From Terriglobia bacterium (GTDB lineage Bacteria > Acidobacteriota > Terriglobia > Terriglobales > Acidobacteriaceae): 64,000 nucleotides of DNA. This document shows, piece by piece, positions 1 to 64,000 of the stretch; the first letter of the stretch is position 1, and every line of letters starts with the position of its first letter. Location: the NCBI GenBank assembly GCA_020072845.1, contig JAIQGF010000004.1:171957-235956 (forward strand). Direction: 5' to 3'. The translations under genes and the position numbers were made by a program. The notes below the pieces were generated by a model. That model was given only the letters and a program-made list of their open reading frames with translations. It was not told the DNA's origin and did not search any database.

Positions 1-446
1 CCGCCGCCGCCGGCGAGCGTGCCATCGCCGCTCCCGAAGCGCGCACGGGGCGGCAGCACCGGTTGTGGTCGAACCGGGATGCCATTCTTCGCCACCGCCT
101 CCATCGCCTGCTCGATCGGGATATGCCCTGTGCCCGCGGTATCCAGTTGCTTCTCGGTGGCGGCGCGGAACTTGTTCAGATCCCCGACCTCATCCGGCTG
201 TAGTTGCGGCGCCGGAAAGATCAGCGCCGGGGTGCCTTTCGCGCTGGCCTGCGCGGAGGGCATGATGACGGCGGCGTTGCGCGGCGCCGGGGCCACCCGG
301 CTACCGGCGAAGTACCGCTCCATCCCCCACGAAATCAGGTGAATCAAGACCACGGTAATGGCCAGCGCGATCATGAAATACACGATGCCGCGCGCGCTCA
401 GGTCGCTGCGGTCGTACCTCGTCGACTTGTCTTCTGCTTCACTCAT
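1..446 (-). CDS. Membrane-anchored act-cluster protein (partial, 3' end off window)
   Basis: I translated this frame directly. It opens with ATG at 446 and stays open to the left edge, giving about 148 residues without a stop. The protein starts with a charged N-terminus (MSEAEDKSTRYDRSDLS), then one hydrophobic span at about residues 20-38, then a hydrophilic outward domain rich in Pro and Ala with a motif reading HIPIEQAMEAVAKNG near residue 109. Its start overlaps the actF stop by 8 bases, so it is the last visible cistron of the act operon. The family is not one I can name. Position and topology suggest a small accessory protein of the respiratory cluster, perhaps followed off-window by Sco or cytochrome oxidase genes (inference). 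Confidence 0.7.
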   Translation of the reverse strand, partial: MSEAEDKSTRYDRSDLSARGIVYFMIALAITVVLIHLISWGMERYFAGSRVAPAPRNAAVIMPSAQASAKGTPALIFPAPQLQPDEVGDLNKFRAATEKQLDTAGTGHIPIEQAMEAVAKNGIPVRPQPVLPPRARFGSGDGTLAGGG

Positions 447-1647
447 GCTGTTTGGCCAGCAACGCGGTCAGGTGCGGATCGTGCAGCGCCACCAGGGGCC
501 GCCGTTTCAGGTTGTGAAAGAAGTACGCCAGCCAGAACGCAGACATCGCGATCGGGATAACCGCATCCAGCCAGCTCGCGTGCAATTTTGCCCGGCTGAA
601 GTTGGGCTCGATGTTCCAGTACAGGTCGAGGTAGCGCATCGCGATCAGCCACACCGCAATCCACATCAGCTTGCGCGATTTCTGCTTCAATCCGCGCGAC
701 AGCAGCAGCGCGAACGGAATTGCGAAGTGCCCCACGATCAGCACCAGCCCCAGCGCGCGCCAGTCGCCCCGGATGCGGTCCGCGAACCAGTGGATCTCCT
801 CCGGCAGGTTCCCCGACCACACGATCAGCCACTGCGAAAAACTGAAGTAGGCCCACAGCATCACGAAGGTGAGCGTCAGCTTTCCGTAATCGTGAAAATT
901 GGAGGCCGTCAGCACCCGCGCCATCGGTTCGTGCGCCTTCAGCATGTGCCCGACAATCACCGCCAGGCACAGCGCGAGCAGCGCCTGTCCCACCATGAAG
1001 ATCAGCCCGTAAATGGTGGAGGTGAATTCCGGCGCCAGCGACATCACCCAGTCCACCACCGCAAACGTCAGCGTCCAGCCGTAGACGATGATCCCCACCG
1101 CGCTCAGCGCCTGGAAACGCTTGTCCGGCGCGTGTTCCGGCGGATGGTCCTGCGCCTCCGACCACGCCAGCAGGAGATACGCCATCACGCCCCACGCCAC
1201 GAAGAACAGGATTCCGCGCACCAGGAATAGATTCGGGTTCAGGTATCGCGACGCCTGGTGCGCCATGTGCTCGTTGCGCTTCAGTTCCTCCGGATTCGCC
1301 CACGGATAATTCATGTGCCGGTAGGCGCCGAGGACGATGGGGACGAACGCCGCCGCCAGCATCGGCAAGGTGCCCACCGCTGCTTCCCAGATGCGCCGCA
1401 CCCCCACGCCCCAATCGCCGCCCGTCAAGTGCCATACCATCAGCAACGCCATCGCCCCCAGCGTCGGCCCGAGGCAGAACATGAACGCCAGCAGGTACGA
1501 GTGCATGGCCTGTTGCGGCTCGACGATGAACCCAATCACGGCCGCGATGGCGAACACGACCCCGACCAGGAGCGCGCGCCGCTGCAATGCCGGCACGATC
1601 GCAGGCGCCGTGAAGTCCCGATTCTCGATGGGCGCGTTGCTGCTCAC
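439..1647 (-). CDS. actF: Alternative Complex III membrane subunit ActF
   Basis: This is a polytopic membrane protein of 402 residues with about ten hydrophobic segments spread over its whole length, as expected for ActF, an integral subunit of the quinol:electron-acceptor oxidoreductase (Alternative Complex III) in the cytoplasmic membrane. The start is a GTG at 1647 whose bases overlap the actE TGA (GTGA), so translation is coupled. ActF is thought to resemble the NrfD/PsrC-type subunit ActC; here that rests on membrane topology and place in the operon (last of actA-B-C-D-E-F). No cofactor motif is expected or seen. The identification is firm because of the complete operon order. Confidence 0.9.
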   Translation of the reverse strand: MSSNAPIENRDFTAPAIVPALQRRALLVGVVFAIAAVIGFIVEPQQAMHSYLLAFMFCLGPTLGAMALLMVWHLTGGDWGVGVRRIWEAAVGTLPMLAAAFVPIVLGAYRHMNYPWANPEELKRNEHMAHQASRYLNPNLFLVRGILFFVAWGVMAYLLLAWSEAQDHPPEHAPDKRFQALSAVGIIVYGWTLTFAVVDWVMSLAPEFTSTIYGLIFMVGQALLALCLAVIVGHMLKAHEPMARVLTASNFHDYGKLTLTFVMLWAYFSFSQWLIVWSGNLPEEIHWFADRIRGDWRALGLVLIVGHFAIPFALLLSRGLKQKSRKLMWIAVWLIAMRYLDLYWNIEPNFSRAKLHASWLDAVIPIAMSAFWLAYFFHNLKRRPLVALHDPHLTALLAKQHE

Positions 1648-2204
1648 TTCTTCCTCTCCGCTGCGCCGGGCGCTGCGTTCGCCGGCGCGTTCTGGCTGAG
1701 CTGCAGCGCCCGTATGTAGGCCGCAATCGCCCAGCGGTCCTGGGCGTTGACCTGCGCGGCATAATCCGGCATGGCGCCGAACCCGTTGCTCATGACGTCA
1801 TAAAAATGTCCCAGCGGCGCCTGCCGCAGCCGCGGCTCGTGGAACGACGGCGGACGCCGGAAGCCGCGCTGCACGATCATTCCATTGCCGTCGCCCAGCC
1901 GCGAATGGCAGGGCGCGCAGTAGATGTCGAAACGCTCCCGCCCGCGTTCCAGCACTTCCCGCGTCGCAGCAAACGGCATCGCGTCGCCCGGCTTCCCGTT
2001 CATCATGCCGGTGTAAAGATAGGTGTCGTCGCGCAACTGCCCGCGCGCAATCGTGCCCGCAGGCGGCGTCCGCGACCCGCGCCCGTCGTCGAAGAAATCG
2101 CTGTGGCTCAAGGGCAGGATCTTGGGCTGGACATGCATGTCATTGCGGCACGCCACAATTGTGAGGCAGGCGATCACGGCAGCACCCATGCCGGCAAACC
2201 GCAT
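1644..2204 (-). CDS. actE: Alternative Complex III monohaem cytochrome c lipoprotein ActE
   Basis: This is a 186-residue secreted monohaem cytochrome. The start chosen is ATG at 2204, because a longer open frame upstream runs through the intergenic repeat and out of phase into actD. The N-terminus is a lipoprotein signal with lipobox IVAC (Cys19 would be lipidated). A single CAPCH haem-c motif lies at residues 96-100, and a downstream Met in GAMPDYA is a likely sixth ligand. In ACIII, ActE passes electrons toward the terminal oxidase or a soluble carrier on the periplasmic face. It is separated from actD by about 166 bases that carry a repeat hairpin and overlaps actF by four bases. Confidence 0.92.
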   Translation of the reverse strand: MRFAGMGAAVIACLTIVACRNDMHVQPKILPLSHSDFFDDGRGSRTPPAGTIARGQLRDDTYLYTGMMNGKPGDAMPFAATREVLERGRERFDIYCAPCHSRLGDGNGMIVQRGFRRPPSFHEPRLRQAPLGHFYDVMSNGFGAMPDYAAQVNAQDRWAIAAYIRALQLSQNAPANAAPGAAERKK

Positions 2205-2226
2205 GCGTCTGGTGGCGGAGCGACCG

Positions 2227-2309
2227 GGTTGTCGGTTGTCGGTTGTCGGTTGTCGGTCTATCACCGCCGATAGCCGATCACCGACCACCGATAACCGAAA
2301 ACCGAGAAC
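2227..2309. repeat. Inverted repeat built from CGGTTGT units (class A)
   Basis: The left arm is four near-perfect copies of a 7-base unit GGTTGTC. The right arm carries degenerate complementary units (ACCGATA, ACCGAAA, ACCGAGA). The arms are separated by about ten bases and could form a long imperfect hairpin. It occupies the actD-actE junction. The same unit recurs near 31107, 32131, 33414 and 56822. Confidence 0.8.
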
Positions 2310-2370
2310 GCAATTCACCATTTCGGCGGCAGAGCCTGCATAAAGCCAATTTCGGAACTCGGCAGCGGCG

Positions 2371-2904
2371 TTAATGCGGCACCTCCGTGATGGTCCGCGG
2401 TTCCAAGCTCGCCAGGAACGTATAGGTCGCTTCACGATCGAATTTCGGGTCCACCGCCTCGATGCAAAGGAAGAACTTGTCGCGTGAGGCCAAGCTGAAA
2501 CTGGGCACGTTGAAGAGCGGGTGATACGGCATGGGCAGGCCATTCATGGCCAGCATGCCGAAAGCCGCTGCCAGCCCGCCGAACAGGATGGTCATCTCGA
2601 AGCACACGACGATGAACGCCGGCCAGGAGTGCAGCGGCCGGCCTCCGACGTTCACCGGATAAGCGATCACGTTTATCCAGTACTGCATGGCATAGGCCGT
2701 CGCCAGCCCGAGAATTCCGCCGACCAGGCAGATCAGCGCCACGTTGTCGTGATGAAAGCCGACGGCCTCGCTCAGCCCCTCCACCGGGAACGGGCTGTAG
2801 GCGTCCATCTTGCGGTAGCCTTGCTGGTGCGCCTTGCGCGCCGCCGCCACGATCTCCGCCGGCGTATCGAACTCCGCCACTAACCCATAGATCGGCGTTC
2901 TCAT
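2371..2904 (-). CDS. actD: Alternative Complex III subunit ActD (DUF3341)
   Basis: This 177-residue protein has a cytoplasmic N-terminal domain beginning MRTPIYGLVAEFDTPAEI, followed by two closely spaced membrane spans at about residues 55-75 and 95-117 and a short soluble tail. This is the ActD (DUF3341) layout. The start is ATG at 2904 in an ATGA overlap with the actC stop; a longer frame upstream lies entirely inside actC and is rejected. ActD is a small integral subunit of the quinol-oxidising complex, with no cofactor. The order actC-actD-actE is canonical. Confidence 0.92.
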   Translation of the reverse strand: MRTPIYGLVAEFDTPAEIVAAARKAHQQGYRKMDAYSPFPVEGLSEAVGFHHDNVALICLVGGILGLATAYAMQYWINVIAYPVNVGGRPLHSWPAFIVVCFEMTILFGGLAAAFGMLAMNGLPMPYHPLFNVPSFSLASRDKFFLCIEAVDPKFDREATYTFLASLEPRTITEVPH

Positions 2905-4291
2905 GATTCCGACTCCAGCGGCGCCTTCGCCTCGGACCGGGGCAGCAGCGTCTTCATTTCCGCGATGGAAATCATCGGCATCACGCGGATGAACAGCAGG
3001 AAGCAGAGCGAGAAGAACCCGATCGTCCCGATGAAGGTCGCCCAGTCCCACCGCGTGGGCACGTAGATGCCCCACGACGACGGGAGGTAGTCCTGCGTCA
3101 GGCTGACGATCACGATCACGAACCGCTCCAGCCACATCGCCACCAGCACGACCAGCGACACCAACCACAGCAGCTTCGGCGTAAACCTCACCTTCTTGGT
3201 CCACAGCACGTTCACAAAGCCGACGTTGATCGCGATCAGCGCCCAGTACGCTGCTCGGTACGGACCGTGCATGCGGTTCCACATCAGGTGCTTGTCATAG
3301 AAGTTCCCGCCGTACCAGGCCATGAACGTTTCCATGACGTAGCCGTAGGCCACGATCAGGCCGGTGGCCAGCATGATCTTGGCGCAGTTGTCCAAGTGCC
3401 GGTCGGTAATCATGTCTTGCAGGTTGTAGACGGCGCGGATCGGGATGGCCAGGATGAGCACCATGGCGAAACCGGAATAGATGGCGCCCGCAACGAAGTA
3501 CGGTGGGAAGATAGTGCTGTACCACCCAGGCACGATGGCGATGGTGAAATCGAAGCTGACCACGGTGTGCACCGAGAGCACCAGCGGCGTGGCCAGTCCG
3601 GCCAGCAGCAGGTATGCCGTCTCGTAGCGATGCCAATGCCGCGCCGATCCGCGCCAGCCCAGCGCCAGCATGGCATAGATCATGCGCGCCGCCCGGTTCT
3701 GCGCCCGGTCGCGCAGGGTCGCCAAATCCGGAACTAGGCCGATATACCAGAACACCAGTGAGATGGTGAAATAGGTGGAGACCGCGAACACATCCCAGAC
3801 CAGCGGGCTGCGGAACTGCGGCCACGTGGTCATCGTGTTGGGATACGGAAACAGCCAGTAAAACAGCCACGGGCGTCCCAGGTGGAGCAGCGGGAACAGG
3901 CCCGCCTGCATCACTGCAAAAATCGTCATCGCCTCGGCGAAGCGGTTGATGGAATTGCGCCACGACTGCCGCAACAGCAGAAGGATGGCGGAGATCAGCG
4001 TTCCCGCGTGGCCGATTCCCACCCACCACACGAAGTTGACGATCGCCAGTCCCCAGGCGACGGGGTGATTGATGCCCCAGATCCCAACCCCCTGGTACAT
4101 CAGGAAGCCGATGGCGTAAAACAGCACTGCCGAAAGCAGCCCAGCCAGGCCCACGCCCAGAAACCACCCCAGCGGCGTCTGCTTGGTCAGCACGATGGCG
4201 CTGATCTTGTCGGTGATGGTGGCGAAGGTGTGCCCCGGCTCCAGCACCGGCGGCTGGACCGCCATCGCCGCGGTTGGATCTTTGCTTTCCA

Positions 4292-4292
<1 letters not shown>
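2901..4292 (-). CDS. actC: Alternative Complex III quinol-binding membrane subunit ActC (NrfD/PsrC family)
   Basis: ActC has 463 residues and about ten transmembrane helices and belongs to the NrfD/PsrC family. It is thought to hold the quinol-binding site that feeds electrons to the ActB iron-sulfur module on the periplasmic side. Visible family features are the GVGIWGINHPVAWGLAIVNF region near residue 70 followed by WWVGIGHAGTLISA, and conserved aromatic-rich loops such as FYDKHLMWNRMHGPYRAAYW near residue 340. The start is ATG at 4292, overlapping the actB TGA by one base. It is followed directly by actD. Confidence 0.95.
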
Positions 4293-7411
<3,119 letters not shown>

Positions 7412-7473
7412 CCGCTTTTCGATTCGTTCCCAGTTACTAGCTACGAACCACCATGTACTCGACTCGCTCTTGC

Positions 7474-7502
7474 CATCGACCAACGACCATCGACCAACGA
7501 CG
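7474..7502. repeat. ACCAACGACCATCG tandem units (class G)
   Basis: Two copies of a unit reading CATCGACCAACGAC lie between the actA stop and the actB start. A related array, ACCATCAACCAACGACC, occurs at 56893-56917 ahead of the efflux operon. No second arm is seen here. Confidence 0.6.
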
Positions 7503-7505
7503 CCT

Positions 7506-8204
7506 CTACCGATGACACGTATTGCAACTCGTAATGTCGGCCGCGCTGCGCAGCCGGTACTTCTTCACCAGGTGCGTCCCCAGTGAAATTTGGTCTGTGA
7601 ACCTCTTCCCATCCATCTCCATAGGCGTGCGCTCGCTGGGCTGCTGGTAACGCATGTTGAAAACCTCCGCCCGCGGCCGCAGGAATTTTTCCGGCGCGCG
7701 GTGGCAGTTCAGGCACCACTCCATTTGCAGCGAATACTCCGCCGCCATCAGCGGCATGCGGTCCACCCGCCCGTGGCAGGATTCGCAGCCCACGCCCTTG
7801 TTGATGTGAATGCTGTGATCGAAGTACACGAAGTCGGGCAGTTCGTTAGCGCGCTCCCACACCAGCGACTTCCCCGAGCGGAAGCTCTCGCGCACCGGCG
7901 CCAGCATCTCCGCGTTCGTCCAGATCTGCGCGTGGCAGTTCATACAGGTCTTGGTCGGCGGGATCCCGGCGAAGCTGGAGACCTCCACCGAGGTGTGGCA
8001 GTAGCGGCAGTCGATGCCCAGGCCGCCGACGTGATGCTGGTGGCTGAAGGGCACCGGCTGGGTGCGCGCCACGCCGGCCCAGCTCGCGTAAGGCGAGCGC
8101 TGCAACTGTTCGGCGGCGAAGAAGAACACCGCCACGCCAATCACGGCGAGCGCGATCGACAACCACGAAATGGTGTTGGTGCTGCGGTGGAATACCTGGG
8201 GCAT
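7506..8204 (-). CDS. actA: Alternative Complex III pentahaem cytochrome c ActA
   Basis: ActA is the 232-residue membrane-anchored multihaem cytochrome that starts the act operon. An uncleaved signal anchor spans about residues 14-31. Five CxxCH motifs are visible: CRYCH (66-70), CMNCH (87-91), CESCH (140-144), CLNCH (164-168) and CNTCH (227-231). Five haems is the usual number for ActA. It accepts electrons from the ActB iron-sulfur clusters on the periplasmic side and hands them toward ActE or the oxidase. It is the first gene after a 540-base leader region that carries a GTGA-N6-TCAC palindrome 54 bases upstream of the ATG. Confidence 0.95.
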   Translation of the reverse strand: MPQVFHRSTNTISWLSIALAVIGVAVFFFAAEQLQRSPYASWAGVARTQPVPFSHQHHVGGLGIDCRYCHTSVEVSSFAGIPPTKTCMNCHAQIWTNAEMLAPVRESFRSGKSLVWERANELPDFVYFDHSIHINKGVGCESCHGRVDRMPLMAAEYSLQMEWCLNCHRAPEKFLRPRAEVFNMRYQQPSERTPMEMDGKRFTDQISLGTHLVKKYRLRSAADITSCNTCHR

Positions 8205-8256
8205 CTAATTGCCCGTCCCTCGCCTTGCTGGGCCGCGGGTTGACGACACCATGTAG

Positions 8257-8272
8257 CGTGACTCACGTCACG
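8257..8272. promoter_or_regulatory. Crp/Fnr-type palindrome upstream of actA
   Basis: The sequence CGTGACTCACGTCACG contains GTGA at 8258-8261 and TCAC at 8268-8271 with six bases between, a perfect 6+6 palindrome. GTGA-N6-TCAC is the general Crp/Fnr-family core. Two more copies of this pattern lie upstream of nrfHA (60845-60858, 60907-60920). That it is a real operator is inference. Confidence 0.4.
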
Positions 8273-8699
8273 AAATCGTGTGATTGCAACAAAGCGATCC
8301 GCGAGCCTTCGCCGCCGCGCAATCGCCCCATGCCCGGAGTAGAAGCGTTGCGTGGCCAATGTTGCCGCCCCGCAAACGCCCTTGGTGCACCTTTAGGAGA
8401 GCCGCTGTCCCTATTGCCGCTACTCAAACCGACACTGCGAATGAAAAAAAGACCGGGTACTTCGATTACCGATTAACCGCCGATGCGCCGTGCGCATCGT
8501 ACGGTTGTATTGACCCAGATGTTCCAAGACGCTCTCGCGCACCAAAATAATTTCATCTGCCATCCCCACGCACCGAATCTGATCCGGGCAGCGGCGTCCC
8601 TGAAGGGGGCCGCGGAGAGCGGGATTCAGCCAAAATTGTTGTCAAAGCGGTAAAGAACTAGGCGGGGCAGGTCGGACCAGTAACCAATTTCCGACTTAC

Positions 8700-8729
8700 T
8701 TGTCATGCATCGTATCCGGCTGGTAGGAT
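8700..8729 (+). promoter_or_regulatory. Candidate sigma-70 promoter for the small basic protein gene
   Basis: TTGTCA at 8700-8705 and TAGGAT at 8724-8729 are spaced by 18 bases, which would start transcription about 10 bases before the ATG at 8747. Fair match to the consensus; no second evidence. Confidence 0.35.
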
Positions 8730-8746
8730 CACCAGCGAGCGAAATT

Positions 8747-8977
8747 ATGGACACCAAACAAATCCTCACCCAACTGCATGCTGAACGTAACCGCATTGAC
8801 CGCGCGATCGCTGCCATCGAAGCGATTCACTCGAATGGCGTCGCGCGGTCCGCATCCGCCGGGCCCCACAAGCGCCGGCGCCGCCGCATGTCGGCCGCCG
8901 GCCGTAAGCGCCTCTCGGAACTGATGAAGAAGCGCTGGGCGTCCGGAAAGATGAAGGGCAGAACCAAAGCCGCCTAG
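8747..8977 (+). CDS. Small basic protein with coiled-coil N-terminus and Arg/Lys-rich C-terminus
   Basis: This 76-residue protein starts at ATG 8747, preceded by a candidate promoter; an ATG 14 codons upstream overlaps the promoter and is rejected. Residues 1-32 (MDTKQILTQLHAERNRIDRA) read as an amphipathic helix. Then comes a strongly basic stretch, HKRRRRRMSAAGRKRLSELMKKRWASGK. The SAAGRKRLSELMKKRWA part resembles a short nucleic-acid-binding helix seen in many small acidobacterial and phage-type proteins, but I cannot assign a named family. It stands alone between the act operon and a convergent aldehyde dehydrogenase gene. A nucleoid or RNA-binding role is possible but unproven. Confidence 0.65.
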   Translation: MDTKQILTQLHAERNRIDRAIAAIEAIHSNGVARSASAGPHKRRRRRMSAAGRKRLSELMKKRWASGKMKGRTKAA

Positions 8978-8992
8978 CGCGCATCAGAGGCG

Positions 8993-10435
8993 CTACTGCA
9001 CGTTCATCACGAGCAGCTTTCTTTCTGTCATCTCCTCGATCGCGTACTTCAAGCCCTCGCGGCCGGCGCCGGAGTCTTTCACTCCGCCGTACGGCATCTG
9101 GTCCATGCGCCAGGTGGGTATGTCGCCGGCGATCACGCCGCCCACCTGCAGTTCTTCAAAGGCGCGGAAGATCAGGCGCGCATCGCGGGCAAACAGTCCG
9201 GCCTGCAGTCCCCAAGGGGAATCGTTGACGCGGCGGAGCGCGTCATTGAAATCGTCGTACGGCTCGACGGTCACCACCGGCGCGAACACTTCGAGACAGT
9301 TCACGCGCATGTTGGGCTTGGTTTCGGTGAGCACGGTCGGTGTAACGAATGGCCCGTTGCGATGGCCGCCGCACAGCAGTTTCGCGCCCGCGGCCACAGC
9401 CTCGTCGATCCATGCGACGGCGCGCACCGCGTCCGCTTCGCGAATCATCGGCCCGACATCGGTGTTCGGGTCGCGGGGATCGCCGAGCTTTAATTTCGCC
9501 GCGCCCTCGACCAGGCGCTCGGTGAACTTCCCCATGGCCTTGCGCTCGACAAAAATTCGCTGCACGGAAATGCAGGTCTGCCCGGCGTAGCCGAAGCCGC
9601 CGGCGACGCAACGATCGGCCGCCTGCTTCAGGTCGGCGTCGCCGTGCACGATGCAGCCGGCATTGCCGCCCAGTTCCAGCACGACGCGCTTCTTGCCCGC
9701 TTTCTTCCTCAGTTCCCAGCCGACGGCCGAGCTGCCGGTGAAGCTCAGCAGCTTGACGCGCTCGTCGGTGACCAGCGGCGCGGCGTCCTCGTTGCTGAGC
9801 GCGAGTACGTTGAGCGCGCCGTCGGGCCAGCCTGCCTGCTGCACCAGTTCGGCGAGCATCAGCGCGCTGAGCGGATCCTGCGGCGGCGGTTTCAGCACCA
9901 TGGTGCAGCCGCAGGCGATGGCGGGCGCCAGTTTGTGCGCCACCAGGTTGAGCGGAAAATTGAACGGCGTAATGGCCGAGATCGCGCCCAGCGGAAAGCG
10001 CTTGACCATCCCCCAGCGTCCGGTGGCGGGGGGCGCGGTGTCCAGCGGCAGGACTTCGCCGGTGATGCGCGTGCTCTCTTCCGCCGCGATCTGGAAGGTC
10101 GAAATCGCGCGCTCCACCTCGGCGCGTGCCTGCTTCAGCGGCTTCCCTGCTTCCCGCGCCAGGACGTCGGCGAATTCGATGCGCCGGGCGATGAGGCCGT
10201 CGGCAACGGACCGCAGGACGCGCTGGCGCTCGTAAGCGGGGAGGCGGCGCGTGGTCTCGAACGCCTTGACGGCTGCCGCAATCGCCGCTTCGGCGTGCTG
10301 GCGCGTGCCGTACACGACGGTGCCGACCACCTCGCCATCATACGGAGCGCGGATTTCGCGGAGCTCTCCCTCGGAGATCCAGCGTCCGTCGAGGAGAAAT
10401 CCAAAGGTCTTGACTGGGGTGAGTGTGGTGCTCAT
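8993..10435 (-). CDS. NAD(P)-dependent aldehyde dehydrogenase
   Basis: This is a 480-residue member of the ALDH superfamily, which oxidises aldehydes to acids with NAD(P). The N-terminal half has the Rossmann-type cofactor region with ITPFNFPLNLVAHKLAPA and the FTGSSAVGWELRKKAG turn. The general-base Glu is E254 in VVLELGGN, and the catalytic Cys is C288 in GYAGQTCIS. The C-terminal PYGGVKDSGAGREG motif is also typical. The start is taken as ATG 10435 (MSTTLTPVKT); a frame extension of 13 codons upstream is possible. No strong Shine-Dalgarno is visible. The overall pattern resembles the lactaldehyde/glyceraldehyde-type branch, but the substrate cannot be read from sequence. It is downstream of tyrS on the same strand with a 58-base gap. 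Confidence 0.92.
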   Translation of the reverse strand: MSTTLTPVKTFGFLLDGRWISEGELREIRAPYDGEVVGTVVYGTRQHAEAAIAAAVKAFETTRRLPAYERQRVLRSVADGLIARRIEFADVLAREAGKPLKQARAEVERAISTFQIAAEESTRITGEVLPLDTAPPATGRWGMVKRFPLGAISAITPFNFPLNLVAHKLAPAIACGCTMVLKPPPQDPLSALMLAELVQQAGWPDGALNVLALSNEDAAPLVTDERVKLLSFTGSSAVGWELRKKAGKKRVVLELGGNAGCIVHGDADLKQAADRCVAGGFGYAGQTCISVQRIFVERKAMGKFTERLVEGAAKLKLGDPRDPNTDVGPMIREADAVRAVAWIDEAVAAGAKLLCGGHRNGPFVTPTVLTETKPNMRVNCLEVFAPVVTVEPYDDFNDALRRVNDSPWGLQAGLFARDARLIFRAFEELQVGGVIAGDIPTWRMDQMPYGGVKDSGAGREGLKYAIEEMTERKLLVMNVQ

Positions 10436-10493
10436 GGAGGGATTGTAATCCGCCGCCAAACGTGGCGTGGTCATTTCGAGCGCTTCGTCCCTG

Positions 10494-11738
10494 CTATTGG
10501 ATGGTGACTTTCTTCAGTAGCCGCCCCACGCGCACCGTGATCTCGCCAGGAACTTTGACCTTCAAAATCGGCTCGGATCTGACCTCGTTATCCACCCGCA
10601 CAGCGTTCTGCTTGATCTTGCGCAGACCATCACTGACCGAGCTTGCCAGCCCGGCGCGCGCCAGCAACTTATCCAGCCTCACCGCGTCGGCATGATTCCC
10701 CCCGGCAGCGACGTCGGCGTACGACACCTTCACGTGCTCTATGTCCTCCGGCGCCTCGTCGCGCTGGAACTGCTTCGCCCAATCCTCTTCCGCGCGTCGA
10801 GCCGCTTCCGCGGAATGGAAATCGGCGACGATCTTGCGTGCCAGGTCTTTCTTCAACTGCATCGGGTGCGCGCGCCCGGCAGCCGCATCGGACTTCAGGC
10901 GCTCGATCTCCTGCGCGCTCACGTCGGTCAGCAGCTCGTAGTAGCGCCACATCAGCGCGTCGGAGATGGACATCACCTTGCCATACATTTCCAGGGGCGG
11001 CTCGGTGATGCCGATGTAATTGCCGTACGACTTCGACATCTTCTGCACACCGTCGAGGCCCTCCAGCAGCGGCGTGGTCAACACCACCTGCGACGGCTGT
11101 CCATGGGAGCGCTGCAGCTCGCGTCCCACCAGCAGATTGAATTTCTGGTCGGTGCCGCCCAACTCCACATCCGCCTCCAGCGCCACCGAGTCGTATCCCT
11201 GCGCCAGCGGGTACAGCAGTTCATGCAGCGCGATCGGCTTTTCTTCCTGGAAGCGCTTATGGAAGTCCTCGCGCTCCAGCATCTGCGACACCGTGTATTT
11301 CGCCGCCAGCCGGATCCATCCCTCCGACCCCAGCTTGTCCAGCCACTCGCTGTTGTAGCGAATTTCAATTTTCTTGGGATCCAGGATCTTGTGCGCCTGC
11401 GCCAGGTAGGTCTCGGCGTTCTGGTTGATCTCCTCGCGCGACAGCGGCGGACGCGTGACCGAGCGGCCCGTGGGATCGCCGATCATCCCGGTGAAATCGC
11501 CGATCAGGAAGATGACCGTGTGCCCCATATCCTGGAAGTGTTTCAGCTTGCGCAGCACAACCGTGTGGCCCAGGTGAAGGTCGGGCGCGGTGGGATCGAG
11601 GCCGATCTTTACCCGCAGCGGCTTGCCGGTTTCGTAAGACTTCTTCAGCTTGTCGCGCAGCTCGTCTTCGCGGATGATCTCCGCCGCGCCCTTCTTGATG
11701 TAGGCGAGCTGCTCGTCAACGGGTCGGAACGCAGGCAT
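10494..11738 (-). CDS. tyrS: Tyrosyl-tRNA synthetase
   Basis: TyrS charges tRNA-Tyr. The 414-residue protein has the class I signature HLGH (in [10 protein letters not shown]), the KMSKS loop as KMSKSYGN, and a C-terminal S4-like RNA-binding domain with [24 protein letters not shown] 11738 is preferred over a TTG two codons upstream. Its length is near the usual 400-430. The repeat hairpin at 11781-11861 lies between it and dut. Confidence 0.96.
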
Positions 11739-11780
11739 AAGCAAACAAGATTACCGCAAACGACCCAAAGCAACGAAAAC

Positions 11781-11861
11781 TAACCGCGGATTCACGCGGA
11801 TTTTCGCGGATTGATTTTTCCTTTTTTCTTATCCGCGCTTATCCGCGTTGATCCGTGGTTA
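11781..11861. repeat. Inverted repeat built from CACGCGGAT units (class F)
   Basis: The left arm reads TAACCGCGGAT then two more copies of a 10-base unit ending GCGGATT. The right arm has three complementary ATCCGCG units and ends GTGGTTA. An 18-base T-rich loop separates them. On the minus strand it could terminate the dut message, which ends 5 bases away. Confidence 0.75.
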
Positions 11862-11865
11862 ATTT

Positions 11866-12300
11866 CTACTTGCGCCCCGTGGAGCCGAAACCGCCGGCCT
11901 TCCGCTTCGACTCCGCCAGCTCTTCCACGACGCGCACTTCTCCGGTCAGCACAGGATAAGGAATCAGGTTGGCGATCTTGTCGCCGGCGTGAATCGTGGC
12001 CGGCCCATCGCCCAGATTTTCCATCAGGACCTTGATCTCGCCGCGGTAGCCGGAATCAATCACGCCGCCGGTCAGCACCATGCGCTTGGCAGCCATGGAC
12101 GACTTGTCGCGCAGCAGCGCCCCCATGGGCCGGCCGTGATCGTCGGTGATCTCGATGGCAATCCCGGTGGAGACGACGCCGTGGTTCCGTCCGGAAACCG
12201 TGATCGTTACCGCCGCATAGACGTCGTATCCCAAGTCCTCGCCTGGGTGGGCAACGGTGGGCGCCTTCGCCGTGGGGACCAAGAGCTTCACTTTGAGCAT
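11866..12300 (-). CDS. dut: Deoxyuridine 5'-triphosphate nucleotidohydrolase (dUTPase)
   Basis: This 144-residue trimeric dUTPase converts dUTP to dUMP and pyrophosphate, keeping uracil out of DNA. All five family motifs are visible: GEDLGYDVYA (1), RDKSSMA (2), GGVIDSGYRGEIKV (3) with the catalytic Asp, GDKIANLIPYP (4) and the C-terminal GGFGSTG (5). Length and motif spacing are standard, and the start at ATG 12300 gives a complete first strand (MLKVKLL). Confidence 0.96.
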   Translation of the reverse strand: MLKVKLLVPTAKAPTVAHPGEDLGYDVYAAVTITVSGRNHGVVSTGIAIEITDDHGRPMGALLRDKSSMAAKRMVLTGGVIDSGYRGEIKVLMENLGDGPATIHAGDKIANLIPYPVLTGEVRVVEELAESKRKAGGFGSTGRK

Positions 12301-12397
12301 GGGAACAGAATACGATGTCGCGCTTGTGACGCGAACCGCCGCCGCGAAAACGACATGAGTTCAGCCGTCCCTACGGGACTCCGGTGTGTGGCTGCAC

Positions 12398-12530
12398 GGT
12401 TCCCGGCGCTGAAGCGCCGGGCTATTGTCATTCGCCCCTTCGGGGCTGGTTTGACGAGCCGGGGACATTCGCCCCTTCGGGGCTGGTTTGACGAGCCGGG
12501 GACATTCGCCCCTCCGCGGCTGGTTTCAAA
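12398..12530. repeat. 37-base direct tandem repeat with GCCCCTTCGGGGC hairpins
   Basis: Two exact 37-base units (12429-12465 and 12466-12502) and a third diverging copy from 12503 each contain GCCCCTTCGGGGC, a tight hairpin, followed by TGGTTTGACGAGCCGGGGA. Just before them lies a related hairpin CCGGCGCTGAAGCGCCGG. They fill the dut-purN gap. They are too short and have no spacers, so this is not a CRISPR array. Confidence 0.8.
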
Positions 12531-12576
12531 TTATCCATTCGCAGTGAGCGAGCGCCGGACATATGCCGCCAAACTA

Positions 12577-13200
12577 CTACGGAACTGGCGCCGCCACCGC
12601 CTTCCTCTCCACCACGCGCCGGCCCGCGATCTCGTAATTGCCGCGCAGCACGATGTTGATCGCCTCGGTGTAGGCGAGGTGCTCCTGAACCAGGATCCGC
12701 GCCGCCAGCGAGTGATCGTCGTCCGTATCGAGCACCGGCACCGCCCGCTGCACAATGATCGCGCCGTGGTCGAGGTCCTCGTCCACGAAATGCACGGTGC
12801 AGCCGGAAACCTTCACGCCGTGCTCGATCGCCTGCTTCTGCGCGTCCAGGCCGGGAAACGAGGGCAGCAGCGACGGATGAATATTCAGAATGCGGTTGGG
12901 GAACGCGCGGATGAACAGCGGCGACAACAGCCGCATGTAGCCAGCCATGCAGATGAGGTCAACCTGCTTTTCGTTGAGTGCGGCCACCACGTCGGCGTCG
13001 TGTTCCTCGCGCACACGTCCCTTGCTGATGATGACGCGCGCGTCGAGGCCGAGCTGGCGCGCGTGCTCGATGCCCGGCGCCTCCGCGCGGTTGGAAATGA
13101 CAATCGTAATTTCAGCCAGGATGCGGCCTTGCTTCACCGACTCCGCGATGGCGGCAAAATTAGTCCCGCGTCCGGAAAGTAAAATGCCGAGCTTTTTCAT
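12577..13200 (-). CDS. purN: Phosphoribosylglycinamide formyltransferase
   Basis: PurN transfers a formyl group from 10-formyltetrahydrofolate to GAR in purine synthesis. The 207-residue protein shows the N-terminal GILLSGRGTNFAAI phosphate loop, the catalytic motif NIHPSLLPSFPG (Asn and His), and the folate-site GCTVHFVDEDLDHGAII containing the active Asp. It is followed upstream on the same strand by purM, with a 132-base gap that holds a repeat hairpin, so the two form a small purine operon. Confidence 0.96.
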   Translation of the reverse strand: MKKLGILLSGRGTNFAAIAESVKQGRILAEITIVISNRAEAPGIEHARQLGLDARVIISKGRVREEHDADVVAALNEKQVDLICMAGYMRLLSPLFIRAFPNRILNIHPSLLPSFPGLDAQKQAIEHGVKVSGCTVHFVDEDLDHGAIIVQRAVPVLDTDDDHSLAARILVQEHLAYTEAINIVLRGNYEIAGRRVVERKAVAAPVP

Positions 13201-13233
13201 GCGAGGTATTTTGTAGGGATTTGGGTCAAAAAT

Positions 13234-13325
13234 CTACCACCGAAGCACCGAGGTTCACCGAAAAAAGCCTCATCTTGAAAACGAGAAACTCGGTGGGACT
13301 CGGTGTCCTCGGTGTCTCGGTGGTG
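13234..13325. repeat. Inverted repeat of ACCGAGG-type units (class E)
   Basis: The left arm has CCACCGAAGCACCGAGGTTCACCGA and the right arm has the complementary series TCGGTGGGACTCGGTGTCCTCGGTG and so on, with a 28-base loop. It sits between purM and purN. A second copy of this unit type forms the outer arms at 45692-45865. Confidence 0.75.
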
Positions 13326-13332
13326 AAAACTC

Positions 13333-14385
13333 CTAGGTGTACAGCACTTTCCGCTCGCCCTTGACGATTCGTCCGATGGTGTACCCCTTCTCGCCGGCGC
13401 GTTCCAGGACGGTCTGCACTTTCTTGAACTTCTTGGGCGGAACCACCAGGATCATCCCGATGCCCATATTGAAAGTGCGCATCATCTCGTCCTGGGGGAT
13501 GCTCCCGAGCTGTTGCAGGTGCTGGAAGATCGTCTGCACCGGCCAGGAGCCCATCTCGACCACCGCCGCCGTTCCCTTGGGCAGCACGCGCGGCAGGTTT
13601 CCGGTGATGCCGCCGCCGGTGATGTGCGCCATCGCCGACACGGCGTCGCCCTCCACCAGCTTCTTCAGCAACGGCCAATAGCTCTTGTGCACCCGCATCA
13701 GCTCGTTGCCGACCTTGTTCTTCAGCTCGTTGACATAGGTTTCCGGCGAGTAGTGTGCGATCTCGAACAGCAGCTTGCGCGCCAGCGCGTATCCGTTGGT
13801 ATGCAGGCCGTTGGACGGCAGGCCGATCAGCACATCACCGACCTGCACGTCCTTTCCGGTCAGAACCTTTTCTTTGTCCACGACTCCGACAATGAACCCC
13901 GCCAGGTCATACTCGCCGTGCTCGTAGAAGTCCGGCATCTCCGCGGTTTCGCCGCCGATGAGGGCGCAGCCGTTGTGCTTGCACGCGTCGGCGATGCCGG
14001 CCACCACCCGTTCCGCGACCTCCGGGTCCAGCCTGCCGGTGGCGAAGTAATCCATGAAGAACAGCGGCGCGGCGCCCTGCACGGCGATATCGTTGACGCA
14101 GTGGTTGACCAGGTCGCTGCCGATGGTGTGGTGCAGGTTCATCTCAAACGCGACCTTCAGCTTCGTCCCGACCCCGTCCACGCTCGCCACCAGCACCGGG
14201 TCCTTGTACTTCTTCTTGTCGAGGGCAAACAGTCCCCCGAAGCCGCCGATCTCGCTGAGCACGCTCTTGGTAAATGTTTTATGGGCGAGGTACTTGATGC
14301 GCTGCTTGGCGCGGCCGGCGCGCTCCAGGTCAACCCCGGCATCGGCGTAAGTGACAGGCGTGCGGTTAGGACCGTTGTCGGTCAA
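13333..14385 (-). CDS. purM: Phosphoribosylformylglycinamidine cyclo-ligase
   Basis: PurM closes the imidazole ring of AIR using ATP. The protein has 350 residues. The N-terminal YADAGVDLERAGRAKQRIK and the GGFGGLFALDKKKYKDPVLVASVDGVGTKLKVA region are typical, as are NDIAVQGAAPLFFMDYFATG, GGETAEMPDFY and GGGITGNLPRVLP. The start is ATG 14385, where TYADAGVD falls at residue 13 as in other PurM proteins. It lies upstream of purN. Confidence 0.97.
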   Translation of the reverse strand: MTDNGPNRTPVTYADAGVDLERAGRAKQRIKYLAHKTFTKSVLSEIGGFGGLFALDKKKYKDPVLVASVDGVGTKLKVAFEMNLHHTIGSDLVNHCVNDIAVQGAAPLFFMDYFATGRLDPEVAERVVAGIADACKHNGCALIGGETAEMPDFYEHGEYDLAGFIVGVVDKEKVLTGKDVQVGDVLIGLPSNGLHTNGYALARKLLFEIAHYSPETYVNELKNKVGNELMRVHKSYWPLLKKLVEGDAVSAMAHITGGGITGNLPRVLPKGTAAVVEMGSWPVQTIFQHLQQLGSIPQDEMMRTFNMGIGMILVVPPKKFKKVQTVLERAGEKGYTIGRIVKGERKVLYT

Positions 14386-14531
14386 GGCATTGACGTCCGT
14401 AAAGAGGGATTCAGAGCCGGGGTGAAAGCTTCATTCTAGCATTGCACACTGCCGCCGACGCGTGTCGCGGGACCTCGAGAATGCGCTCGGGCCGGGCGCG
14501 ATGCGGCGTTCCGGCCACGTCAGGCCTCCGC

Positions 14532-14684
14532 CTACTTCAGCAGATACCCGGAGAAGTGATAGGCCAAGACTCCCAGCAGGCCCAGTGCCGTTGCTACGTA
14601 TCCCGTATAGATCCAGAAATTCCGATTGCTTTCCGCCTTGGGCGCCGCCGACGGCGGGTTGTTGGGTGAAGTTACCTGCTCCAT
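14532..14684 (-). CDS. Small single-span membrane protein (50 aa)
   Basis: A short gene found by translating this strand directly. ATG 14684 is preceded by GGAGG at 14689-14693, and the frame ends in TAG at 14532. The product begins MEQVTSPNNPPSAAPKAESN, followed by one hydrophobic helix at about residues 24-41 with Gly and Leu, then YHFSGYLLK. It has no family I recognise. It stands upstream of purM on the same strand, about 146 bases away, so it may share a transcript or be independent. A short hydrophilic tail plus one helix would fit a small regulatory or assembly subunit. Confidence 0.6.
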   Translation of the reverse strand: MEQVTSPNNPPSAAPKAESNRNFWIYTGYVATALGLLGVLAYHFSGYLLK

Positions 14685-15034
14685 CCGGCCTCCAACTTCA
14701 TGAAACTTCCCCGGATATTTCGGGGAACCTCGCTATGAGGCCCTATGACTGCTTGCGATCAATCCGCGCCCGCAACGGGAAGAATGAAGCTCAGGCACCC
14801 CGCATGAATGCAACGATCTTACTCCTGTTTCCGCGCTTTCGGCGCCGGAAAACCTCCGTATCGGATGCTTTTTCGAGGGCGGGGGGCGCAAACCTTTCGG
14901 CTTGGTACCGGGCACGCAACAAAAAACCCCGCAGCGCGCTACCGCCCGTCACATAGGTTTGTGACCACGCTTGCTCCCTGGCCGCCCTGGAAACGATTAC
15001 ACTTAGGGCCGCACCAACAGGAGATGCCGCCGCG
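14685..15034. other. Divergent intergenic region with no gene recognised
   Basis: About 350 bases between the small membrane protein (minus) and the acyl-CoA ligase (plus). I see a minor hairpin CCCCGGATATTTCGGGG at about 14711-14727 and AGGAG at 15019-15023, the likely ribosome-binding site of the next gene. No tRNA, riboswitch or coding frame is supported. Confidence 0.5.
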
Positions 15035-17791
15035 ATGGATCACGTGGCCCAAGCCGCTATGAAGACTTCCACCACCGACAAGGCGCACGATGTCCTTCAC
15101 ACCGAGGGCCATCCTCTCGACGCGCTCTTCCATCCCAAGACCGTCGCCGTGATTGGCGCCACCGAGCGTCCCGGCTCCATCGGACGCCGCGTCCTCTGGG
15201 CCCTTGTCAGCAGTCCCTTCGGCGGCACCGTGTATCCCGTCAGCAAGGACCGCGCCAGTGTCCTCGGCATCAAGGCCTACCCCAACGTCGCCGCCGTTCC
15301 GGAAGCGGTGGACATGGCCGTCATTGCCACTCCGGCCGCCACCGTGCCCGGCATCATTGGTGAATGTGTGCAGGCGGGCGTGAAGACCGCGGTTGTCATC
15401 TCCGCCGGCTTCAAGGAGCACGGCGAAGATGGCCTCGAACTCGAGCGCCAGATCGCCGACCGCATCCGCGGCACCCGCCTGCGCGTCGTCGGCCCCAATT
15501 GCCTCGGCGTCATGAACCCGCTTACCGGGTTGAATGCCACCTTCTCGCAACAGATCGCGCGCCCCGGCAGTGTTGCGTTCCTCAGCCAGAGCGGCGCCCT
15601 CTGCACCGCCATTCTCGACTGGAGCCTGCGCGAATTGGTCGGCTTCAGCGCCTTCGTCTCGGTCGGCTCCATGCTCGACGTCGGATGGGGCGACCTGATT
15701 GACTACCTCGGCAACGACACTGGCACCCAGTCCATCCTCATTTACATGGAATCGATCGGCGACGCGCGCACATTTCTCTCCGCCGCGCGCGAGGTCTCGC
15801 TCAACAAGCCGATCATCGTGATCAAAGCCGGCCGTACCGAAGCCGCCGCCAAGGCCGCCGCCTCCCATACCGGCGCCATGGTCGGCAGCGACGAAGTTCT
15901 GGACGCCGCCTTTCGCCGCAGCGGCGTGCTCCGCGTCCACTCTATCTCTGACATCTTTTACATGTCGGAAGTCCTGGCCAAGCAGCCGCGCCCACGCGGC
16001 CCGCGTCTTGTCATCCTGAGCAACGCCGGCGGCCCGGGCGTGCTCGCCGCCGACGGTCTCGCGGCCCAGGGCGGCGAACTCGCCGAGCTTTCCCCCAGCA
16101 CGCTCGAACAACTCGACAAGATCCTGCCGCCGCACTGGAGCCACGGCAATCCCATTGACATCCTCGGTGACGCCGGACCCGAGCGCTACGGTAAGGCGCT
16201 GGAAATCGCGCTCAACGATCCCAACGCCGACGGCATCCTTGTCCTGACCGCGCCCCAGGGCCTGGCCGAGCCGACCAAAATTGCCGAACTGCTGAAGCCC
16301 TACGCCACCTCGACCGGAAAGCCGATCCTGGCTTGCTTCATGGGCGGCGCGGAGATCGTCGCGGCCAACGAAATCCTCAACCGCGCCGGCATTCCGACCT
16401 TCCAGTTTCCCGACACTGCCACCCGCGCTTTCACCTACATGTGGCGGTGGAGCTACAACCTGCGCGGTCTCTACGAAACTCCCGTCCTGCGCAGCCAGAC
16501 GGAGCAGGAGCCCGACCGCGCCACCGCCGACCGGCTGATCCAATCCGCGCGCCAGGCCGGCCGCTCGCTGCTCTCCGAAGCCGAATCCAAGCAAATTCTG
16601 GCCGCGTATTTCATTCCCACGGTTACTACGCGCGTCGCCGCGACCGCCGACGAAGCCGTCGCGCACGCCGACGCCATCACCTATCCCGTCGTCGTCAAGC
16701 TGCACTCGCTTACCCTGACACACAAAACCGATGTCGGCGGGGTTCAGCTCGACCTCAAGGATGCTGCCGCCGTTCGCGCCGCTTTTCAGACCATCGAGAA
16801 CGCCGTGGGCGCCAAGGCCGGCCGCCAGCATTTCCTGGGCGTCACCGTGCAGCCCATGATCTCGCGCGACGGTTTCGAGCTGATCCTCGGCAGCAGCATT
16901 GATCCGCAGTTCGGCCCGGTGCTGCTGTTCGGCCGCGGCGGCCAGTTGGTGGAAATCGAGCAGGACAATGCTCTCGCGCTGCCGCCGCTCAACACCACGC
17001 TCGCCCGCCGCATGTTCGAGCAGACCAGGATCTACAAGGCGCTCCAGGGCGTGCGCGGCCTGCCCCCGGTGGACCTGGCGGCGCTGGAAACGCTGATGGT
17101 GAATTTCAGCCGCCTGGTCGTCGACCAGCCATGGATCAAGGAGATCGACATTAACCCGCTGCTTGCCTCCGGCGACCGCCTCCTCGCCCTGGACGCGCGC
17201 GTCGTCCTCCATCCCGCCGACACCCGCGAAGACCAGCTCCCGCGTCCCGTCGTCCGCCCCTATCCGCAGCAGTACGTCAGCGATTGGACAATGAAAGACG
17301 GAATCCAGGTCACCATCCGGCCCATTCGTCCCGAGGATGAGCCGCTGATGATCGACTTTCACGGCCGCCTCTCCGACCGCAGCGTTTACCTGCGCTACTT
17401 CCAGCCGCTGAAACTCACGCAGCGCACCGCGCACGAGCGCCTCACGCGGATCTGCTTCATTGATTACGACCGCGAAATGGCGCTGGTCACCGAGTTCAAG
17501 CACCCCGACGGTTCCAGCGAAGTCCTTGCCGTCGGCCGCCTCAGCAAGCTGCACGGCACAGAAGGGGCCGAAATCGCCGTCCTGGTTCGCGACGAGTTCC
17601 AGCACCGCGGTCTCGGGACCGAAATTGTCAGCCGCCTATTGCAGATCGCCCGGGACGAAAAGCTGAAGTACGTCGCCTCCACCATGCTCGGCGTCAACCG
17701 CGAGATGCGCGCCATCTGCAAGCGCCTCAACTTCCAGCTCAGCGTGGACATGGAAGACGACCTGGTCAACGCACGGGCGACGCTGACGTAG
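15035..17791 (+). CDS. ADP-forming acyl-CoA ligase fused to a GNAT acetyltransferase (Pat/AcuA-like)
   Basis: The protein is 918 residues. Domain order: CoA-binding Rossmann domain (about 25-155, with [17 protein letters not shown]), succinyl-CoA-ligase-like domains (about 160-480), ATP-grasp (about 500-730), and a C-terminal GNAT domain (about 750-918, with [19 protein letters not shown]). This arrangement matches protein acyltransferases of the Pat type, which acetylate and switch off acetyl-CoA synthetase. The family's phospho-His motif is present as SHTG with His278, which is often lost in Pat proteins, so the ligase half may still convert acyl-CoA to acid and ATP. Start: ATG 15035 with AGGAG 11 bases upstream; ATG 15059 is an alternative. 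Confidence 0.9.
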
Positions 17792-17840
17792 TCCGCAGGC
17801 CTTCGACTGGACGCGTCGTGTCACCGATGTTCACTGGGCA

Positions 17841-17863
17841 CCGGCCACTGGCCACTGGCCACT
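17841..17863. repeat. GGCCACT tandem units (class B)
   Basis: Three copies of a 7-base GGCCACT unit lie 26 bases before the next start codon. The same class occurs at 29411-29455 and as the two inverted flanks of the four-helix gene (36804-36826 and 37311-37341). Confidence 0.65.
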
Positions 17864-17889
17864 ATTTGCGATACAACTGACCTATCCCC

Positions 17890-20800
17890 ATGAAGCTCCT
17901 CGCCGTAATTCTCCTCCTCGCGTCAGCCGCTTTCAGCCAACAGCTTCCCGCGGCGCCTAGCACTGCAAAAATGGAAGACAAGGCCGCCGACTACTCGCAG
18001 GAGGCCTACGTCGTCGAGTCCCAGCGCACCGTGTACCGTTTCGAAAACGACGGCACCGGGCGCAAAGAAATGACCGCCCGCATCCGGGTGCAGACCGAAG
18101 CCGGCGTCGAGGTGTTCGGACAGCTCATCTTCGGCTACAGCTCCGCCAATGAATCTGTCCAGATCCCGTATGTCCGCGTTCTCAAGTCCGGCGGCGTCGT
18201 GGTCACGGCGCCGGCCTCGGCCATTCAGGACCTCAACCCGCCCGTGGCTCGCGAAGCGCCTGTCTACACTGATTTTCACCAGAAGCACGTCACCGTTCCC
18301 GGCCTGCGTCCGGGCGAAATTCTCGAATATCAGGTCGTCACCATCACCCACACGCCGCTGGCTCCCAACGAATTCTGGATGGAGCACCGCTTCCTCGACG
18401 CCGGCGTCATTCTCGATGACCAGCTCGAGGTCAGTATCCCGCGCAACCGCGCCGTCAAGCTGAAGACCAGCCTTGGCCACGACGCGACGATCAGCGACGA
18501 AGGCGAGCGCCGAATCTATCGCTGGTCTTCTTCTCACAAACAGCGCGACGAAGACGACGTTGACAAGAAGAAACGCCGCCGCGCCCAGCCCGAGCAACCG
18601 GACGTGCAGATGACCACCTTTGCCTCCTGGGACGCCGTGGGCCGTTGGTACGCCGGACTGGAACGCGACCGCCGCGCGCCCTCGCCCGAAGTCCGCGCCC
18701 GCGCCGAGGAACTGGTGAAGGGCCGCAACACCGAGATGGAAAAGCTGCAAGCCATCTACGATTACGTCGCCAAGAATTTCCGCTACGTCAGCCTGTCGTT
18801 CGGGGTTGGCCGCTATCAGCCGCACTCCGCTGCCGAAGTCCTCGCCAACCAGTACGGCGACTGCAAAGACAAGCACACGCTGCTGGAAGGGCTGCTCGAC
18901 TCGGTGGGCATTCACGCCTCCTCCGCGCTCATCAATTCCAGCCGCAAAATCGATCCTGACCTGCCTTCGCCCTCGCAGTTCGACCACGTCATCAGCGTGG
19001 TGCCAATCGGCAAGGAAATGGTCTGGCTGGATACCACCACGGAGATAGCGCCCTTCCGCCTGCTCACCTACAACCTGCGCAAGAAGAAAGCGCTGGTCAT
19101 CCCGCCCAGCGGGGCGGCCCAGCTCATGGAAGCCCCCGCCGACTCGCCCGTGCCGAATACGCAAGTCATCGAGACCGAAGGCAAGGTCAGCGATCTCGGC
19201 AAGCTCACCGCCCATGTGCGCCTCTCCTTCAGCGGTGATAGCGAGCTGCCGTTGCGCGTCGGCTTTCGCCAGGTGCCGAACGCGCGCTGGAAAGATCTGG
19301 CCAAGGTGGTGGCGCAACTCGAAGGTCTGCGCGGCGACGTCACCGAACTCAAAGTGGACGATCCTACCGACAACCGCGGCCCGTTTCACCTCGAGTTCGA
19401 TATCGCGCAGCCCAACTTCCTCGACTGGTCCAAGCACCAGTCGCAACTCGATCTTCCGCTGGCCCGGCTGCGCCTTCCGGATCTCTCCGAGTCCGACGAA
19501 AACTCCGCTGAGCCCATCGAAATCGGCGCGCCTGGCTCCATCACCGTCCGCCTGAAAATCCAGTTGCCCGCCACCTTCAGCGCGCGCGCCCCGCTGCCCT
19601 TCGAGATGAAGCGCGATTATGCCGAGTACCACGCGGTGTACGACCTGAAGGGCAACAGCTTCACCGCCGAGCGCTTCATCAACCTGCGCGCGCGCGAAAT
19701 TCCTGCCGCCCGCCTGCGCGATTACGCCGCCTTCCGGCGCGCCGTCGTCGCCGACGAGGCCCAGCAGCTTGCCCTCGACAATACTCAGCAGGGCACGCCC
19801 AAGCCGCCCGAGAACGTCAAGTCCGAAGAGCTCTACGAGGCCGGACTCAGCGCTCTGCAGGCGCAGAACTTTCGTGGCGCCGCCGACCTGCTGCAGCGCG
19901 TCGTCGAACTGGAGCCCAAGCACAAATCCGCATGGAACGACCTGGGCAACGCCTACCTGGCGCAGCGCCGCACCGCCGACGCCATTGCCGCATTCCAGAA
20001 GCAGATCGAAATCAATCCCTTCGACGAGTTTGCCTACAACAACCTCGGCCGCGCCTGGTGGGAGAAGCGCGACTACGCCAAGGCCGCCGAGGCGTTCCAC
20101 AAGCAGATTGAAGTCAACCCGCTCGACAAATTCGCCCACCGCAACCTCGGCATCATGTACCTGGAGGAGCACAAGGACCGGGAGGCGCTCCCCGAACTGG
20201 AAAAGGCGACGTCCATTAATCCGCAGGATGCGCAGGCGTTCATCAGCCTGGGCCAGGCGCAACTCGACCTCGGCGACGACGCCAAGGCCCTCGCCTCGTT
20301 CGATCGCGCCGTGCAGATCGCCCCTGCGCCCGGCGCCTGGAACAACATCGCGTACCAGCTCAGCCTCAAGGGCGTGCACCTCGATCTGGCGCAGCAGTAC
20401 GCCGAATCAGCCGTCGCCTCCACCGCCGCCGCCCTGCGGAATCTCAATGCCGACAGCATGCAGTTGGAGCAGCAGGCGCTCGTCATCTCGCTGGCGGCGC
20501 AGTGGGATACCCTGGGCTGGGTCCATTTCCAGCGCGGCCAGCTCGATCAAGCCGAGCAATTCATCCGCGCCGCCTGGCTGCTCGGCCAGCACGGCGAGGT
20601 CGGCGACCACCTCGCTCAGGTCTATGAAAAGCGCGGGGAAAAAGAAAAAGCCATCCAGACCTATGCCCAGGCTCTGGCCGCGTACAAGCCGCTGCCCGAG
20701 ACGCGCCCGCGGCTCGCCGCCCTGCTCGCTGGGAAACCGGACAGCGCGTCCACGGCGGCGGATCAGACTGCGGAAAAGGCGGTGAAGAAAGCCGCGAACA

Positions 20801-21171
20801 AGACCGCGGGCGATAAGGGCGCGGTGCAAAGCAAGATGCTGGACCTGAAGATTGACGGCCTGGTGGACAAGGCCCGCCGCGATCTCGAAGCCTTGCGCAC
20901 CGTCGGGCTCGGCCCTCTGCTCCAGGAATCCGCCCAGGCCGATTTCTATCTCGTGCTCGGCCCCGGTGCGAAGGTGGAAGAAACGCGTTTCATCAGCGGC
21001 AGCGACAACCTCAAGCCGTTCGCCGACGCCCTGCGCCGCGCCAAAGTTGAATTCACATTCCCCGACACCACGCCCACCCGCCTGCTCCGCCGCGGCACCC
21101 TCTCCTGCGTTCCCGCCGGCGGCTGCAACTTCGTCCTGCTACCCGCCGATGACCTCTCCGGCGCACAATAG
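17890..21171 (+). CDS. Secreted DUF3857 / transglutaminase-like / TPR protein
   Basis: This is a 1093-residue exported protein. The signal peptide MKLLAVILLLASAAFSQQ ends near residue 17. A DUF3857 domain (about 50-210) is followed by a transglutaminase-like domain with the Cys in YGDCKDKHTLL (about 317), His in FDHVI and Asp in WLDTT, the catalytic triad order of this fold. A beta-rich region (about 400-620) leads to roughly six TPR repeats (about 635-940), e.g. AWNDLGNAYLAQRRTADAIAAFQKQIEINP. The last 100 residues carry a Cys pair near the end (LSCVPAGGC). DUF3857-transglutaminase proteins are common in Bacteroidota and Acidobacteriota; the function is unknown, probably periplasmic protein processing or binding. 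Confidence 0.88.
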   Translation: MKLLAVILLLASAAFSQQLPAAPSTAKMEDKAADYSQEAYVVESQRTVYRFENDGTGRKEMTARIRVQTEAGVEVFGQLIFGYSSANESVQIPYVRVLKSGGVVVTAPASAIQDLNPPVAREAPVYTDFHQKHVTVPGLRPGEILEYQVVTITHTPLAPNEFWMEHRFLDAGVILDDQLEVSIPRNRAVKLKTSLGHDATISDEGERRIYRWSSSHKQRDEDDVDKKKRRRAQPEQPDVQMTTFASWDAVGRWYAGLERDRRAPSPEVRARAEELVKGRNTEMEKLQAIYDYVAKNFRYVSLSFGVGRYQPHSAAEVLANQYGDCKDKHTLLEGLLDSVGIHASSALINSSRKIDPDLPSPSQFDHVISVVPIGKEMVWLDTTTEIAPFRLLTYNLRKKKALVIPPSGAAQLMEAPADSPVPNTQVIETEGKVSDLGKLTAHVRLSFSGDSELPLRVGFRQVPNARWKDLAKVVAQLEGLRGDVTELKVDDPTDNRGPFHLEFDIAQPNFLDWSKHQSQLDLPLARLRLPDLSESDENSAEPIEIGAPGSITVRLKIQLPATFSARAPLPFEMKRDYAEYHAVYDLKGNSFTAERFINLRAREIPAARLRDYAAFRRAVVADEAQQLALDNTQQGTPKPPENVKSEELYEAGLSALQAQNFRGAADLLQRVVELEPKHKSAWNDLGNAYLAQRRTADAIAAFQKQIEINPFDEFAYNNLGRAWWEKRDYAKAAEAFHKQIEVNPLDKFAHRNLGIMYLEEHKDREALPELEKATSINPQDAQAFISLGQAQLDLGDDAKALASFDRAVQIAPAPGAWNNIAYQLSLKGVHLDLAQQYAESAVASTAAALRNLNADSMQLEQQALVISLAAQWDTLGWVHFQRGQLDQAEQFIRAAWLLGQHGEVGDHLAQVYEKRGEKEKAIQTYAQALAAYKPLPETRPRLAALLAGKPDSASTAADQTAEKAVKKAANKTAGDKGAVQSKMLDLKIDGLVDKARRDLEALRTVGLGPLLQESAQADFYLVLGPGAKVEETRFISGSDNLKPFADALRRAKVEFTFPDTTPTRLLRRGTLSCVPAGGCNFVLLPADDLSGAQ

Positions 21172-21182
21172 TTCAACCGTTA

Positions 21183-22061
21183 ATGCGCGCCGCCGCCATC
21201 CTCGGACCGAAGGCCACCCTGCGCGAACTCCGCCGGTTTCAAGCTCCTGGGGTGGATATTGCCGCCATTTCCGACCTGCATGCCGATGCAGCGTTGGACG
21301 CCGTGCTGATCTTCGGCGGCGATGGCAGCGTTCACCGGCAATTGGCGGGGGCGGTGGCTTCGCAAGTGCCGGTGCTCTGCGTTCCTGCCGGCAGTGGCAA
21401 CGATTTCGCGCGCGCTCTGGGCCTGGGAACCGTTCGCCAGGCACACGCGGCATGGCGACGGTTCTGTTCCGCAGCGGACAACGTGCGTTCTATCGACGTC
21501 GCGCAAATCACACTCGGCGCCGGCGCCCGCAACTCGCAACTCGAAACTCAGAACTCGCTCTATTGCTGCGTTGCCGGTGCGGGCCTGGATTCGGAGGTCA
21601 ATCGCCGCGCCAACCGCCTGCCCTCGTGGCTGCGCGGCCATGGCGGTTACGTCTTGTCGCTTCCCGCCGCGCTGTTGGCTTTCGAAGCCCCGGAGGTCAC
21701 GCTTGAACTGTTCGATTCCGACAGCCGGAGCCGCTTTCACCAACCGGCAACGCTGGTCGCCTTCGCCAACGCGCCCTCGTACGGCCACGGCATGCGCATC
21801 GCCCCGCGCGCGCGCCTCGACGACGGCAAACTCGACGTCTGTTTCGTCCGCCGCACCTCCAAGCTGCGGCTCCTCCGTCTTTTTCCCACCGTCTTTTCCG
21901 GCGCGCACCTGTCGCTCCCCGAAGTCGAGTACGCGCAGTGCTCGGCGCTGAGAATCGAGAGCGAGCGCCCGCTCGACATCTTCGCCGACGGCGAGTTCAT
22001 CGGCTGCACCCCGGCGGAAGTCCGCGTATGCCCGCGCGCGCTCCGCGTCATCGTGCCCTGA
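21183..22061 (+). CDS. Diacylglycerol/lipid kinase family protein
   Basis: This is a 292-residue soluble lipid kinase of the DagK catalytic family (YegS/DgkB-like). The nucleotide-binding motif is FGGDGSVHRQL near residue 44, followed by PAGSGNDFARALG, a hallmark pair. A central FANAPSYGHGMRIAPRARLDDGKLDV region matches the second half of the fold, and the C-terminal DGEFIG motif is present. It phosphorylates diacylglycerol or a related lipid. It starts 11 bases after the DUF3857 gene, so the two are probably one transcript. Between the two halves a repeat array (21531-21559) is translated in frame as RNSQLETQNSL, which looks like an inserted loop. Confidence 0.9.
   Translation: MRAAAILGPKATLRELRRFQAPGVDIAAISDLHADAALDAVLIFGGDGSVHRQLAGAVASQVPVLCVPAGSGNDFARALGLGTVRQAHAAWRRFCSAADNVRSIDVAQITLGAGARNSQLETQNSLYCCVAGAGLDSEVNRRANRLPSWLRGHGGYVLSLPAALLAFEAPEVTLELFDSDSRSRFHQPATLVAFANAPSYGHGMRIAPRARLDDGKLDVCFVRRTSKLRLLRLFPTVFSGAHLSLPEVEYAQCSALRIESERPLDIFADGEFIGCTPAEVRVCPRALRVIVP
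21531..21559. repeat. AACTCG tandem units inside the lipid kinase gene (class J)
   Basis: Four degenerate copies of a 7-8-base unit around AACTCGCAACTCGAAACTC are read in frame as hydrophilic residues. The units resemble other short tandem arrays in this window and suggest a repeat expansion inside a tolerant surface loop. Confidence 0.5.
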
Positions 22062-22075
22062 ACCGCATCGCGCCT

Positions 22076-22245
22076 TTCAGTGCCAAATAGGGTCGCTGTT
22101 CCGATTGAGGATTCAGATTCTATCCAACATGAACATGCAGCATTCGCAGGCAGCCAGACATTCAGTGCCAATTGGGGTTGCTGTTCCGGTTGAGGATTCA
22201 GCTTGTATCCAACATGAAGATGCAGGATTCACAGGCAGCCAGACA
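22076..22245. repeat. 85-base tandem duplication
   Basis: Two adjacent copies of an 85-base unit (22076-22160 and 22161-22245) differ at about ten positions. Each begins TTCAGTGCCAA and ends CAGGCAGCCAGACA. They lie downstream of the lipid kinase stop, in a 402-base gap ahead of a short gene. A 61-codon open frame spans them, but without a ribosome-binding site or plausible composition, so no gene is called. Confidence 0.85.
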
Positions 22246-22463
22246 TTGAATAATAACGACAGGTCAGCAGCCAACGGGAACCTGAGGTGACTTCATGTCA
22301 GAACCTCGGCGTGGAATCGTGGTGGAAAGCGAGATCACCGCACCCGACCATGCCTGGTTAGCACGGGTGTCAGCGTGACTATCTGCAACCGCGATCGCGC
22401 ACTGTGCTCCTCGGCTCTTGACACCGGCCGTGCGCCGAAATCTCCGCTGGCAGGAGGGAACCT

Positions 22464-22733
22464 TTGAGACATTTTCACCTGAAGTACTTCCCTCGCACCG
22501 GGAAGCCGACGATAAAGTACGGCGCTTCGTTCTTCTCCGAAATTGAAGCGGTGCAAGCCGCCGGATTGGCCAATGCCACCCGCGGCGCCGAGGCCGGGTA
22601 CTACAGCATCCAACACTGCCTTCGCGGAGCCTGCGGGCCCGAGCCTCCGGACATGGAAATTGCGCGGCGCCCCACGCCTGCTGCGCCGCCGCGCGCCCCC
22701 GCGTCCGATGGCCTCCCCGGGATGTTAAACTAG
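22464..22733 (+). CDS. Hypothetical protein (89 aa)
   Basis: The frame starts with TTG at 22464, preceded by AGGAGGG at 22452-22458 with a good 5-base spacing, which is why I accept it. The product begins MRHFHLKYFPRTGKPTIKYG and includes AGLANATRGAEAGYYSIQHC. The C-terminal third is low-complexity Pro/Ala/Arg. It ends 8 bases before sppA and could be translated together with it. No family recognised; it might be a short regulatory or non-conserved ORF. Confidence 0.45.
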   Translation: MRHFHLKYFPRTGKPTIKYGASFFSEIEAVQAAGLANATRGAEAGYYSIQHCLRGACGPEPPDMEIARRPTPAAPPRAPASDGLPGMLN

Positions 22734-22741
22734 CGCCTTCT

Positions 22742-23659
22742 ATGGCGAACGGTGGCCGATCGCGAACGGGACTGTGGGTGCTGATCGGGGGTGGAGCTTT
22801 TTTCATCTTCGTGCTGGCGGTGTACACGCTGGTGTACCTGACCCTCCGCGGCCAGCCGGGCACGCAATACGTCGTCACCGGCAGCGGGGACAAAATCGCG
22901 GTGGTGGAGATCGAGGGCGTCATCCTCGACCCGCAGCCCACGGTGCGCGACCTGAAGAAATTCGGCGATGACAGCTCCATCAAGGCCATCATCGTCCACC
23001 TCAACACCCCCGGTGGAAGCGCCGCCGCTTCGGAAGAGATCTACAAGGAGGTGCGGCGCATCCGCGACGAGAAAAAGAAGCGGATTGTCGCCGACATTGC
23101 CATCGTGGGCGCCAGCGGCGGCTATTACGTGGCTTCCGGAACCAACAAGATTTTCGCCAACGATGCCAGCGTGGTCGGCTCCATCGGCGCCATCATGGAT
23201 TGGTACAACTACGGCGACCTGGTGCGCTGGGCCAAGCTCAAGGAAGAGGTCATCAAGTCGGGCGAGTTCAAGGATACCGGTGATCCCATGCGTGAGCTGA
23301 CCCCGGCCGAACGAGCCTACCTGCAGGGTATGGTCAACAATATGAAGGACCAGTTCGTCGCCGCCATCGCCAGCGGACGCGGCCTGAAAGTCGAGGACAT
23401 CGTGCCGCTCGCCGATGGCCGCGTCTGGACCGGCCAGCAGGCCATGACGCTCAAGTTGATTGACCAGATCGGCGACTTCGAAGCGGCGGTGAAGGACACG
23501 GCCAACGCGGTGGGCATCAAGGGCGAGCCCTCGCTGGTTCGCCCGGCCAAGGACCGCCACAGCCTCCTCGACCTGGTTTTCGGAGACGCCTCCGCCTGGC
23601 TGCCCGACCGCGCCAAGCTCCTGCAAAAGAATCCCGGCTTCTATTTTCTCTGGAAGTGA
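22742..23659 (+). CDS. sppA: Signal peptide peptidase SppA (S49 family, short form)
   Basis: This 305-residue membrane-bound serine protease degrades signal peptides left by export. One N-terminal membrane span is at about residues 11-35. The catalytic Ser is in IVGASGGYYVAS near residue 125 and the Lys base is in VIKSGEFKDTG near residue 178, the S49 Ser-Lys dyad. The length fits the half-size SppA form found in most bacteria outside enterics. The gene begins 8 bases after the small ORF at 22464. Confidence 0.93.
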   Translation: MANGGRSRTGLWVLIGGGAFFIFVLAVYTLVYLTLRGQPGTQYVVTGSGDKIAVVEIEGVILDPQPTVRDLKKFGDDSSIKAIIVHLNTPGGSAAASEEIYKEVRRIRDEKKKRIVADIAIVGASGGYYVASGTNKIFANDASVVGSIGAIMDWYNYGDLVRWAKLKEEVIKSGEFKDTGDPMRELTPAERAYLQGMVNNMKDQFVAAIASGRGLKVEDIVPLADGRVWTGQQAMTLKLIDQIGDFEAAVKDTANAVGIKGEPSLVRPAKDRHSLLDLVFGDASAWLPDRAKLLQKNPGFYFLWK

Positions 23660-23775
23660 GTACCACGAATCCGGTACATTCAAGACGGGTCCAACCTAGA
23701 GACGGCCTCGACTTGCGCAAACCGCGTACGATCTGAGATGTTATGCGTTCCTAACCCACAGGGAGAGAGATCATT

Positions 23776-24096
23776 ATGACCAAAGCCGACCTCATCGATG
23801 AAGTGACGCGGCTGGCGGAACTGACGCGCAAGGACAGCGAGATCATCGTCGAGACCATCTTCGACAGCATCGTGCGCTCGCTCCGCACCGGCGACAAGAT
23901 CGAGATCCGCGGCTTCGGCAGCTTCCGCACCCGCCAGCGCAAGCCGCGCGTCGGACGCAATCCCAAGACCGGCGACCGGGTTGAGGTTCCGGCCAAGAAG
24001 ATCCCCTTCTTCAAGCCCAGCAAGGAACTCAAGGACCTGGTGAACACCGGTCATAGCGGCGGCGGCGCGGTGATCACCCCGCCTAGCGCGAGCTAG
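23776..24096 (+). CDS. hup: HU/IHF-family DNA-bending protein
   Basis: This 106-residue histone-like protein bends DNA and organises the nucleoid. The HU fold is plain: MTKADLIDEVTRLAELTRKD at the N-terminus, the GFGSF turn, and the DNA-clamp arm with RKPRVGRNPKTGDRVEVPAK including the proline that intercalates. A ribosome-binding site AGGGAGAGAG is at 23760-23769. The last 16 residues (GGGAVITPPSAS) form a short tail longer than E. coli HU. It is followed by a repeat hairpin that faces pgeF from the other side. Confidence 0.96.
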   Translation: MTKADLIDEVTRLAELTRKDSEIIVETIFDSIVRSLRTGDKIEIRGFGSFRTRQRKPRVGRNPKTGDRVEVPAKKIPFFKPSKELKDLVNTGHSGGGAVITPPSAS

Positions 24097-24099
24097 GAA

Positions 24100-24192
24100 A
24101 ATTAAGAAGTAAGAAGTCAGAAGTAAGAGAAAAACCTAAGAACGGTAAACGCCGCGTGCGTCCGTGTCATTCTTCATTCTGACTTCTTAATT
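24100..24192. terminator. Convergent inverted repeat of AAGAAGTCAG units (class H), probable two-way terminator
   Basis: The left arm AATTAAGAAGTAAGAAGTCAG and the right arm TTCATTCTGACTTCTTAATT are complementary over about 20 bases, with a loop of 38 bases. It lies between two convergent genes (hup and pgeF) and would fold on either strand. The right arm overlaps the end of pgeF, encoding its last residues KKSE and stop. Confidence 0.55.
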
Positions 24193-25121
24193 GCTATCGC
24201 CCCCACCATCCTGCCCGTCACTCCCTTTTCCCTGCGGTGGGAGAACAGCAAGTCCGTCCGGCAGGACGTGCACAAATCCGAAGTCCAGATGTTCTCCTGG
24301 CGCACTCCGGCTGCCAGCAACTGGCGCCGGTTCGCCTCGACCAGGTCCAGGTGAGGGGTTCGCGGTGGTTCCCCGTGGCCCGGCGCACGCATGTTCATGA
24401 ACAGCAGCGGATACTTCCGCCGCACCGGGTCGGACGAAAAGACCTCTTCGAATAGATCGCGGACATACTCAAACTGCGACTCAAACTTGTCCCGCAGCTC
24501 TTCGCTAACCTCATAGCAGCAGCGGTGAATTCCCGGACCAATCGCCGCCTTCATGTCCGCGGGATCGCTGCCGAATTGGCGCCGGAATTCGCCCACTCCC
24601 TTCTCGACAACCCGCGCCAGCGTGCCGCGCCAGCCGGCATGAAACGCGCCCACCGCGCGCCGCACGGGATCGGCCATCAGCACCGGAAGACAATCGGCAA
24701 CCCGCACCGCCAGCACGATCCCCGGCCGGTTGGTGACCAGCCCATCACCTTGCAGGGGCTGCGCCGGAAGCTCATCGACTCGGTGAATCACGCTGGAGTG
24801 GACCTGCCGCATTCGAATCATCGGCCAAAGTGTGTGGCGCGGGTCTTCGACCCGCGTACCCGGGCTGGAGGCCCGGGCCACACTCGCGCCGTCATCGCTC
24901 GCTCCGATGGCTTGAAGAAACAAGTCGCGATTGCGTTCGACGGCTGCGCGACTGTCCTGGGGCGTGATGCCCAGATTCAGCGCCTGCCCGCCGTAGGCTT
25001 CCGACACGCCGCCGCACCGCGTGCTGAACCCGTGCAGGAGCCAGGGAATACCCGCCAATGTGTCCGACCTGAGTATGCTCAGGTCATCAATCCGCTTCTG
25101 TGACTTTGTCCGCGTCGCCAT
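24174..25121 (-). CDS. pgeF: Laccase-domain purine nucleoside phosphorylase (PgeF/YfiH-like)
   Basis: The 315-residue protein belongs to the DUF152/laccase-domain family that acts as a purine nucleoside phosphorylase and adenosine deaminase and has been linked to peptidoglycan editing. Zn-site motifs are MRQVHS (His), ADCLPVLMAD (Cys) and HAGWRGTLARV (His), and LCTSCRTDLLFSHRREKG is the C-terminal signature. Start ATG 25121; a longer start four codons upstream is possible. Residues around 80-97 (SVARASSPGTRVEDPRHT) are encoded by a palindromic repeat that most family members would lack, and the C-terminal KKSE comes from the flanking class H repeat. Confidence 0.92.
   Translation of the reverse strand: MATRTKSQKRIDDLSILRSDTLAGIPWLLHGFSTRCGGVSEAYGGQALNLGITPQDSRAAVERNRDLFLQAIGASDDGASVARASSPGTRVEDPRHTLWPMIRMRQVHSSVIHRVDELPAQPLQGDGLVTNRPGIVLAVRVADCLPVLMADPVRRAVGAFHAGWRGTLARVVEKGVGEFRRQFGSDPADMKAAIGPGIHRCCYEVSEELRDKFESQFEYVRDLFEEVFSSDPVRRKYPLLFMNMRAPGHGEPPRTPHLDLVEANRRQLLAAGVRQENIWTSDLCTSCRTDLLFSHRREKGVTGRMVGAIAIKKSE
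24829..24884. repeat. Three-way palindromic element inserted in pgeF
   Basis: An outer stem GTGTGGC / GCCACAC (24832-24838 / 24877-24883) encloses two internal hairpins: GCGGGTCTTCGACCCGC and CCCGGGCTGGAGGCCCGGG. The insert is translated in frame as about 18 residues. A shorter relative lies between genes at 60965-60994. Confidence 0.7.
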
Positions 25122-25135
25122 CCCACTCACCACTT

Positions 25136-25171
25136 AAATTACCAACTTACCAAATTACCCAATTACTAAAT
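25136..25171. repeat. AAATTACC tandem units (class D)
   Basis: About four copies of an 8-9-base AAATTACC/CTTACC unit lie just upstream of pgeF. The same unit forms the inner stem at 45723-45828. Only one arm is present here. Confidence 0.6.
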
Positions 25172-25217
25172 CGGCTTTCCTGCCGCCGCCCGCCTCATTT
25201 ATAGTTTCTCATTCGCC

Positions 25218-25574
25218 ATGTACTCCGATTTCCGCTGTGTCGAACGCTGGTCGGGAAAGGAAATCCACTGCATGTACCAGGCGCTGATCGTGGCCATCGC
25301 CACGCGCCACGCCGATGCCGTGGATATCAAGTTTCTGGTGGACGGCCATCCCGTATGGATCGCGCTGCCGCATCCCGCCTGGGTGGAGTACCACCAGCGC
25401 ACCGGCAAGATTCTCACCGACCCTCTCGCCGTCGAGGCCGCCGGTTATTACCTGAAATGGGCGGTTGAGGCGGGCGAAAACGGCGGCCGCGAAATGCACA
25501 CCCTGAGCGTCGCCGAGACTTTGCGCCACGTTGACGCCGTTCTCGAGGCCGAACGCGCTGCTCTCCAGCGCTAG
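25218..25574 (+). CDS. Conserved-looking hypothetical protein (118 aa)
   Basis: The product begins MYSDFRCVERWSGKEIHCMY and has an alternation of charged and hydrophobic residues typical of a small globular alpha/beta protein. A central stretch reads FLVDGHPVWIALPHPAWVEY; the C-terminal half (AAGYYLKWAVEAGE ... AETLRHVDAVLEAERAALQ) is helical. There is no signal peptide or membrane span. A TATAGT box at 25200-25205 lies close to the ATG, but no clear Shine-Dalgarno is seen. I recognise no domain; the codon use looks coding. It stands alone between pgeF (divergent) and pckG. Confidence 0.6.
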   Translation: MYSDFRCVERWSGKEIHCMYQALIVAIATRHADAVDIKFLVDGHPVWIALPHPAWVEYHQRTGKILTDPLAVEAAGYYLKWAVEAGENGGREMHTLSVAETLRHVDAVLEAERAALQR

Positions 25575-25767
25575 TCATCCGCCGAAAATGGTACGGCATC
25601 ACAGTTCAGAGTGACCGCGGGCACATCGGTACCGCCGTCCCTTCCTCACAATCGTACTTTTACCCGTCGTGCCGGGGCGTGTTGATCTGCTGCACGGCGC
25701 AATTCTTTTGAAGTCGTCCCGCGGTTGGTGCACAATACTTGATTCGCGGGTCGAAGGAGACGCCATT

Positions 25768-27603
25768 ATGTCCAGTCCTACGATGGAAGCAGTTGACGTT
25801 ACCGGCGGCGAGATCAGGAATCGCAAGCTGGCCGCCTGGGTCGAGGATGTCGCGCAGTTGTGCAAGCCCGACAAGGTGCACCTCTGTGACGGCTCGCCCG
25901 AGGAATACCAGGCGATGCTGCGCCTCATGATCACCGGCGGCACCGCCATCGCCATGAATCCACAGAAGCGCCCGAACAGCATCTTCGTGCGCTCCAACCC
26001 CGCCGACGTCGCCCGCGTGGAAGACCGTACCTTCATCTGCGCCAAAACCAAGGACGAAGCCGGCCCCACCAACAATTGGGAAGATCCGGCGAAAATGAGG
26101 GAGCGGCTCACCCAGCTTTACAAGGGCTGCATGACCGGCCGCACCATGTACGTCATTCCCTACAGCATGGGCCCCATCGGCTCGCCCATCGCCAAAGTCG
26201 GCGTCGAGATCACCGATTCGCCCTACGTCGTCGCCAACATGCACATCATGGCGCGCGTCGGCACCCGCGTCATGGAAGTGCTCGGCGCCGACGGCGAATT
26301 CGTCAAGGGCCTGCACTCCGTCGGCGCACCGCTCGGCCCCAACGATCAGGATTCTCCCTGGCCGTGCAACGGCGAACACAAGTACATCTGCCACTTCCCC
26401 GACACCCGCGAAATCTGGTCCTTCGGCTCCGGCTACGGCGGCAACGCCCTGCTCGGCAAGAAGTGCCATGCGCTCCGCATCGCCTCCGTGCAAGCCCGCG
26501 ATGAGGGCTGGATGGCCGAGCACATGCTCATCCTCAAGCTCACCAATCCCGAGGGTCAGGTGAAGTACGTCACCGGCGCCTTCCCCTCCGCCTGTGGCAA
26601 GACCAACCTCGCCATGCTCATCCCCACCATTCCCGGCTGGAAGGTGCAAACCATCGGCGACGACATTGCGTGGATGAAGTTCGGCGCCGACGGCCGCCTC
26701 TACGCCATCAACCCCGAAGCCGGTTTCTTCGGCGTGGCGCCGGGTACCAGCATGAAGTCGAATGCCAACGCCATGCTCTCGGTCACCAAGAACTCCATTT
26801 TCACCAATGTCGCCCTGACGCCCGACCTGGACGTCTGGTGGGAAGGCATGACCGATCAAAAACCCGCCGAGCTGACCGACTGGCTGCGGCGTCCGTGGAC
26901 TCCGGAATCCGGCCGCAAGGCGGCGCATCCCAATGCGCGCTTCACCGCGCCGGCCAGGCAGTGCCCGGTGATCGCTCCCGAATGGGAAGATCCCAAGGGC
27001 GTGCCGATTGATGCCATCCTGTTCGGCGGGCGCCGCTCCAGCATCGTGCCGCTGGTTGTCGAATCATTGGACTGGCAGCACGGCACCTTCCTCGGCGCCA
27101 CTGCCAGCAGCGAGACCACCGCCGCGACCACCGGCAAGGTCGGCGTCCTCCGCCGCGATCCCATGGCCATGCTGCCCTTCTGCGGATACAACATGGGCGA
27201 CTACTTCGGCCACTACCTCAGTATCGGCAAGAAGGCGGGCGCGAAGCTGCCGAAGATTTTCTACGTCAACTGGTTCCGCCAGGACGAAAACGGCAAGTTC
27301 CTGTGGCCCGGCTACGGCGAGAACAGCCGCGTCCTACGGTGGGCTTTCGAGCGCTGCGCCGGAACCGGCAAAGCGGTAGAAACGCCGATCGGCCGCATGC
27401 CGTCGCCGAATGACATTGACACGCGCGGCCTCGACATTCCGGCCGACAACCTCGCCAAGCTGCTGAGCGTGGACGTGGACGGCTGGCTGGCGGAAGTGCC
27501 ACTCATCCGAGAACACTTCGCAAAGTTCGGCTCCCATTTGCCGCAGGGCATGAAAGAGGAAGTCGACAAGCTGGAAGAGCGGTTGAAGAAAGCGAAGGGA
27601 TAG
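25768..27603 (+). CDS. pckG: Phosphoenolpyruvate carboxykinase (GTP)
   Basis: This 611-residue enzyme makes PEP from oxaloacetate with GTP, the committed step of gluconeogenesis. The start is ATG 25768 with AAGGAG at 25754-25759. Signatures visible are [15 protein letters not shown] (P-loop with Cys276 and the kinase-1 Lys), [10 protein letters not shown] (kinase-2 Asp pair), FFGVAPGTS and the C-terminal [23 protein letters not shown]. The GTP-dependent family is distinguished from the ATP family by this length and by these motifs. A strong hairpin terminator follows the stop. Confidence 0.97.
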
Positions 27604-27633
27604 TTTCAGTTTCAGTTTCAGTTTCAGTTTCAG
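27604..27633 (+). repeat. TTTCAG hexamer array (class I)
   Basis: Five copies of TTTCAG immediately follow the pckG stop codon. They have no inverted partner and end 7 bases before the terminator stem. Confidence 0.8.
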
Positions 27634-27639
27634 GTTGCA

Positions 27640-27670
27640 AGAGGGCAGCGCGAGCTGCCCTCTTTTATTT
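27640..27670 (+). terminator. Rho-independent terminator of pckG
   Basis: AGAGGGCAGC (27640-27649), a GCGA tetraloop and GCTGCCCTCT (27654-27663) form a perfect 10-base-pair stem that runs into TTTTATTT. This is a classic intrinsic terminator. Confidence 0.9.
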
Positions 27671-27685
27671 GTTCGTCGACGGTGG

Positions 27686-27716
27686 CTCACATCTGCTTGG
27701 TTTTGGCAGATGTGGG
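27686..27716. repeat. CACATCTGC...GCAGATGTG hairpin (CCCA-type family)
   Basis: A perfect 9-base stem with a 9-base loop at 27688-27714, followed by GG. It is similar to the hairpins at 41499-41532 (ATTTGCC...GGCAAAT), 29361-29406 and 5595-5634. It lies upstream of the DUF4139 gene. Confidence 0.7.
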
Positions 27717-27807
27717 TCTTCTCGCGGTTACCAATGTAATCACTCTCCACCTGCAAGCTGCGCCAACCATCGCGTTCTCTCCTCGAAAGCCAAGGAGAGC
27801 AACCCGC

Positions 27808-29331
27808 ATGAAACGCAAACTCGCGATCACCGTAACCGTTCTGCTGACGATGTGCTTCCTGGGAGCGGCGATGGTTACCGCCATTCCCGCCCAACCCGCC
27901 GACGAAGGCGCCTCCGGACCCGCGCTCACCATCTACAACCAGAACTTCGCGGTCATCCGCCAGCCGCTCCACCTGGAACTGCATCCTGGCGTCAACGAGA
28001 TCCATTTCACCGAGACCACCAGCTTCCTCGAACCTGATTCGGTGATGCTGCGCGACCCGCTCGGCCGCCGCCAGCTCCAGGTGCTGGAGCAAAACTTTCG
28101 CAACGACCCGGTTTCGCAGGAACTGCTGCTCTCCATGTACGAAGGCAAGACGATCCAGTTCCGCGTCAAAGACGACAAGATCGTTCCCGGCAAGATCATC
28201 CGCAGCGGATACGTGCCGCGCATCTACGACTATCGCAACGCTTACGCCAATCAGTACGCGCAGGGCGGGACGCAGCCCATCATCGAGGTGGACGGCCACC
28301 TGCAATTTGGATTGCCGGGCCAGCCGCTGTTTCCCGCGCTCGGCAGCGACACCGTGCTCAAACCGACGCTCAACTGGCTGCTCGCCACCGACAAGCCCGG
28401 CAAGCTCGACGCCGAACTGTCCTACGTCTCCGGCGGCATGCGCTGGGAGGCCGACTACAACGTGGTCGCGCCGGAGTCGGGCGACGTTCTCGACGTGATG
28501 GGCTGGGTCACGCTGGATAACACCAGCGGCAAGACGTTCGAGCACGCGCGCGTCCGCCTGATGGCCGGCGACGTCAACAAGATCGCGCCGGGGATGATGG
28601 CCATGAGCGCGCCCAGGTCGATGGCGAAAATGGCCGACGAAGTCATGCAGCCCGCCGTCACCGAGCGCTCCTTCGACGAATATCACCTCTACACCCTGGA
28701 GCGCGCGGTCACCCTGCGCGATCACGAAACCAAGCAGGTGGAATTCGTGCGCGCCACTGGCGTTCACTCCCAACGGCTGTACGTCTACGACGGCGCCAAC
28801 ATCAATTGGAACCAGTACCGCGGCTGGTCGTTCGAGAACATCCGCAACGACCCCAGCTACGGCACGCAGTCCAACCCCAAGGTCTGGGTCATGCAGGAAT
28901 TGAAGAACTCGAGCGCGAACCATCTAGGCATGGCGCTGCCTCGCGGGCGCATGCGCTTCTACCGCCGCGATGAGGACGGCCGTCTCCAGTTCACGGGCGA
29001 GAACCTGATTGACCACACGCCCAGCGATGAGACCATCCGCCTCTACACCGGCAACGCTTTTGACGTGGTGGGCGAGCGCCGCCGCATTGACTACCGGGTG
29101 GACAACTCCAAGAGGACGATTGACGAGTCCTTCGAGATCAAGCTGCGTAACCACAAGAAGGAAGCGGTGTCGGTGCGCGCGGTCGAGCACCTCTACCGCT
29201 GCAACAATTGGGAGATCGTCAACCGCAATCACGATTACCGCAAGCTGGACTCGAGCCAGATCGAGTTTCCGGTCGTCGTCCCCGCCAATGGCGAGGTCAC
29301 GATCACCTACGCAGTGCACTACACGTGGTAG
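27808..29331 (+). CDS. Secreted DUF4139 domain protein
   Basis: This is a 507-residue exported protein. ATG 27808 has AAGGAG at 27792-27797. The N-terminal signal peptide is MKRKLAITVTVLLTMCFLGA and ends near VTAIPA. The C-terminal two thirds match the DUF4139 region: LSYVSGGMRWEADYNVV, LYTLERAVTLRDHETKQVEF and DYRVDNSKRTIDESFEI are typical of this predicted beta-rich mucoidy-inhibitor-like family. The role is unknown; related proteins are outer-surface or periplasmic. No partner gene is obvious. Confidence 0.85.
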   Translation: MKRKLAITVTVLLTMCFLGAAMVTAIPAQPADEGASGPALTIYNQNFAVIRQPLHLELHPGVNEIHFTETTSFLEPDSVMLRDPLGRRQLQVLEQNFRNDPVSQELLLSMYEGKTIQFRVKDDKIVPGKIIRSGYVPRIYDYRNAYANQYAQGGTQPIIEVDGHLQFGLPGQPLFPALGSDTVLKPTLNWLLATDKPGKLDAELSYVSGGMRWEADYNVVAPESGDVLDVMGWVTLDNTSGKTFEHARVRLMAGDVNKIAPGMMAMSAPRSMAKMADEVMQPAVTERSFDEYHLYTLERAVTLRDHETKQVEFVRATGVHSQRLYVYDGANINWNQYRGWSFENIRNDPSYGTQSNPKVWVMQELKNSSANHLGMALPRGRMRFYRRDEDGRLQFTGENLIDHTPSDETIRLYTGNAFDVVGERRRIDYRVDNSKRTIDESFEIKLRNHKKEAVSVRAVEHLYRCNNWEIVNRNHDYRKLDSSQIEFPVVVPANGEVTITYAVHYTW

Positions 29332-29360
29332 GCGCTCGTGGCGGGAATCTATTCCTCGGT

Positions 29361-29406
29361 TGCCCCACCCTTGTCTCGCCCGATTTTGGCGAGACAGGAT
29401 GGGGCA
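29361..29406. repeat. TGCCCCACCC...GGGGCA hairpin (CCCA-type family)
   Basis: TGCCCCACCCTTGTCTCGCC pairs with GGCGAGACAGGATGGGGCA (one bulge or mismatch) around a 7-base loop. It is the closest relative of the hairpin inside actB. It follows the DUF4139 gene and could act as a terminator. Confidence 0.8.
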
Positions 29407-29410
29407 TTTA

Positions 29411-29455
29411 CACTGACCACTGACCACTGACCACTGGCCACTGGCCACTGACCAC
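29411..29455. repeat. CACTGACCACTGACC tandem units (class B)
   Basis: About six 7-base units (CACTGAC or CACTGGC) stretch from the hairpin up to the base before the next start codon. The same unit brackets the four-helix gene at the trp locus. Confidence 0.75.
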
Positions 29456-29456
29456 C

Positions 29457-29714
29457 ATGTTTGCCCGCAAGGTCCACGTCGAGTACGAATCCAACGGCCG
29501 GCGCCAGCCCGCGCCACTGAAGTGGCTGGACAGCTTCGCCATGCGCAACTTCACCAACGACCAGGTCTTCGACGACACGCTGCCGACGGCCGATGGCGTC
29601 ATCGAAATCGGCGCGCGCGTGCCGCTGGACCGCCTGAAAATGGCGATGGAGGATTGGTTCCGGCGCAAAGGCTATCTCGCGAAAGATGCAGCCCTGCTGG
29701 TGAGCGAATCCTAG
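29457..29714 (+). CDS. Hypothetical protein (85 aa)
   Basis: The product begins MFARKVHVEYESNGRRQPAP and contains a plausible structured core (KWLDSFAMRNFTNDQVFDDT, then DGVIEIGARVPLDRLKMAMEDWFRRKGY). It starts directly after a repeat array with no Shine-Dalgarno, so the true start could be further in. The stop overlaps the convergent phosphatase gene by 4 bases (CTAG). No family recognised. Confidence 0.5.
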   Translation: MFARKVHVEYESNGRRQPAPLKWLDSFAMRNFTNDQVFDDTLPTADGVIEIGARVPLDRLKMAMEDWFRRKGYLAKDAALLVSES

Positions 29715-31054
29715 CGGGAGTGCCTCGGGTGGGCGGGGGGAGTGTTTAGGGTCGCGCTGTCGATCCCGCCTTCGGTGACCTTCAGCAGCATCAATACCTT
29801 GTCATCGGTGTGGACGCCGCCGAAGGAGAAGGCGTTCACCTCTGCGTGCACCGCCGCAATGATCTGATCCGCCGTCTTGTGGCGGTTGCGCGACACGCAC
29901 TCGGCAAGCCGCTCGCTGCCGAATTCCTCTTCCTCCAGGTTGCAGGGTTCGGTGATGCCGTCGGTACACAGAACGAGGATGTCGCCCGGCTTCAGCTTGG
30001 CCGAGCCGCGCGCGTACTCCGAGTCGGGGAAAAGTCCGACCACCGTGCCTCCCGCATGCAGCAGGCTGTACTCGCCGGTCTCGCCGTTCACGATCACCGG
30101 CGGCACGTGCCCGGCGTTGATGTAGTGCAGGCCGTTGCGGCGCGTATCGAGCAGCCCGAGGAAGATGCTGAGGAACTTCTTGGACTTGGTGTCGTTGCAG
30201 ATCATCTCGTTCAGCGACAGGGCCAGCACTTCCAGCGAGTGCAGGTGCGTGACCAGCGCGCGCAGGGTGGCCTGGAGGTTCGACATCACCAGCGCCGACG
30301 AGACGCCCTTCCCTTCCACGTCCGCGATCACCAGCAGCAGCGTCTGCGGCCCGAGGCTGAGGAAGTCGTAATAGTCGCCGCCGACTTCAAAACACGGCGT
30401 ATTGGAAACCGCCAGCTCGTAGCCGGGGATCACCGGCGGCGCGTCCGGCAGCAAACTGCGCTGGATGCCGCGCGCCATTTCCAGTTCGCGCTCCATGCGC
30501 TCCTTTTCCAGCGCAGCGCGGTGCAGGCGGGCGTTTTCCAGCGCCATCGCCATGTGGCCGGAGAGTTTCTCCAGAAAATCCTGGTCTTCGGCGGTGAACC
30601 TGCCCACCGTCGTCTGGTTCAGAAGCTGGATGACTCCGACAATCCCGCCGCCCTTGTGGCGGATCGGCAAACACAGCAGCGACTTGGTGCGATACCCGGT
30701 CTTTTGGTCGGTGCTGGGATCGAAGCAGGAGAGCTGGTACGCGTCCTCGACGTTGATGGGATCGCCCGAGGCCGCCACCGTGCCGGCCACGCCCGTGCCG
30801 AAGGGCAGGCGAATCTCCTGCTTCTCCAGGCCCATGGCCACGATGGACCAGATCTGCTGGCGCTCCTTGTCCACCAGGAAGACGGTGCCGCGGTCGGCGT
30901 TCACCTCGGCGCGCGCGATTTTCAGGATCAGCTCCAGCAATTCGGCCAGATCGAGCGTGGAATTCAGCAGGCGCGTGGCTTCAAACAGCGCCGAAAGCTG
31001 CTTGATGGTCTTCTGGTATTGAATTGCGGTTGCAGTCGCTGATTCCACGCTCAC
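29711..31054 (-). CDS. GAF-PP2C (RsbU/SpoIIE-type) serine phosphatase
   Basis: With a GTG start at 31054 the protein is 447 residues. The frame is open further upstream, but that stretch only translates a repeat array (class A) and a promoter lies between, so the shorter start is chosen. Residues about 20-175 form a GAF sensor domain (ARAEVNADRGTVFLVDKE, IGVIQLLNQTTVGRFTAED), then a helical linker, then a PP2C-like SpoIIE domain with GGDYYDFLSLG, IADVEGKGVSSALVMSNLQ and LVLCTDGITEPCN. This class dephosphorylates anti-anti-sigma factors in partner-switching control of stress sigma factors. No RsbV or RsbW homologue is adjacent, so its partner is elsewhere. Confidence 0.9.
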   Translation of the reverse strand: MSVESATATAIQYQKTIKQLSALFEATRLLNSTLDLAELLELILKIARAEVNADRGTVFLVDKERQQIWSIVAMGLEKQEIRLPFGTGVAGTVAASGDPINVEDAYQLSCFDPSTDQKTGYRTKSLLCLPIRHKGGGIVGVIQLLNQTTVGRFTAEDQDFLEKLSGHMAMALENARLHRAALEKERMERELEMARGIQRSLLPDAPPVIPGYELAVSNTPCFEVGGDYYDFLSLGPQTLLLVIADVEGKGVSSALVMSNLQATLRALVTHLHSLEVLALSLNEMICNDTKSKKFLSIFLGLLDTRRNGLHYINAGHVPPVIVNGETGEYSLLHAGGTVVGLFPDSEYARGSAKLKPGDILVLCTDGITEPCNLEEEEFGSERLAECVSRNRHKTADQIIAAVHAEVNAFSFGGVHTDDKVLMLLKVTEGGIDSATLNTPPAHPRHSR

Positions 31055-31075
31055 CTGTCCCCGGAGGGTGCCGCT

Positions 31076-31104
31076 ACTATATTCAGGAGGAATGGGGTTG
31101 TAAA
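31076..31104 (-). promoter_or_regulatory. Candidate sigma-70 promoter for the GAF-PP2C gene
   Basis: On the minus strand TTTACA (31099-31104) and TATAGT (31076-31081) are separated by exactly 17 bases. The predicted transcript would begin about 15 bases before the GTG at 31054, which supports the short start. It lies just outside the class A repeat. Confidence 0.6.
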
Positions 31105-31106
31105 CA

Positions 31107-31239
31107 GGTTCTCGGTTTTCGGTTCGCGGTTCGCGGTTCGCGGTTCTCGGTTCGCGGTTCTCGGTACTCGGTACTCGGTACTCTCTACCGAGCTTTGCGA
31201 ACCGCCTCGGGACCGAAAACCGATAACCGTAAACCGAAA
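31107..31239. repeat. Long inverted repeat of CGGTTCG/CGGTACT units (class A)
   Basis: More than ten degenerate 7-base units (CGGTTCT, CGGTTCG, CGGTACT) form the left arm; the right arm repeats complementary ACCGAAA, ACCGATA and ACCGTAA. It sits between apt (3' end at 31242) and the divergent promoter of the phosphatase gene. It is the largest example of the class in this window. Confidence 0.8.
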
Positions 31240-31241
31240 TC

Positions 31242-31799
31242 CTATTTGTCGTAATGCAACATCGAGACCACTTCGTATCCCGCCAGCTTGTCGCGCCCCT
31301 TGAGGAAGTCCAGCTCGACGATGAAGCAGAGACTGGCGACCTTGCCGCCGAGAGATTCGACCAGCTTGGTAGTGGCCCTGGCAGTGCCGCCAGTGGCCAG
31401 CAGGTCGTCCACAATGATCACGCTCTGCCCGGGCTGAATGGCGTCCTTGTGCACTTCCAGGGTGTCGCTGCCGTACTCGAGGTCGTAGGTCCATTTGGCG
31501 GTTTCGGCGGGAAGCTTTTTCGGCTTGCGCACGGGAACAAAGCCGGCATTCAGGCGATAGGCGAGCGCCGGGCCGAAGATGAAGCCGCGCGCCTCGATGC
31601 CCAGCACCAGGTCGACGCGCCGCCCGATGTAGCGCTGGCCGAGGCTGTCCACCAGCTTGGCAAAGCCGACCTTGTCTTTCAGCAGCGTGGTGATGTCATA
31701 GAACAGGACTCCGGGTTTGGGAAAATCGGGGACCTCGCGAATCAACTGCTTCAGGAAATCGCAATTCGACAGCGACGACTCCGCTTGCGGCATGGTCAC
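31242..31799 (-). CDS. apt: Adenine phosphoribosyltransferase
   Basis: Apt salvages adenine to AMP using PRPP. The 185-residue protein has the family pattern: [17 protein letters not shown] at the N-terminus, [11 protein letters not shown], and the PRPP-binding loop [14 protein letters not shown]. The frame begins with GTG at 31799 in a GTGA overlap with the acyP stop; an ATG two codons inside (31793) is an equally good start and gives 183 residues, the length of E. coli Apt. It follows acyP directly, so both are one operon. Confidence 0.96.
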
Positions 31800-32098
31800 C
31801 AGGCTCCTTCGATGCGGAATGTATGCAGCCCTTCCACCGGCTGGGCCTCGGATTCCTCGACCTCGTCTACGCGCGCGGACCGCGGGCCCTGCTGCAGCCG
31901 GCGGCAGAGGTTGGAAAGCTGCTCGCGCGTTCCGCTGGCCAGCACCTCGACGTTGCCGTCGAAGGTGTTGCGCACCCAGCCGTAAATGCCCAGCGTGTGC
32001 GCCTCGCGTTCCACGAACCAGCGGAAACCCACGCCCTGCACGCGTCCGCGGACGACATAGCGGCGTGTTTGAAGTTGCGGCTTCGCCTCGGATGCCAT
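31796..32098 (-). CDS. acyP: Acylphosphatase
   Basis: This 100-residue acylphosphatase hydrolyses acyl-phosphate bonds. The motif [17 protein letters not shown] contains the catalytic Arg, and [17 protein letters not shown] holds the Asn. ATG 32098 is preferred to a TTG two codons upstream. It ends within the apt start codon (overlap), so the pair is translationally coupled. Confidence 0.93.
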
Positions 32099-32130
32099 GG
32101 TCAAACGCGCGAGTATCTCACAAAGAACGT

Positions 32131-32220
32131 CTTCGGTTCACGGTTGTCGGTTAGCGGCGAGTCCAGGCGTTGACAACGCTTTGCGGCGCACCGAAAACCG
32201 ATAACCGACAACCGAAAACG
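32131..32220. repeat. Inverted repeat of CGGTTGT units (class A)
   Basis: CTTCGGTTCACGGTTGTCGG on the left pairs with CCGATAACCGACAACCGAAA on the right around a 27-base spacer. It lies between efp and acyP, directly after the efp stop on the minus strand, where it could terminate or process the efp transcript. Confidence 0.8.
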
Positions 32221-32221
32221 T

Positions 32222-32782
32222 TCAGGCCCGTGACAGATACGCTCCTTCGCTGGTGTCCACGCGGATTTTCTCGCCCTCGTTGATGAAGGGCGGCACCTGC
32301 ACCACCAGGCCGGTTTCGGTTTTCGCCGCCTTGGTCACGTTGGTGGCGGTGGCGCTCTTCAGGCCGGGCTCGGTTTCGACCACGGTCAACTCCACGGTTT
32401 GCGGCAGCTCCACACCCACGGCTTTGCCGTCGAAGAATTCAACCTGGATCTGCAGGTTGGGGATCAGGTAGTCCACCGCGTCGCCGAGAATGTCTTTGGT
32501 GAGGTGCGTCTGTTCGTAGTTCTCGGTGTTCATGAAGTAATAGGCGTCACCATCGTTGTACAGGTATTCCATCTGGACTTCATCCACCGTAACTTTTTCG
32601 ATGGCATCGCCGGAGCGGAAGCGGTGTTCAAACATGGCGCCGGTGCGCAGGTTGCGCAGCTTGGCCTGGATGAAGGCGCGCAGGTTGCCGGGGGTGCGGT
32701 GCTCGACGCTGAAGACGCCATGCAGGTCGTTGTTGTGCTTGATCACCATGCCCGGACGCAGTTGGGTGGCTGGAATCGCCAT
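32222..32782 (-). CDS. efp: Elongation factor P
   Basis: EF-P relieves ribosome stalling at proline runs. The 186-residue protein has the KOW-like N-domain and two OB domains with LYNDGDAYYFMN and the C-terminal signature KIRVDTSEGAYLSR. The tip loop reads EHRTPGNLRAF: the residue after PG, position 33, is Asn, where E. coli has the modified Lys34 (PGKGQ) and Pseudomonas a modified Arg. So neither beta-lysylation nor rhamnosylation could occur there. No epmA/epmB/earP gene is near. GGAGG at 32795-32799 lies upstream of the ATG. Confidence 0.96.
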   Translation of the reverse strand: MAIPATQLRPGMVIKHNNDLHGVFSVEHRTPGNLRAFIQAKLRNLRTGAMFEHRFRSGDAIEKVTVDEVQMEYLYNDGDAYYFMNTENYEQTHLTKDILGDAVDYLIPNLQIQVEFFDGKAVGVELPQTVELTVVETEPGLKSATATNVTKAAKTETGLVVQVPPFINEGEKIRVDTSEGAYLSRA

Positions 32783-33088
32783 GCTGGTACGTTTTCCTCC
32801 GAATCTCTCGTATTGGAAGGCGGAATCCGGCGGCGGGAGCGCCGGCTGGTCACAGCGGACCTCAGCCCTCGCAAGGCCAACATTGGATTGTACCTTAGCG
32901 TGGCGAAGGTGGGAAATTCCGGCGCCATTCCACAGGACTATTTCCGGGCGCAGACAACGCCCGGCGCGAAGCCCATTTCTAACTCAACAGCTCGTCCCAT
33001 GCGGAACCCAGGAAAGACCGCGCGCAATGCGCCGGGCGAGCTACAATCATCGCTTGCGGATGCGCTGAGAATTCAAGGAGGGGTGCCC
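32783..33088. other. Divergent intergenic region efp / YtxH gene
   Basis: About 306 bases that should hold promoters for both genes. A TACAAT box at 33045-33050 fits the rightward gene and another on the minus strand near 32893-32898 fits efp; neither has a good -35 partner. No gene is seen. Confidence 0.5.
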
Positions 33089-33412
33089 ATGACTGACCAA
33101 GAACGTACTGGTGACTATCAGCCTTCGGACCGCAGCTCGGTAGGTCTTGCCGTTACCTTCCTGTTTATCGGGCTGGGAGCAGGCGCACTGGTCGCGCTGT
33201 TGTTTGCTCCCAAAACCGGCAAGCAGATTCGGCGCGAACTTCGGCGCAAATACGAGAATGCCAGGGACGTGATTGAAGATTGGCAGGAGCAGGCCGGCGA
33301 CGTGATCGAGAAAGGCTCGGATTGGGCCAGCAGCGCCAAGGATTGGGCCAACACCGCTAAGGAAACCGCCCGGGAGAAGGTCGCGCCGTTTGCCAAGGCG
33401 GTGAAAAGGTAG
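33089..33412 (+). CDS. YtxH-domain envelope stress-type protein
   Basis: This 107-residue protein starts at ATG 33089 with AAGGAGG at 33075-33081. One membrane span (about residues 18-40, VGLAVTFLFIGLGAGALVALLF) is followed by APKTGKQIRRELRRK and a long helical tail (QEQAGDVIEKGSDWASSAKDWANTAKETAREK). This is the YtxH (gas-vesicle-GvpP-like) pattern of general-stress membrane proteins. The gene stands alone and is followed by a class A hairpin. The function is unknown. Confidence 0.85.
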   Translation: MTDQERTGDYQPSDRSSVGLAVTFLFIGLGAGALVALLFAPKTGKQIRRELRRKYENARDVIEDWQEQAGDVIEKGSDWASSAKDWANTAKETAREKVAPFAKAVKR

Positions 33413-33413
33413 T

Positions 33414-33503
33414 TTTTGGTTTGCGGTTCTCGGTTGTCGGTCATCGGTTCTCGGCAAAGGCGCTCCCGCAAAAACCGAGAACCGAAAACCGAAAACCGTG
33501 AAC
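33414..33503. repeat. Inverted repeat of CGGTTCT units (class A)
   Basis: The left arm GCGGTTCTCGGTTGTCGG and the right arm ACCGAGAACCGAAAACCGAA are complementary over several 7-base units, with a loop of about 19 bases. It lies immediately after the YtxH gene stop, facing the convergent TonB gene. Confidence 0.8.
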
Positions 33504-33506
33504 CCA

Positions 33507-33539
33507 GCGAAAAGAAAGCGCGGGCCAAAACCCGCGCTT
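33507..33539 (-). terminator. Rho-independent terminator of the TonB-family gene
   Basis: On the minus strand AAGCGCGGG and CCCGCGCTT form a perfect 9-base stem with a 6-base loop (33516-33539), followed by TTTCTTTTCGC. It lies 24 bases past the TonB gene stop. Confidence 0.8.
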
Positions 33540-33562
33540 CGTTCCTGTAGATCTGCTCGCCG

Positions 33563-34453
33563 TCAGTACAAGCGGAAATTCACTTCCACGTTGATCTGCA
33601 CCGCCACCGGATTCCCGTTCAAACGGGCCGGCTCAAACTTCCATGTGCGGACAGCTTCCATGGCCTTCTCGTCGAGGCCCATACCGAGGGTGCGCTGCAC
33701 TTTGATATCGCGCGGCCGGCCATCGGGTCCCACTACCACCCACAGCACCACTGTCCCCTGGTACTTGGCTTTGCGCGCCTCTTCGGAATACTCCGGGTCG
33801 GGCGCGTAGAGCGCTTTCGGCGCGCTGACGCCGCCGCCCACGCGGTACGGACCACCGCCGATGCCGCCGCCCCAACCGGGGCCGACGCCCGGACCGCGTC
33901 CGGAACCCACGCCTCCGCCGCTGCCGCTGCCGATACCGCCGCCGCTGCCGGTGCCGTTCGATGGCGGCCCGAGCACGTTGGAAAGCGGGTCGCCCAACTG
34001 GCCGGTCTGCGGCAGCTTGATGTCCGGCGGAACCACGACCGTAGGTTCCATGGGAAGCTTGGGGTCGTTGTTGCGGATCACCACCGCCGGGGGAGTGAAC
34101 TGCTCGCGCGACAGCTTGGGCAGTGCGCCCTTGGTCGCCGCCAGCTTGTCGCGGTCGCCGCCGCCCCCACCACCGCCAGCCTTGTTTGCCGAAGGCGGCA
34201 GGATGTAGGGACTGATGTCGGTGACTACACCGGTCACGGTCGCCTTGATTTCCTGGCGATGACTGACGACGTACGTAGTCGAGATCACCAGGACCAAGGC
34301 CATGACCATGTGGAGGAGAAACGAGAGGAGAAAGTTCGTCGGTTTGGTGCCGTAGGTCGAGTACTCCAGCCCAAACAGCGCGGGCATGAAGTCGTGGGAC
34401 GCAACGTCCGCGGGAACCTTAAGCGGTGTTTTGTTTACGGCAGATGCAGACAT
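33563..34453 (-). CDS. TonB-family energy-transducing protein
   Basis: The protein has 296 residues: cytoplasmic N-terminus, one membrane span (about residues 43-62, LLSFLLHMVMALVLVISTTY), a Pro/Gly-rich periplasmic linker with a run of Gly, and a C-terminal TonB domain (about 215-296, YSEEARKAKYQGTVVLWVVV, TLGMGLDEKAMEAVRTWKFEPA). TonB couples the proton-motive force to outer-membrane transporters. ExbB and ExbD genes are not adjacent, so this may be an extra TonB. The N-terminal extension of about 40 residues is longer than in E. coli TonB. Confidence 0.9.
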   Translation of the reverse strand: MSASAVNKTPLKVPADVASHDFMPALFGLEYSTYGTKPTNFLLSFLLHMVMALVLVISTTYVVSHRQEIKATVTGVVTDISPYILPPSANKAGGGGGGGDRDKLAATKGALPKLSREQFTPPAVVIRNNDPKLPMEPTVVVPPDIKLPQTGQLGDPLSNVLGPPSNGTGSGGGIGSGSGGGVGSGRGPGVGPGWGGGIGGGPYRVGGGVSAPKALYAPDPEYSEEARKAKYQGTVVLWVVVGPDGRPRDIKVQRTLGMGLDEKAMEAVRTWKFEPARLNGNPVAVQINVEVNFRLY

Positions 34454-34617
34454 TCTCTCGCCTGCCAGTATAGACCTGAATCGGCTGCAAAGGTTTCACA
34501 AAAGTTTAGGCCGGCGGCACGCCGGGCACGAAGGTGGAGTCAGCGAAAGTCGGCTACAGTCGTCAGTCTTCAGTCGCCGGGAAGCAAAAGCCGCGGCCAA
34601 AGCGGGGTTCACTGAAC

Positions 34618-35613
34618 TTAGTGGAATACCGAGGCGAAGAAAGACCGTACTTTGCCGAAGAAACCCTTCTTCTTGCGAGTCACCTCGACGACTATTGTCG
34701 GCGCCGGCGATGGCGGGATCGGATGCAATTCGGCCGGTCGCGGCAGCTGCGGATTGATGGGCAAGGGCGCCGCCGAGCTGAACCTCAATTGCACAACTTG
34801 TGCCAGCGGCGGCGGCTCGGGGTCGCTGGCGCTAAAAACAAAAGGCGCGTCCACCTCGACGTGAACGTCGTTCGCCACCAGCGCCGCAGCGCCGCCAGGA
34901 GCGGAAGCCGCTGGCTGTGGCGGATGCGGGGCGTCCAGGGGAATGGCCAACGACGGCGGAACAGGAGGCTTGCGCAGACTGAGGATGGAGGGAGCCTCCG
35001 GGACCGCAGCCGCCCGCACCACCGGCGGCGCACCCGGACACCCGCATTCGCCGACCACGTGGTAAACATTGGCCACCTTGCCGCGCTCAAAGATCACCTG
35101 CTCATCCGGCTTGAGCTCGTAGGTGCCGCCGCCCATCAATTCGGAGACGACCACCGTGGCGGCGTTGTTGGCCAGCGGGCGGATGCAGGTGTTGCCGCGC
35201 GCGTCGGCGCCAACCGCCACGTGAATCTTGCCCGGCCCGGCAAGCATGATGCGGAAGTCGGGCGTGAAAATGGCATCGGCGGGAGCTGAAGAAAGAGAAT
35301 AGTCCGTTTCGAGAGCACCGCTATTCATGCCCAACATCAGGCCGTTCTGTGAACCGCTGATGGAGAGACTGGTGCGCGGGCAGACACGCACCTCGCCGCC
35401 GCGCGTCAGGCGGAGCAGCGCCGGCGCCTGACCCGCTCCCACCGAGGACCCGCTCATCACCTGCATGCCCGCGCCGGCCAGTTGCACGGCGCCCTTGACG
35501 CTGGCATCGGAAGCGAAGATCTCGCCGATCGGGGTCGCCTCCTGCGCAGCGCAGGGACCGGCGATGGCAATCGCGACGGCGCAGATGATCGCGAGGCGGT
35601 GTCGGCAAAGCAT
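34618..35613 (-). CDS. Secreted Pro-rich hypothetical protein with FecR-like N-domain
   Basis: A signal peptide (MLCRHRLAIICAVAIAIAGP, ending in CAAQ) leads to a beta-rich domain of about 130 residues in which LLRLTRGGEVRVCPRTSLSI and MLAGPGKIHVAVGADARGNT recall FecR-type surface domains. The C-terminal half is Pro/Ala-rich with PPVPPSLAIPLDAPHPP and ends with a basic segment, KKKGFFGKVRSFFASVFH, that could sit on a membrane. It is upstream of the TonB gene on the same strand, about 160 bases away, and may be co-transcribed. Assignment beyond a secreted cell-envelope protein is uncertain. Confidence 0.75.
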   Translation of the reverse strand: MLCRHRLAIICAVAIAIAGPCAAQEATPIGEIFASDASVKGAVQLAGAGMQVMSGSSVGAGQAPALLRLTRGGEVRVCPRTSLSISGSQNGLMLGMNSGALETDYSLSSAPADAIFTPDFRIMLAGPGKIHVAVGADARGNTCIRPLANNAATVVVSELMGGGTYELKPDEQVIFERGKVANVYHVVGECGCPGAPPVVRAAAVPEAPSILSLRKPPVPPSLAIPLDAPHPPQPAASAPGGAAALVANDVHVEVDAPFVFSASDPEPPPLAQVVQLRFSSAAPLPINPQLPRPAELHPIPPSPAPTIVVEVTRKKKGFFGKVRSFFASVFH

Positions 35614-35747
35614 TGTAGCTATGGTAATCGGGCTGGAGGAGAAGTGAAAGTTGATGATGATGATCGAATGATTCGCGCGTGGCAGTCAGTTGTCAGTTGC
35701 GAGATCCGAATGCCGGCGCAGGATGGGCGGATTCCGAAACGCGGAGC

Positions 35748-36074
35748 TTACGGTTCGGCAAGAAATTCGTAACGCTCGATCACCGCAGCGATGCCGACCC
35801 GGCCGCCGGGTTCCTGCGCTTCCACGCGCACCACTTTGCCCTTGCAGTGCACGCGGATGCTTTCCGTGAGCGTGATTTCCGGAGGCAGCGTAAGCGTGAA
35901 CTCGATCTCCGAACCTTCCGTAACGCTGGAATCCAGATAGAAACAGATACCGCGGGCGCTGACGTCGCGGGTATGCGCCGTCTTCTCTACGCCGGCGTCA
36001 CTGAACTTGACGGTGACCGGAAGCCGCAGGGAGAAACGCCTGGTTGAACGCTGTTCCCTTTGGGGTTGAGCCAT
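35748..36074 (-). CDS. PilZ-domain (c-di-GMP-binding) protein
   Basis: This 108-residue stand-alone PilZ domain has both c-di-GMP motifs: the RxxxR-type RRFSLR near residue 12 and DVSARGI (D/NxSxxG) near residue 37. ATG 36074 is preceded by GGAGGG, so a longer frame extending toward 36224 is not used. Such proteins act as c-di-GMP receptors for motility, exopolysaccharide or adhesion. No target gene is adjacent. Confidence 0.9.
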   Translation of the reverse strand: MAQPQREQRSTRRFSLRLPVTVKFSDAGVEKTAHTRDVSARGICFYLDSSVTEGSEIEFTLTLPPEITLTESIRVHCKGKVVRVEAQEPGGRVGIAAVIERYEFLAEP

Positions 36075-36220
36075 AGCTGCCCTCCGCAGCGTAAGCATCG
36101 CTGTCAGACATGAAACTGTCAAGCATTTCGCGCAGTGACCAAAGTCGCGGGGGTTCAAATGGGACGGCCTTCCCTTTGCGGCCTTGGGCGCCCCCGCAGG
36201 CTTATCTAACTGGTACTGGG

Positions 36221-36796
36221 TCAAAGCTGAAGGAAATTGCGCAGCAGATCGCGGCCGTGCTGCGTCAGCACACTTTCGGGATGGAACTGAACGCCTTCAA
36301 TGGGATAGCGCCTGTGCCTCAGTCCCATGATGACCCGCGTTCCATTCTGGTCCACAGTATGAGCGCTGATCTCCAGTTCGCCCGGCAAGCCGTCCTCGGA
36401 GACGATCAGGGAATGATAGCGGGTGGCCTGCATGGGCGAGGGAACGCCGCGGAACACGGTGCGCCCGTCGTGCTCGACCTGGCTGGTTTTGCCGTGCATG
36501 AGGTGGGCGGCGCGCACCACTTTGCCGCCAAACGCCGCCCCAATCGCCTGGTGCCCAAGACAGACGCCCAGCACCGGGACCTTCCCGGCAAAATAACGGA
36601 TCAGTTCGATACTGATGCCGGCCTCCTGCGGCGTGCAAGGGCCGGGCGAAATCAGGATGTGCGAGGGTTTCAGCGCTTCGATTTCGGCAGGCGTGGTCTG
36701 GTCATTTCGGCGGACAACAATGTCTTGCCCCATCTCGCCGAGATACTGGACGAGGTTGTAAGTGAAAGAGTCGTAGTTATCGAGTACGAACACCAT
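36221..36796 (-). CDS. trpG: Anthranilate synthase component II (glutamine amidotransferase)
   Basis: TrpG supplies ammonia from glutamine to TrpE for anthranilate synthesis. The 191-residue protein has [16 protein letters not shown] at the N-terminus, ISPGPCTP, the nucleophile motif [12 protein letters not shown] and the catalytic His/Glu in GVQFHPES. It could also serve PabA for folate. It lies downstream of trpE but separated from it by the four-helix cassette, 8 bases after the inner repeat end. Confidence 0.96.
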
Positions 36797-36803
36797 AGTG
36801 ATC

Positions 36804-37341
36804 AGTGCCAGTGGTCAGTGGCCAGTCGCTAGCGCCTCCTCAGGGGTCGGTTGTGGCTCCAATGACGAGAGCAGACCATTAATGATACGGCCTAGTTCTG
36901 CACAGTGCGTCAGCAACTCGCGCGCCTTGTCGGCGTTCAGGTACTCCAGTCGAAGCGCGATCTCGAGTTGGGTTTCCACTTCGAACAGCGAAGCTCGCGC
37001 ATGCCCCAGGAACTGCTTGAATTCGCCGGTCGAGAGTCGCCCCTGCCCTTCTGCAATGTTACTGGGTATCGACACCGCCGCGCGCCGGATCTGGCTTATG
37101 AGACCATACAGTTCTTCCTTCGGGAATGACCGCGACGCACGATAAATCTCTACAACGAGTTCGACGGCCTTCTGCCAGGCGATCAGATGATGATATGAGC
37201 GAACCTTCATGGTGCCTCCCCGACCGCCATCATAGGTGCTCCATATAGGTTTGCAGCTCTGGACAAGAACACTACCCAGTATTCGTCGTTCCAAATTGGG
37301 TTTCGGTCTTACTGGCCACTGACCACTGACCACTGGCCACT
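36804..37341 (-). mobile_element. IR-bounded cassette with a four-helix-bundle gene between trpE and trpG
   Basis: Inverted copies of the class B repeat bracket one gene: AGTGCCAGTGGTCAGTGG (from 36804) and its reverse complement from 37311. The arms share 18 identical bases (ACTGGCCACTGACCACTG). The right arm ends on the trpE stop codon and the left arm ends 7 bases from the trpG start. So a 538-base unit sits exactly at the junction of two genes that are normally adjacent. No target-site duplication or transposase is visible, so mobility is inference. Confidence 0.35.
36815..37210 (-). CDS. Four-helix-bundle protein (23S rRNA IVS-encoded protein family)
   Basis: This 131-residue protein starts at ATG 37210 with GGGAGGC 4 bases before it; a longer frame runs into the flanking repeat and is rejected. 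MKVRSYHHLIAWQKAVELVVEIY, FPKEELYGLISQIRRAAVSIPSNIAEG and LEVETQ-type helices match the S23/IVS four-helix-bundle family, related to the Avd proteins of diversity-generating retroelements. The last residues ATGH and the stop lie in the repeat arm. Family members are typically encoded inside 23S rRNA intervening sequences or scattered in genomes; their role is unknown. Here it interrupts the trpE-trpG pair. Confidence 0.88.
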   Translation of the reverse strand: MKVRSYHHLIAWQKAVELVVEIYRASRSFPKEELYGLISQIRRAAVSIPSNIAEGQGRLSTGEFKQFLGHARASLFEVETQLEIALRLEYLNADKARELLTHCAELGRIINGLLSSLEPQPTPEEALATGH

Positions 37342-38815
37342 ACCCACGTGCCAGTTCGGCGGCCCGCACCAGCGCCTGCGCCTTATTCATCGATTCTTCA
37401 AACTCTCGCTCCGGAACGGAATCCGCCACGATCCCCGCTCCCGCCTGCACGTAGGCGCGCCGGCCCTTGAGCAGCATGGTGCGAATGGCGATGCAGGAAT
37501 CGAGATTGCCGGCGAAATCGGCGTACAGCACCGACCCGCCATACACGCCGCGGCGCACCGGCTCCAACTCCTCGATGATCGCCATGGCGCGCACCTTGGG
37601 GGCGCCGGTAAGCGTGCCCGCCGGGAAACAGGCGGCAAAGGCGTCCAGGGCGTCAAGGTCACTGCGCAGTTTCCCTTCAATGGCCGACACCAGGTGCATG
37701 ACGTGCGAGTAGCGCTCGACGTACATCAGGTCGCGCACGCGCACCGAGCCGTATTCGCTGACCCGGCCCAGGTCGTTGCGCCCCAGGTCCACCAGCATGA
37801 CGTGTTCGGCGCGTTCCTTTTCGTCCTGGCGCAGCTTTTCTTCCAGGCGAAGATCCTCCTGCTCGTCGGCGCCGCGCGGGACGGTGCCCGCAATGGGGCG
37901 GTAATCGAGCTTGCGGCCGGCGACGCGCACCAGCATTTCCGGTGACGAGCCGAGCACGGTCATTTCGCCGAGGCGGAGGTAATACATGTACGGCGAAGGA
38001 TTGACGGTGCGCAGCGCGCGGTAGATATCGAACGGGCGCGCCCCGGGATCGAACGAAAGGCGTTGCGACAGGACCACCTGGAACACGTCGCCGGCAGCGA
38101 TGTATTCCTTGGCGCGGCCCACGGCACGCAGAAATCCGGCGCGCGTGGTCGAGGATTTCGGCTTGAGCTTTTTCGCGGGCGCGGTATGGGTGGCGGCGAG
38201 GTTCCGGCGCGGCACGCCGCGGGCGAGCCTGCGTTCCAGTTGCGCAATGTCGCGCACCGCGCGGTCGTAGGCGCGGCGCGGGTCTTCGCGCGACACGTCC
38301 GCCGAAGCGATGATGTGGATCTGGTGGCGGACGTGGTCAAAGGCGAGCAGGCGGTCGAAGAACATCAGCACACAGTCGGGTACGTGCAGATCGTCCTGGG
38401 CGCGCGCGGGAAGGCGTTCCAGGCTGCGCACCGTGTCGTAGGCAAAGTATCCGACCGCGCCGGCGGTGAAGGGCGGCAGTCCGGGTACGTCGGCGGGCCG
38501 GTGTTGACGCAACACTTCGCGCAGCGCCTGGAGAGCGCCGCCGCTGCGTTGCTCGCGATGGCGGCCGCGCTCCAGCACGACTTCGTCACCGTGACCGATG
38601 AGGCGCATGTACGGCCGCGCTCCCAGAAAGGTGTAGCGTCCGACCTTCTCGCCGCCTTCCACCGACTCCAGCAGGAAGGCATGCGGCTCGTTCTCGGCAA
38701 CGCTGAGAAAGGCGGAGACCGGTGTCAGCAAGTCGGCGCTCACCGACTTCACCACCGGTACCAGGCTGGCGCTCTTGGCGAGGCGGAGAAATTCTCGCAA
38801 ATCGGGACGGAGCAT
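37340..38815 (-). CDS. trpE: Anthranilate synthase component I
   Basis: TrpE makes anthranilate from chorismate. The protein has 491 residues with ATG 38815 as start; the frame is open upstream, but that stretch is not TrpE-like. The chorismate-binding half shows FDIYRALRTVNPSPYMYYL, GSSPEMLVRV, PIAGTVPRGAD, DLGRNDLGRV, PAGTLTGAPKVRAM and GYG-like VYGGSVLYADF. The allosteric LLES-type element is present as FLLESVEGGEKVGRYTFLGA. The class B repeat right arm starts at its stop codon. No leader peptide or attenuator is seen upstream, and no other trp gene is in the window. Confidence 0.96.
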   Translation of the reverse strand: MLRPDLREFLRLAKSASLVPVVKSVSADLLTPVSAFLSVAENEPHAFLLESVEGGEKVGRYTFLGARPYMRLIGHGDEVVLERGRHREQRSGGALQALREVLRQHRPADVPGLPPFTAGAVGYFAYDTVRSLERLPARAQDDLHVPDCVLMFFDRLLAFDHVRHQIHIIASADVSREDPRRAYDRAVRDIAQLERRLARGVPRRNLAATHTAPAKKLKPKSSTTRAGFLRAVGRAKEYIAAGDVFQVVLSQRLSFDPGARPFDIYRALRTVNPSPYMYYLRLGEMTVLGSSPEMLVRVAGRKLDYRPIAGTVPRGADEQEDLRLEEKLRQDEKERAEHVMLVDLGRNDLGRVSEYGSVRVRDLMYVERYSHVMHLVSAIEGKLRSDLDALDAFAACFPAGTLTGAPKVRAMAIIEELEPVRRGVYGGSVLYADFAGNLDSCIAIRTMLLKGRRAYVQAGAGIVADSVPEREFEESMNKAQALVRAAELARG

Positions 38816-39025
38816 GAGTTTAGTCAAGGCCGTTCGAAACGGTTCTCCATTGCGGAAACAGCGATTATACGTGGGATGGCCGGCGCGGGTTGTGGCCCAA
38901 CACTCCAGCAATTCGCTCGTATTGACTAATTGGGAACTGGGTCGTTCGTGCCGCTGCGCCGTTTGTCGCTCCCGCCGAAAACTGTCATATACTTGCGCCA
39001 CTTATGCGCATTTGACCCGGATTCA

Positions 39026-39090
39026 GCGCACAACCGGGGACGCAGTCCTATGGCGTGAAGCACGCAAACCGGCATGCCGGGACGCAGGGC
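39026..39090 (+). promoter_or_regulatory. Candidate structured leader with two CGCA..AACCGG..GGGACGCAG copies
   Basis: Copy one at 39026-39048 and copy two at 39061-39090 resemble the 5' half of the GEMM-I c-di-GMP riboswitch (CACGCA, AAACC, stem, GGGACGCA), but the second conserved half is missing before the ATG. A promoter-like TTGTCG/TATACT pair with 19-base spacing (38963-38993) would make these part of the leader of the next gene. Low confidence. Confidence 0.15.
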
Positions 39091-39109
39091 GAAGGCGCAA
39101 CGGAGGCGC

Positions 39110-39928
39110 ATGCACGTCAAGTTCTGGGGTGTGCGGGGCTCCACGCCGACGCCTCAACTGGAGAACATGCGTTATGGGGGCAACACCTCCTGCGTTGAGG
39201 TGCGCGTCAACGGGAGCGTGTATGTGTTCGATTGCGGGACCGGCTTTCGCAATCTCGGCAAGTCGTTGAGCAGCGAATACAGCGGCAAGCCGATCCACGC
39301 GCACATCTTCATCTCGCATTTCCACTGGGACCACATCCAGGGCATCCCCTTCTTCGGACCGCTGTACGAGAGCAAGGACAATTACTTCTTCTTTCATTCC
39401 TCCAGCCGCAGCCGCGGCCTGCAGCGCGCCATCGAAGAGCAGATGGCCGACCCCTATTTCCCGGTGGACATGACGGAGATGGCGGCGCACCGCAATTTCT
39501 ACGACATCGAGGAAGACCGCATTGCCTTTGACGATGCCATCGTGCAATCCATGTGGCTGAACCACCCGCAGGGCTGCCTCGGATTCCGCCTCGAAACCAA
39601 GGAAGGCACGCTGGTGTACGCCACCGACAACGAACCCGGCCATCCCGTCTTCGATAAGAACGTGCGCAAGCTGGCCCAGGGCGCCGACATCCTGATCTAC
39701 GACGCGCAATACCTTCCCGAGGAATATGAGGCCAAGAAACGTGGCTGGGGCCACAGTCACTGGCGCGAGGCGATCAACATCGTGATGGAGAGCGGCGCCA
39801 AGGAACTGGTGTTGTTCCACCATGACCCGGACCACAGCGACGAGTGCATCGATTCCATCGTCCATACCGCCCGCGAACATTACCCCAAGGTGCGCGCCGC
39901 TCAGGAAGGCATGGAAATCCAGCTCTAG
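39110..39928 (+). CDS. MBL-fold metallo-hydrolase
   Basis: This 272-residue metallo-beta-lactamase-fold protein starts at ATG 39110 with GGAGGCGC just before it. The metal motif is FISHFHWDHIQG (HxHxDH), and later ligands appear in ATDNEPGH and in FHHDPDHSD. The N-terminal VKFWGVRGSTPTPQ matches the branch that includes ribonuclease-like and phosphodiesterase-like enzymes (PhnP/ElaC-related, "GVRGS" group). Substrate unknown: phosphodiester or lactone hydrolysis is possible. The gene stands alone in the + direction between trpE and the methyltransferase pair. Confidence 0.9.
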   Translation: MHVKFWGVRGSTPTPQLENMRYGGNTSCVEVRVNGSVYVFDCGTGFRNLGKSLSSEYSGKPIHAHIFISHFHWDHIQGIPFFGPLYESKDNYFFFHSSSRSRGLQRAIEEQMADPYFPVDMTEMAAHRNFYDIEEDRIAFDDAIVQSMWLNHPQGCLGFRLETKEGTLVYATDNEPGHPVFDKNVRKLAQGADILIYDAQYLPEEYEAKKRGWGHSHWREAINIVMESGAKELVLFHHDPDHSDECIDSIVHTAREHYPKVRAAQEGMEIQL

Positions 39929-40077
39929 CCGCTCAGCCTCAAGTCTCCGATTTGGGTTATCCCCGGCCATCTATGCGGGCTTTGACGCGCCTTTCGCACC
40001 TAAGAAGATGTGTCAGCAAGCACCCACGCCCGACAGATAGGTCCGGTGGAGTTGCGTAGGCGTGTACACTACCGCAT

Positions 40078-40833
40078 ATGACAGGGGAGGCGGCGGTCGC
40101 TTCGGTGGCTCTTGATCATTCACGACCGAGTGCGTGGGTTACCGGATACGACCTGATTGCGGACGAGTATTACGAGCCGCGGCACATCACATCACGGAAT
40201 TTCGATGCTGCTACGCAAACATACTTTCGTGAGCAGCGTTTTCCGTTTCCAAGCGACGGCCTCGCCCTTGATGTGGGTGCCGGTCGGGGCAGACTCGGTG
40301 AATACTGCGGAATTTCACCGATGCAAATCCTCCAGCTCGATCTAGCTCCCGAAATGCTGCGGCTGCCCAGCCGCGAATCCGCTCTTGGCCGTATACAAGC
40401 AGATGCACTGGCATTGCCTTTTAAGACTGGTGTGTTTGCCATCGTTGCGGCATTCCTTTTCGATCCGTTTAACCAGCGACTTTTTTTCGAGCAGGTTAGC
40501 CGAGTTCTGAAGCGCGGTGGCGTGTTTGTCGGGACGATACCTCATTACGCATGGGGTGTTGCGCTCCGCTCATACAGAGGAAATGCCGTCGATGAAGCCG
40601 TGTTTGCACTCAAAACGGGCGAGAGAGTCTCCCAACCTTCCTTCCTGTCCCGACCGGAGGAACTCTCCGAACGTTTAGAAGGTGCGGGCCTGAGCGTTAT
40701 CAAGAGTGAAGCACTCACGTTGCCACACGATGTTATTCGCATCTCGCCGGACATCGAGGCCGCTGCGAGGGTGATGGGTCAATCGGCTTACAACATTCCG
40801 ATTGTGCAGGCTGTGATCGCGACGAGAGCATGA
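40078..40833 (+). CDS. Class I SAM-dependent methyltransferase
   Basis: This 251-residue protein has the SAM-binding motif LALDVGAGRGRLGEYCG near residue 63 and the acidic motif in LQLDLAPEM, then IQADALALPFK and LKRGGVFVG, the usual Rossmann order. No substrate motif is clear. GC is visibly lower than in the flanks (its codons often end in A or T), which suggests recent transfer. It overlaps the next gene by 4 bases (ATGA), so the two are a translationally coupled pair. Confidence 0.87.
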   Translation: MTGEAAVASVALDHSRPSAWVTGYDLIADEYYEPRHITSRNFDAATQTYFREQRFPFPSDGLALDVGAGRGRLGEYCGISPMQILQLDLAPEMLRLPSRESALGRIQADALALPFKTGVFAIVAAFLFDPFNQRLFFEQVSRVLKRGGVFVGTIPHYAWGVALRSYRGNAVDEAVFALKTGERVSQPSFLSRPEELSERLEGAGLSVIKSEALTLPHDVIRISPDIEAAARVMGQSAYNIPIVQAVIATRA

Positions 40834-41480
40834 ACAACCGCACTGTTGTTCTTTGGATTATTGAATTCGCATCGCTAACCGCAATCGCGGTAATTTTATC
40901 TACGGCAACGACCGTCGCGAAGGCTTGGGTCGCTCTTCCAGGAATCATCATCGTTGGCGTCAAGATTTTTGAATATAACGACAGCGTACGCGAGCGAATG
41001 AATGCCGTGCGCTACCAGTTGCAGATACTGCTCACGCTATTGCCTTCAGAGGGAGCGGCGGTGCGCGGCACATATCATCGTCCTACTCATCACTGGTATC
41101 GCAAGCAAACAGAATTAGTCCAGGCATTTGATTACATTCCGATTGGGGGCGGGGGTGGAAGATCATTTCCAATTGAAAAGGGCATTATTGGCAAGGTGTA
41201 TAGCATTAAGGCTCCCCGTGTCGAGAATTTTGCGTCGGACGAGGAATACCGTACGCGCATGGTGAACGAATATAACTACACAGTCTCGGAGGTGGCGCAG
41301 CGAACGGCCGACCGCAGGTCTTACGTCTGCTTCCCGATCGTTAATGAAAACCACGAGGTGCTCGGCCTCATCTACCTCGATTCTGACACGCCTAATACAT
41401 TCACACTTGACGCAACAAATGTTCGCTGGCGTGCCATCCGAGCTGCAGGAGAGACTATTCGCAGCAATCTGTTGAGCTAA
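40830..41480 (+). CDS. Membrane-anchored GAF-like domain protein
   Basis: The product has 216 residues: two hydrophobic segments at about residues 7-30 and 32-45 followed by a cytosolic domain. The region from about 110 has FPIEKGIIGKVY ... RRSYVCFPIVNENHEVLGLIYLDSD, which is the strand pattern of a GAF-like ligand-binding fold. It lacks an output domain, so it could be a sensor or effector that acts with the coupled methyltransferase. Lower GC than neighbours. Similar two-TM plus sensor proteins occur as effectors in defence modules, but there is no direct evidence of that here. Confidence 0.7.
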   Translation: MNNRTVVLWIIEFASLTAIAVILSTATTVAKAWVALPGIIIVGVKIFEYNDSVRERMNAVRYQLQILLTLLPSEGAAVRGTYHRPTHHWYRKQTELVQAFDYIPIGGGGGRSFPIEKGIIGKVYSIKAPRVENFASDEEYRTRMVNEYNYTVSEVAQRTADRRSYVCFPIVNENHEVLGLIYLDSDTPNTFTLDATNVRWRAIRAAGETIRSNLLS

Positions 41481-41498
41481 AGTGGGGGCTAACCGGGT

Positions 41499-41532
41499 GC
41501 CCCAGATTTGCCCGCTCTTGGCAAATGTGGGC
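41499..41532. repeat. GCCCCAGATTTGCC...GGCAAATGTGGGC hairpin (CCCA-type family)
   Basis: One mismatch in a 12-base stem, 7-base loop. It follows the GAF gene and lies before the toxin-antitoxin module, where it may terminate both transcripts. Related to 27686-27716, 29361-29406 and the insert in actB. Confidence 0.7.
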
Positions 41533-41563
41533 CTTTCGCCGTCATGGGATCGGCCCGCGCGAT

Positions 41564-41950
41564 CTACTCGCTGTTCTCGCTCATCCAGTGGGCGAGTTCT
41601 TCTTCGCTCACACGGCCCGATGGCAGGTCCATGAACATCCGGTAGGCATCTTCCTCGCTGGCATTGATCTCGATGCCGTTCACGTCGAGAAATGCGAAGG
41701 CGATCACCAGCGCCGTACGCTTGTTCCCATCCGCGAAGGGATGGTTTTTGATGATGCCGAATGCATATGCAGCGGCGAGCCGCGCCAGCGATGGCTTTTT
41801 CTTTCCGTAGGCCAGCAGATTTCGGGGCCGCGCCAGAGCTGATTCCAACAAACCGACGTCGCGAACCCCGGCTGCCCCTCCAAACGTGACTAGCTGCATG
41901 TCGTGCAGTACCAGTGCCTCCAGGACTCCGATCCAGACCGGTTCCCTCAT
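41564..41950 (-). CDS. doc: Doc/Fic-type death-on-curing toxin
   Basis: This 128-residue Fic-family toxin carries HPFADGNKRTA with His70, the Doc form of the Fic motif, which phosphorylates EF-Tu in the P1 phage paradigm. The start is ATG 41950 in an ATGA overlap with the antitoxin stop. A longer frame upstream runs inside the antitoxin and is rejected. The N-terminal [20 protein letters not shown] and the C-terminal helix are typical of chromosomal Doc. Confidence 0.93.
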   Translation of the reverse strand: MREPVWIGVLEALVLHDMQLVTFGGAAGVRDVGLLESALARPRNLLAYGKKKPSLARLAAAYAFGIIKNHPFADGNKRTALVIAFAFLDVNGIEINASEEDAYRMFMDLPSGRVSEEELAHWMSENSE

Positions 41951-42174
41951 TCGGCCAGCTTTCGCAGCGCGTTGCGGTATTTCCGCGTGGCCCGCCGGCC
42001 CGCTTCCACGACCCTGGCAAACTCGGCCTTGTAGGGCGTAAGTTGCACGCCCCCCGGAGTCTCGCTGATGTACAGCGTATCTCCTTTCTCGATGTGCAAA
42101 CGATCCAGAAGTTTCTTCGGAAGCACGATCCCTACGGAGTTGCCGACTGTTGTAACCTTCACCGTCGCCGCCAT
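41947..42174 (-). CDS. AbrB/MazE-like antitoxin for Doc
   Basis: This 75-residue protein starts at ATG 42174. The N-terminal [20 protein letters not shown] is the SpoVT/AbrB (MazE-like) swapped-hairpin DNA-binding fold, and [17 protein letters not shown] leads to a helical toxin-binding tail. In the classical P1 module the antitoxin is Phd; here an AbrB-type antitoxin serves, as in many chromosomal AbrB/Fic pairs. The gene overlaps doc by four bases. An in-frame ATG at 42189 is an alternative start. Confidence 0.88.
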
Positions 42175-42192
42175 GCCGCACCTCGCCATATG

Positions 42193-42212
42193 GTTATAAC
42201 AAACATTATAAC
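42193..42212 (-). promoter_or_regulatory. Palindromic operator overlapping the -10 box of the Doc module
   Basis: GTTATAA (42193-42199) and TTATAAC (42206-42212) are inverted with a 6-base spacer. On the minus strand TATAAT overlaps the upstream half. An autorepressing antitoxin bound here would cover the promoter. No -35 match was found. Confidence 0.5.
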
Positions 42213-42377
42213 ACGACATTTGCCGCCAAACTGCGGCAGCCGGCAGTATTCCGTGCGGATGTTGTTGGCCACTACACAGCCCACCTTGCCTCCGCCAATC
42301 CACCCTCATATACTCGCTGGTTTGCCCGCCGCGGCATGTCACACCGGCGGCGGACTGCTGGACTTGGGAGAACTTCC

Positions 42378-43643
42378 ATGACCACCATCACCATGGAGCA
42401 GGAGATCAATCCCTGGGAAGCGCAGCGCGCGCGCTTTGAAATGGCGGCGCACAAGCTCAACCTGGATCCGGGATTGATGAAGGTGCTGAGCCTTCCCAAC
42501 CGCGAGATCATCGTCCACATCCCGGTGCAGATGGACAATGGCACCCTGGAAGTGTTTACCGGATTTCGGGTGCAGCATTCGATCGTGCGCGGCCCGGGCA
42601 AGGGCGGCATCCGCTACTCTCCCGACCTCACCCTCGACGAAGTGCGCGCCCTGGCGAGCTGGATGACGTGGAAGTGCGCCGTCGTCAACATTCCCTTCGG
42701 CGGCGCCAAGGGCGGCGTCATCTGCGATCCCAAGAAAATGTCCATGGGTGAACTGGAGCGCATGACGCGGCGCTACACCGCCGAGCTGATGGAATTCATC
42801 GGGCCGGAAAAAGACGTGCCCGCTCCCGACGTCAACACCAACGAACAGGTCATGGCGTGGATCATGGACACCTATTCCATGCACATGCGCCAGACCGTCA
42901 CCGCGGTCGTCACCGGCAAGCCGCTCAACATGGGCGGATCGCGCGGACGGCGCGAGGCCACCGGGCGCGGCGTCATGGTGGTTTGTGATGAGGCGCTCAA
43001 AAAACTGAAGCTGAACCGCGACGAGACGCGGGTGATCGTGCAGGGCTTTGGCAACGTCGGGTCGAACGCCGCTCGCCTCATGTACGAGGCCGGCTACAAG
43101 ATCATCGGAATCGTCGAGTTTGACGGCGGCCTCTTCAATCCCAACGGCCTGGATATTGACGCGCTCTGGGAATTCCGCTACCGCACCGGCAGCATCCACG
43201 GATTTCCCGGCGCCGAAGCCATGGATCCGCAGCAGCTCTTTGTCAGCGATTGCGACATCCTGGTGCCGGCCGCGATCGAAAACGTCATCACCACCCGCAA
43301 CGCGGACCGCATCCAGTGCAAGATTTTGTGCGAAGGCGCCAACGGTCCCACCACCGCCGCTGCCGATGAGATCCTCGCCGAGAAGAGGATCTTCGTTATT
43401 CCCGACATCCTGGCCAACGCGGGCGGCGTGACCACGTCCTACTTCGAGTGGGTGCAGGACCGGCAGGGTTATTTCTGGAAAGAATCCATGGTCAACGAGC
43501 AGTTGGAACACATCATGCGCAGCTCGTTTGAAGACGTGGTGCGCTACGCCGAGACGCACAGCGTGAACAACCGCATTGCCGCCTACATGCTGGCCATCGA
43601 CCGGGTGGCGTACTGCCTCAAGCAGCGCGGCATTTACGCCTAG
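42378..43643 (+). CDS. gdhA: Glutamate dehydrogenase (Glu/Leu/Phe/Val family)
   Basis: Gdh interconverts glutamate and 2-oxoglutarate with ammonia. The protein has 421 residues from ATG 42378 with GGGAG at 42365-42369; an upstream ATG at 42336 is in frame but lacks a good RBS. The substrate motif [12 protein letters not shown] and [13 protein letters not shown] (catalytic Lys) are present, with the nucleotide-binding [17 protein letters not shown]. The C-terminal [12 protein letters not shown] is typical. Cofactor choice cannot be fixed, though the loop after the GxGxxG strand (VEFDGG) is more like NAD-dependent enzymes. Confidence 0.95.
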
Positions 43644-43671
43644 ACCGACGGACCAGGCCAAGGCTTTTCGT

Positions 43672-43705
43672 GTGTGTTGATTCACACACCTGTTTGTGTG
43701 ATAAT
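43672..43705 (+). promoter_or_regulatory. Leaderless vapBC promoter with overlapping GTGTG half-sites
   Basis: TTGATT (43677-43682) and GATAAT (43700-43705) are 17 bases apart, and transcription would begin at or next to the vapB ATG (43713). GTGTGT, CACACAC and GTGTG half-sites surround the -35 and spacer, arranged as overlapping palindromes, as expected for an autoregulated toxin-antitoxin operon. Confidence 0.65.
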
Positions 43706-43712
43706 TTACCCC

Positions 43713-43919
43713 ATGGCGACAAATCTGGGATTGAATGACAGGCTCGTCGATGAGGCCCAACGCGTCGGCGGCCACAAGACAAAGAAGGATGCAGTCAACG
43801 CCGCCTTGGAAGAATATGTGAGCAGGCGAAAGCAACTGAAGATACTCGAACTCTTTGGGAAAATCGACTTTGACCCGAGCTATGACTACAAGGCGGAGCG
43901 CCGCAGGAAACGGCGGTGA
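43713..43919 (+). CDS. vapB: VapB-type antitoxin
   Basis: This 68-residue protein starts at ATG 43713. MATNLGLNDRLVDEAQ leads to a ribbon-helix-helix-like helix-turn (VGGHKTKKDAVNAALEEYV) and a flexible C-terminal tail ending in basic residues (ERRRKRR). It matches the VapB family (RHH/VapB_2) next to a PIN toxin. It overlaps vapC by a GTGA motif. Confidence 0.9.
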   Translation: MATNLGLNDRLVDEAQRVGGHKTKKDAVNAALEEYVSRRKQLKILELFGKIDFDPSYDYKAERRRKRR

Positions 43920-44341
43920 ACGTGCTTGTGGACACGCCGGTATGGTCGCTCGCATTGCGCCGCGACGCGGGGAAGTTGAGCGAGTTCGAACGCGCTATCC
44001 GTCAGGATTTGGCCGACCTCACCGCCGACACCCGTGTGCGCATTGTCGGCCCAATTCGGCAAGAGCTCCTGTCTGGAATCCGCAACGCTGCTCAGTTCCG
44101 CGCCGTGCGCGATGATTTGCGCGACTTCTCCGACGAGCCGCTCTCGCTTGAAGACTGGGAAGCGGCCGCCGAGTCCAATAACGCCTGCCGCGCAGCGGGC
44201 ATATCCGGTTCAGCCGTCGATTTTCTTTTGTGCGCGGTCGCGATTCGAAGGAACTGGGAGATATTCACTACCGACAACGATTTCCAACATTACGCACGCG
44301 TCTTGCCGGTGCGCCTGCGTGCTCAACCCCGGCAAAACTGA
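43916..44341 (+). CDS. vapC: VapC-type PIN-domain ribonuclease toxin
   Basis: This 141-residue PIN-domain endonuclease (GTG start at 43916) cleaves tRNA or rRNA in known relatives. Acidic residues sit in VDTPVWS (Asp6), in RQELLSG (Glu), in AVDFLLCAVA (Asp) and in TTDNDF (Asp), which make up the metal-binding set. The pair with vapB is complete and probably functional. Confidence 0.92.
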   Translation: MNVLVDTPVWSLALRRDAGKLSEFERAIRQDLADLTADTRVRIVGPIRQELLSGIRNAAQFRAVRDDLRDFSDEPLSLEDWEAAAESNNACRAAGISGSAVDFLLCAVAIRRNWEIFTTDNDFQHYARVLPVRLRAQPRQN

Positions 44342-44464
44342 GCCGGATGTCCGCTTCCGCGTTGCTTTGCCCGCTGCGTAGGGGGATAATCTGGAATTGC
44401 TGTCCCCGGTCTGGTTGGCGTGCGCCGCACGTGCGGGTTGGGGACTGCATCTTGCGGTTCTGAA

Positions 44465-45115
44465 GTGAACCTGCCGAACTACATTACGCTCACCCGCATC
44501 TTCAGCGTTCCGGTGCTGATCTGGATCCTGTCCAGCAGCCGCTTCGCCGTGGGGGTGCATGGCGAGCGCGAACTGCTGGCCTCGGCCGTCTTTATCGCCG
44601 CCTCCATCACCGACGGACTCGACGGCTACCTGGCGCGGCGCCGTCATCAGATCACGACCATGGGCATGCTGCTCGACCCCCTGGCCGACAAGTTGCTCAT
44701 CGCCGCCGCCTTCGTCACCCTGGTGCAGTTGAATCCCAGCGTCGTCCCGGCATGGATGGCGGTGGTCATCATCGGACGCGAATTCCTGGTCAGCGGCCTG
44801 CGCTCCATCGCCGCGCAGCAGGGCTTCACCATTGACGCCAGCGATCTCGGCAAAGTCAAAATGGTGGTGCAGATCGTGGTGGTGGTGCTGTGCATCCTCG
44901 ACCACCGCTGGCTGCAGTGGGAATTCGGTCGCTACGTCTTTCCCCTCCACGTGCTGGCGCGCGTCGGCATCTGGTTCATGGTCACGCTCTCGCTGGTTTC
45001 CGCCATGGATTACTTCGCCGCGTTCTGGTCGAAGATCGACCGGCAGGTGGTACGCCGCCAACGGCGCGCGTTCATCCTCAGCCGCCGGAGAAAGCGTGAT
45101 GTCGCAACCACTTAG
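44465..45115 (+). CDS. pgsA: CDP-diacylglycerol-glycerol-3-phosphate 3-phosphatidyltransferase
   Basis: PgsA makes phosphatidylglycerophosphate in the inner membrane. The 216-residue protein has a GTG start at 44465 (VNLPNYITLTRIF). The CDP-alcohol phosphotransferase signature DGLDGYLARRRHQITTMG then LLDPLADK matches DGx2ARx8Gx3Dx3D. About five membrane spans follow. An in-frame extension upstream would add 15 residues with no PgsA resemblance. It overlaps amrA by 17 bases. Confidence 0.93.
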   Translation: MNLPNYITLTRIFSVPVLIWILSSSRFAVGVHGERELLASAVFIAASITDGLDGYLARRRHQITTMGMLLDPLADKLLIAAAFVTLVQLNPSVVPAWMAVVIIGREFLVSGLRSIAAQQGFTIDASDLGKVKMVVQIVVVVLCILDHRWLQWEFGRYVFPLHVLARVGIWFMVTLSLVSAMDYFAAFWSKIDRQVVRRQRRAFILSRRRKRDVATT

Positions 45116-45683
45116 CGACACTGCCGCAGAAACCGCTACCCAGCCCGCGCAATATTCGACGGAGGAGCGCGGCGCGCTCTTCGCCCTGGCACACCGTGCG
45201 ATTGAGGCGCATCTGGCGGGTATCGAGTTGAAGGTGATTGCGCCTTCCGCCCATCTGGACGAAAAGCGCGGCGCGTTCACCACCTTGCATCTCCACGGCC
45301 AACTGCGCGGCTGCGTCGGCTTCGTCTTCCCTATCCTCTCCCTGTACCGCACCGTCGCCGAAACTGCGGTGGCGGCCGCTTTTAGGGACATCCGCTTTCC
45401 ACCTGTGACTCGCGAGGAAGCGCCGCTGCTGAAAATCGAGATCAGCGTGCTTTCTCCAGTGCAGCCCATCCTCCCCGAGCAAATCGAGATTGGCCGCCAC
45501 GGTCTCGTGGTCACCTACGCGACCCGCCGCGGCCTACTGCTGCCGCAAGTGCCGGTCGAGCACGGTTGGGACCGGCTCACCTTCCTGGAGCAGACCTGCG
45601 TCAAGTCCGGCTCTCCACCGGACGCCTGGCAGCGCGGGGCGGTCATCGAGGCGTTTACGGCGGAAGTTTTCGGCGAAATCTAA
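45099..45683 (+). CDS. amrA: AMMECR1-domain protein, AmmeMemoRadiSam system protein A
   Basis: This 194-residue protein is an AMMECR1-family member. The hallmark LRGCVG appears as GQLRGCVGFVFP near residue 65, followed by AAFRDIRFPPVTREE and a C-terminal GWDRLTFLEQTCVKSG. It starts at ATG 45099 with GGAG at 45087-45090, 17 bases inside pgsA. The radical-SAM (AmmB-like) and MEMO partners are not adjacent here. Its biochemical role is not established. Confidence 0.85.
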   Translation: MSQPLSDTAAETATQPAQYSTEERGALFALAHRAIEAHLAGIELKVIAPSAHLDEKRGAFTTLHLHGQLRGCVGFVFPILSLYRTVAETAVAAAFRDIRFPPVTREEAPLLKIEISVLSPVQPILPEQIEIGRHGLVVTYATRRGLLLPQVPVEHGWDRLTFLEQTCVKSGSPPDAWQRGAVIEAFTAEVFGEI

Positions 45684-45691
45684 TCCGTGGC

Positions 45692-45865
45692 TTCACCGCG
45701 GAGGCACGGAGACACGCAAGAGATTTGGTAATTTCGTAACTTGGTAATTTGGCAATTTTGCCGGTCGGCCCTGAGACATGACTGAGACCATGCTTCCAAT
45801 TACCAATTTACAAAATTACCCAATTACGAGATCAGTTTCTCCGTGCCTCCGTGTCTCCGTGGTGA
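45692..45865. repeat. Nested double inverted repeat: outer class E arms, inner class D arms
   Basis: Outer arms: CCGCGGAGGCACGGAGACAC (45692-45720) and TCCGTGCCTCCGTGTCTCCG (45837-45865). Inner arms: units of TTGGTAATTT (45723-45759) and complementary AATTACCAATTTAC units (45796-45828). The inner loop is 45760-45795. Two sequence-unrelated repeat classes are combined in one symmetrical structure between amrA and dinB. Confidence 0.85.
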
Positions 45866-45879
45866 GTTAAGCTTCTCCT

Positions 45880-47124
45880 GTGCGCACGGTGTTTCATGTC
45901 GACATGGACGCCTTCTTCGTTTCCGTCGAGGAGCTTTTCGATCCCTCGTTGAAAGACAAGGCCGTCGTCGTGGGCGGGCAGCGTGACGAACGCGGCGTGG
46001 TGGCGGCGGCCAATTACGAAGCGCGCAAGTTCGGCGTGCACTCGGCCATGCCGCTGCGCACCGCCGCCAAGCTTCTGCCTGCCGATGCCGTGTTCGTGGA
46101 TGGCCACCCCGGGCGGTATCGCGACTGCTCGCGGAAGGTCTATGAAGTTCTGAAGAAGTTTTCGCCTGCCCTCGAGATGGCCTCGATTGACGAAGCCTAC
46201 CTTGATATGACCGGCACCGAGCGCCTGCACGGTCCGCCGCTGCGCGCCGCCCACAATTTGCACGCGGAGATGAAGGCCAGGACGCAGCTCAACTGCTCGA
46301 TCGGGATCGGCTCGTCGCGGCTGGTCGCCAAGGTGGCTTCCGACCAGGCAAAGCGCAACGGCGTGCTGCACGTCCTGCCGGGCTGCGAGGCCGCGTTCCT
46401 GGCGCCGCTCGATATTCGTAAGATTCCGGGCGTCGGCAAGGTTACCGAGCACAAGCTGCACACCATGGGCATCTTCAAGGTCGGCGACCTTACCAAGCTC
46501 GACGAGGCGGTGCTCGAACAGCGTTTCGGCAAGTGGGGGCTGGCGCTGGCGGGCAAGGCGCGCGGCGAAGATGCCGGCGGCTGGTTCGATGCGGAAATCG
46601 GCGAGGACACCGGTCCCAAGTCCATCAGCCACGAACACACCTTCAACACCGACACCGCCGACCTGCAACAACTGGAATCCACGCTGGCTCGCTTGAGCGA
46701 AATGGTCGGACGCCGTCTGCGCGAGAGCCGCCTGTACGCGCGCACCATCCAGCTCAAACTTCGTTATCGGGATTTCTCCACCATCACGCGGGCACACACG
46801 CTGGCCGGCGCAACCCAACTCGATACGGAGATCATCGAGCAGGTCCGCGCACTCTTCCGCCGCAACTGGCAGCCGGGGCGCGAAGTGCGCCTGCTGGGCG
46901 TCCAGGCGTCGTCGCTGGAAACGGCTGAAGGCCAGATCGAATTGCTGGACTCGGATCGCCACCAGCGCTGGAAACAGGCGCTCTCGGCGGCCGACCGGAT
47001 GCGCGACAAATTCGGCGAGTCGGCGGTCTCGCTCGCCGGCGGCATGCGTGGCGCCTTCCGCGAGCGCACCCATGAGAACCCCGCGGCACTGCCGGGAAAA
47101 TCTAGAGCTGACGGTGAGAAGTAA
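45880..47124 (+). CDS. dinB: DNA polymerase IV (Y-family translesion polymerase)
   Basis: DinB copies past lesions. The 414-residue protein begins at GTG 45880 with VFHVDMDAFF carrying Asp8 and Asp10, and SIDEAYLD carries the Asp104/Glu105 pair, which together chelate the two Mg ions. HhH DNA-binding IPGVGKVTEHKL and the little-finger domain (FRRNWQPGREVRLLGVQASSL) are present. The C-terminus (about 390-414) is a short tail without a clear beta-clamp motif in the first reading. The repeat hairpin is 15 bases upstream; no LexA box was found. Confidence 0.95.
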   Translation: MRTVFHVDMDAFFVSVEELFDPSLKDKAVVVGGQRDERGVVAAANYEARKFGVHSAMPLRTAAKLLPADAVFVDGHPGRYRDCSRKVYEVLKKFSPALEMASIDEAYLDMTGTERLHGPPLRAAHNLHAEMKARTQLNCSIGIGSSRLVAKVASDQAKRNGVLHVLPGCEAAFLAPLDIRKIPGVGKVTEHKLHTMGIFKVGDLTKLDEAVLEQRFGKWGLALAGKARGEDAGGWFDAEIGEDTGPKSISHEHTFNTDTADLQQLESTLARLSEMVGRRLRESRLYARTIQLKLRYRDFSTITRAHTLAGATQLDTEIIEQVRALFRRNWQPGREVRLLGVQASSLETAEGQIELLDSDRHQRWKQALSAADRMRDKFGESAVSLAGGMRGAFRERTHENPAALPGKSRADGEK

Positions 47125-47179
47125 TTCAGTTCGTGAGTATTGCAGAATGGTCGGTATTGCAGTTTCTCGGCTCGTTACA

Positions 47180-48715
47180 TCAAAAACTGACGCCCGCCGG
47201 CACGAGCCAGACTTCCACCGTTTGGGTACCGGCGCTGCCGGTACGTACCTCGAGGCGGGCGGGATCGATGCCTTTCTCGCGCACCAGATAGTCCTTGGCG
47301 TTGGCGGCACGCTGTTCCGCCACGCTTAGGGCGTCCGCTTCGTTGGGGTCAGCGTTGCCTACGATCACGCCGCGAGCACCCGCCTCCCGCTGCAGGCGGA
47401 GGGCGCAATCGTCGAGAATGGCCTTGCCTACATTGTCCACGCGCGTCGGACGACGCCGGTCCCGGCTGAATTCGATGCTGCCGCCCTTGCTGGCCTGCGG
47501 CGGCGGAGGTCGGAGCGAGACATAGACGACGGTGCTGGCGTTGGCGCTCAGGCCGCGGTCATCGGTACTGGTGCAGTTGATGGTGAGGGGCCCGGCCGGC
47601 GCGCCCGTCGTGTCCAGGGTAGTTTGCGCTCCGCTGGGCTTTATGCGGCCGCCGGAGGCGGTGAAGCCGTAAGTCAGAGGCCGGTTGTCGGGGCTCTGGC
47701 CTATGGCGGTGATGGTCGAAAGCTCACCCGACTTGACCGAGCTCGGGCTGGCGCTGCAGGAGACGGTGGGTGGATTCTGGGGAGCCTGGAGGGCCTGGGG
47801 CGGGCTGGGGGGCTGCTGGGTGGCCATGCCGGCTTCCAACTCCACCGCATCGCCGACTTCCACGCTTTCGAACGCGTAAGTGATCATCGCGGTCGCACTG
47901 GTCGGGGTGACGTTGAGCACGATCATCTCCGCCAGCGTGCGCCGGGGCAGTTCGGCATATTTCCCGCTCGTGGTCGCGGTCTTTGACTTCTGCGTTTCCT
48001 CGCTCTGCGTCACCTTATTTGACTGCGCGTCCACGTCGTTCATGGTCGATGGGTCATAGTTGCGGACGGCGCGAAAATAATCGCCAACCTTGACACCCTT
48101 GTCCGCACCGGCGCTGATATACACCTTCTGCCCGGTGCCCAGGATGTAGTCGAAATCCTTGGCCATCACGATGCGCGCGGTCACCCTGCCCGCGGTTGCC
48201 GGGAAGCGCTCCAACGCGGTGTTGGCGTGGTAGGCAACCGGCGACCTTTCCTGGAACGGCACGACGAGGTCGCCCGCTACGATCGGGGCACAACTGTATT
48301 CGACCTGAGCAATGACGGTCTTCTCCCGGATCGCGGTCACGCGCAGCCGTCCCAATTCCGCATAGGGCTGGCCCAAGGCTGAGATGGCGCCTGCCTGCCC
48401 CTCATAGGCCCGGCTTTTGTTCGGGTCGCGCAGTTCGCGAATCACCGATAACCGATAGCCTTCCTGCAATCCGCCGCCCTCCAGGAACACGATGTCGCCC
48501 TGGCGGAATTGTGTCTGATGCGGTGACTCGGCGCCGGCCACGATGTAGCTGCCCTTCCCGTGGCTCTCGTTGGTGATGAACCCCGAGCAGTACATGTCAG
48601 CGTAGCTCGGGGCCTGCACGCGCTCGGCCAGGTTGCTGGTCGCCCGCGCCGGGGTGGCTTGCTGTGAAAACGCCAACGGCGCACCCAGCGCCAACAGCAA
48701 CGCTACGCTCTTCAT
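47180..48715 (-). CDS. OmpA-family C-terminal domain outer-membrane protein
   Basis: The 511-residue exported protein starts at ATG 48715 with AAGGAGG near 48722; a longer frame adds 15 residues with no signal peptide. The signal peptide MKSVALLLALGAPLAFSQ leads to a long beta-rich periplasmic region with repeated GYRLSVI, YISAGADKGVKVGDYF, a short Pro-rich linker and an Ig-like stretch (SCSASPSSVKSGELSTITA). The last 120 residues are an OmpA/MotB peptidoglycan-binding domain (KAILDDCALRLQREAG, GNADPNEADALSVAEQRAAN, VREKGIDPARLEVRT). It probably tethers the outer membrane to the cell wall. Confidence 0.85.
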   Translation of the reverse strand: MKSVALLLALGAPLAFSQQATPARATSNLAERVQAPSYADMYCSGFITNESHGKGSYIVAGAESPHQTQFRQGDIVFLEGGGLQEGYRLSVIRELRDPNKSRAYEGQAGAISALGQPYAELGRLRVTAIREKTVIAQVEYSCAPIVAGDLVVPFQERSPVAYHANTALERFPATAGRVTARIVMAKDFDYILGTGQKVYISAGADKGVKVGDYFRAVRNYDPSTMNDVDAQSNKVTQSEETQKSKTATTSGKYAELPRRTLAEMIVLNVTPTSATAMITYAFESVEVGDAVELEAGMATQQPPSPPQALQAPQNPPTVSCSASPSSVKSGELSTITAIGQSPDNRPLTYGFTASGGRIKPSGAQTTLDTTGAPAGPLTINCTSTDDRGLSANASTVVYVSLRPPPPQASKGGSIEFSRDRRRPTRVDNVGKAILDDCALRLQREAGARGVIVGNADPNEADALSVAEQRAANAKDYLVREKGIDPARLEVRTGSAGTQTVEVWLVPAGVSF

Positions 48716-48871
48716 AACGCCTCCTTCGCACGCAAAAAACGGCGGGGCCTGATCAGACACAATACCGCGAATCGAACGCTAGCAAACAGCTTACCGACGG
48801 TCAAGCACGGGCGTGTTTACCGTTTCGGCACTCCAGCGGCGCAATCCCGATTCCGGGGACGCAATCCTGTA

Positions 48872-48900
48872 TTGCATCTGTTATGGTGCGCCTGTAATAT
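48872..48900 (+). promoter_or_regulatory. Candidate sigma-70 promoter for aroDE
   Basis: TTGCAT (48872-48877) and TAATAT (48895-48900) have an exact 17-base spacer; the predicted start is about 17 bases before the ATG at 48924. No strong Shine-Dalgarno is seen. Confidence 0.55.
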
Positions 48901-48923
48901 GCGCATCCTCGGCTAAAATCTAG

Positions 48924-50489
48924 ATGAATGTGGCAAGTCCCAGCTTCGTGCCGCGGCCGTTGCCGTTGCGCCTGCCGCGCGTATGCGTTCCGGTGGCGGG
49001 CGCTTCGGCGGCCGAAATGGTCGAGAAGGCCGAGACCATGGTGCGCGATAACTCCTTTCTGGAGTTCAGGTTAGATTACTTGAAAAACCCCGGCCTGGCG
49101 CTTCCGCAGGTCCGCCGGTTTCTCAGTTACCACCCGGGAGTGGTCGCCATCGCCACCTGCCGCCGGGGGGTCAACGGGGGCAAGTTCCGCGGTTCGCTGG
49201 CTGCCCAACTGGACGTGCTCACCAAGGCGGCCGCCAATGGCTGCCAGCTTGTCGACCTGGAATTGCAAAGCGCCTCCGCCATGAAGCCCGCCGACCTGGA
49301 GCGCCTGCGCGGCCGGGCATCGTTGATCTTGTCCTTCCATGACTTCCAAGCCACCAGGAAAATTGAGCAGACGTTCGCCAAGATGCAGCAGTTTGCCGCC
49401 GACTATTACAAGGTCGTCACCACCGCGACCACGCTGTTCGACAACGTGCTGATGATGAAGTTCCTGATGCAGACGCGCAACACGCATTCGGTGATCGGCG
49501 TCTGCATGGGCGAACAAGGCATCATCAGCCGCGTTCTCGGACTGCGCGCCGGCAGTGTCTGGACCTTCGCCGCCGCCAGCCCCGGCGAGGAAACCGCACC
49601 CGGCATGATGACCGCCAAGCTGCTGCGCGAGGTTTACCGCATCGAGCAGGTGGATGCCGCGACCAAGGTCTATGGGGTGGCCGGCGACCCGGTGTCGCAC
49701 TCCTTGTCGCCGCAGATGATGAACGCCGCGTTTCGCCGCGAAAACGTCAATGCGGTGTACCTGGCACTGCACGCGAAAACGCTCCCCGATCTGCTGAAGT
49801 GCGTGCATGAGATCCCCATCCACGGCCTCAGCGTGACCATGCCCTACAAACAGCAGATTGTCGAACACCTCGACAACAGCGATTCGCTGACGCAGAAAAC
49901 CGGCGCGTGCAACACCGTGGTGCGCGCCCAGGACGGCAAACTCTATGGCTTCAATACCGATGTCGCGGGCATCGTGCAGCCGGTGGAGCAGCGCCTGAAC
50001 CTGAACGGCGCCCCGGTGCTGGTGCTGGGCGCGGGCGGCGCGGCGCGGGCGGCGGTGTTCGGGCTGAAGGCACGTGGGGCTGAGGTCTACATCCTGAACC
50101 GCACCCCGGCCCCGGCCCAGAAGCTGGCGCGCCAGGCGAAGGCGAAGGTGATCAAGCGCGGCGACCTGAAGAAGCTTTCCTTCGACGTCATCATCAATGC
50201 CACGCCGGTTGGCATGGGCAATGGCAAGGCTTCGCCGCTGAACGAGAATGAAATCAAGGCGAAGTTCGTCATGGACATGGTTTACGGCGCGGTCGAGACG
50301 CGCTTCCTCCGCCTCGCTCGTGCCCAGGGCGCCAGCGTGATTCCCGGCTGGGAGATGTTCGTGTATCAGGGGGCGCGCCAGTTCGAAATCTGGACTGGAA
50401 AGCCGGCGCCGCTCTCCGAAATGCAGAATGAGGTGCAGTCCGCCCTCGCCGCCCGCGCCCGCAACGGCAACAATCAGCGGAAAAAGTAG
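48924..50489 (+). CDS. aroDE: Bifunctional 3-dehydroquinate dehydratase (type I) / shikimate dehydrogenase
   Basis: One polypeptide of 521 residues performs the third and fourth shikimate-pathway steps. Residues about 15-230 are a type I dehydroquinase with His139 (SFHDF) and the Schiff-base Lys163 (YYKVV). Residues about 245-510 are shikimate dehydrogenase: YGVAGDPVSHSLSPQMMNAAF, Lys309 in MPYKQQI, Asp346 in FNTDVAG, and the NADP-binding VLVLGAGGAARAAVFGL. This domain order matches the plant and some bacterial fusions (Chlamydia, Planctomycetes, Acidobacteria). A basic tail NGNNQRKK ends it. Confidence 0.95.
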   Translation: MNVASPSFVPRPLPLRLPRVCVPVAGASAAEMVEKAETMVRDNSFLEFRLDYLKNPGLALPQVRRFLSYHPGVVAIATCRRGVNGGKFRGSLAAQLDVLTKAAANGCQLVDLELQSASAMKPADLERLRGRASLILSFHDFQATRKIEQTFAKMQQFAADYYKVVTTATTLFDNVLMMKFLMQTRNTHSVIGVCMGEQGIISRVLGLRAGSVWTFAAASPGEETAPGMMTAKLLREVYRIEQVDAATKVYGVAGDPVSHSLSPQMMNAAFRRENVNAVYLALHAKTLPDLLKCVHEIPIHGLSVTMPYKQQIVEHLDNSDSLTQKTGACNTVVRAQDGKLYGFNTDVAGIVQPVEQRLNLNGAPVLVLGAGGAARAAVFGLKARGAEVYILNRTPAPAQKLARQAKAKVIKRGDLKKLSFDVIINATPVGMGNGKASPLNENEIKAKFVMDMVYGAVETRFLRLARAQGASVIPGWEMFVYQGARQFEIWTGKPAPLSEMQNEVQSALAARARNGNNQRKK

Positions 50490-50690
50490 CCCTTGGGCGC
50501 ATTCCTTCCGATTCCGATTCCGGGATGCACTAATTCAGTTGCTACCTGGGGCAGTCCGGGCTAAAGTAATGTCGTTGGGTAAACGCTCGCGCCCGATTTT
50601 TGCAGTACCTAGCCGTAGTTCCCATTTGTAGGCCCATACACCTACTGCGAAGGCGCAGTCTTTCGCCTCCGCCCAGCCCGGAGAATCGAT

Positions 50691-51437
50691 ATGGCATGGT
50701 ACGCCTACTGCATTACCGAGCAAGACGCCTTTCTGACTAACGGCGCTCGCGCTCGCAGGCCCTTCACCGTAGCCGGCATGAAAGGCATCGCCGACTCTCC
50801 CATCCTGGCGTATCCCAGCGGCGACTTTGCCGTCATCGTCAGCGAGTATCAACGCACCGGCGACCTCGACCAGAGGGCGGTTTTGGAGCACGCGCGCGTG
50901 ATCAGCGAGTGCTTCCGGAACACCACCGTGCTGCCCTTCAAGTTCGGCACCGTCTTCGACACCGACGATGCCCTCCGCCGCGCCGTCCGCGCCAATCGCA
51001 AGGCGTTCACCGAAAGCGTGGCCCGCCTGAAGGGCAAGTCCGAAATGCACCTGAAAGTCGTGGTTCATCGCCAGGCGCTGCGCGACGTGCTTCCCGACGC
51101 CACGCTTCCCTTGTCGGCCGGCAGCGAATATCTCTGCAAGCTGCGCGAGATTGCCAGCCGCGATCGCGAGCGTCAAAGCAAGGCGCGCGCCGTCTCCGTC
51201 CAGGTGCACAAGCTGTTTTTACCGCTGGAAGAGGAAGTCAGTTGCAAGAAGGTCGATTCCGGCGGCCTGCTGATCGATATTGCCCACCTCATCGATTCCA
51301 AGACGGTGGAGAAGTACCAGAACCGCTACAGCGCCGCCACGCGACAGTTGAAAGACTGCGAGGTCGCCATCAGCGGTCCGTGGCCGCCTTATCACTTCAC
51401 TCCCGGCAAGTTGCGAACCGTGGGTGGGAACAGCTGA
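50691..51437 (+). CDS. GvpL/GvpF-family gas-vesicle protein (orphan)
   Basis: The 248-residue protein matches the GvpL/GvpF family: N-terminal YAYCITEQDAFLT, central FAVIVSEYQRTGDLD and RNTTVLPFKFGTVFDTDD, and C-terminal EVAISGPWPPYHFTP. In gas-vesicle clusters these proteins assist GvpA assembly. No gvpA or other gvp gene is visible around it, so it is an orphan in this window. Orphan GvpL/F copies are known in several phyla without gas vesicles; a stress role is possible. No Shine-Dalgarno is obvious before ATG 50691. Confidence 0.85.
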   Translation: MAWYAYCITEQDAFLTNGARARRPFTVAGMKGIADSPILAYPSGDFAVIVSEYQRTGDLDQRAVLEHARVISECFRNTTVLPFKFGTVFDTDDALRRAVRANRKAFTESVARLKGKSEMHLKVVVHRQALRDVLPDATLPLSAGSEYLCKLREIASRDRERQSKARAVSVQVHKLFLPLEEEVSCKKVDSGGLLIDIAHLIDSKTVEKYQNRYSAATRQLKDCEVAISGPWPPYHFTPGKLRTVGGNS

Positions 51438-51485
51438 CCGGGCCTTCTGTCGGGCGCGAACTCTAAGGGAAACCGATGGCTACAT

Positions 51486-51516
51486 AACCGGGGCACTGCG
51501 TCCCGGTTTTGCTTTG
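51486..51516 (+). terminator. Rho-independent terminator after gvpL/F
   Basis: AACCGGG and CCCGGTT (51486-51508) form a 7-base stem with an 8-base loop, then TTTTGCTTTG. It lies 48 bases after the stop. Confidence 0.6.
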
Positions 51517-51646
51517 CTCGCCCCGGAACGGGAATCAAGCCTGCCGCGGAATCGCGCCGCCTGTTGACGGCCCTCCGGTGCGCGCTTATCATCTTCAGTT
51601 TCACCCCTGCATTCTGGTGACTTCTGTGGGGGATAGAACGGGCCGC

Positions 51647-52015
51647 ATGGACAAGAAGAAGGTCGAATACTTCAAGAAGAAGCTGGAAGAGCGGCAGCAG
51701 CAGTTGCGCAAGAACGTCTCGCGCACCGCGCAGGACGGTCGCGCCAGCGATCTCGATACCGCGCAGGATATCGCCGATCGCGCCGCCAGCTCCTACAACA
51801 AGGAGTTCCTCTTTCACCAGAGCAACAGCGAGCGCCAGCTCTTGCAGATGGTCGAGGGCGCCCTCTCCCGCATCCGCGAAGGCAGTTTCGGCCAGTGCAT
51901 CTCCTGCGGCAAGGACATCAATCCCAAGCGCATCGAGGCCGTGCCCTGGACCCGCCACTGCATCGAATGTCAGGAAAAGCTGGAAAAAGGCCAGCTCGAA
52001 GAAGCCGCCGGTTAG
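51647..52015 (+). CDS. DksA/TraR-type zinc-finger protein
   Basis: This 122-residue protein starts at ATG 51647 (MDKKKVEYFKKKLEERQQ). A long coiled-coil N-terminal half carries the acidic motif at its tip (DLDTAQDIADRAA), and the C-terminal four-Cys zinc finger reads CISCGKDINPKRIEAVPWTRHCIEC. This is the DksA/TraR layout, which acts on RNA polymerase secondary channel and in the stringent response. A longer frame starting near 51509 has no DksA-like sequence and is rejected. Confidence 0.9.
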   Translation: MDKKKVEYFKKKLEERQQQLRKNVSRTAQDGRASDLDTAQDIADRAASSYNKEFLFHQSNSERQLLQMVEGALSRIREGSFGQCISCGKDINPKRIEAVPWTRHCIECQEKLEKGQLEEAAG

Positions 52016-52062
52016 CCGGTAATCTCACCCGCCGTCAATCTGAGCCAAGCGTCGCCCAGTCA

Positions 52063-52773
52063 TCACTTCAGATCCGACAAGCGCGCGCTCGCGATCTGTG
52101 CTGCGGCGCTGTCCGGATTTTCCTTTTGCACCTGCTGATAGAGGTTGCGCGCGTCCTGCGGCTGCTTGGCCTCGTACACCGAGGCCAGCGCCAGTTGCGC
52201 CTGCGATTTCGCCACCGCGTTGGTCGGATGGTCGATGAGCTCTTTGTACAACGGCACTGCCTGCGCGTCCTTCCCCTGGTTGCGATACAGCGCCGCCAGC
52301 GCGAACTTGGCCAGCGCCGGCAAATCCGCCCCGCTCGCCTCGGCCACTTCCTTCAGCTCTTTTTCCGCCGCCGCCGCGTTGCCGGCGTCCTGGTCGGCCA
52401 GTCCCATGAAGTAGCGCGCCATCTCCGCCGAGCGCGTGTGGGGATATTTTTGCGCCACCTGCGCGAATTCCGCCCGGGCCGCCTTGGCCCGCTCCTGCGC
52501 TGAGGCAAACGAGGTTGTCTCCGGCGCCGCTGGCTCGCCCGACGAGGTCACCGGCGCGCGGTACACCTGCAGTGCGTGTCCCAGCGCAACCCCCGCCGAC
52601 TCGTCCTGCTGCTGGAGGTACACCCAGCCGCCGAGAATGATCGCCAATACGGCCACCACCGCCACCGCGCCATAGACCAGCTTGGTGCGATGTGCGACCG
52701 CCCAGGAATACGTTTCCTTGGCGCCGGTCCTGAATTGATCTTCTTTGAGCTGATGTCTTGTGTAACTGCGCAC
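52063..52773 (-). CDS. TPR-repeat membrane-anchored protein (YfgM-like)
   Basis: The product has 236 residues with a cytosolic N-terminus, one membrane span (about residues 32-54, LVYGAVAVVAVLAIILGGWVY) and a periplasmic TPR solenoid (about 95-236, FAQVAQKYPHTRSAEMARYF, YKELIDHPTNAVAKSQAQLALA). This is the YfgM/ancillary SecYEG architecture. In gammaproteobacteria YfgM works with the Sec translocon and BamB; here BamB is not adjacent. Assignment rests on topology. Confidence 0.7.
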   Translation of the reverse strand: MRSYTRHQLKEDQFRTGAKETYSWAVAHRTKLVYGAVAVVAVLAIILGGWVYLQQQDESAGVALGHALQVYRAPVTSSGEPAAPETTSFASAQERAKAARAEFAQVAQKYPHTRSAEMARYFMGLADQDAGNAAAAEKELKEVAEASGADLPALAKFALAALYRNQGKDAQAVPLYKELIDHPTNAVAKSQAQLALASVYEAKQPQDARNLYQQVQKENPDSAAAQIASARLSDLK

Positions 52774-52887
52774 GTTTGTTGGGTCCTTAACCGTTTAGGA
52801 GGGCTGCCGCACTGAGAAGTCCGGCAGACGGCCTGGAATTTCTGAGTCTAGCAGGGCCAATTCGGCAGCGTCAAACTTGAGGCGCTT

Positions 52888-52950
52888 AGGCGGCGTGAGC
52901 GCAGCGGGAGCCGCCTGCCGAAATCCCGAGGCGAAGCCGAGGGATCTCGC
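52888..52950. repeat. Intergenic palindrome AGGCGGC...GCCGCCT with a following ATCCCGAGGCGAAGCCGAGGG segment
   Basis: A 7-base stem with a 15-base loop is followed by a segment of the kind GATCCCGAGGCGAAGCCGAGGGATC. Such elements are common between genes in Acidobacteria. The region belongs to neither neighbouring gene. Confidence 0.35.
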
Positions 52951-53025
52951 CGCTGGTGCTAATCTCTGTCGTTCCGCAACCCCCGTGTACAATCCCGTCT
53001 GCCTGAACCGCAAATCGAAATCCCT

Positions 53026-54159
53026 GTGACAACGCAACCGCGCATCGTGGTGATCGGCGCCGGGGCCTTTGGTGGCTGGACCGCCCTGCACCTGCTGCGC
53101 CGTGGCGCTCGAGTCACCCTGGTAGATGCCTGGGGCCCCGGCAACGCGCGAGCCAGTTCGGGCGGCGAGACGCGCATCATCCGCGCCAGCTACGGTCCCG
53201 ACCGCATCTACGTGCATCTGGTCGCGCGCTCGCTCCAGCTTTGGCGCGAAAACGAGCAGCGCTGGCAGCGCAAGCTCTACCATCGTATTGGCTGCTTGCG
53301 CATGGTCGGCAGCGACGATCCCTACGAAAACGCAACCGTGCCCACCCTGCGTGAAGCGGGCGTGGCGTTCGATACGCTGCCACACGCCGAGCTGGTCCGG
53401 CGATTCCCGCAGATCAATTTCGAGGGCGTCGGGTGGGCGGTTCTCGAATCCGACGCCGGGTATTTGAAGGCCCGCCGCGCCTGCGAAGCTGTGCTCGAGG
53501 GCTTTCAGGCCGAGGGCGGAGAATTCCGCGCGCTGAGCGCCCAACCCGGCCGCATTGCCTCGGGCCACATGGCCGGCATCCGGCTCTCCGATGGAACTGC
53601 GCTCGAGGCTGACCAGTACGTCTTCGCTTGCGGACCGTGGCTGGGCGATCTGTTTCCCGATGTGATCGGCGATCGCATCAAGCCGACGCGCCAGGAAGTC
53701 TTCTTCTTTGGCACCCCGGCCGGCGATGGCCGGTTTACCGACGACAGCCTGCCGGTATTCATTGATCGCAGCGGCCCTCACTTCTACGGCATCCCCAGCA
53801 ACCAGTGGCGCGGGCTAAAGCTGGCGGACGACGATCGCGGGCCGGTATTCGATCCCACCGCCGGCGACCGAACGCCCACCAACCAAGCCATCGAAGCGGC
53901 GCGGAGATATCTGGAATTCCGTTTCCCGGGAATGAAAGGCGCTCCGCTGGTGGAAGCCCGAGTCTGCCAGTACGAGAACAGCCGGGACGGACATTTCATC
54001 GTGGATCGTCACCCTGACGCGCCGACGGTGTGGCTTGTAGGTGGAGGCTCCGGCCACGGCTTCAAGCACGGGCCGGCTATCGGCGAGATGGTCGCGGGTC
54101 TAGTGTTGGACGACAAACCACCCGAGCCGTTCTTTTCGCTTGCCCGCCGCGGCATGTAG
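53026..54159 (+). CDS. FAD-dependent oxidoreductase (sarcosine oxidase/DAO family)
   Basis: The 377-residue protein starts at GTG 53026. The dinucleotide-binding motif VVIGAGAFGGWTALHL is at the N-terminus, then GGETRIIRASYG, and the C-terminal HFIVDRHPDAPTVWLVGGGSGHGFKHGPAIGE binds FAD ribityl and carries the family tail. It resembles monomeric sarcosine or N-methyltryptophan oxidases, which carry covalent FAD through a Cys; I see Cys in FACGPW and IGCLRM but cannot assign the flavin link. The substrate is probably a secondary or N-methyl amine. Confidence 0.87.
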   Translation: MTTQPRIVVIGAGAFGGWTALHLLRRGARVTLVDAWGPGNARASSGGETRIIRASYGPDRIYVHLVARSLQLWRENEQRWQRKLYHRIGCLRMVGSDDPYENATVPTLREAGVAFDTLPHAELVRRFPQINFEGVGWAVLESDAGYLKARRACEAVLEGFQAEGGEFRALSAQPGRIASGHMAGIRLSDGTALEADQYVFACGPWLGDLFPDVIGDRIKPTRQEVFFFGTPAGDGRFTDDSLPVFIDRSGPHFYGIPSNQWRGLKLADDDRGPVFDPTAGDRTPTNQAIEAARRYLEFRFPGMKGAPLVEARVCQYENSRDGHFIVDRHPDAPTVWLVGGGSGHGFKHGPAIGEMVAGLVLDDKPPEPFFSLARRGM

Positions 54160-54265
54160 CGACAAGAACGTCCGGTGTAGCGAAACGGTAGACCTTGGAC
54201 GGGACCTTGGCTTTTGGCTCTTAGCTAACCCGCGCGACCACGGAGGAACCTCGCCACGATGGGAC

Positions 54266-54306
54266 TTGACCCTGAATAACGAATAGACGTATTCCTGTAT
54301 AGGAAT
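54266..54306 (+). promoter_or_regulatory. Promoter with palindromic operator for the XRE gene
   Basis: TTGACC (54266-54271) and TATTCC (54290-54295) are 18 bases apart. ATTCCT-GTAT-AGGAAT (54291-54306) is a perfect palindrome overlapping the -10 and the start codon at 54305, as expected for an autoregulated HTH gene. The transcript would be nearly leaderless. Confidence 0.55.
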
Positions 54307-54643
54307 GACAACGACCAGGAAAGAAACGAGCAGGATCAAGGCAGAAAACAGCAGTGGGAATGTCTTTGCCGACCTCGGTCTTCCCCATCCGGAACGGGAG
54401 CTGTTGAAGGCCAAACTCACATTGCAGATTTACCGGCTGATCAAGCAACGTGGACTGACGCAAACCGAAGCGGGAAAGATTCTTGGCATCAAGCAGCCTC
54501 ACGTATCCGCCCTGATGCGGAACCGCGCCGGGGCCTTCTCGGTCGAGCGCCTGATGGACTTCCTCACTGCCCTCGGGCAAGACGTAGAAATCACGCTAAA
54601 ACCGACGCGCAAAGAACATGGGGAAGTGTCTGTGGTGGCGTGA
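54305..54643 (+). CDS. XRE-family antitoxin-like regulator (HigA-like, orphan)
   Basis: This 112-residue protein has a helix-turn-helix: LIKQRGLTQTEAGKILGIKQPHVSALMRNRAGAFSVERLMDF. That is the HTH_37-type form common in HigA antitoxins. The N-terminal part (NVFADLGLPHPERELLKAKL) also fits that group. The usual partner, a RelE/HigB-type toxin, would lie just upstream; the 145 bases before it hold no such gene, so it looks like a solitary antitoxin or free-standing regulator. Confidence 0.8.
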   Translation: MTTTRKETSRIKAENSSGNVFADLGLPHPERELLKAKLTLQIYRLIKQRGLTQTEAGKILGIKQPHVSALMRNRAGAFSVERLMDFLTALGQDVEITLKPTRKEHGEVSVVA

Positions 54644-54715
54644 CGCCAAGCTCCTGCGTCCTTTAGGGTGCTTCGACCTTGCCCATCCTTCGCCCTGGAG
54701 TTACCCACACCTCGG

Positions 54716-55933
54716 TTATTCAAACCGCAGGGCTTCGATGGGATCCAGGCGTGAAGCCTTGCGCGCCGGATAGAAGCCGAAAAAGATGCCCACCGCCATG
54801 GAGAAGATCACGGCGGCCACGATGGCCATGGGCGAGATCAGCACCGCCCAGCCCAGCGTCTTGGTGATCACCAGCGACGACCCCACCCCGAAGAAAATTC
54901 CGATGGCGCCGCCGATCAGGCTGAGCACCACCGACTCGCTCAGGAACTGGCGCTGCACGTCCTGCTCGGTGGCGCCGATGGCGATGCGGATACCGATCTC
55001 GCGGGTGCGCTCGGTCACCGACACCAGCATGATGTTCATGATGCCGATGCCGCCCACGATCAGCGACACGCCGGCAATGGAGGCCAGCAACAGGGTCATG
55101 ACGCGCGAAGACTGGTCGGCGAGTTCGGCCACGTCGGCCAGGTTGCGGACGAAGAAATCGTCATCCGTTCCCGGGCGGATGCGGTGCCGGTCGCGCAACA
55201 GCGAGGTGATCTGCTGCTGGGTGGCATAGGTCGCGGGCTGCGAGGTCGCCGAGACCAGGATGTACTGCAGCCAGTCCTGGCCGGTGATCTTCTTCTGCAG
55301 CGTGGTGATGGGAATGGCGATGAAGTCGTCCTGGTCCTGGCCCATGCCGGACTGGCCTTTGGCGGAGAGCACGCCGACCACCTGGAAGGGCAGGGTGCCG
55401 ATGCGGATGGTGGCGCCGATGGGGTCGCTGGCGCCGAACAAGTTCTGGCGCACGGTGTTGCCGATGACCGCGACGTTGGCCGCCTGCGTCACATCGTCCT
55501 GCGAAAAACTGGAACCGGCGACCATCGGCCAGTCGCGGATGTCGAAATACGGCGGCTCGGTACCCGTAAGCCGCGTGTACCAGTTCTGATTTTCGAACAC
55601 CACCTGTGCGCTGAAACTAGCGCCGGGCGCGGCCATGGCGATGGTGGGGATTTCGCGCTGCATGGCCTTCATGTCTTCGTAGACCAGGGTCTTGGTCTGG
55701 CCCCAGCCCATGTGGAGGCCGCCGCGCGTCACCGTGCCGCTGGAGACGAACAGCAGGTTGGTGCCCATGGAGGCAATCTGGTCCTGCACCTTTTGCTGCG
55801 CGCCCTGGCCGACGCCGACCATGGCGATCACAGCGCCCACGCCGATGATGATGCCCAGCATGGTGAGCACCGAGCGCATCTTGTTGCGCGCCAGCGCCCG
55901 GAGAGCGATTTTCAAAGTGGCTGCGAAATCCAT
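54716..55933 (-). CDS. MacB-like ABC transporter permease
   Basis: This 405-residue permease has an N-terminal helix (RALARNKMRSVLTMLGIIIGVGAVIAMV), a large periplasmic MacB-type core (about 55-285), and three C-terminal helices (about 290-395) with TERTREIGIRIAIGATEQDVQRQFL and the last RKASRLDPIEALR. It works with the ATPase gene upstream and the HlyD-like adaptor as a MacAB-TolC-type efflux or signal export pump. The C1 repeat hairpin lies between it and the ATPase gene. Confidence 0.92.
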   Translation of the reverse strand: MDFAATLKIALRALARNKMRSVLTMLGIIIGVGAVIAMVGVGQGAQQKVQDQIASMGTNLLFVSSGTVTRGGLHMGWGQTKTLVYEDMKAMQREIPTIAMAAPGASFSAQVVFENQNWYTRLTGTEPPYFDIRDWPMVAGSSFSQDDVTQAANVAVIGNTVRQNLFGASDPIGATIRIGTLPFQVVGVLSAKGQSGMGQDQDDFIAIPITTLQKKITGQDWLQYILVSATSQPATYATQQQITSLLRDRHRIRPGTDDDFFVRNLADVAELADQSSRVMTLLLASIAGVSLIVGGIGIMNIMLVSVTERTREIGIRIAIGATEQDVQRQFLSESVVLSLIGGAIGIFFGVGSSLVITKTLGWAVLISPMAIVAAVIFSMAVGIFFGFYPARKASRLDPIEALRFE

Positions 55934-55944
55934 AATTACTCTCT

Positions 55945-56030
55945 CAGTCTATCGGTCTTTCAGTCTGCCGGTCTATCGGTCTGTCGGTTGCTTTAGCCGA
56001 ACGACTGATAGACCGAGCGACCGATGGACC
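55945..56030. repeat. Inverted repeat of CGGTCTATCGGT units (class C)
   Basis: The left arm has several 8-base units (CAGTCTAT, CGGTCTTT, CAGTCTGC, CGGTCTAT, CGGTCTGT). The right arm has GACTGATAGACCGAGCGACC. They sit between permease and ATPase of the efflux operon and would form a hairpin in the operon transcript. Confidence 0.8.
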
Positions 56031-56032
56031 CG

Positions 56033-56818
<786 letters not shown>

Positions 56819-56821
56819 ATT

Positions 56822-56917
56822 GGTTCTCGGTTATCGGTTATCGGTTGTACGCCGTTAGTCATTTGTCATTGCTCGTTCGCGGTTCCGTTTTGGCCAACGA
56901 CCATCAACCAACGACCG
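56822..56917. repeat. Mixed repeat region: class A units then class G units
   Basis: CGGTTATCGGTTATCGGTTG (56826-56848) is followed by ACGACCATCAACCAACGACC (56893-56917). No inverted partners are present. It fills the 100 bases between the ATPase start and the adaptor gene end. Confidence 0.6.
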
Positions 56918-56920
56918 TGT

Positions 56921-58282
56921 TTACCTTCCGCCCACGCGCGGTGCGCTCCCCATGCCAGGGGCGGAACCGCTGCTTGCGCTCGACGGCTTGGAGGTCGTCG
57001 CGCTGCCGACCACCAGCTGCTCGCCCTGACTGATCGAGCCGTGCAGGACCTGCACGACCTCGGTGAAAGTGTGGTCGGTGATGCCGGTCGCGATCTGCAC
57101 CGGTGTGAGCTGCTTGTCGGCCGTGAGCTTCCACACGATCGCAGTGTCCGGCGCTGCCGGACGCGGTTGCGATGGACCGCTTGCGCTGGCAGCTTTACCG
57201 GCGCCCTGTCCCTTGCCCTGACGCGCGGAAGCTTTCGGCGTAATGCCGGCTTGCTGCTCGAGCGCGGCCATCTGGTCGGCGTTCAGGCCAGGCTGGAAGC
57301 GGAGCGCGCCGTTGGGGACCTTCACCACGTTGGTCGCACTGGCCACCGGAATCGTCACGTAGGCGGTCATGCCCGGAAACAGCTTGGTGTCGGGGTTGTC
57401 GAAATCAATGATGGTGTTGTAAGTCACCACGTTTTGCACGGTCGTGGCGTTCATGCGAATCTGGGAAACCACGCCGTGGAAGGTGTCGCGCGGAAAGGCA
57501 TCCACCTTGAAGGTGATCGGCTGGCCGACCTTGATCTGCCCGACGTCGCTCTCGTCGGTGGCGGCATAGACCTGCATTTTCGTGAGGTCCTGCGCGATGT
57601 TGAACAGCGTCGGGGCCTGTAATGAAGCGGCGACGGTCTGGCCGACATCAATGTTGCGCGCTACCACGGTGCCGTCAATCGGGGAACGAATGATGGTGTG
57701 ATCCAGGTTGGTCTGCGCCACCGAGACGGCGGCGGCTTTTTGCGCCACCTGCGCCCCGGCCTGCGTGACCTGTGCCTGGGCGGCGCTGACCGCGGCCTGC
57801 GCGGTATCCGCATTGGCCTTGGCCAGGTCGAGTTGCTGCTGCGCCACCACGCCTTCCTTGGCCAGCGCGGCATTGCGCTGGTAGTCGGCGGCGGTCTGCT
57901 CGGCGGTGGCCTGCGCCTTCACCAGGTTCGCTTTGGCGGCGGCGAGGTTTGCCCGAGCATCCTGGAGATCGGCCTGCGCCTGCAGCAGCGCGCCGCGGAA
58001 GAGCGAGGGATCGATCTCCGCGATCACCTGGTTGTTCTTCACGTGCGAGTTGAAGTCGGCGGCCAGCTTCGCGATCGTCCCGGAAACCTGCGACCCGACC
58101 TGCACGGTGGTGACGGCGTTGATGGTGCCGGTGGCTTCGACGACGTCGTGAATGTCGCCGCGCTCGACACTGGCAGTGAAATACTGCGGCGACGGCGTAC
58201 GTCCGAAATCGAACGCCGCAAACACGCCGACCGCGATGACCAGCGCCGCGATGACCGTCCATTTGTTCTTGAGGTGTTTCAT
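56921..58282 (-). CDS. HlyD/MacA-family periplasmic adaptor
   Basis: The 453-residue membrane-fusion protein starts at ATG 58282 with GGAGAACTTAT before it; an upstream ATG at 58297 is possible. A membrane anchor (about residues 8-27, VIAALVIAVGVFAAFDFG) is followed by a biotinyl-lipoyl-like domain, a long helical hairpin (about 95-200, ALVKAQATAEQTAADYQRN type), and the beta-barrel/MP domain. The C-terminal region has an unusual Ala/Gln/Lys-rich insertion (KASARQGKGQGAGKAASASG). It links the MacB pump to an outer-membrane channel. Confidence 0.92.
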   Translation of the reverse strand: MKHLKNKWTVIAALVIAVGVFAAFDFGRTPSPQYFTASVERGDIHDVVEATGTINAVTTVQVGSQVSGTIAKLAADFNSHVKNNQVIAEIDPSLFRGALLQAQADLQDARANLAAAKANLVKAQATAEQTAADYQRNAALAKEGVVAQQQLDLAKANADTAQAAVSAAQAQVTQAGAQVAQKAAAVSVAQTNLDHTIIRSPIDGTVVARNIDVGQTVAASLQAPTLFNIAQDLTKMQVYAATDESDVGQIKVGQPITFKVDAFPRDTFHGVVSQIRMNATTVQNVVTYNTIIDFDNPDTKLFPGMTAYVTIPVASATNVVKVPNGALRFQPGLNADQMAALEQQAGITPKASARQGKGQGAGKAASASGPSQPRPAAPDTAIVWKLTADKQLTPVQIATGITDHTFTEVVQVLHGSISQGEQLVVGSATTSKPSSASSGSAPGMGSAPRVGGR

Positions 58283-58334
58283 ATAAGTTCTCCGCATGCT
58301 CACTAGATGGAACACGGATCGGAACCGGGCAGGG

Positions 58335-58371
58335 GTAAAGAGTCGGTCACGCGGGAGTAAAAGTTTGTAAT
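58335..58371. promoter_or_regulatory. CpxR-box-like array of three phased GTAAA sites (copy 1)
   Basis: GTAAA starts at 58335, 58357 and 58367 (last one GTAAT). The final two are separated by five bases, as in the CpxR consensus GTAAA-N5-GTAAA, and 22 and 10 bases correspond to helical turns. About 37 bases of this copy match copy 2 at 58643-58678. Confidence 0.55.
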
Positions 58372-58378
58372 TACAGGA

Positions 58379-58464
58379 GGTCGATCGGTCTGTCTGTCTA
58401 TCGGTCGATCCGTTGCGGGTATCGGTTGTGCTGAGCGACCGACAGACCGATCGACCGAGAGACT
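58379..58464. repeat. Inverted repeat of CGGTCTGTCTAT units (class C)
   Basis: GTCGATCGGTCTGTCTGTCT on the left and complementary AGCGACCGACAGACCGATCG on the right, around a 24-base spacer. It lies between the two GTAAA arrays. Confidence 0.8.
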
Positions 58465-58642
58465 AAGAATAGCGGAAGGGCGGCCCCGATTCGCCCGTTC
58501 GGAGGAGCAACTGGGGGCCGGCCAATCCGCATGGTCAGCAACTGGTATAGGAGGCACCATCCAGCCGCTGGTACAGGCGCCCGGGTCTTGGGCGAGCGCC
58601 GCTGCTTGCTAACAAGTTAAACTCGACACGCGGGTTGGAAAG

Positions 58643-58678
58643 GTAAAGAGTGCGTCAAGGCGAGTAAAAGTTTGTAAA
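58643..58678 (+). promoter_or_regulatory. CpxR-box-like array of three phased GTAAA sites (copy 2)
   Basis: GTAAA at 58643, 58664 and 58674. The last two fit GTAAA-N5-GTAAA exactly. The array ends about 58 bases before the response-regulator ATG (58737), where an autoregulatory OmpR-type activator would bind. Confidence 0.6.
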
Positions 58679-58736
58679 GGCAGTAGCTAGGACTTCGCGT
58701 TGGTAGTTAGCTGAATCGAAGACGGCAAGGGCAGAT

Positions 58737-59432
58737 ATGGAACGCGTGCTGATTATTGACGACGACGTGGAACTCTGCGAGCTGGTGGCGGAATACCTGA
58801 CGCCGGAGGGCTTTGAAGTGGACGCCGTGCACAACGGCGAAGAGGGCCTGAAACGGGCGCTCTCGGGCGAGCATGTCTTGGTGGTGCTGGACGTGATGCT
58901 GCCGGGCATGAGCGGGCTGGAGGTGCTGCGGCGGCTGCGGCCGGAGTCGCGGGTTCCGGTGCTGATCCTGACGGCGAGGGGCGATGACGTGGACCGCATT
59001 GTCGGCCTGGAGATCGGCGCCGATGATTACCTGCCGAAGCCGTTCAACCCGCGCGAGCTGGTGGCGAGGATCCGGGCGATCCTGCGGCGGACGCAGCAAC
59101 CGGCGTCACCGCCGCTGGAGAAAATCACGGTAGGCGACGTGGAACTGGACCCCGCGGCGCGCATGGTCCGCCGCGCCGGAGAGCCGGTTGAGCTGACTTC
59201 GGTGGAGTTTGGGATGCTGGAAGCTTTGATGCGGGCGTCGGGGCAGGTGGTCACGCGCGACCAGTTGGCGCAATCCGTTCTCGGACGTAAATTCATGCCG
59301 TACGACCGCAGCATTGACATGCACGTCAGCAAGCTGCGGAAGAAACTGGGCGAGAGCGACGGGACCGAGCGGATCAAGACCATTCGCGGCGTCGGCTACG
59401 TGTACACGCGGCCCAGCGAGGGAGACCGCTAA
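58737..59432 (+). CDS. OmpR-family response regulator (CpxR-like)
   Basis: The 231-residue regulator has a receiver domain with the DDD acidic pocket (LIIDDDVELC), phospho-acceptor Asp in VVLDVMLPGMSG near residue 53, and Lys in LPKPFNPREL. The C-terminal winged helix contains RDQLAQSVLGRKFMPYDRSIDMHVSKLRKKLG, the OmpR/PhoB recognition helix region. MPYDRSIDMHVS is a CpxR-like signature. It is followed immediately by the histidine kinase (stop TAA and GTG adjacent), so the pair forms an operon. Confidence 0.93.
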   Translation: MERVLIIDDDVELCELVAEYLTPEGFEVDAVHNGEEGLKRALSGEHVLVVLDVMLPGMSGLEVLRRLRPESRVPVLILTARGDDVDRIVGLEIGADDYLPKPFNPRELVARIRAILRRTQQPASPPLEKITVGDVELDPAARMVRRAGEPVELTSVEFGMLEALMRASGQVVTRDQLAQSVLGRKFMPYDRSIDMHVSKLRKKLGESDGTERIKTIRGVGYVYTRPSEGDR

Positions 59433-60800
59433 GTGCGCAGCCTTTTTCTCAAGATTTTCCTCATCTTCTGGATGACGCTGGTGGTGGTCGGCGCGGTGCT
59501 GATCTACACCTGGGGCATCCAGCCGGAGGTGATCGTATCGCGCTGGCGCGGCGCCACCAGCGATGCGGCGGCGCTCTATGCGCAATCGGCGGCGGAGGAG
59601 TTGGACCGCTACGGGATGGTGGCGCTGAATAATTATTTCCAGCGTCTGGAGGCATCGTCGCACATACGGGCAGCGCTGTTCGACGAAAACGGGCAGCCGA
59701 TCGCGGGCAAATCGTCGAAGAGTATGCGCGACCTGGCGCCGCATGCCGGACTAGGCGGCGAGCCGGCGTTCACCATCCAGGGCTCGACGGCCTTGGCGGC
59801 GCAACGCACCACCGGACCCTCGGGGCGGGTTTACATCCTGGTGGCGGAGATGCCGCGCGGGCCGGTGGGGGCCGTGCGCCGGCTGGCGCGGGCGCAGATC
59901 GAGCAGTGGGCCGCCGCCATTCTGCTTTCAGGATTGATCTGTTACCTGCTGACCCTGTACCTGACGCGTCCCATCCTGCGGCTGCGGCAGGCGACACACG
60001 CGCTCTCGTCTGGCGACTTGAGTGCCCGCGCGCCGGCGAAGTTGGAGCGGCGCCGCGACGAGCTGGGCGAACTGGTGCACGACTTCAACCAGATGGCGGA
60101 CCGGATTGAGCTGCTGATGACCAGCCAGCGGCACCTGATCAGCGACATCTCGCACGAGTTGCGGTCGCCGCTGGCGCGGCTCAATGTGGCGCTTGGCCTG
60201 GCGCGGCAGCGGGCGGGCGCCGAAGCCACCTCGTCGCTGGACCGGATTGAACGCGAAGCCGAACGGCTGAACGAGATGATCGGCAAGCTGCTCTCGCTGG
60301 CGCGCATGCAGGGCGCGGCCGGGCCGCCGGAACAGTCGCGGGTGCGGTTGGACGAGATCGTGAAGGAAGTGGCGGAGGACGCTCAATTCGAGGCGCAGGA
60401 GCGGAACTGCGCGGTGCGCGTGGTGGGCGACATCAAGTGCACGGCCGTGGGCAGTCCGGAATTGCTGCGCAGCGCCGTGGAAAACGTGGTGCGCAATGCG
60501 GTGCGTTACAACACCGCCGGGAGCGACGTGGAGATCACCCTCGCCAACCGGGAATCGAGCGCCGAGATCACGGTGCGCGATCACGGTCCGGGCGTACCGG
60601 ATACGGAGCTGCAAAATCTGTTCCGTCCCTTTTACCGCGTCGCCGACGCGCGCGAGCGCGAAACCGGCGGGGTTGGACTTGGCTTGGCCATTACAGACCG
60701 CGCCGTCCGGCTGCATGGCGGAACCATCGAGGCGGCCAATGCGCCGGGTGGCGGGCTGGTGGTGAAGATCCGCGTGCCGGCGCAGTTTAACGGTGGCTAG
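59433..60800 (+). CDS. Envelope sensor histidine kinase (CpxA-like)
   Basis: The 455-residue kinase (GTG start at 59433) has two membrane spans (about residues 5-25 and 160-182), a periplasmic sensor loop of about 130 residues, a HAMP domain (about 185-235, YLTRPILRLRQATHALSSGD), the HisKA box ISDISHELRSPLARLN near residue 247, and a HATPase with NVVRNAVRYNTAG, DHGPGVPDTE and GVGLGLAITDRAV. The HELRSPLARLN box is of the CpxA type. It senses envelope stress in relatives. Confidence 0.93.
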   Translation: MRSLFLKIFLIFWMTLVVVGAVLIYTWGIQPEVIVSRWRGATSDAAALYAQSAAEELDRYGMVALNNYFQRLEASSHIRAALFDENGQPIAGKSSKSMRDLAPHAGLGGEPAFTIQGSTALAAQRTTGPSGRVYILVAEMPRGPVGAVRRLARAQIEQWAAAILLSGLICYLLTLYLTRPILRLRQATHALSSGDLSARAPAKLERRRDELGELVHDFNQMADRIELLMTSQRHLISDISHELRSPLARLNVALGLARQRAGAEATSSLDRIEREAERLNEMIGKLLSLARMQGAAGPPEQSRVRLDEIVKEVAEDAQFEAQERNCAVRVVGDIKCTAVGSPELLRSAVENVVRNAVRYNTAGSDVEITLANRESSAEITVRDHGPGVPDTELQNLFRPFYRVADARERETGGVGLGLAITDRAVRLHGGTIEAANAPGGGLVVKIRVPAQFNGG

Positions 60801-60844
60801 CGTCTGGTGGCCGGTTCTTCACTGAGATTTCCGCACAGGCAATC

Positions 60845-60858
60845 GTGATGCGGATCAC
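60845..60858. promoter_or_regulatory. Crp/Fnr-type palindrome 1 upstream of nrfHA
   Basis: GTGATGCGGATCAC has GTGAT, a 4-base spacer and ATCAC, a perfect GTGA-N6-TCAC palindrome centred 167 bases before the nrfH ATG. It matches the family core also seen at 8257-8272 and 60907-60920. Confidence 0.5.
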
Positions 60859-60906
60859 ACCCACTTTTTCCATCACAGGAAGGCGTATTGGAGATTCCAT
60901 GACGGG

Positions 60907-60920
60907 GTGATGCAGGTCAC
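60907..60920. promoter_or_regulatory. Crp/Fnr-type palindrome 2 upstream of nrfHA
   Basis: GTGATGCAGGTCAC keeps the GTGA-N6-TCAC spacing with one mismatch in the inner pair, 62 bases after palindrome 1 (centre to centre, about six helical turns). It is 99 bases before nrfH. Confidence 0.45.
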
Positions 60921-60964
60921 TGCGGGTGGGGCGGTGCGGACCGAAAATCGCCGTAGCGAGCGGG

Positions 60965-60994
60965 TGTGTTCGCGGGCAAGGGGCCCGCGCCACA
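60965..60994. repeat. Palindromic element TGTG..CGCGGGC..GCCCGCG..CACA
   Basis: TGTGTTCGCGGGC and GCCCGCGCCACA enclose a 5-base loop. It is a shorter relative of the insert in pgeF (24829-24884) and lies between the regulatory palindromes and nrfH. Confidence 0.5.
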
Positions 60995-61018
60995 TCGGTT
61001 GCTCTGCGGGGCCGGCAC

Positions 61019-61510
61019 ATGAGAGCGAAGACTGCCACGATCGCGCTGGGCATCCTGCTGGGCGCAGCGCTGGGAGTTGGGTCTTATACCTTCATTTACG
61101 CTCGCGGCTACTCCTATCTTTCCAACAATCCCGCGGCGTGCACCAACTGTCACGTGATGAAGGAGTATTACAGCGGGTGGCAGAAAGGCAGCCATCACGC
61201 GGCCGCGAAATGTAACGACTGCCACACCCCGCCCGGCCTGCTGGCCAAGTACGCCACCAAGACCTCGAACGGATTCTTCCACTCGCTGGCATTCACGTCG
61301 GGACGATTCCCGGATTCCATCCAGATCAAGAATCGCAACCACCGCGTGACGGAAGAGGCCTGCCGCAATTGTCACCAGGACGTGGTGGCCGCGGTGGAGG
61401 GCACGCATCGGGAAGCGGCGCAGATGAGCTGCATCCGCTGCCATGCCTCCAGCGGACATTCGGAAGCGGTGGCTTCCACCAACACTTCTCTTGAAGGGAA
61501 CCTGCCATGA
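61019..61510 (+). CDS. nrfH: Cytochrome c nitrite reductase membrane subunit NrfH (tetrahaem)
   Basis: NrfH is the quinol-oxidising anchor that feeds NrfA. The 163-residue protein starts at ATG 61019; a longer frame is rejected as the extra residues are not membrane-like. One N-terminal span (about residues 6-28, TIALGILLGAALGVGSYTFI) and four CxxCH motifs are seen: CTNCH, CNDCH, CRNCH and CIRCH. It overlaps nrfA by an ATGA, so the two are translated together. Confidence 0.95.
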   Translation: MRAKTATIALGILLGAALGVGSYTFIYARGYSYLSNNPAACTNCHVMKEYYSGWQKGSHHAAAKCNDCHTPPGLLAKYATKTSNGFFHSLAFTSGRFPDSIQIKNRNHRVTEEACRNCHQDVVAAVEGTHREAAQMSCIRCHASSGHSEAVASTNTSLEGNLP

Positions 61511-62913
61511 GCAATGAAAAAGAAGCGCTCATCAACAAGCGGCTGCTGACGATCACGGTTGTGCTGGCGGCGATCGCCGCCCTCGCTGCGACCGGGCTGC
61601 TGGTGAACATTTTCGAGCACCGGCAGGAGGCGAAGCACCCGTTCTTCAAGACGGTGGAGTTGAGCGACAAAATCGACGACCCGGCGAAGTGGGGCACGAA
61701 CTTCCCCATGCAGTACGGCCTCTACCTGCAGACCAAGCAGGAGGCGGCGACAAAGTTCGGTGGCGACGAGGCGGAACTGCGCTCGCCGACGCCGGAAGAT
61801 CCGCGGCCGACGGTATCGCGCTCCAACCTGGTGAAGGACCCGCGGCTGAAGGTGATGTGGGCGGGATACGCGTTTTCGGCGGATTATCGCGAGCGCCGCG
61901 GGCACGAATGGATGCTGGCGGACCAGACTTACACCGGGCGGCAAAAGTTCGCCAAGCAGCCGGGCACGTGCCTGAACTGCCACGCCTCGCTGTACAAGGT
62001 GTACCTGGAGCAGGGCGAAGGCGACATTACCAAGGGCTTCGACAAGATCAACCACATGCCTTACGCCGAGGCCGTGAAGCTGGTCAAGCATCCGGTGGCG
62101 TGCATTGATTGCCACGAGCCGAACACCATGCAGTTGCGCATCTCGCGGCCGGCGTTCATTGAGGGCATCCGGGCGCTGAAGGCTTCGCAGGGCGTGCCCG
62201 ACTACGACGTCAACAAGCAGGCCAACGTGCAGGAATTGCGCACCTACGTGTGCGCGCAGTGCCACGTCGAGTACTACTTCAAGGGACAGGAAAAACGGCT
62301 GACCTTCCCGTGGTCGAAGGGCGTGGCGGTGGAGAAGATCGTCCAGTTCTACGACGACGAGAAGTTCAAGGCGCAGCATCCGGAGTTCGAGTTGTGGAGC
62401 CAGGGTATCCACGCCCGATCGAACGTGGCGTGCGCCGATTGCCACATGCCGTACCGGCGCGAGGGCGCGCTGAAGATCAGTGACCATCACGTGCGCAGCC
62501 CGTTGCTGAACATCAACCGCGCCTGCCAGAGCTGCCATCACTGGGACGAGAAGGAAATCAAGGCGCGCGTGGAGGAGATCCAGACCCGCTTCTTCACCGA
62601 GCGCAATGTGACCATGGACGCACTGATGGACCTGATCCGCGACATCAGTGCGGCCAAGAAGAACGGCGCCAGCGATGCGGAACTGGAGAAGGCGCGCGAT
62701 TATCAACGCAAGGCGAGCTTCTATCTCGACTTTGCCATGTCGGAGAACTCGATGGGCTTCCACGCGCCGCAGGAGTCCACGCGGGTGCTGGCCGAGGCGA
62801 TCAACTTCTGCCGTCTGGGGCAACTGTCGCTGCGGACCACGGTCTCGCCGGCGCAGCAAGCTCCTCTACAAAAAGCGAATTTGCAGTCAGCTCCCAGCCA
62901 GGGAAGTAACTGA
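61507..62913 (+). CDS. nrfA: Ammonia-forming cytochrome c nitrite reductase NrfA (pentahaem)
   Basis: NrfA reduces nitrite to ammonia with six electrons in the periplasm. The 468-residue protein has one N-terminal hydrophobic segment (about 13-35) and five haem motifs: CLNCH (155-159), CIDCH (199-203), CAQCH (249-253), CADCH (309-313) and CQSCH (340-344). The catalytic first haem is bound by CxxCH, not the CxxCK of E. coli. Other active-site residues appear as Tyr in CHVEYYF and His in QGIHARS. A C-terminal Gln/Pro-rich tail of about 20 residues is extra. Together with nrfH it supports dissimilatory nitrite reduction to ammonium. Confidence 0.95.
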   Translation: MSNEKEALINKRLLTITVVLAAIAALAATGLLVNIFEHRQEAKHPFFKTVELSDKIDDPAKWGTNFPMQYGLYLQTKQEAATKFGGDEAELRSPTPEDPRPTVSRSNLVKDPRLKVMWAGYAFSADYRERRGHEWMLADQTYTGRQKFAKQPGTCLNCHASLYKVYLEQGEGDITKGFDKINHMPYAEAVKLVKHPVACIDCHEPNTMQLRISRPAFIEGIRALKASQGVPDYDVNKQANVQELRTYVCAQCHVEYYFKGQEKRLTFPWSKGVAVEKIVQFYDDEKFKAQHPEFELWSQGIHARSNVACADCHMPYRREGALKISDHHVRSPLLNINRACQSCHHWDEKEIKARVEEIQTRFFTERNVTMDALMDLIRDISAAKKNGASDAELEKARDYQRKASFYLDFAMSENSMGFHAPQESTRVLAEAINFCRLGQLSLRTTVSPAQQAPLQKANLQSAPSQGSN

Positions 62914-63034
62914 AGCATTGCACATCGGTGTCCAAGCCCGGCAGAAGATCGCCGGGCATTTTTGTCGTTGTCAAAAGCTCAGGTCTCAGGCTGACAACTG
63001 GCAACTAGTTCGCGTGGTGGTAAGCTATTGACCC

Positions 63035-63472
63035 GTGGCCAAACGAACTTTCAGTCTGGACGAAGCGCACGCCCTCCTGCCGGTGCTGGAATCCCTGCTG
63101 CGCCGCGGCATGGAAGCCAAAAAGCAGGTCGAGGAGATCGAGGCCGAATTCCAGGAACTGAACCATCGCATTTTCCTCGCCGGCGGCTCGGAGATCGACG
63201 TCGTCAAGTACGGCCGCCGCCGCGCCCAGTCCGATAAAGCGCTGCAACACCTCAAGGATTGCCTGGCTGAGATTGAGGCTACCGGCGTCCAGGTGAAAGA
63301 CATGGATACCGGCCTGCTCGATTTTCCCTGTGTGGTGGAAGGCGAAACCATCCTGCTGTGCTGGAAACTCGGGGAGGAGCGCATCACCCATTGGCATGGC
63401 ACCGAGGAAGGCTTCGCCGGCCGCAAGCCGATTGACCAGCGCATCGCCCGCGCCAAAGGCAAAGTCAACTAG
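63035..63472 (+). CDS. DUF2203-family protein
   Basis: The 145-residue protein (GTG start 63035) belongs to DUF2203: FSLDEAHALLPVLESLLRRG at the N-terminus, and CVVEGETILLCWKLGEERITHWH near the end with the conserved WK/GE/H pattern. Coiled-coil-like helices dominate the first half. The family has no known function. It is not clearly linked to nrfHA, being 121 bases downstream with a hairpin-poor gap. Confidence 0.8.
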   Translation: MAKRTFSLDEAHALLPVLESLLRRGMEAKKQVEEIEAEFQELNHRIFLAGGSEIDVVKYGRRRAQSDKALQHLKDCLAEIEATGVQVKDMDTGLLDFPCVVEGETILLCWKLGEERITHWHGTEEGFAGRKPIDQRIARAKGKVN

Positions 63473-63634
63473 CCTTTCTGCCACCCGGGCGATTGAACCT
63501 ACTCCATCTTCCGACTGCGCGCAATCCGAGCAGCTAGCTAACGCCAAGAAGCGCTAAGGCGAAAAAACGTCTTGGCGCCGGCAGCATCGTGGTCTTCGAT
63601 GCCGTAAAATACGCGATGCTGAAAGGGGTGAGGG

Positions 63635-64000
63635 ATGAGCAAGGTACGTGTACTGGTAGGCACCCGCAAGGGCGCGTTCGTGCTTTCGTCGGACGCGAAA
63701 CGTGCGAAATGGGAAGTCAGCGGCCCGCATTTTGCGGGCTGGGAGATTTACCACGTCAAGGGATCGCCCGCCGATCCCAACCGGCTGTATGCCTCGCAAT
63801 CCAGCGGCTGGTTCGGGCAGGTGATCCAGCGCTCCAACGATGGCGGCAAAACCTGGGAGACGCCCGGCGGCGAAGCGATACCGAAGCCGGGCGAGATGCC
63901 CAAGGTCAGCAATAAGTTCGTCTACGACAGTTCTCCCGAAACCGGCAAGCCCCTCGCCACGCACCAGTTTTACGACGGCACGCAGAAACCCTGGGAGTTC
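63635..64000 (+). CDS. BNR/sialidase-like beta-propeller protein (partial, 3' end off window)
   Basis: The frame begins with ATG 63635 after AAAGGGGTGAGGG and is open to the right edge for 122 codons. [20 protein letters not shown] and the Asp-box-like repeat [12 protein letters not shown] are typical of BNR/Asp-box (sialidase, YCF48 or exo-alpha-sialidase-like) propellers. No signal peptide is present, so it may be cytosolic. In Acidobacteria such proteins are often annotated as glycosyl hydrolase or WD40-like; true function cannot be set from this part. Confidence 0.75.

Follow-up and report, generated by a model that had tools for sequence, protein, structure and literature searches.

The window, a 64,000-nucleotide stretch of a Terriglobia genome (hereafter G000), carries on its minus strand, at positions 24174 to 25133, a pgeF gene of the yfiH/ylmD type (Pfam Cu-oxidase_4, E = 1.3e-68), which encodes 319 amino acids when read from a GTG start; our own gene caller favours an ATG at 25121. 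Inside this gene, at 24832–24883, lies the palindrome GTGTGGCGCGGGTCTTCGACCCGCGTACCCGGGCTGGAGGCCCGGGCCACAC, in which an outer stem encloses two hairpins. The 319-residue reading frame is open across the element and pgeF is otherwise intact, in agreement with the preliminary description of this DNA, which had reported a palindrome translated in the pgeF frame. The 52 nucleotides are laid out as GTGTGG-(hairpin)-TA-(hairpin)-CCACAC, i.e. as an inverted pair of hairpins, and code for residues 84–101 of PgeF, SVARASSPGTRVEDPRHT. The DNA between 24815 and 24900 folds with −29.1 kcal/mol, compared to −16.7 ± 2.2 kcal/mol for dinucleotide shuffles, none of 200 shuffles being as stable (z-score −5.7). 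No Rfam family exceeded its threshold in a search of positions 24000–26000. An sR10 match at 24720–24782, near the element without touching it, scored 17.5 bits versus a gathering threshold of 45 (E = 0.18) and was taken as chance.

Two covariance models were built for the repeat, R1 from nine doublets (alignment A1) and R2 from 19 single units (alignment A2). The pgeF element, one of the nine training elements of R1, matches this model over 24832–24883 with E = 1.3e-13. It consists of a first REP unit on the plus strand (24832–24856), with a GTGTGG head and the hairpin CGCGGGTC-TTC-GACCCGCG (R2 43.6 bits, E = 1.3e-8), and of an inverted second REP unit on the minus strand (24859–24883), with the same head and the hairpin CCCGGGCC-TCC-AGCCCGGG (39.3 bits, E = 1.5e-7); both units are training members of R2. 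In simple word searches, the 12-base head word, with two mismatches allowed, matched 18 times where 21 matches were expected by chance, and the loose pattern TGTGGC-N-GCCACA gave 15 forward matches, seven of which are real doublets by sequence, versus 27 in the reversed control. This pattern alone is thus worthless, and the covariance models were used instead.

We compared PgeF with its orthologues in the three sampled congeners of G000 (G001, G002 and G003; these four genomes form genus g1, and G007 represents a related genus). In the alignment each of the three proteins is 17 residues shorter at the insert, which corresponds to a net insertion of 51 nt in pgeF. The insertion announced in the preliminary description is thereby borne out, albeit with 52 nt and a net gain of 17 residues instead of about 56 nt and 18 residues. 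The gene is present in 100 of 120 related genomes (E ≤ 1e-40), with one match in G000. Among the 32 other rows of our 33-row PgeF alignment, in which L017 and L118 are one and the same G007 gene, inspection by eye found the element of 24832–24883 in none; some rows (L100, L101) have other extra residues near this position. We infer that the element entered pgeF once the G000 species had separated from the congeners sampled; its loss in those three would be a less simple alternative. H112, C148 and H165 of PgeF are invariant in an alignment of 35 sequences, and relatives of known structure include 6dzd, 6t0y and 1t8h. An AlphaFold2 model of the protein has a mean pLDDT of 87.4, with residues 83–95 below 50, and finds its best Foldseek match in YfiH 6dzd (TM 0.72/0.85). 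The insert, modelled with very low confidence between helix 62–76 and strand 108–110, would be a floppy loop in an intact YfiH fold, which is compatible with the surface loop considered earlier; its low pLDDT is partly expected, since no other alignment row covers it.

The element belongs to a dispersed family. In G000, a BLAST search with the pgeF element yielded 17 matches including itself, some of them being both strands of one place, with a best non-self match of E = 7e-12. R1 gave at least 34 matches (150 of 1230 candidates scored) and R2 at least 56 (150 of 6491), totals that are not copy numbers because both strands can be counted, training copies are included and the candidates were scored in part. 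A copy in G001 outside the training set matches R1 with E = 8.6e-15. Taken with the lack of the 17 residues in G001, G002 and G003, these matches uphold the earlier view of a repeat rather than a normal part of the protein, and further in-frame copies were found elsewhere in G000. The relative formerly placed between genes at 60965–60994 corresponds to a single REP of the same family at 60971–60995 on the minus strand (R2 33.1 bits, E = 4.6e-6; outside the training set), intergenic according to our gene calls, which end at 60800 and resume at 61019. In the nine aligned doublets the spacer measures 2–4 nt and the unit as a whole 52–54 nt. TGTGGC is invariant in all 19 rows of A2, rows that had been picked as family members, and several G007 copies have GTGTAG heads. 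Hairpin pairing is kept in 97.1% of cells, with compensatory changes in three of eight pairs; the covariation score of 0.251, calculated with the structure supplied and with some rows being halves of one element, compares with 0.071 in shuffles, none of 500 being as high. At E ≤ 0.001, R1 matches occur in 22 of 150 genomes and 16 of 79 genera of the bacterial family, a distribution that is patchy also under stricter filters. Single units stand beside doublets in this multicopy family. A second type of single unit, TGTGGCGCGGGCGCCCTCGCCCGCG, exists in many identical copies, and the doublet at C22:34484 is a mosaic of one type A and one type B unit.

The window holds other repeats as well. A different palindrome, CCCACCCTTGTCGCTCC.../...GGAGCGACAGGGTGGG, is located in frame at 5588–5643 within an alternative complex III subunit B-like gene (4292–7411, minus strand) and codes for about ENPHPVAPNQGATRVGHP; the protein has nine residues more at this place than the solved homologue 6lod_B. 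An intergenic relative of this palindrome is found at 29357–29412 (77% over 56 nt), and similar palindromes were seen near Y1 transposase genes (L132, L262, L267). Next to REP units in ValS and other proteins (L141, L135, L225), the reading frame runs through short direct repeats of a ACTGGCCACTGACCACT type, giving VASGQW-type peptides; the window copies of this kind (17819, 29412, 37311) are intergenic or at gene edges. In addition, positions 12404–12526 hold a tandem repeat of 37 nt and positions 22065–22234 a duplication of 85 nt, both intergenic by our own caller.

The pgeF element has the layout of a REPIN or REP dimer: two similar hairpin units, inverted and separated by a short spacer (alignment A1; R2 matches on both strands), with a 5′ GT[A/G]G tetranucleotide adjoining each hairpin. 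As far as the accessible text of the two sources goes, the GT[AG]G tag is that of REPs (PMC6006769), and REPINs and BIMEs likewise consist of two tagged inverted hairpins with a spacer, are dispersed and have singlets beside doublets (PMC3116915). The tag of the present family is mostly GTGG, with GTAG in some G007 copies. Taken together, the pgeF insert is very probably a copy of a small non-autonomous mobile palindrome, i.e. a REPIN-like doublet of two inverted 25-nt REP units whose hairpins carry GTGG tags. With regard to a MITE, which would have terminal inverted repeats of a known insertion sequence and a fixed target duplication, the outer stem GTGTGG/CCACAC is present, and the net insertion relative to G001 amounts to 51 nt in pgeF, 54 nt in the C22 gene and 69 nt in an amidohydrolase gene; no constant target duplication was seen, and since net insertion length differs among sites, ends and target duplication are not defined. 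A pre-existing GTGTGGC word as target, hinted at by the G003 pgeF site, was not seen in G001 at the amidohydrolase and C22 sites and was discarded.

The preliminary description had likened the palindrome to the in-frame palindromic elements (RPEs) of Rickettsia. This comparison is supported as regards behaviour, while the anatomy is that of a REPIN or REP dimer whose tag reads GTGG or, in certain relatives, GTAG; the element thus acts like an RPE, whether or not the two are homologous. RPEs (Ogata 2000, 2002, via the available portions of PMC10969869 and PMC3733652) are likewise in-frame palindromes in unrelated and partly essential genes, with insertions that vary among species, and the present family, too, places a palindrome in frame within unrelated protein genes, where it would be translated. 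In contrast to RPEs of about 150 bp from intracellular alphaproteobacteria (PMC10969869, as far as accessible), the element described here is 52–54 nt long, comes from Acidobacteriota and uses several reading frames. RPE-4 and RPE-6, which the accessible part of PMC3733652 equates with short CGTC REPs, appear to be shorter, so that length is weak evidence on RPE membership.

To explain how such copies arise and persist, we propose that a selfish element enters genes, that the mRNA would be read straight through it and that the 17 residues would be carried along as neutral ballast by a loop that tolerates them. A HuH transposase of the RAYT/TnpA-REP type would produce new copies by working on the hairpins in trans. 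The majority of genic insertions would be lost, and stop-free insertions that are in frame and within a tolerant loop would persist, presumably because later indels at such places are selected against. RAYT transposases are the proposed movers of REPINs in the accessible text of PMC3116915 and PMC6006769, and by analogy the mover of the present family is probably a RAYT-type transposase. Matches to Y1 transposases number nine in G000 and one to 12 in five relatives. Searching 39 Y1 loci with R2, we found a Y1 gene of G007 (L263) between two R2 matches of 26.4 bits each, although G007 is rich in copies and the REPs beside this gene may be a coincidence; in G012 (L260) R2 scores 26.8 bits on one side of the Y1 gene and 15.1 bits (E = 0.19) on the other. 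None of the g1 Y1 genes among these 39 loci is bracketed by clear R2 matches, and RAYT movement in trans is for this reason something we infer. At L249 the gltX doublet lies about 650 nt away on one side of the Y1 gene, L265, L267, L270 and L273 have weak one-sided matches (E 0.19 to 0.49), and the one clear match near a G000 Y1 gene (L133) lies inside the neighbouring gatB. As a separate observation from the 26 of the 39 loci that were examined for other hairpins, several g1 Y1 genes (L249, L250, L128, L129 and others) have other hairpins on both sides, GTAG types among them; more than one pair of REP and RAYT may coexist in the genus.

Instead of a RAYT, recombination or gene conversion between hairpins, or strand slippage during replication, could have copied the units, an explanation that we consider possible though rather doubtful. 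It would suit the lack of a clearly linked RAYT in the genus, the variable insertion lengths, the mosaic of type A and type B at C22:34484 and the places where a single REP goes with no net change in length (L172, L227). The layout, however, is that of RAYT substrates, namely tagged hairpins in inverted pairs (PMC3116915, PMC6006769, in their accessible parts), and REPs of the family enclose a Y1 gene in G007 and, with less clarity, one in G012.

To locate the copies relative to genes, we called genes with an unbenchmarked codon-usage script of our own; Pfam-verified genes served as its first training set and long ORFs from the fetched loci as its second, and the codons of the element itself were left out of the scoring. 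We examined 74 R1 places, some of them half or degenerate matches, omitting the single places of G004 and G014 and two weak ones of G007. In genus g1, 31 of 46 places are inside genes, 11 outside and four at an edge; the corresponding numbers for G007 are three, 19 and two of 24 (Fisher p = 1.2e-5), and in G012 two of four places are genic. The difference persists when sites shared among congeners are counted once (26/41 versus 3/24, p = 7.6e-5) and for strong matches at E ≤ 1e-6 (16/17 versus 1/6, p = 0.001). R1 was built from G000 copies, so that G007 copies are more diverged from it; copy location played no part in building the model. All nine of the strongest G000 doublets are inside called genes, eight of which have a Pfam domain, and of 37 single units in G000, nine of which are also among the 74 places, 22 are inside genes, 14 outside and one at an edge. 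Altogether, units of the family were called inside genes at 33 places of the 4.2-Mb G000 genome. The genic share of 31/46 in g1 is lower than the proportion of coding sequence, about 0.85 (p = 0.003; coding fraction of the loci 0.78–0.89 with the same caller), and therefore does not point to a preference for insertion into genes. The remarkable feature is the survival of so many genic copies, intact doublets outside genes being almost missing. The usual REPIN property of being mostly extragenic thus does not hold in g1, location being a usual property and not part of the anatomy.

The host genes, named from our reading of their Pfam domains, are diverse. They encode a PMT_2 protein, an amino acid permease, an amidohydrolase, TsaD, a DUF2207 protein, DnaX (domain III), Der, KARI, PolA, ValS, HflX and ThiS; hosts in congeners are GltX, Der, TruA, PheT, LipB, a DinG-like helicase, ValS, a histidine kinase and ComEC. 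Further hosts comprise a FolC-like Mur ligase, an ImuB-like IMS protein, an Lhr-type helicase, a pyridoxal-dependent decarboxylase, a CoA transferase, a molybdopterin oxidase, phosphoglucomutase, UbiD, an M28 peptidase, LipB, LpxD, a glycosyltransferase 9 protein, GatB, an FGE-sulfatase domain protein, LigA and PheT, as well as a radical SAM protein in G003 and aconitase in G007; single units are also found in LigA, GatB, LipB and FolC. Three of 30 host proteins of one set (L199, L226, L137:5749-6978) matched no family at E ≤ 1e-8, and seven of 20 other ORFs matched none at E ≤ 1e-3, most of these being alternative overlapping ORFs, with the C22 gene one of them. Some copies lie at protein ends (C-termini of the amino acid permease and of the L230 protein; N-termini of the DUF2207 protein, PolA, KARI and ThiS), where start or stop may have been shifted and translation of the element is uncertain. 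A special coding design was considered and rejected: the 16 genus doublets have on average 5.0 of six frames open compared to 4.98 in shuffles, and 14 G007 doublets 5.2 compared to 4.9, so that with counts close to those of composition-matched shuffles the element is not specially designed for being read.

We compared the 33 in-gene sites of G000 with the orthologues in G001–G003, which were collected with joined queries and then aligned. Within a window round the site, G000 is at least four residues longer than one or more congeners at 23 of the 33 sites; at the other ten it is not at least four residues longer than any, in part because congeners hold the same or another repeat there. Clean insertions relative to all three congeners are those in pgeF (+17) and FolC (+14). 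Other doublets are shared at the same site, in Der and PheT by G000 and G002 and in DnaX by G000, G001 and G002, with nucleotide identities of 49/53 for Der, 41/52 for PheT, 37 to 43 of 52 for the three DnaX pairs and 45/54 for an unnamed gene. These six same-site pairs are thus 71–92% identical and free of indels, as reading-frame constraint would predict from the sequences. Identity of the copy is 0.92 in Der, versus 0.84 and 0.87 in the flanks; the copy is below its flanks in PheT (0.79 versus 0.82 and 0.86) and in the L179/L199 pair (0.83 versus 0.92 and 0.94), while in DnaX two G000 pairs fall between or near the flanks and the G001/G002 pair below both. A seventh pair, in a ComEC-like protein (L197/L188), reaches 67% with gaps and represents two different elements, a type B element in G002 (L197 2523–2564) and a type A unit in G003 (L188 2531–2569) occupying one place. 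Remnants (SETRAT in the PMT_2 protein, for example) suggest partial in-frame loss. Single REPs read in frame in an FGE-sulfatase-like protein (L172, 2656–2680) and a helicase (L227, 2554–2578) go along with practically no length difference relative to the congeners; these units look as if they had replaced native sequence, no insertion being demonstrated there.

The phenomenon is not restricted to one repeat family, since in relatives the loops in question hold unrelated repeats. By eye, a CCGGCCGAGGGCGGCCGG hairpin was recognized in LigA, PheT and TsaD of G003, headed by TGTAG in PheT and TsaD and by TGCAG in LigA, and a TGGAGC-headed hairpin in GatB and LipB of the same genome. Also by eye, a GTCAT(C/T)CCGAGC repeat was found in PheT of G001 and in LipB of G001 and G002, and the CoA transferase loop of G001 has a hairpin resembling one beside a G002 Y1 gene. 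A count that names no families (one loop below 15 nt being dropped) gave a perfect stem of at least 7 in 24 of 93 orthologous loops versus 54 of 3149 windows of the same length from the same genes (p = 1e-19), and in 14 of 93 when loops with the family head were taken out (p = 3e-9; control not filtered for the head), p-values that are overstated because related rows are not independent. One of these 14 (C22, G002) is a type B unit with an altered head.

LipB was found in 94 of 100 genomes of the bacterial family. Its loop was read in 30 of 34 loci (L366-L395, L312, L329, L332, L201; 29 genomes), the 34 consisting of the 30 best-scoring ones and four others. The loop follows GMTGVWT and contains 6–36 residues between nearly invariant flanks; by eye, 11 of the 29 genomes, from different genera, have a repeat of one of three kinds in it. 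The repeat in LipB of G027 is dispersed, with 44 matches in this genome and 43 in G054 (E ≤ 0.05, LipB sites included), and some of its copies form inverted pairs about 50 nt apart. In a model of the G000 LipB, the loop lies between strands 138–143 and 159–163 and the block has a pLDDT of 73. The LipB loop, which by eye holds at least three kinds of repeat, thus has the look of a hot spot, as if it were nature's record of a number of insertions independent of each other.

A functional module that selection placed in housekeeping genes, be it a peptide tag, a hairpin that pauses translation or a regulatory RNA, is very unlikely in our view. Many hosts do act in translation or replication (DnaX, Der, ValS, GltX, PheT, GatB, TsaD, LigA, PolA), by listing and not by enrichment, the hairpin is strong, and the Der copy (0.92) is somewhat more conserved than its flanks. 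Yet the use of at least two reading frames and of both orientations makes the peptide differ (VARVSDP..., VWPGSSTR..., GSETRATQ...), the pgeF and FolC insertions are absent from all three congeners, and conservation of the other shared copies mostly does not exceed that of their flanks. Moreover, no Rfam family reached its threshold, the structural model is not confident in the insert, and the same loops are taken up by unrelated repeats. That the insert is an artefact of assembly or binning, or pgeF a decaying pseudogene, can practically be dismissed: G000 consists of 27 contigs that might be misjoined at repeats, but pgeF has an open frame of 319 amino acids with H112, C148 and H165 invariant and one match in the genome, and same-site doublets occur in separate genomes (Der, DnaX, PheT), for which repeated in-frame misassembly would be implausible. 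Nor is there any appreciable chance that an ordinary variable loop became palindromic through its GC-rich codons, for although GC-rich DNA yields long spurious ORFs and hairpins and the head word is at chance level, this reading is refuted by the dispersed family with its genome-wide BLAST and model matches, including the untrained G001 copy, together with the fold z-score of −5.7, the covariation, the intergenic relative and the shorter loops of the congeners.

REPs in frame within genes and the RPEs of Rickettsia are already known from the accessible literature. According to the accessible text of PMC3733652, GTAG and CGTC REPs, both single and as dimers coding for 20–30 residues, lie inside known genes, including those for DNA repair, DNA ligase, tRNA synthetase and pseudouridine synthase, and intragenic REPs may occupy flexible linkers or loops. 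The same text reports the highest GTAG number for Opitutus terrae, and it mentions that Acidobacteria have tyrosine transposases with long inverted repeats on either side, one set of these repeats, from Koribacter, being part of a repeat family. TGTGG is absent from the main text of PMC3733652, and a literature search that largely left out subscription journals returned no report of in-frame palindromes in Acidobacteriota among the matches listed. The present family differs in location: REPs are mostly intergenic in the accessible text of PMC3733652 and REPINs are analysed as extragenic elements in that of PMC3116915, whereas g1 matches are mostly in frame in genes and strong g1 doublets nearly all genic (16/17). 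Furthermore, in PMC3733652, as far as accessible, two Xanthomonas species have their recB REPs at nearly one position and REPs in other genes lie at different sites, whereas here the same loops recur with unrelated repeats. We see as new the combination of REPIN anatomy and RPE-like behaviour with a predominance of genic copies and with the repeated occupation of particular loops by unrelated repeats.

In conclusion, we regard this recurrent colonisation of the same loops as the most interesting part of the finding. Four genomes of one genus display empty, filled, shared and differently filled sites, many of them in core proteins, and comparing them gives direct access to the entry of REPINs into coding sequence and their survival there, to the rates at which new loops appear and decay, and to the question of which positions of a protein tolerate foreign peptides. 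Annotators should be aware that differences in loop length between orthologues can be mobile DNA. Whether protein loops are genomic refuges is a reading to which we give an even chance: in this family of Acidobacteriota, a few permissive loops of housekeeping proteins (LipB, LigA, PheT, TsaD, GatB, Der, DnaX, ValS) would have been colonised repeatedly and independently by unrelated REP-like families, and coding sequence rather than intergenic DNA would be the main habitat of intact doublets in g1. If this holds true, REP turnover would be a measurable source of new loop peptides.
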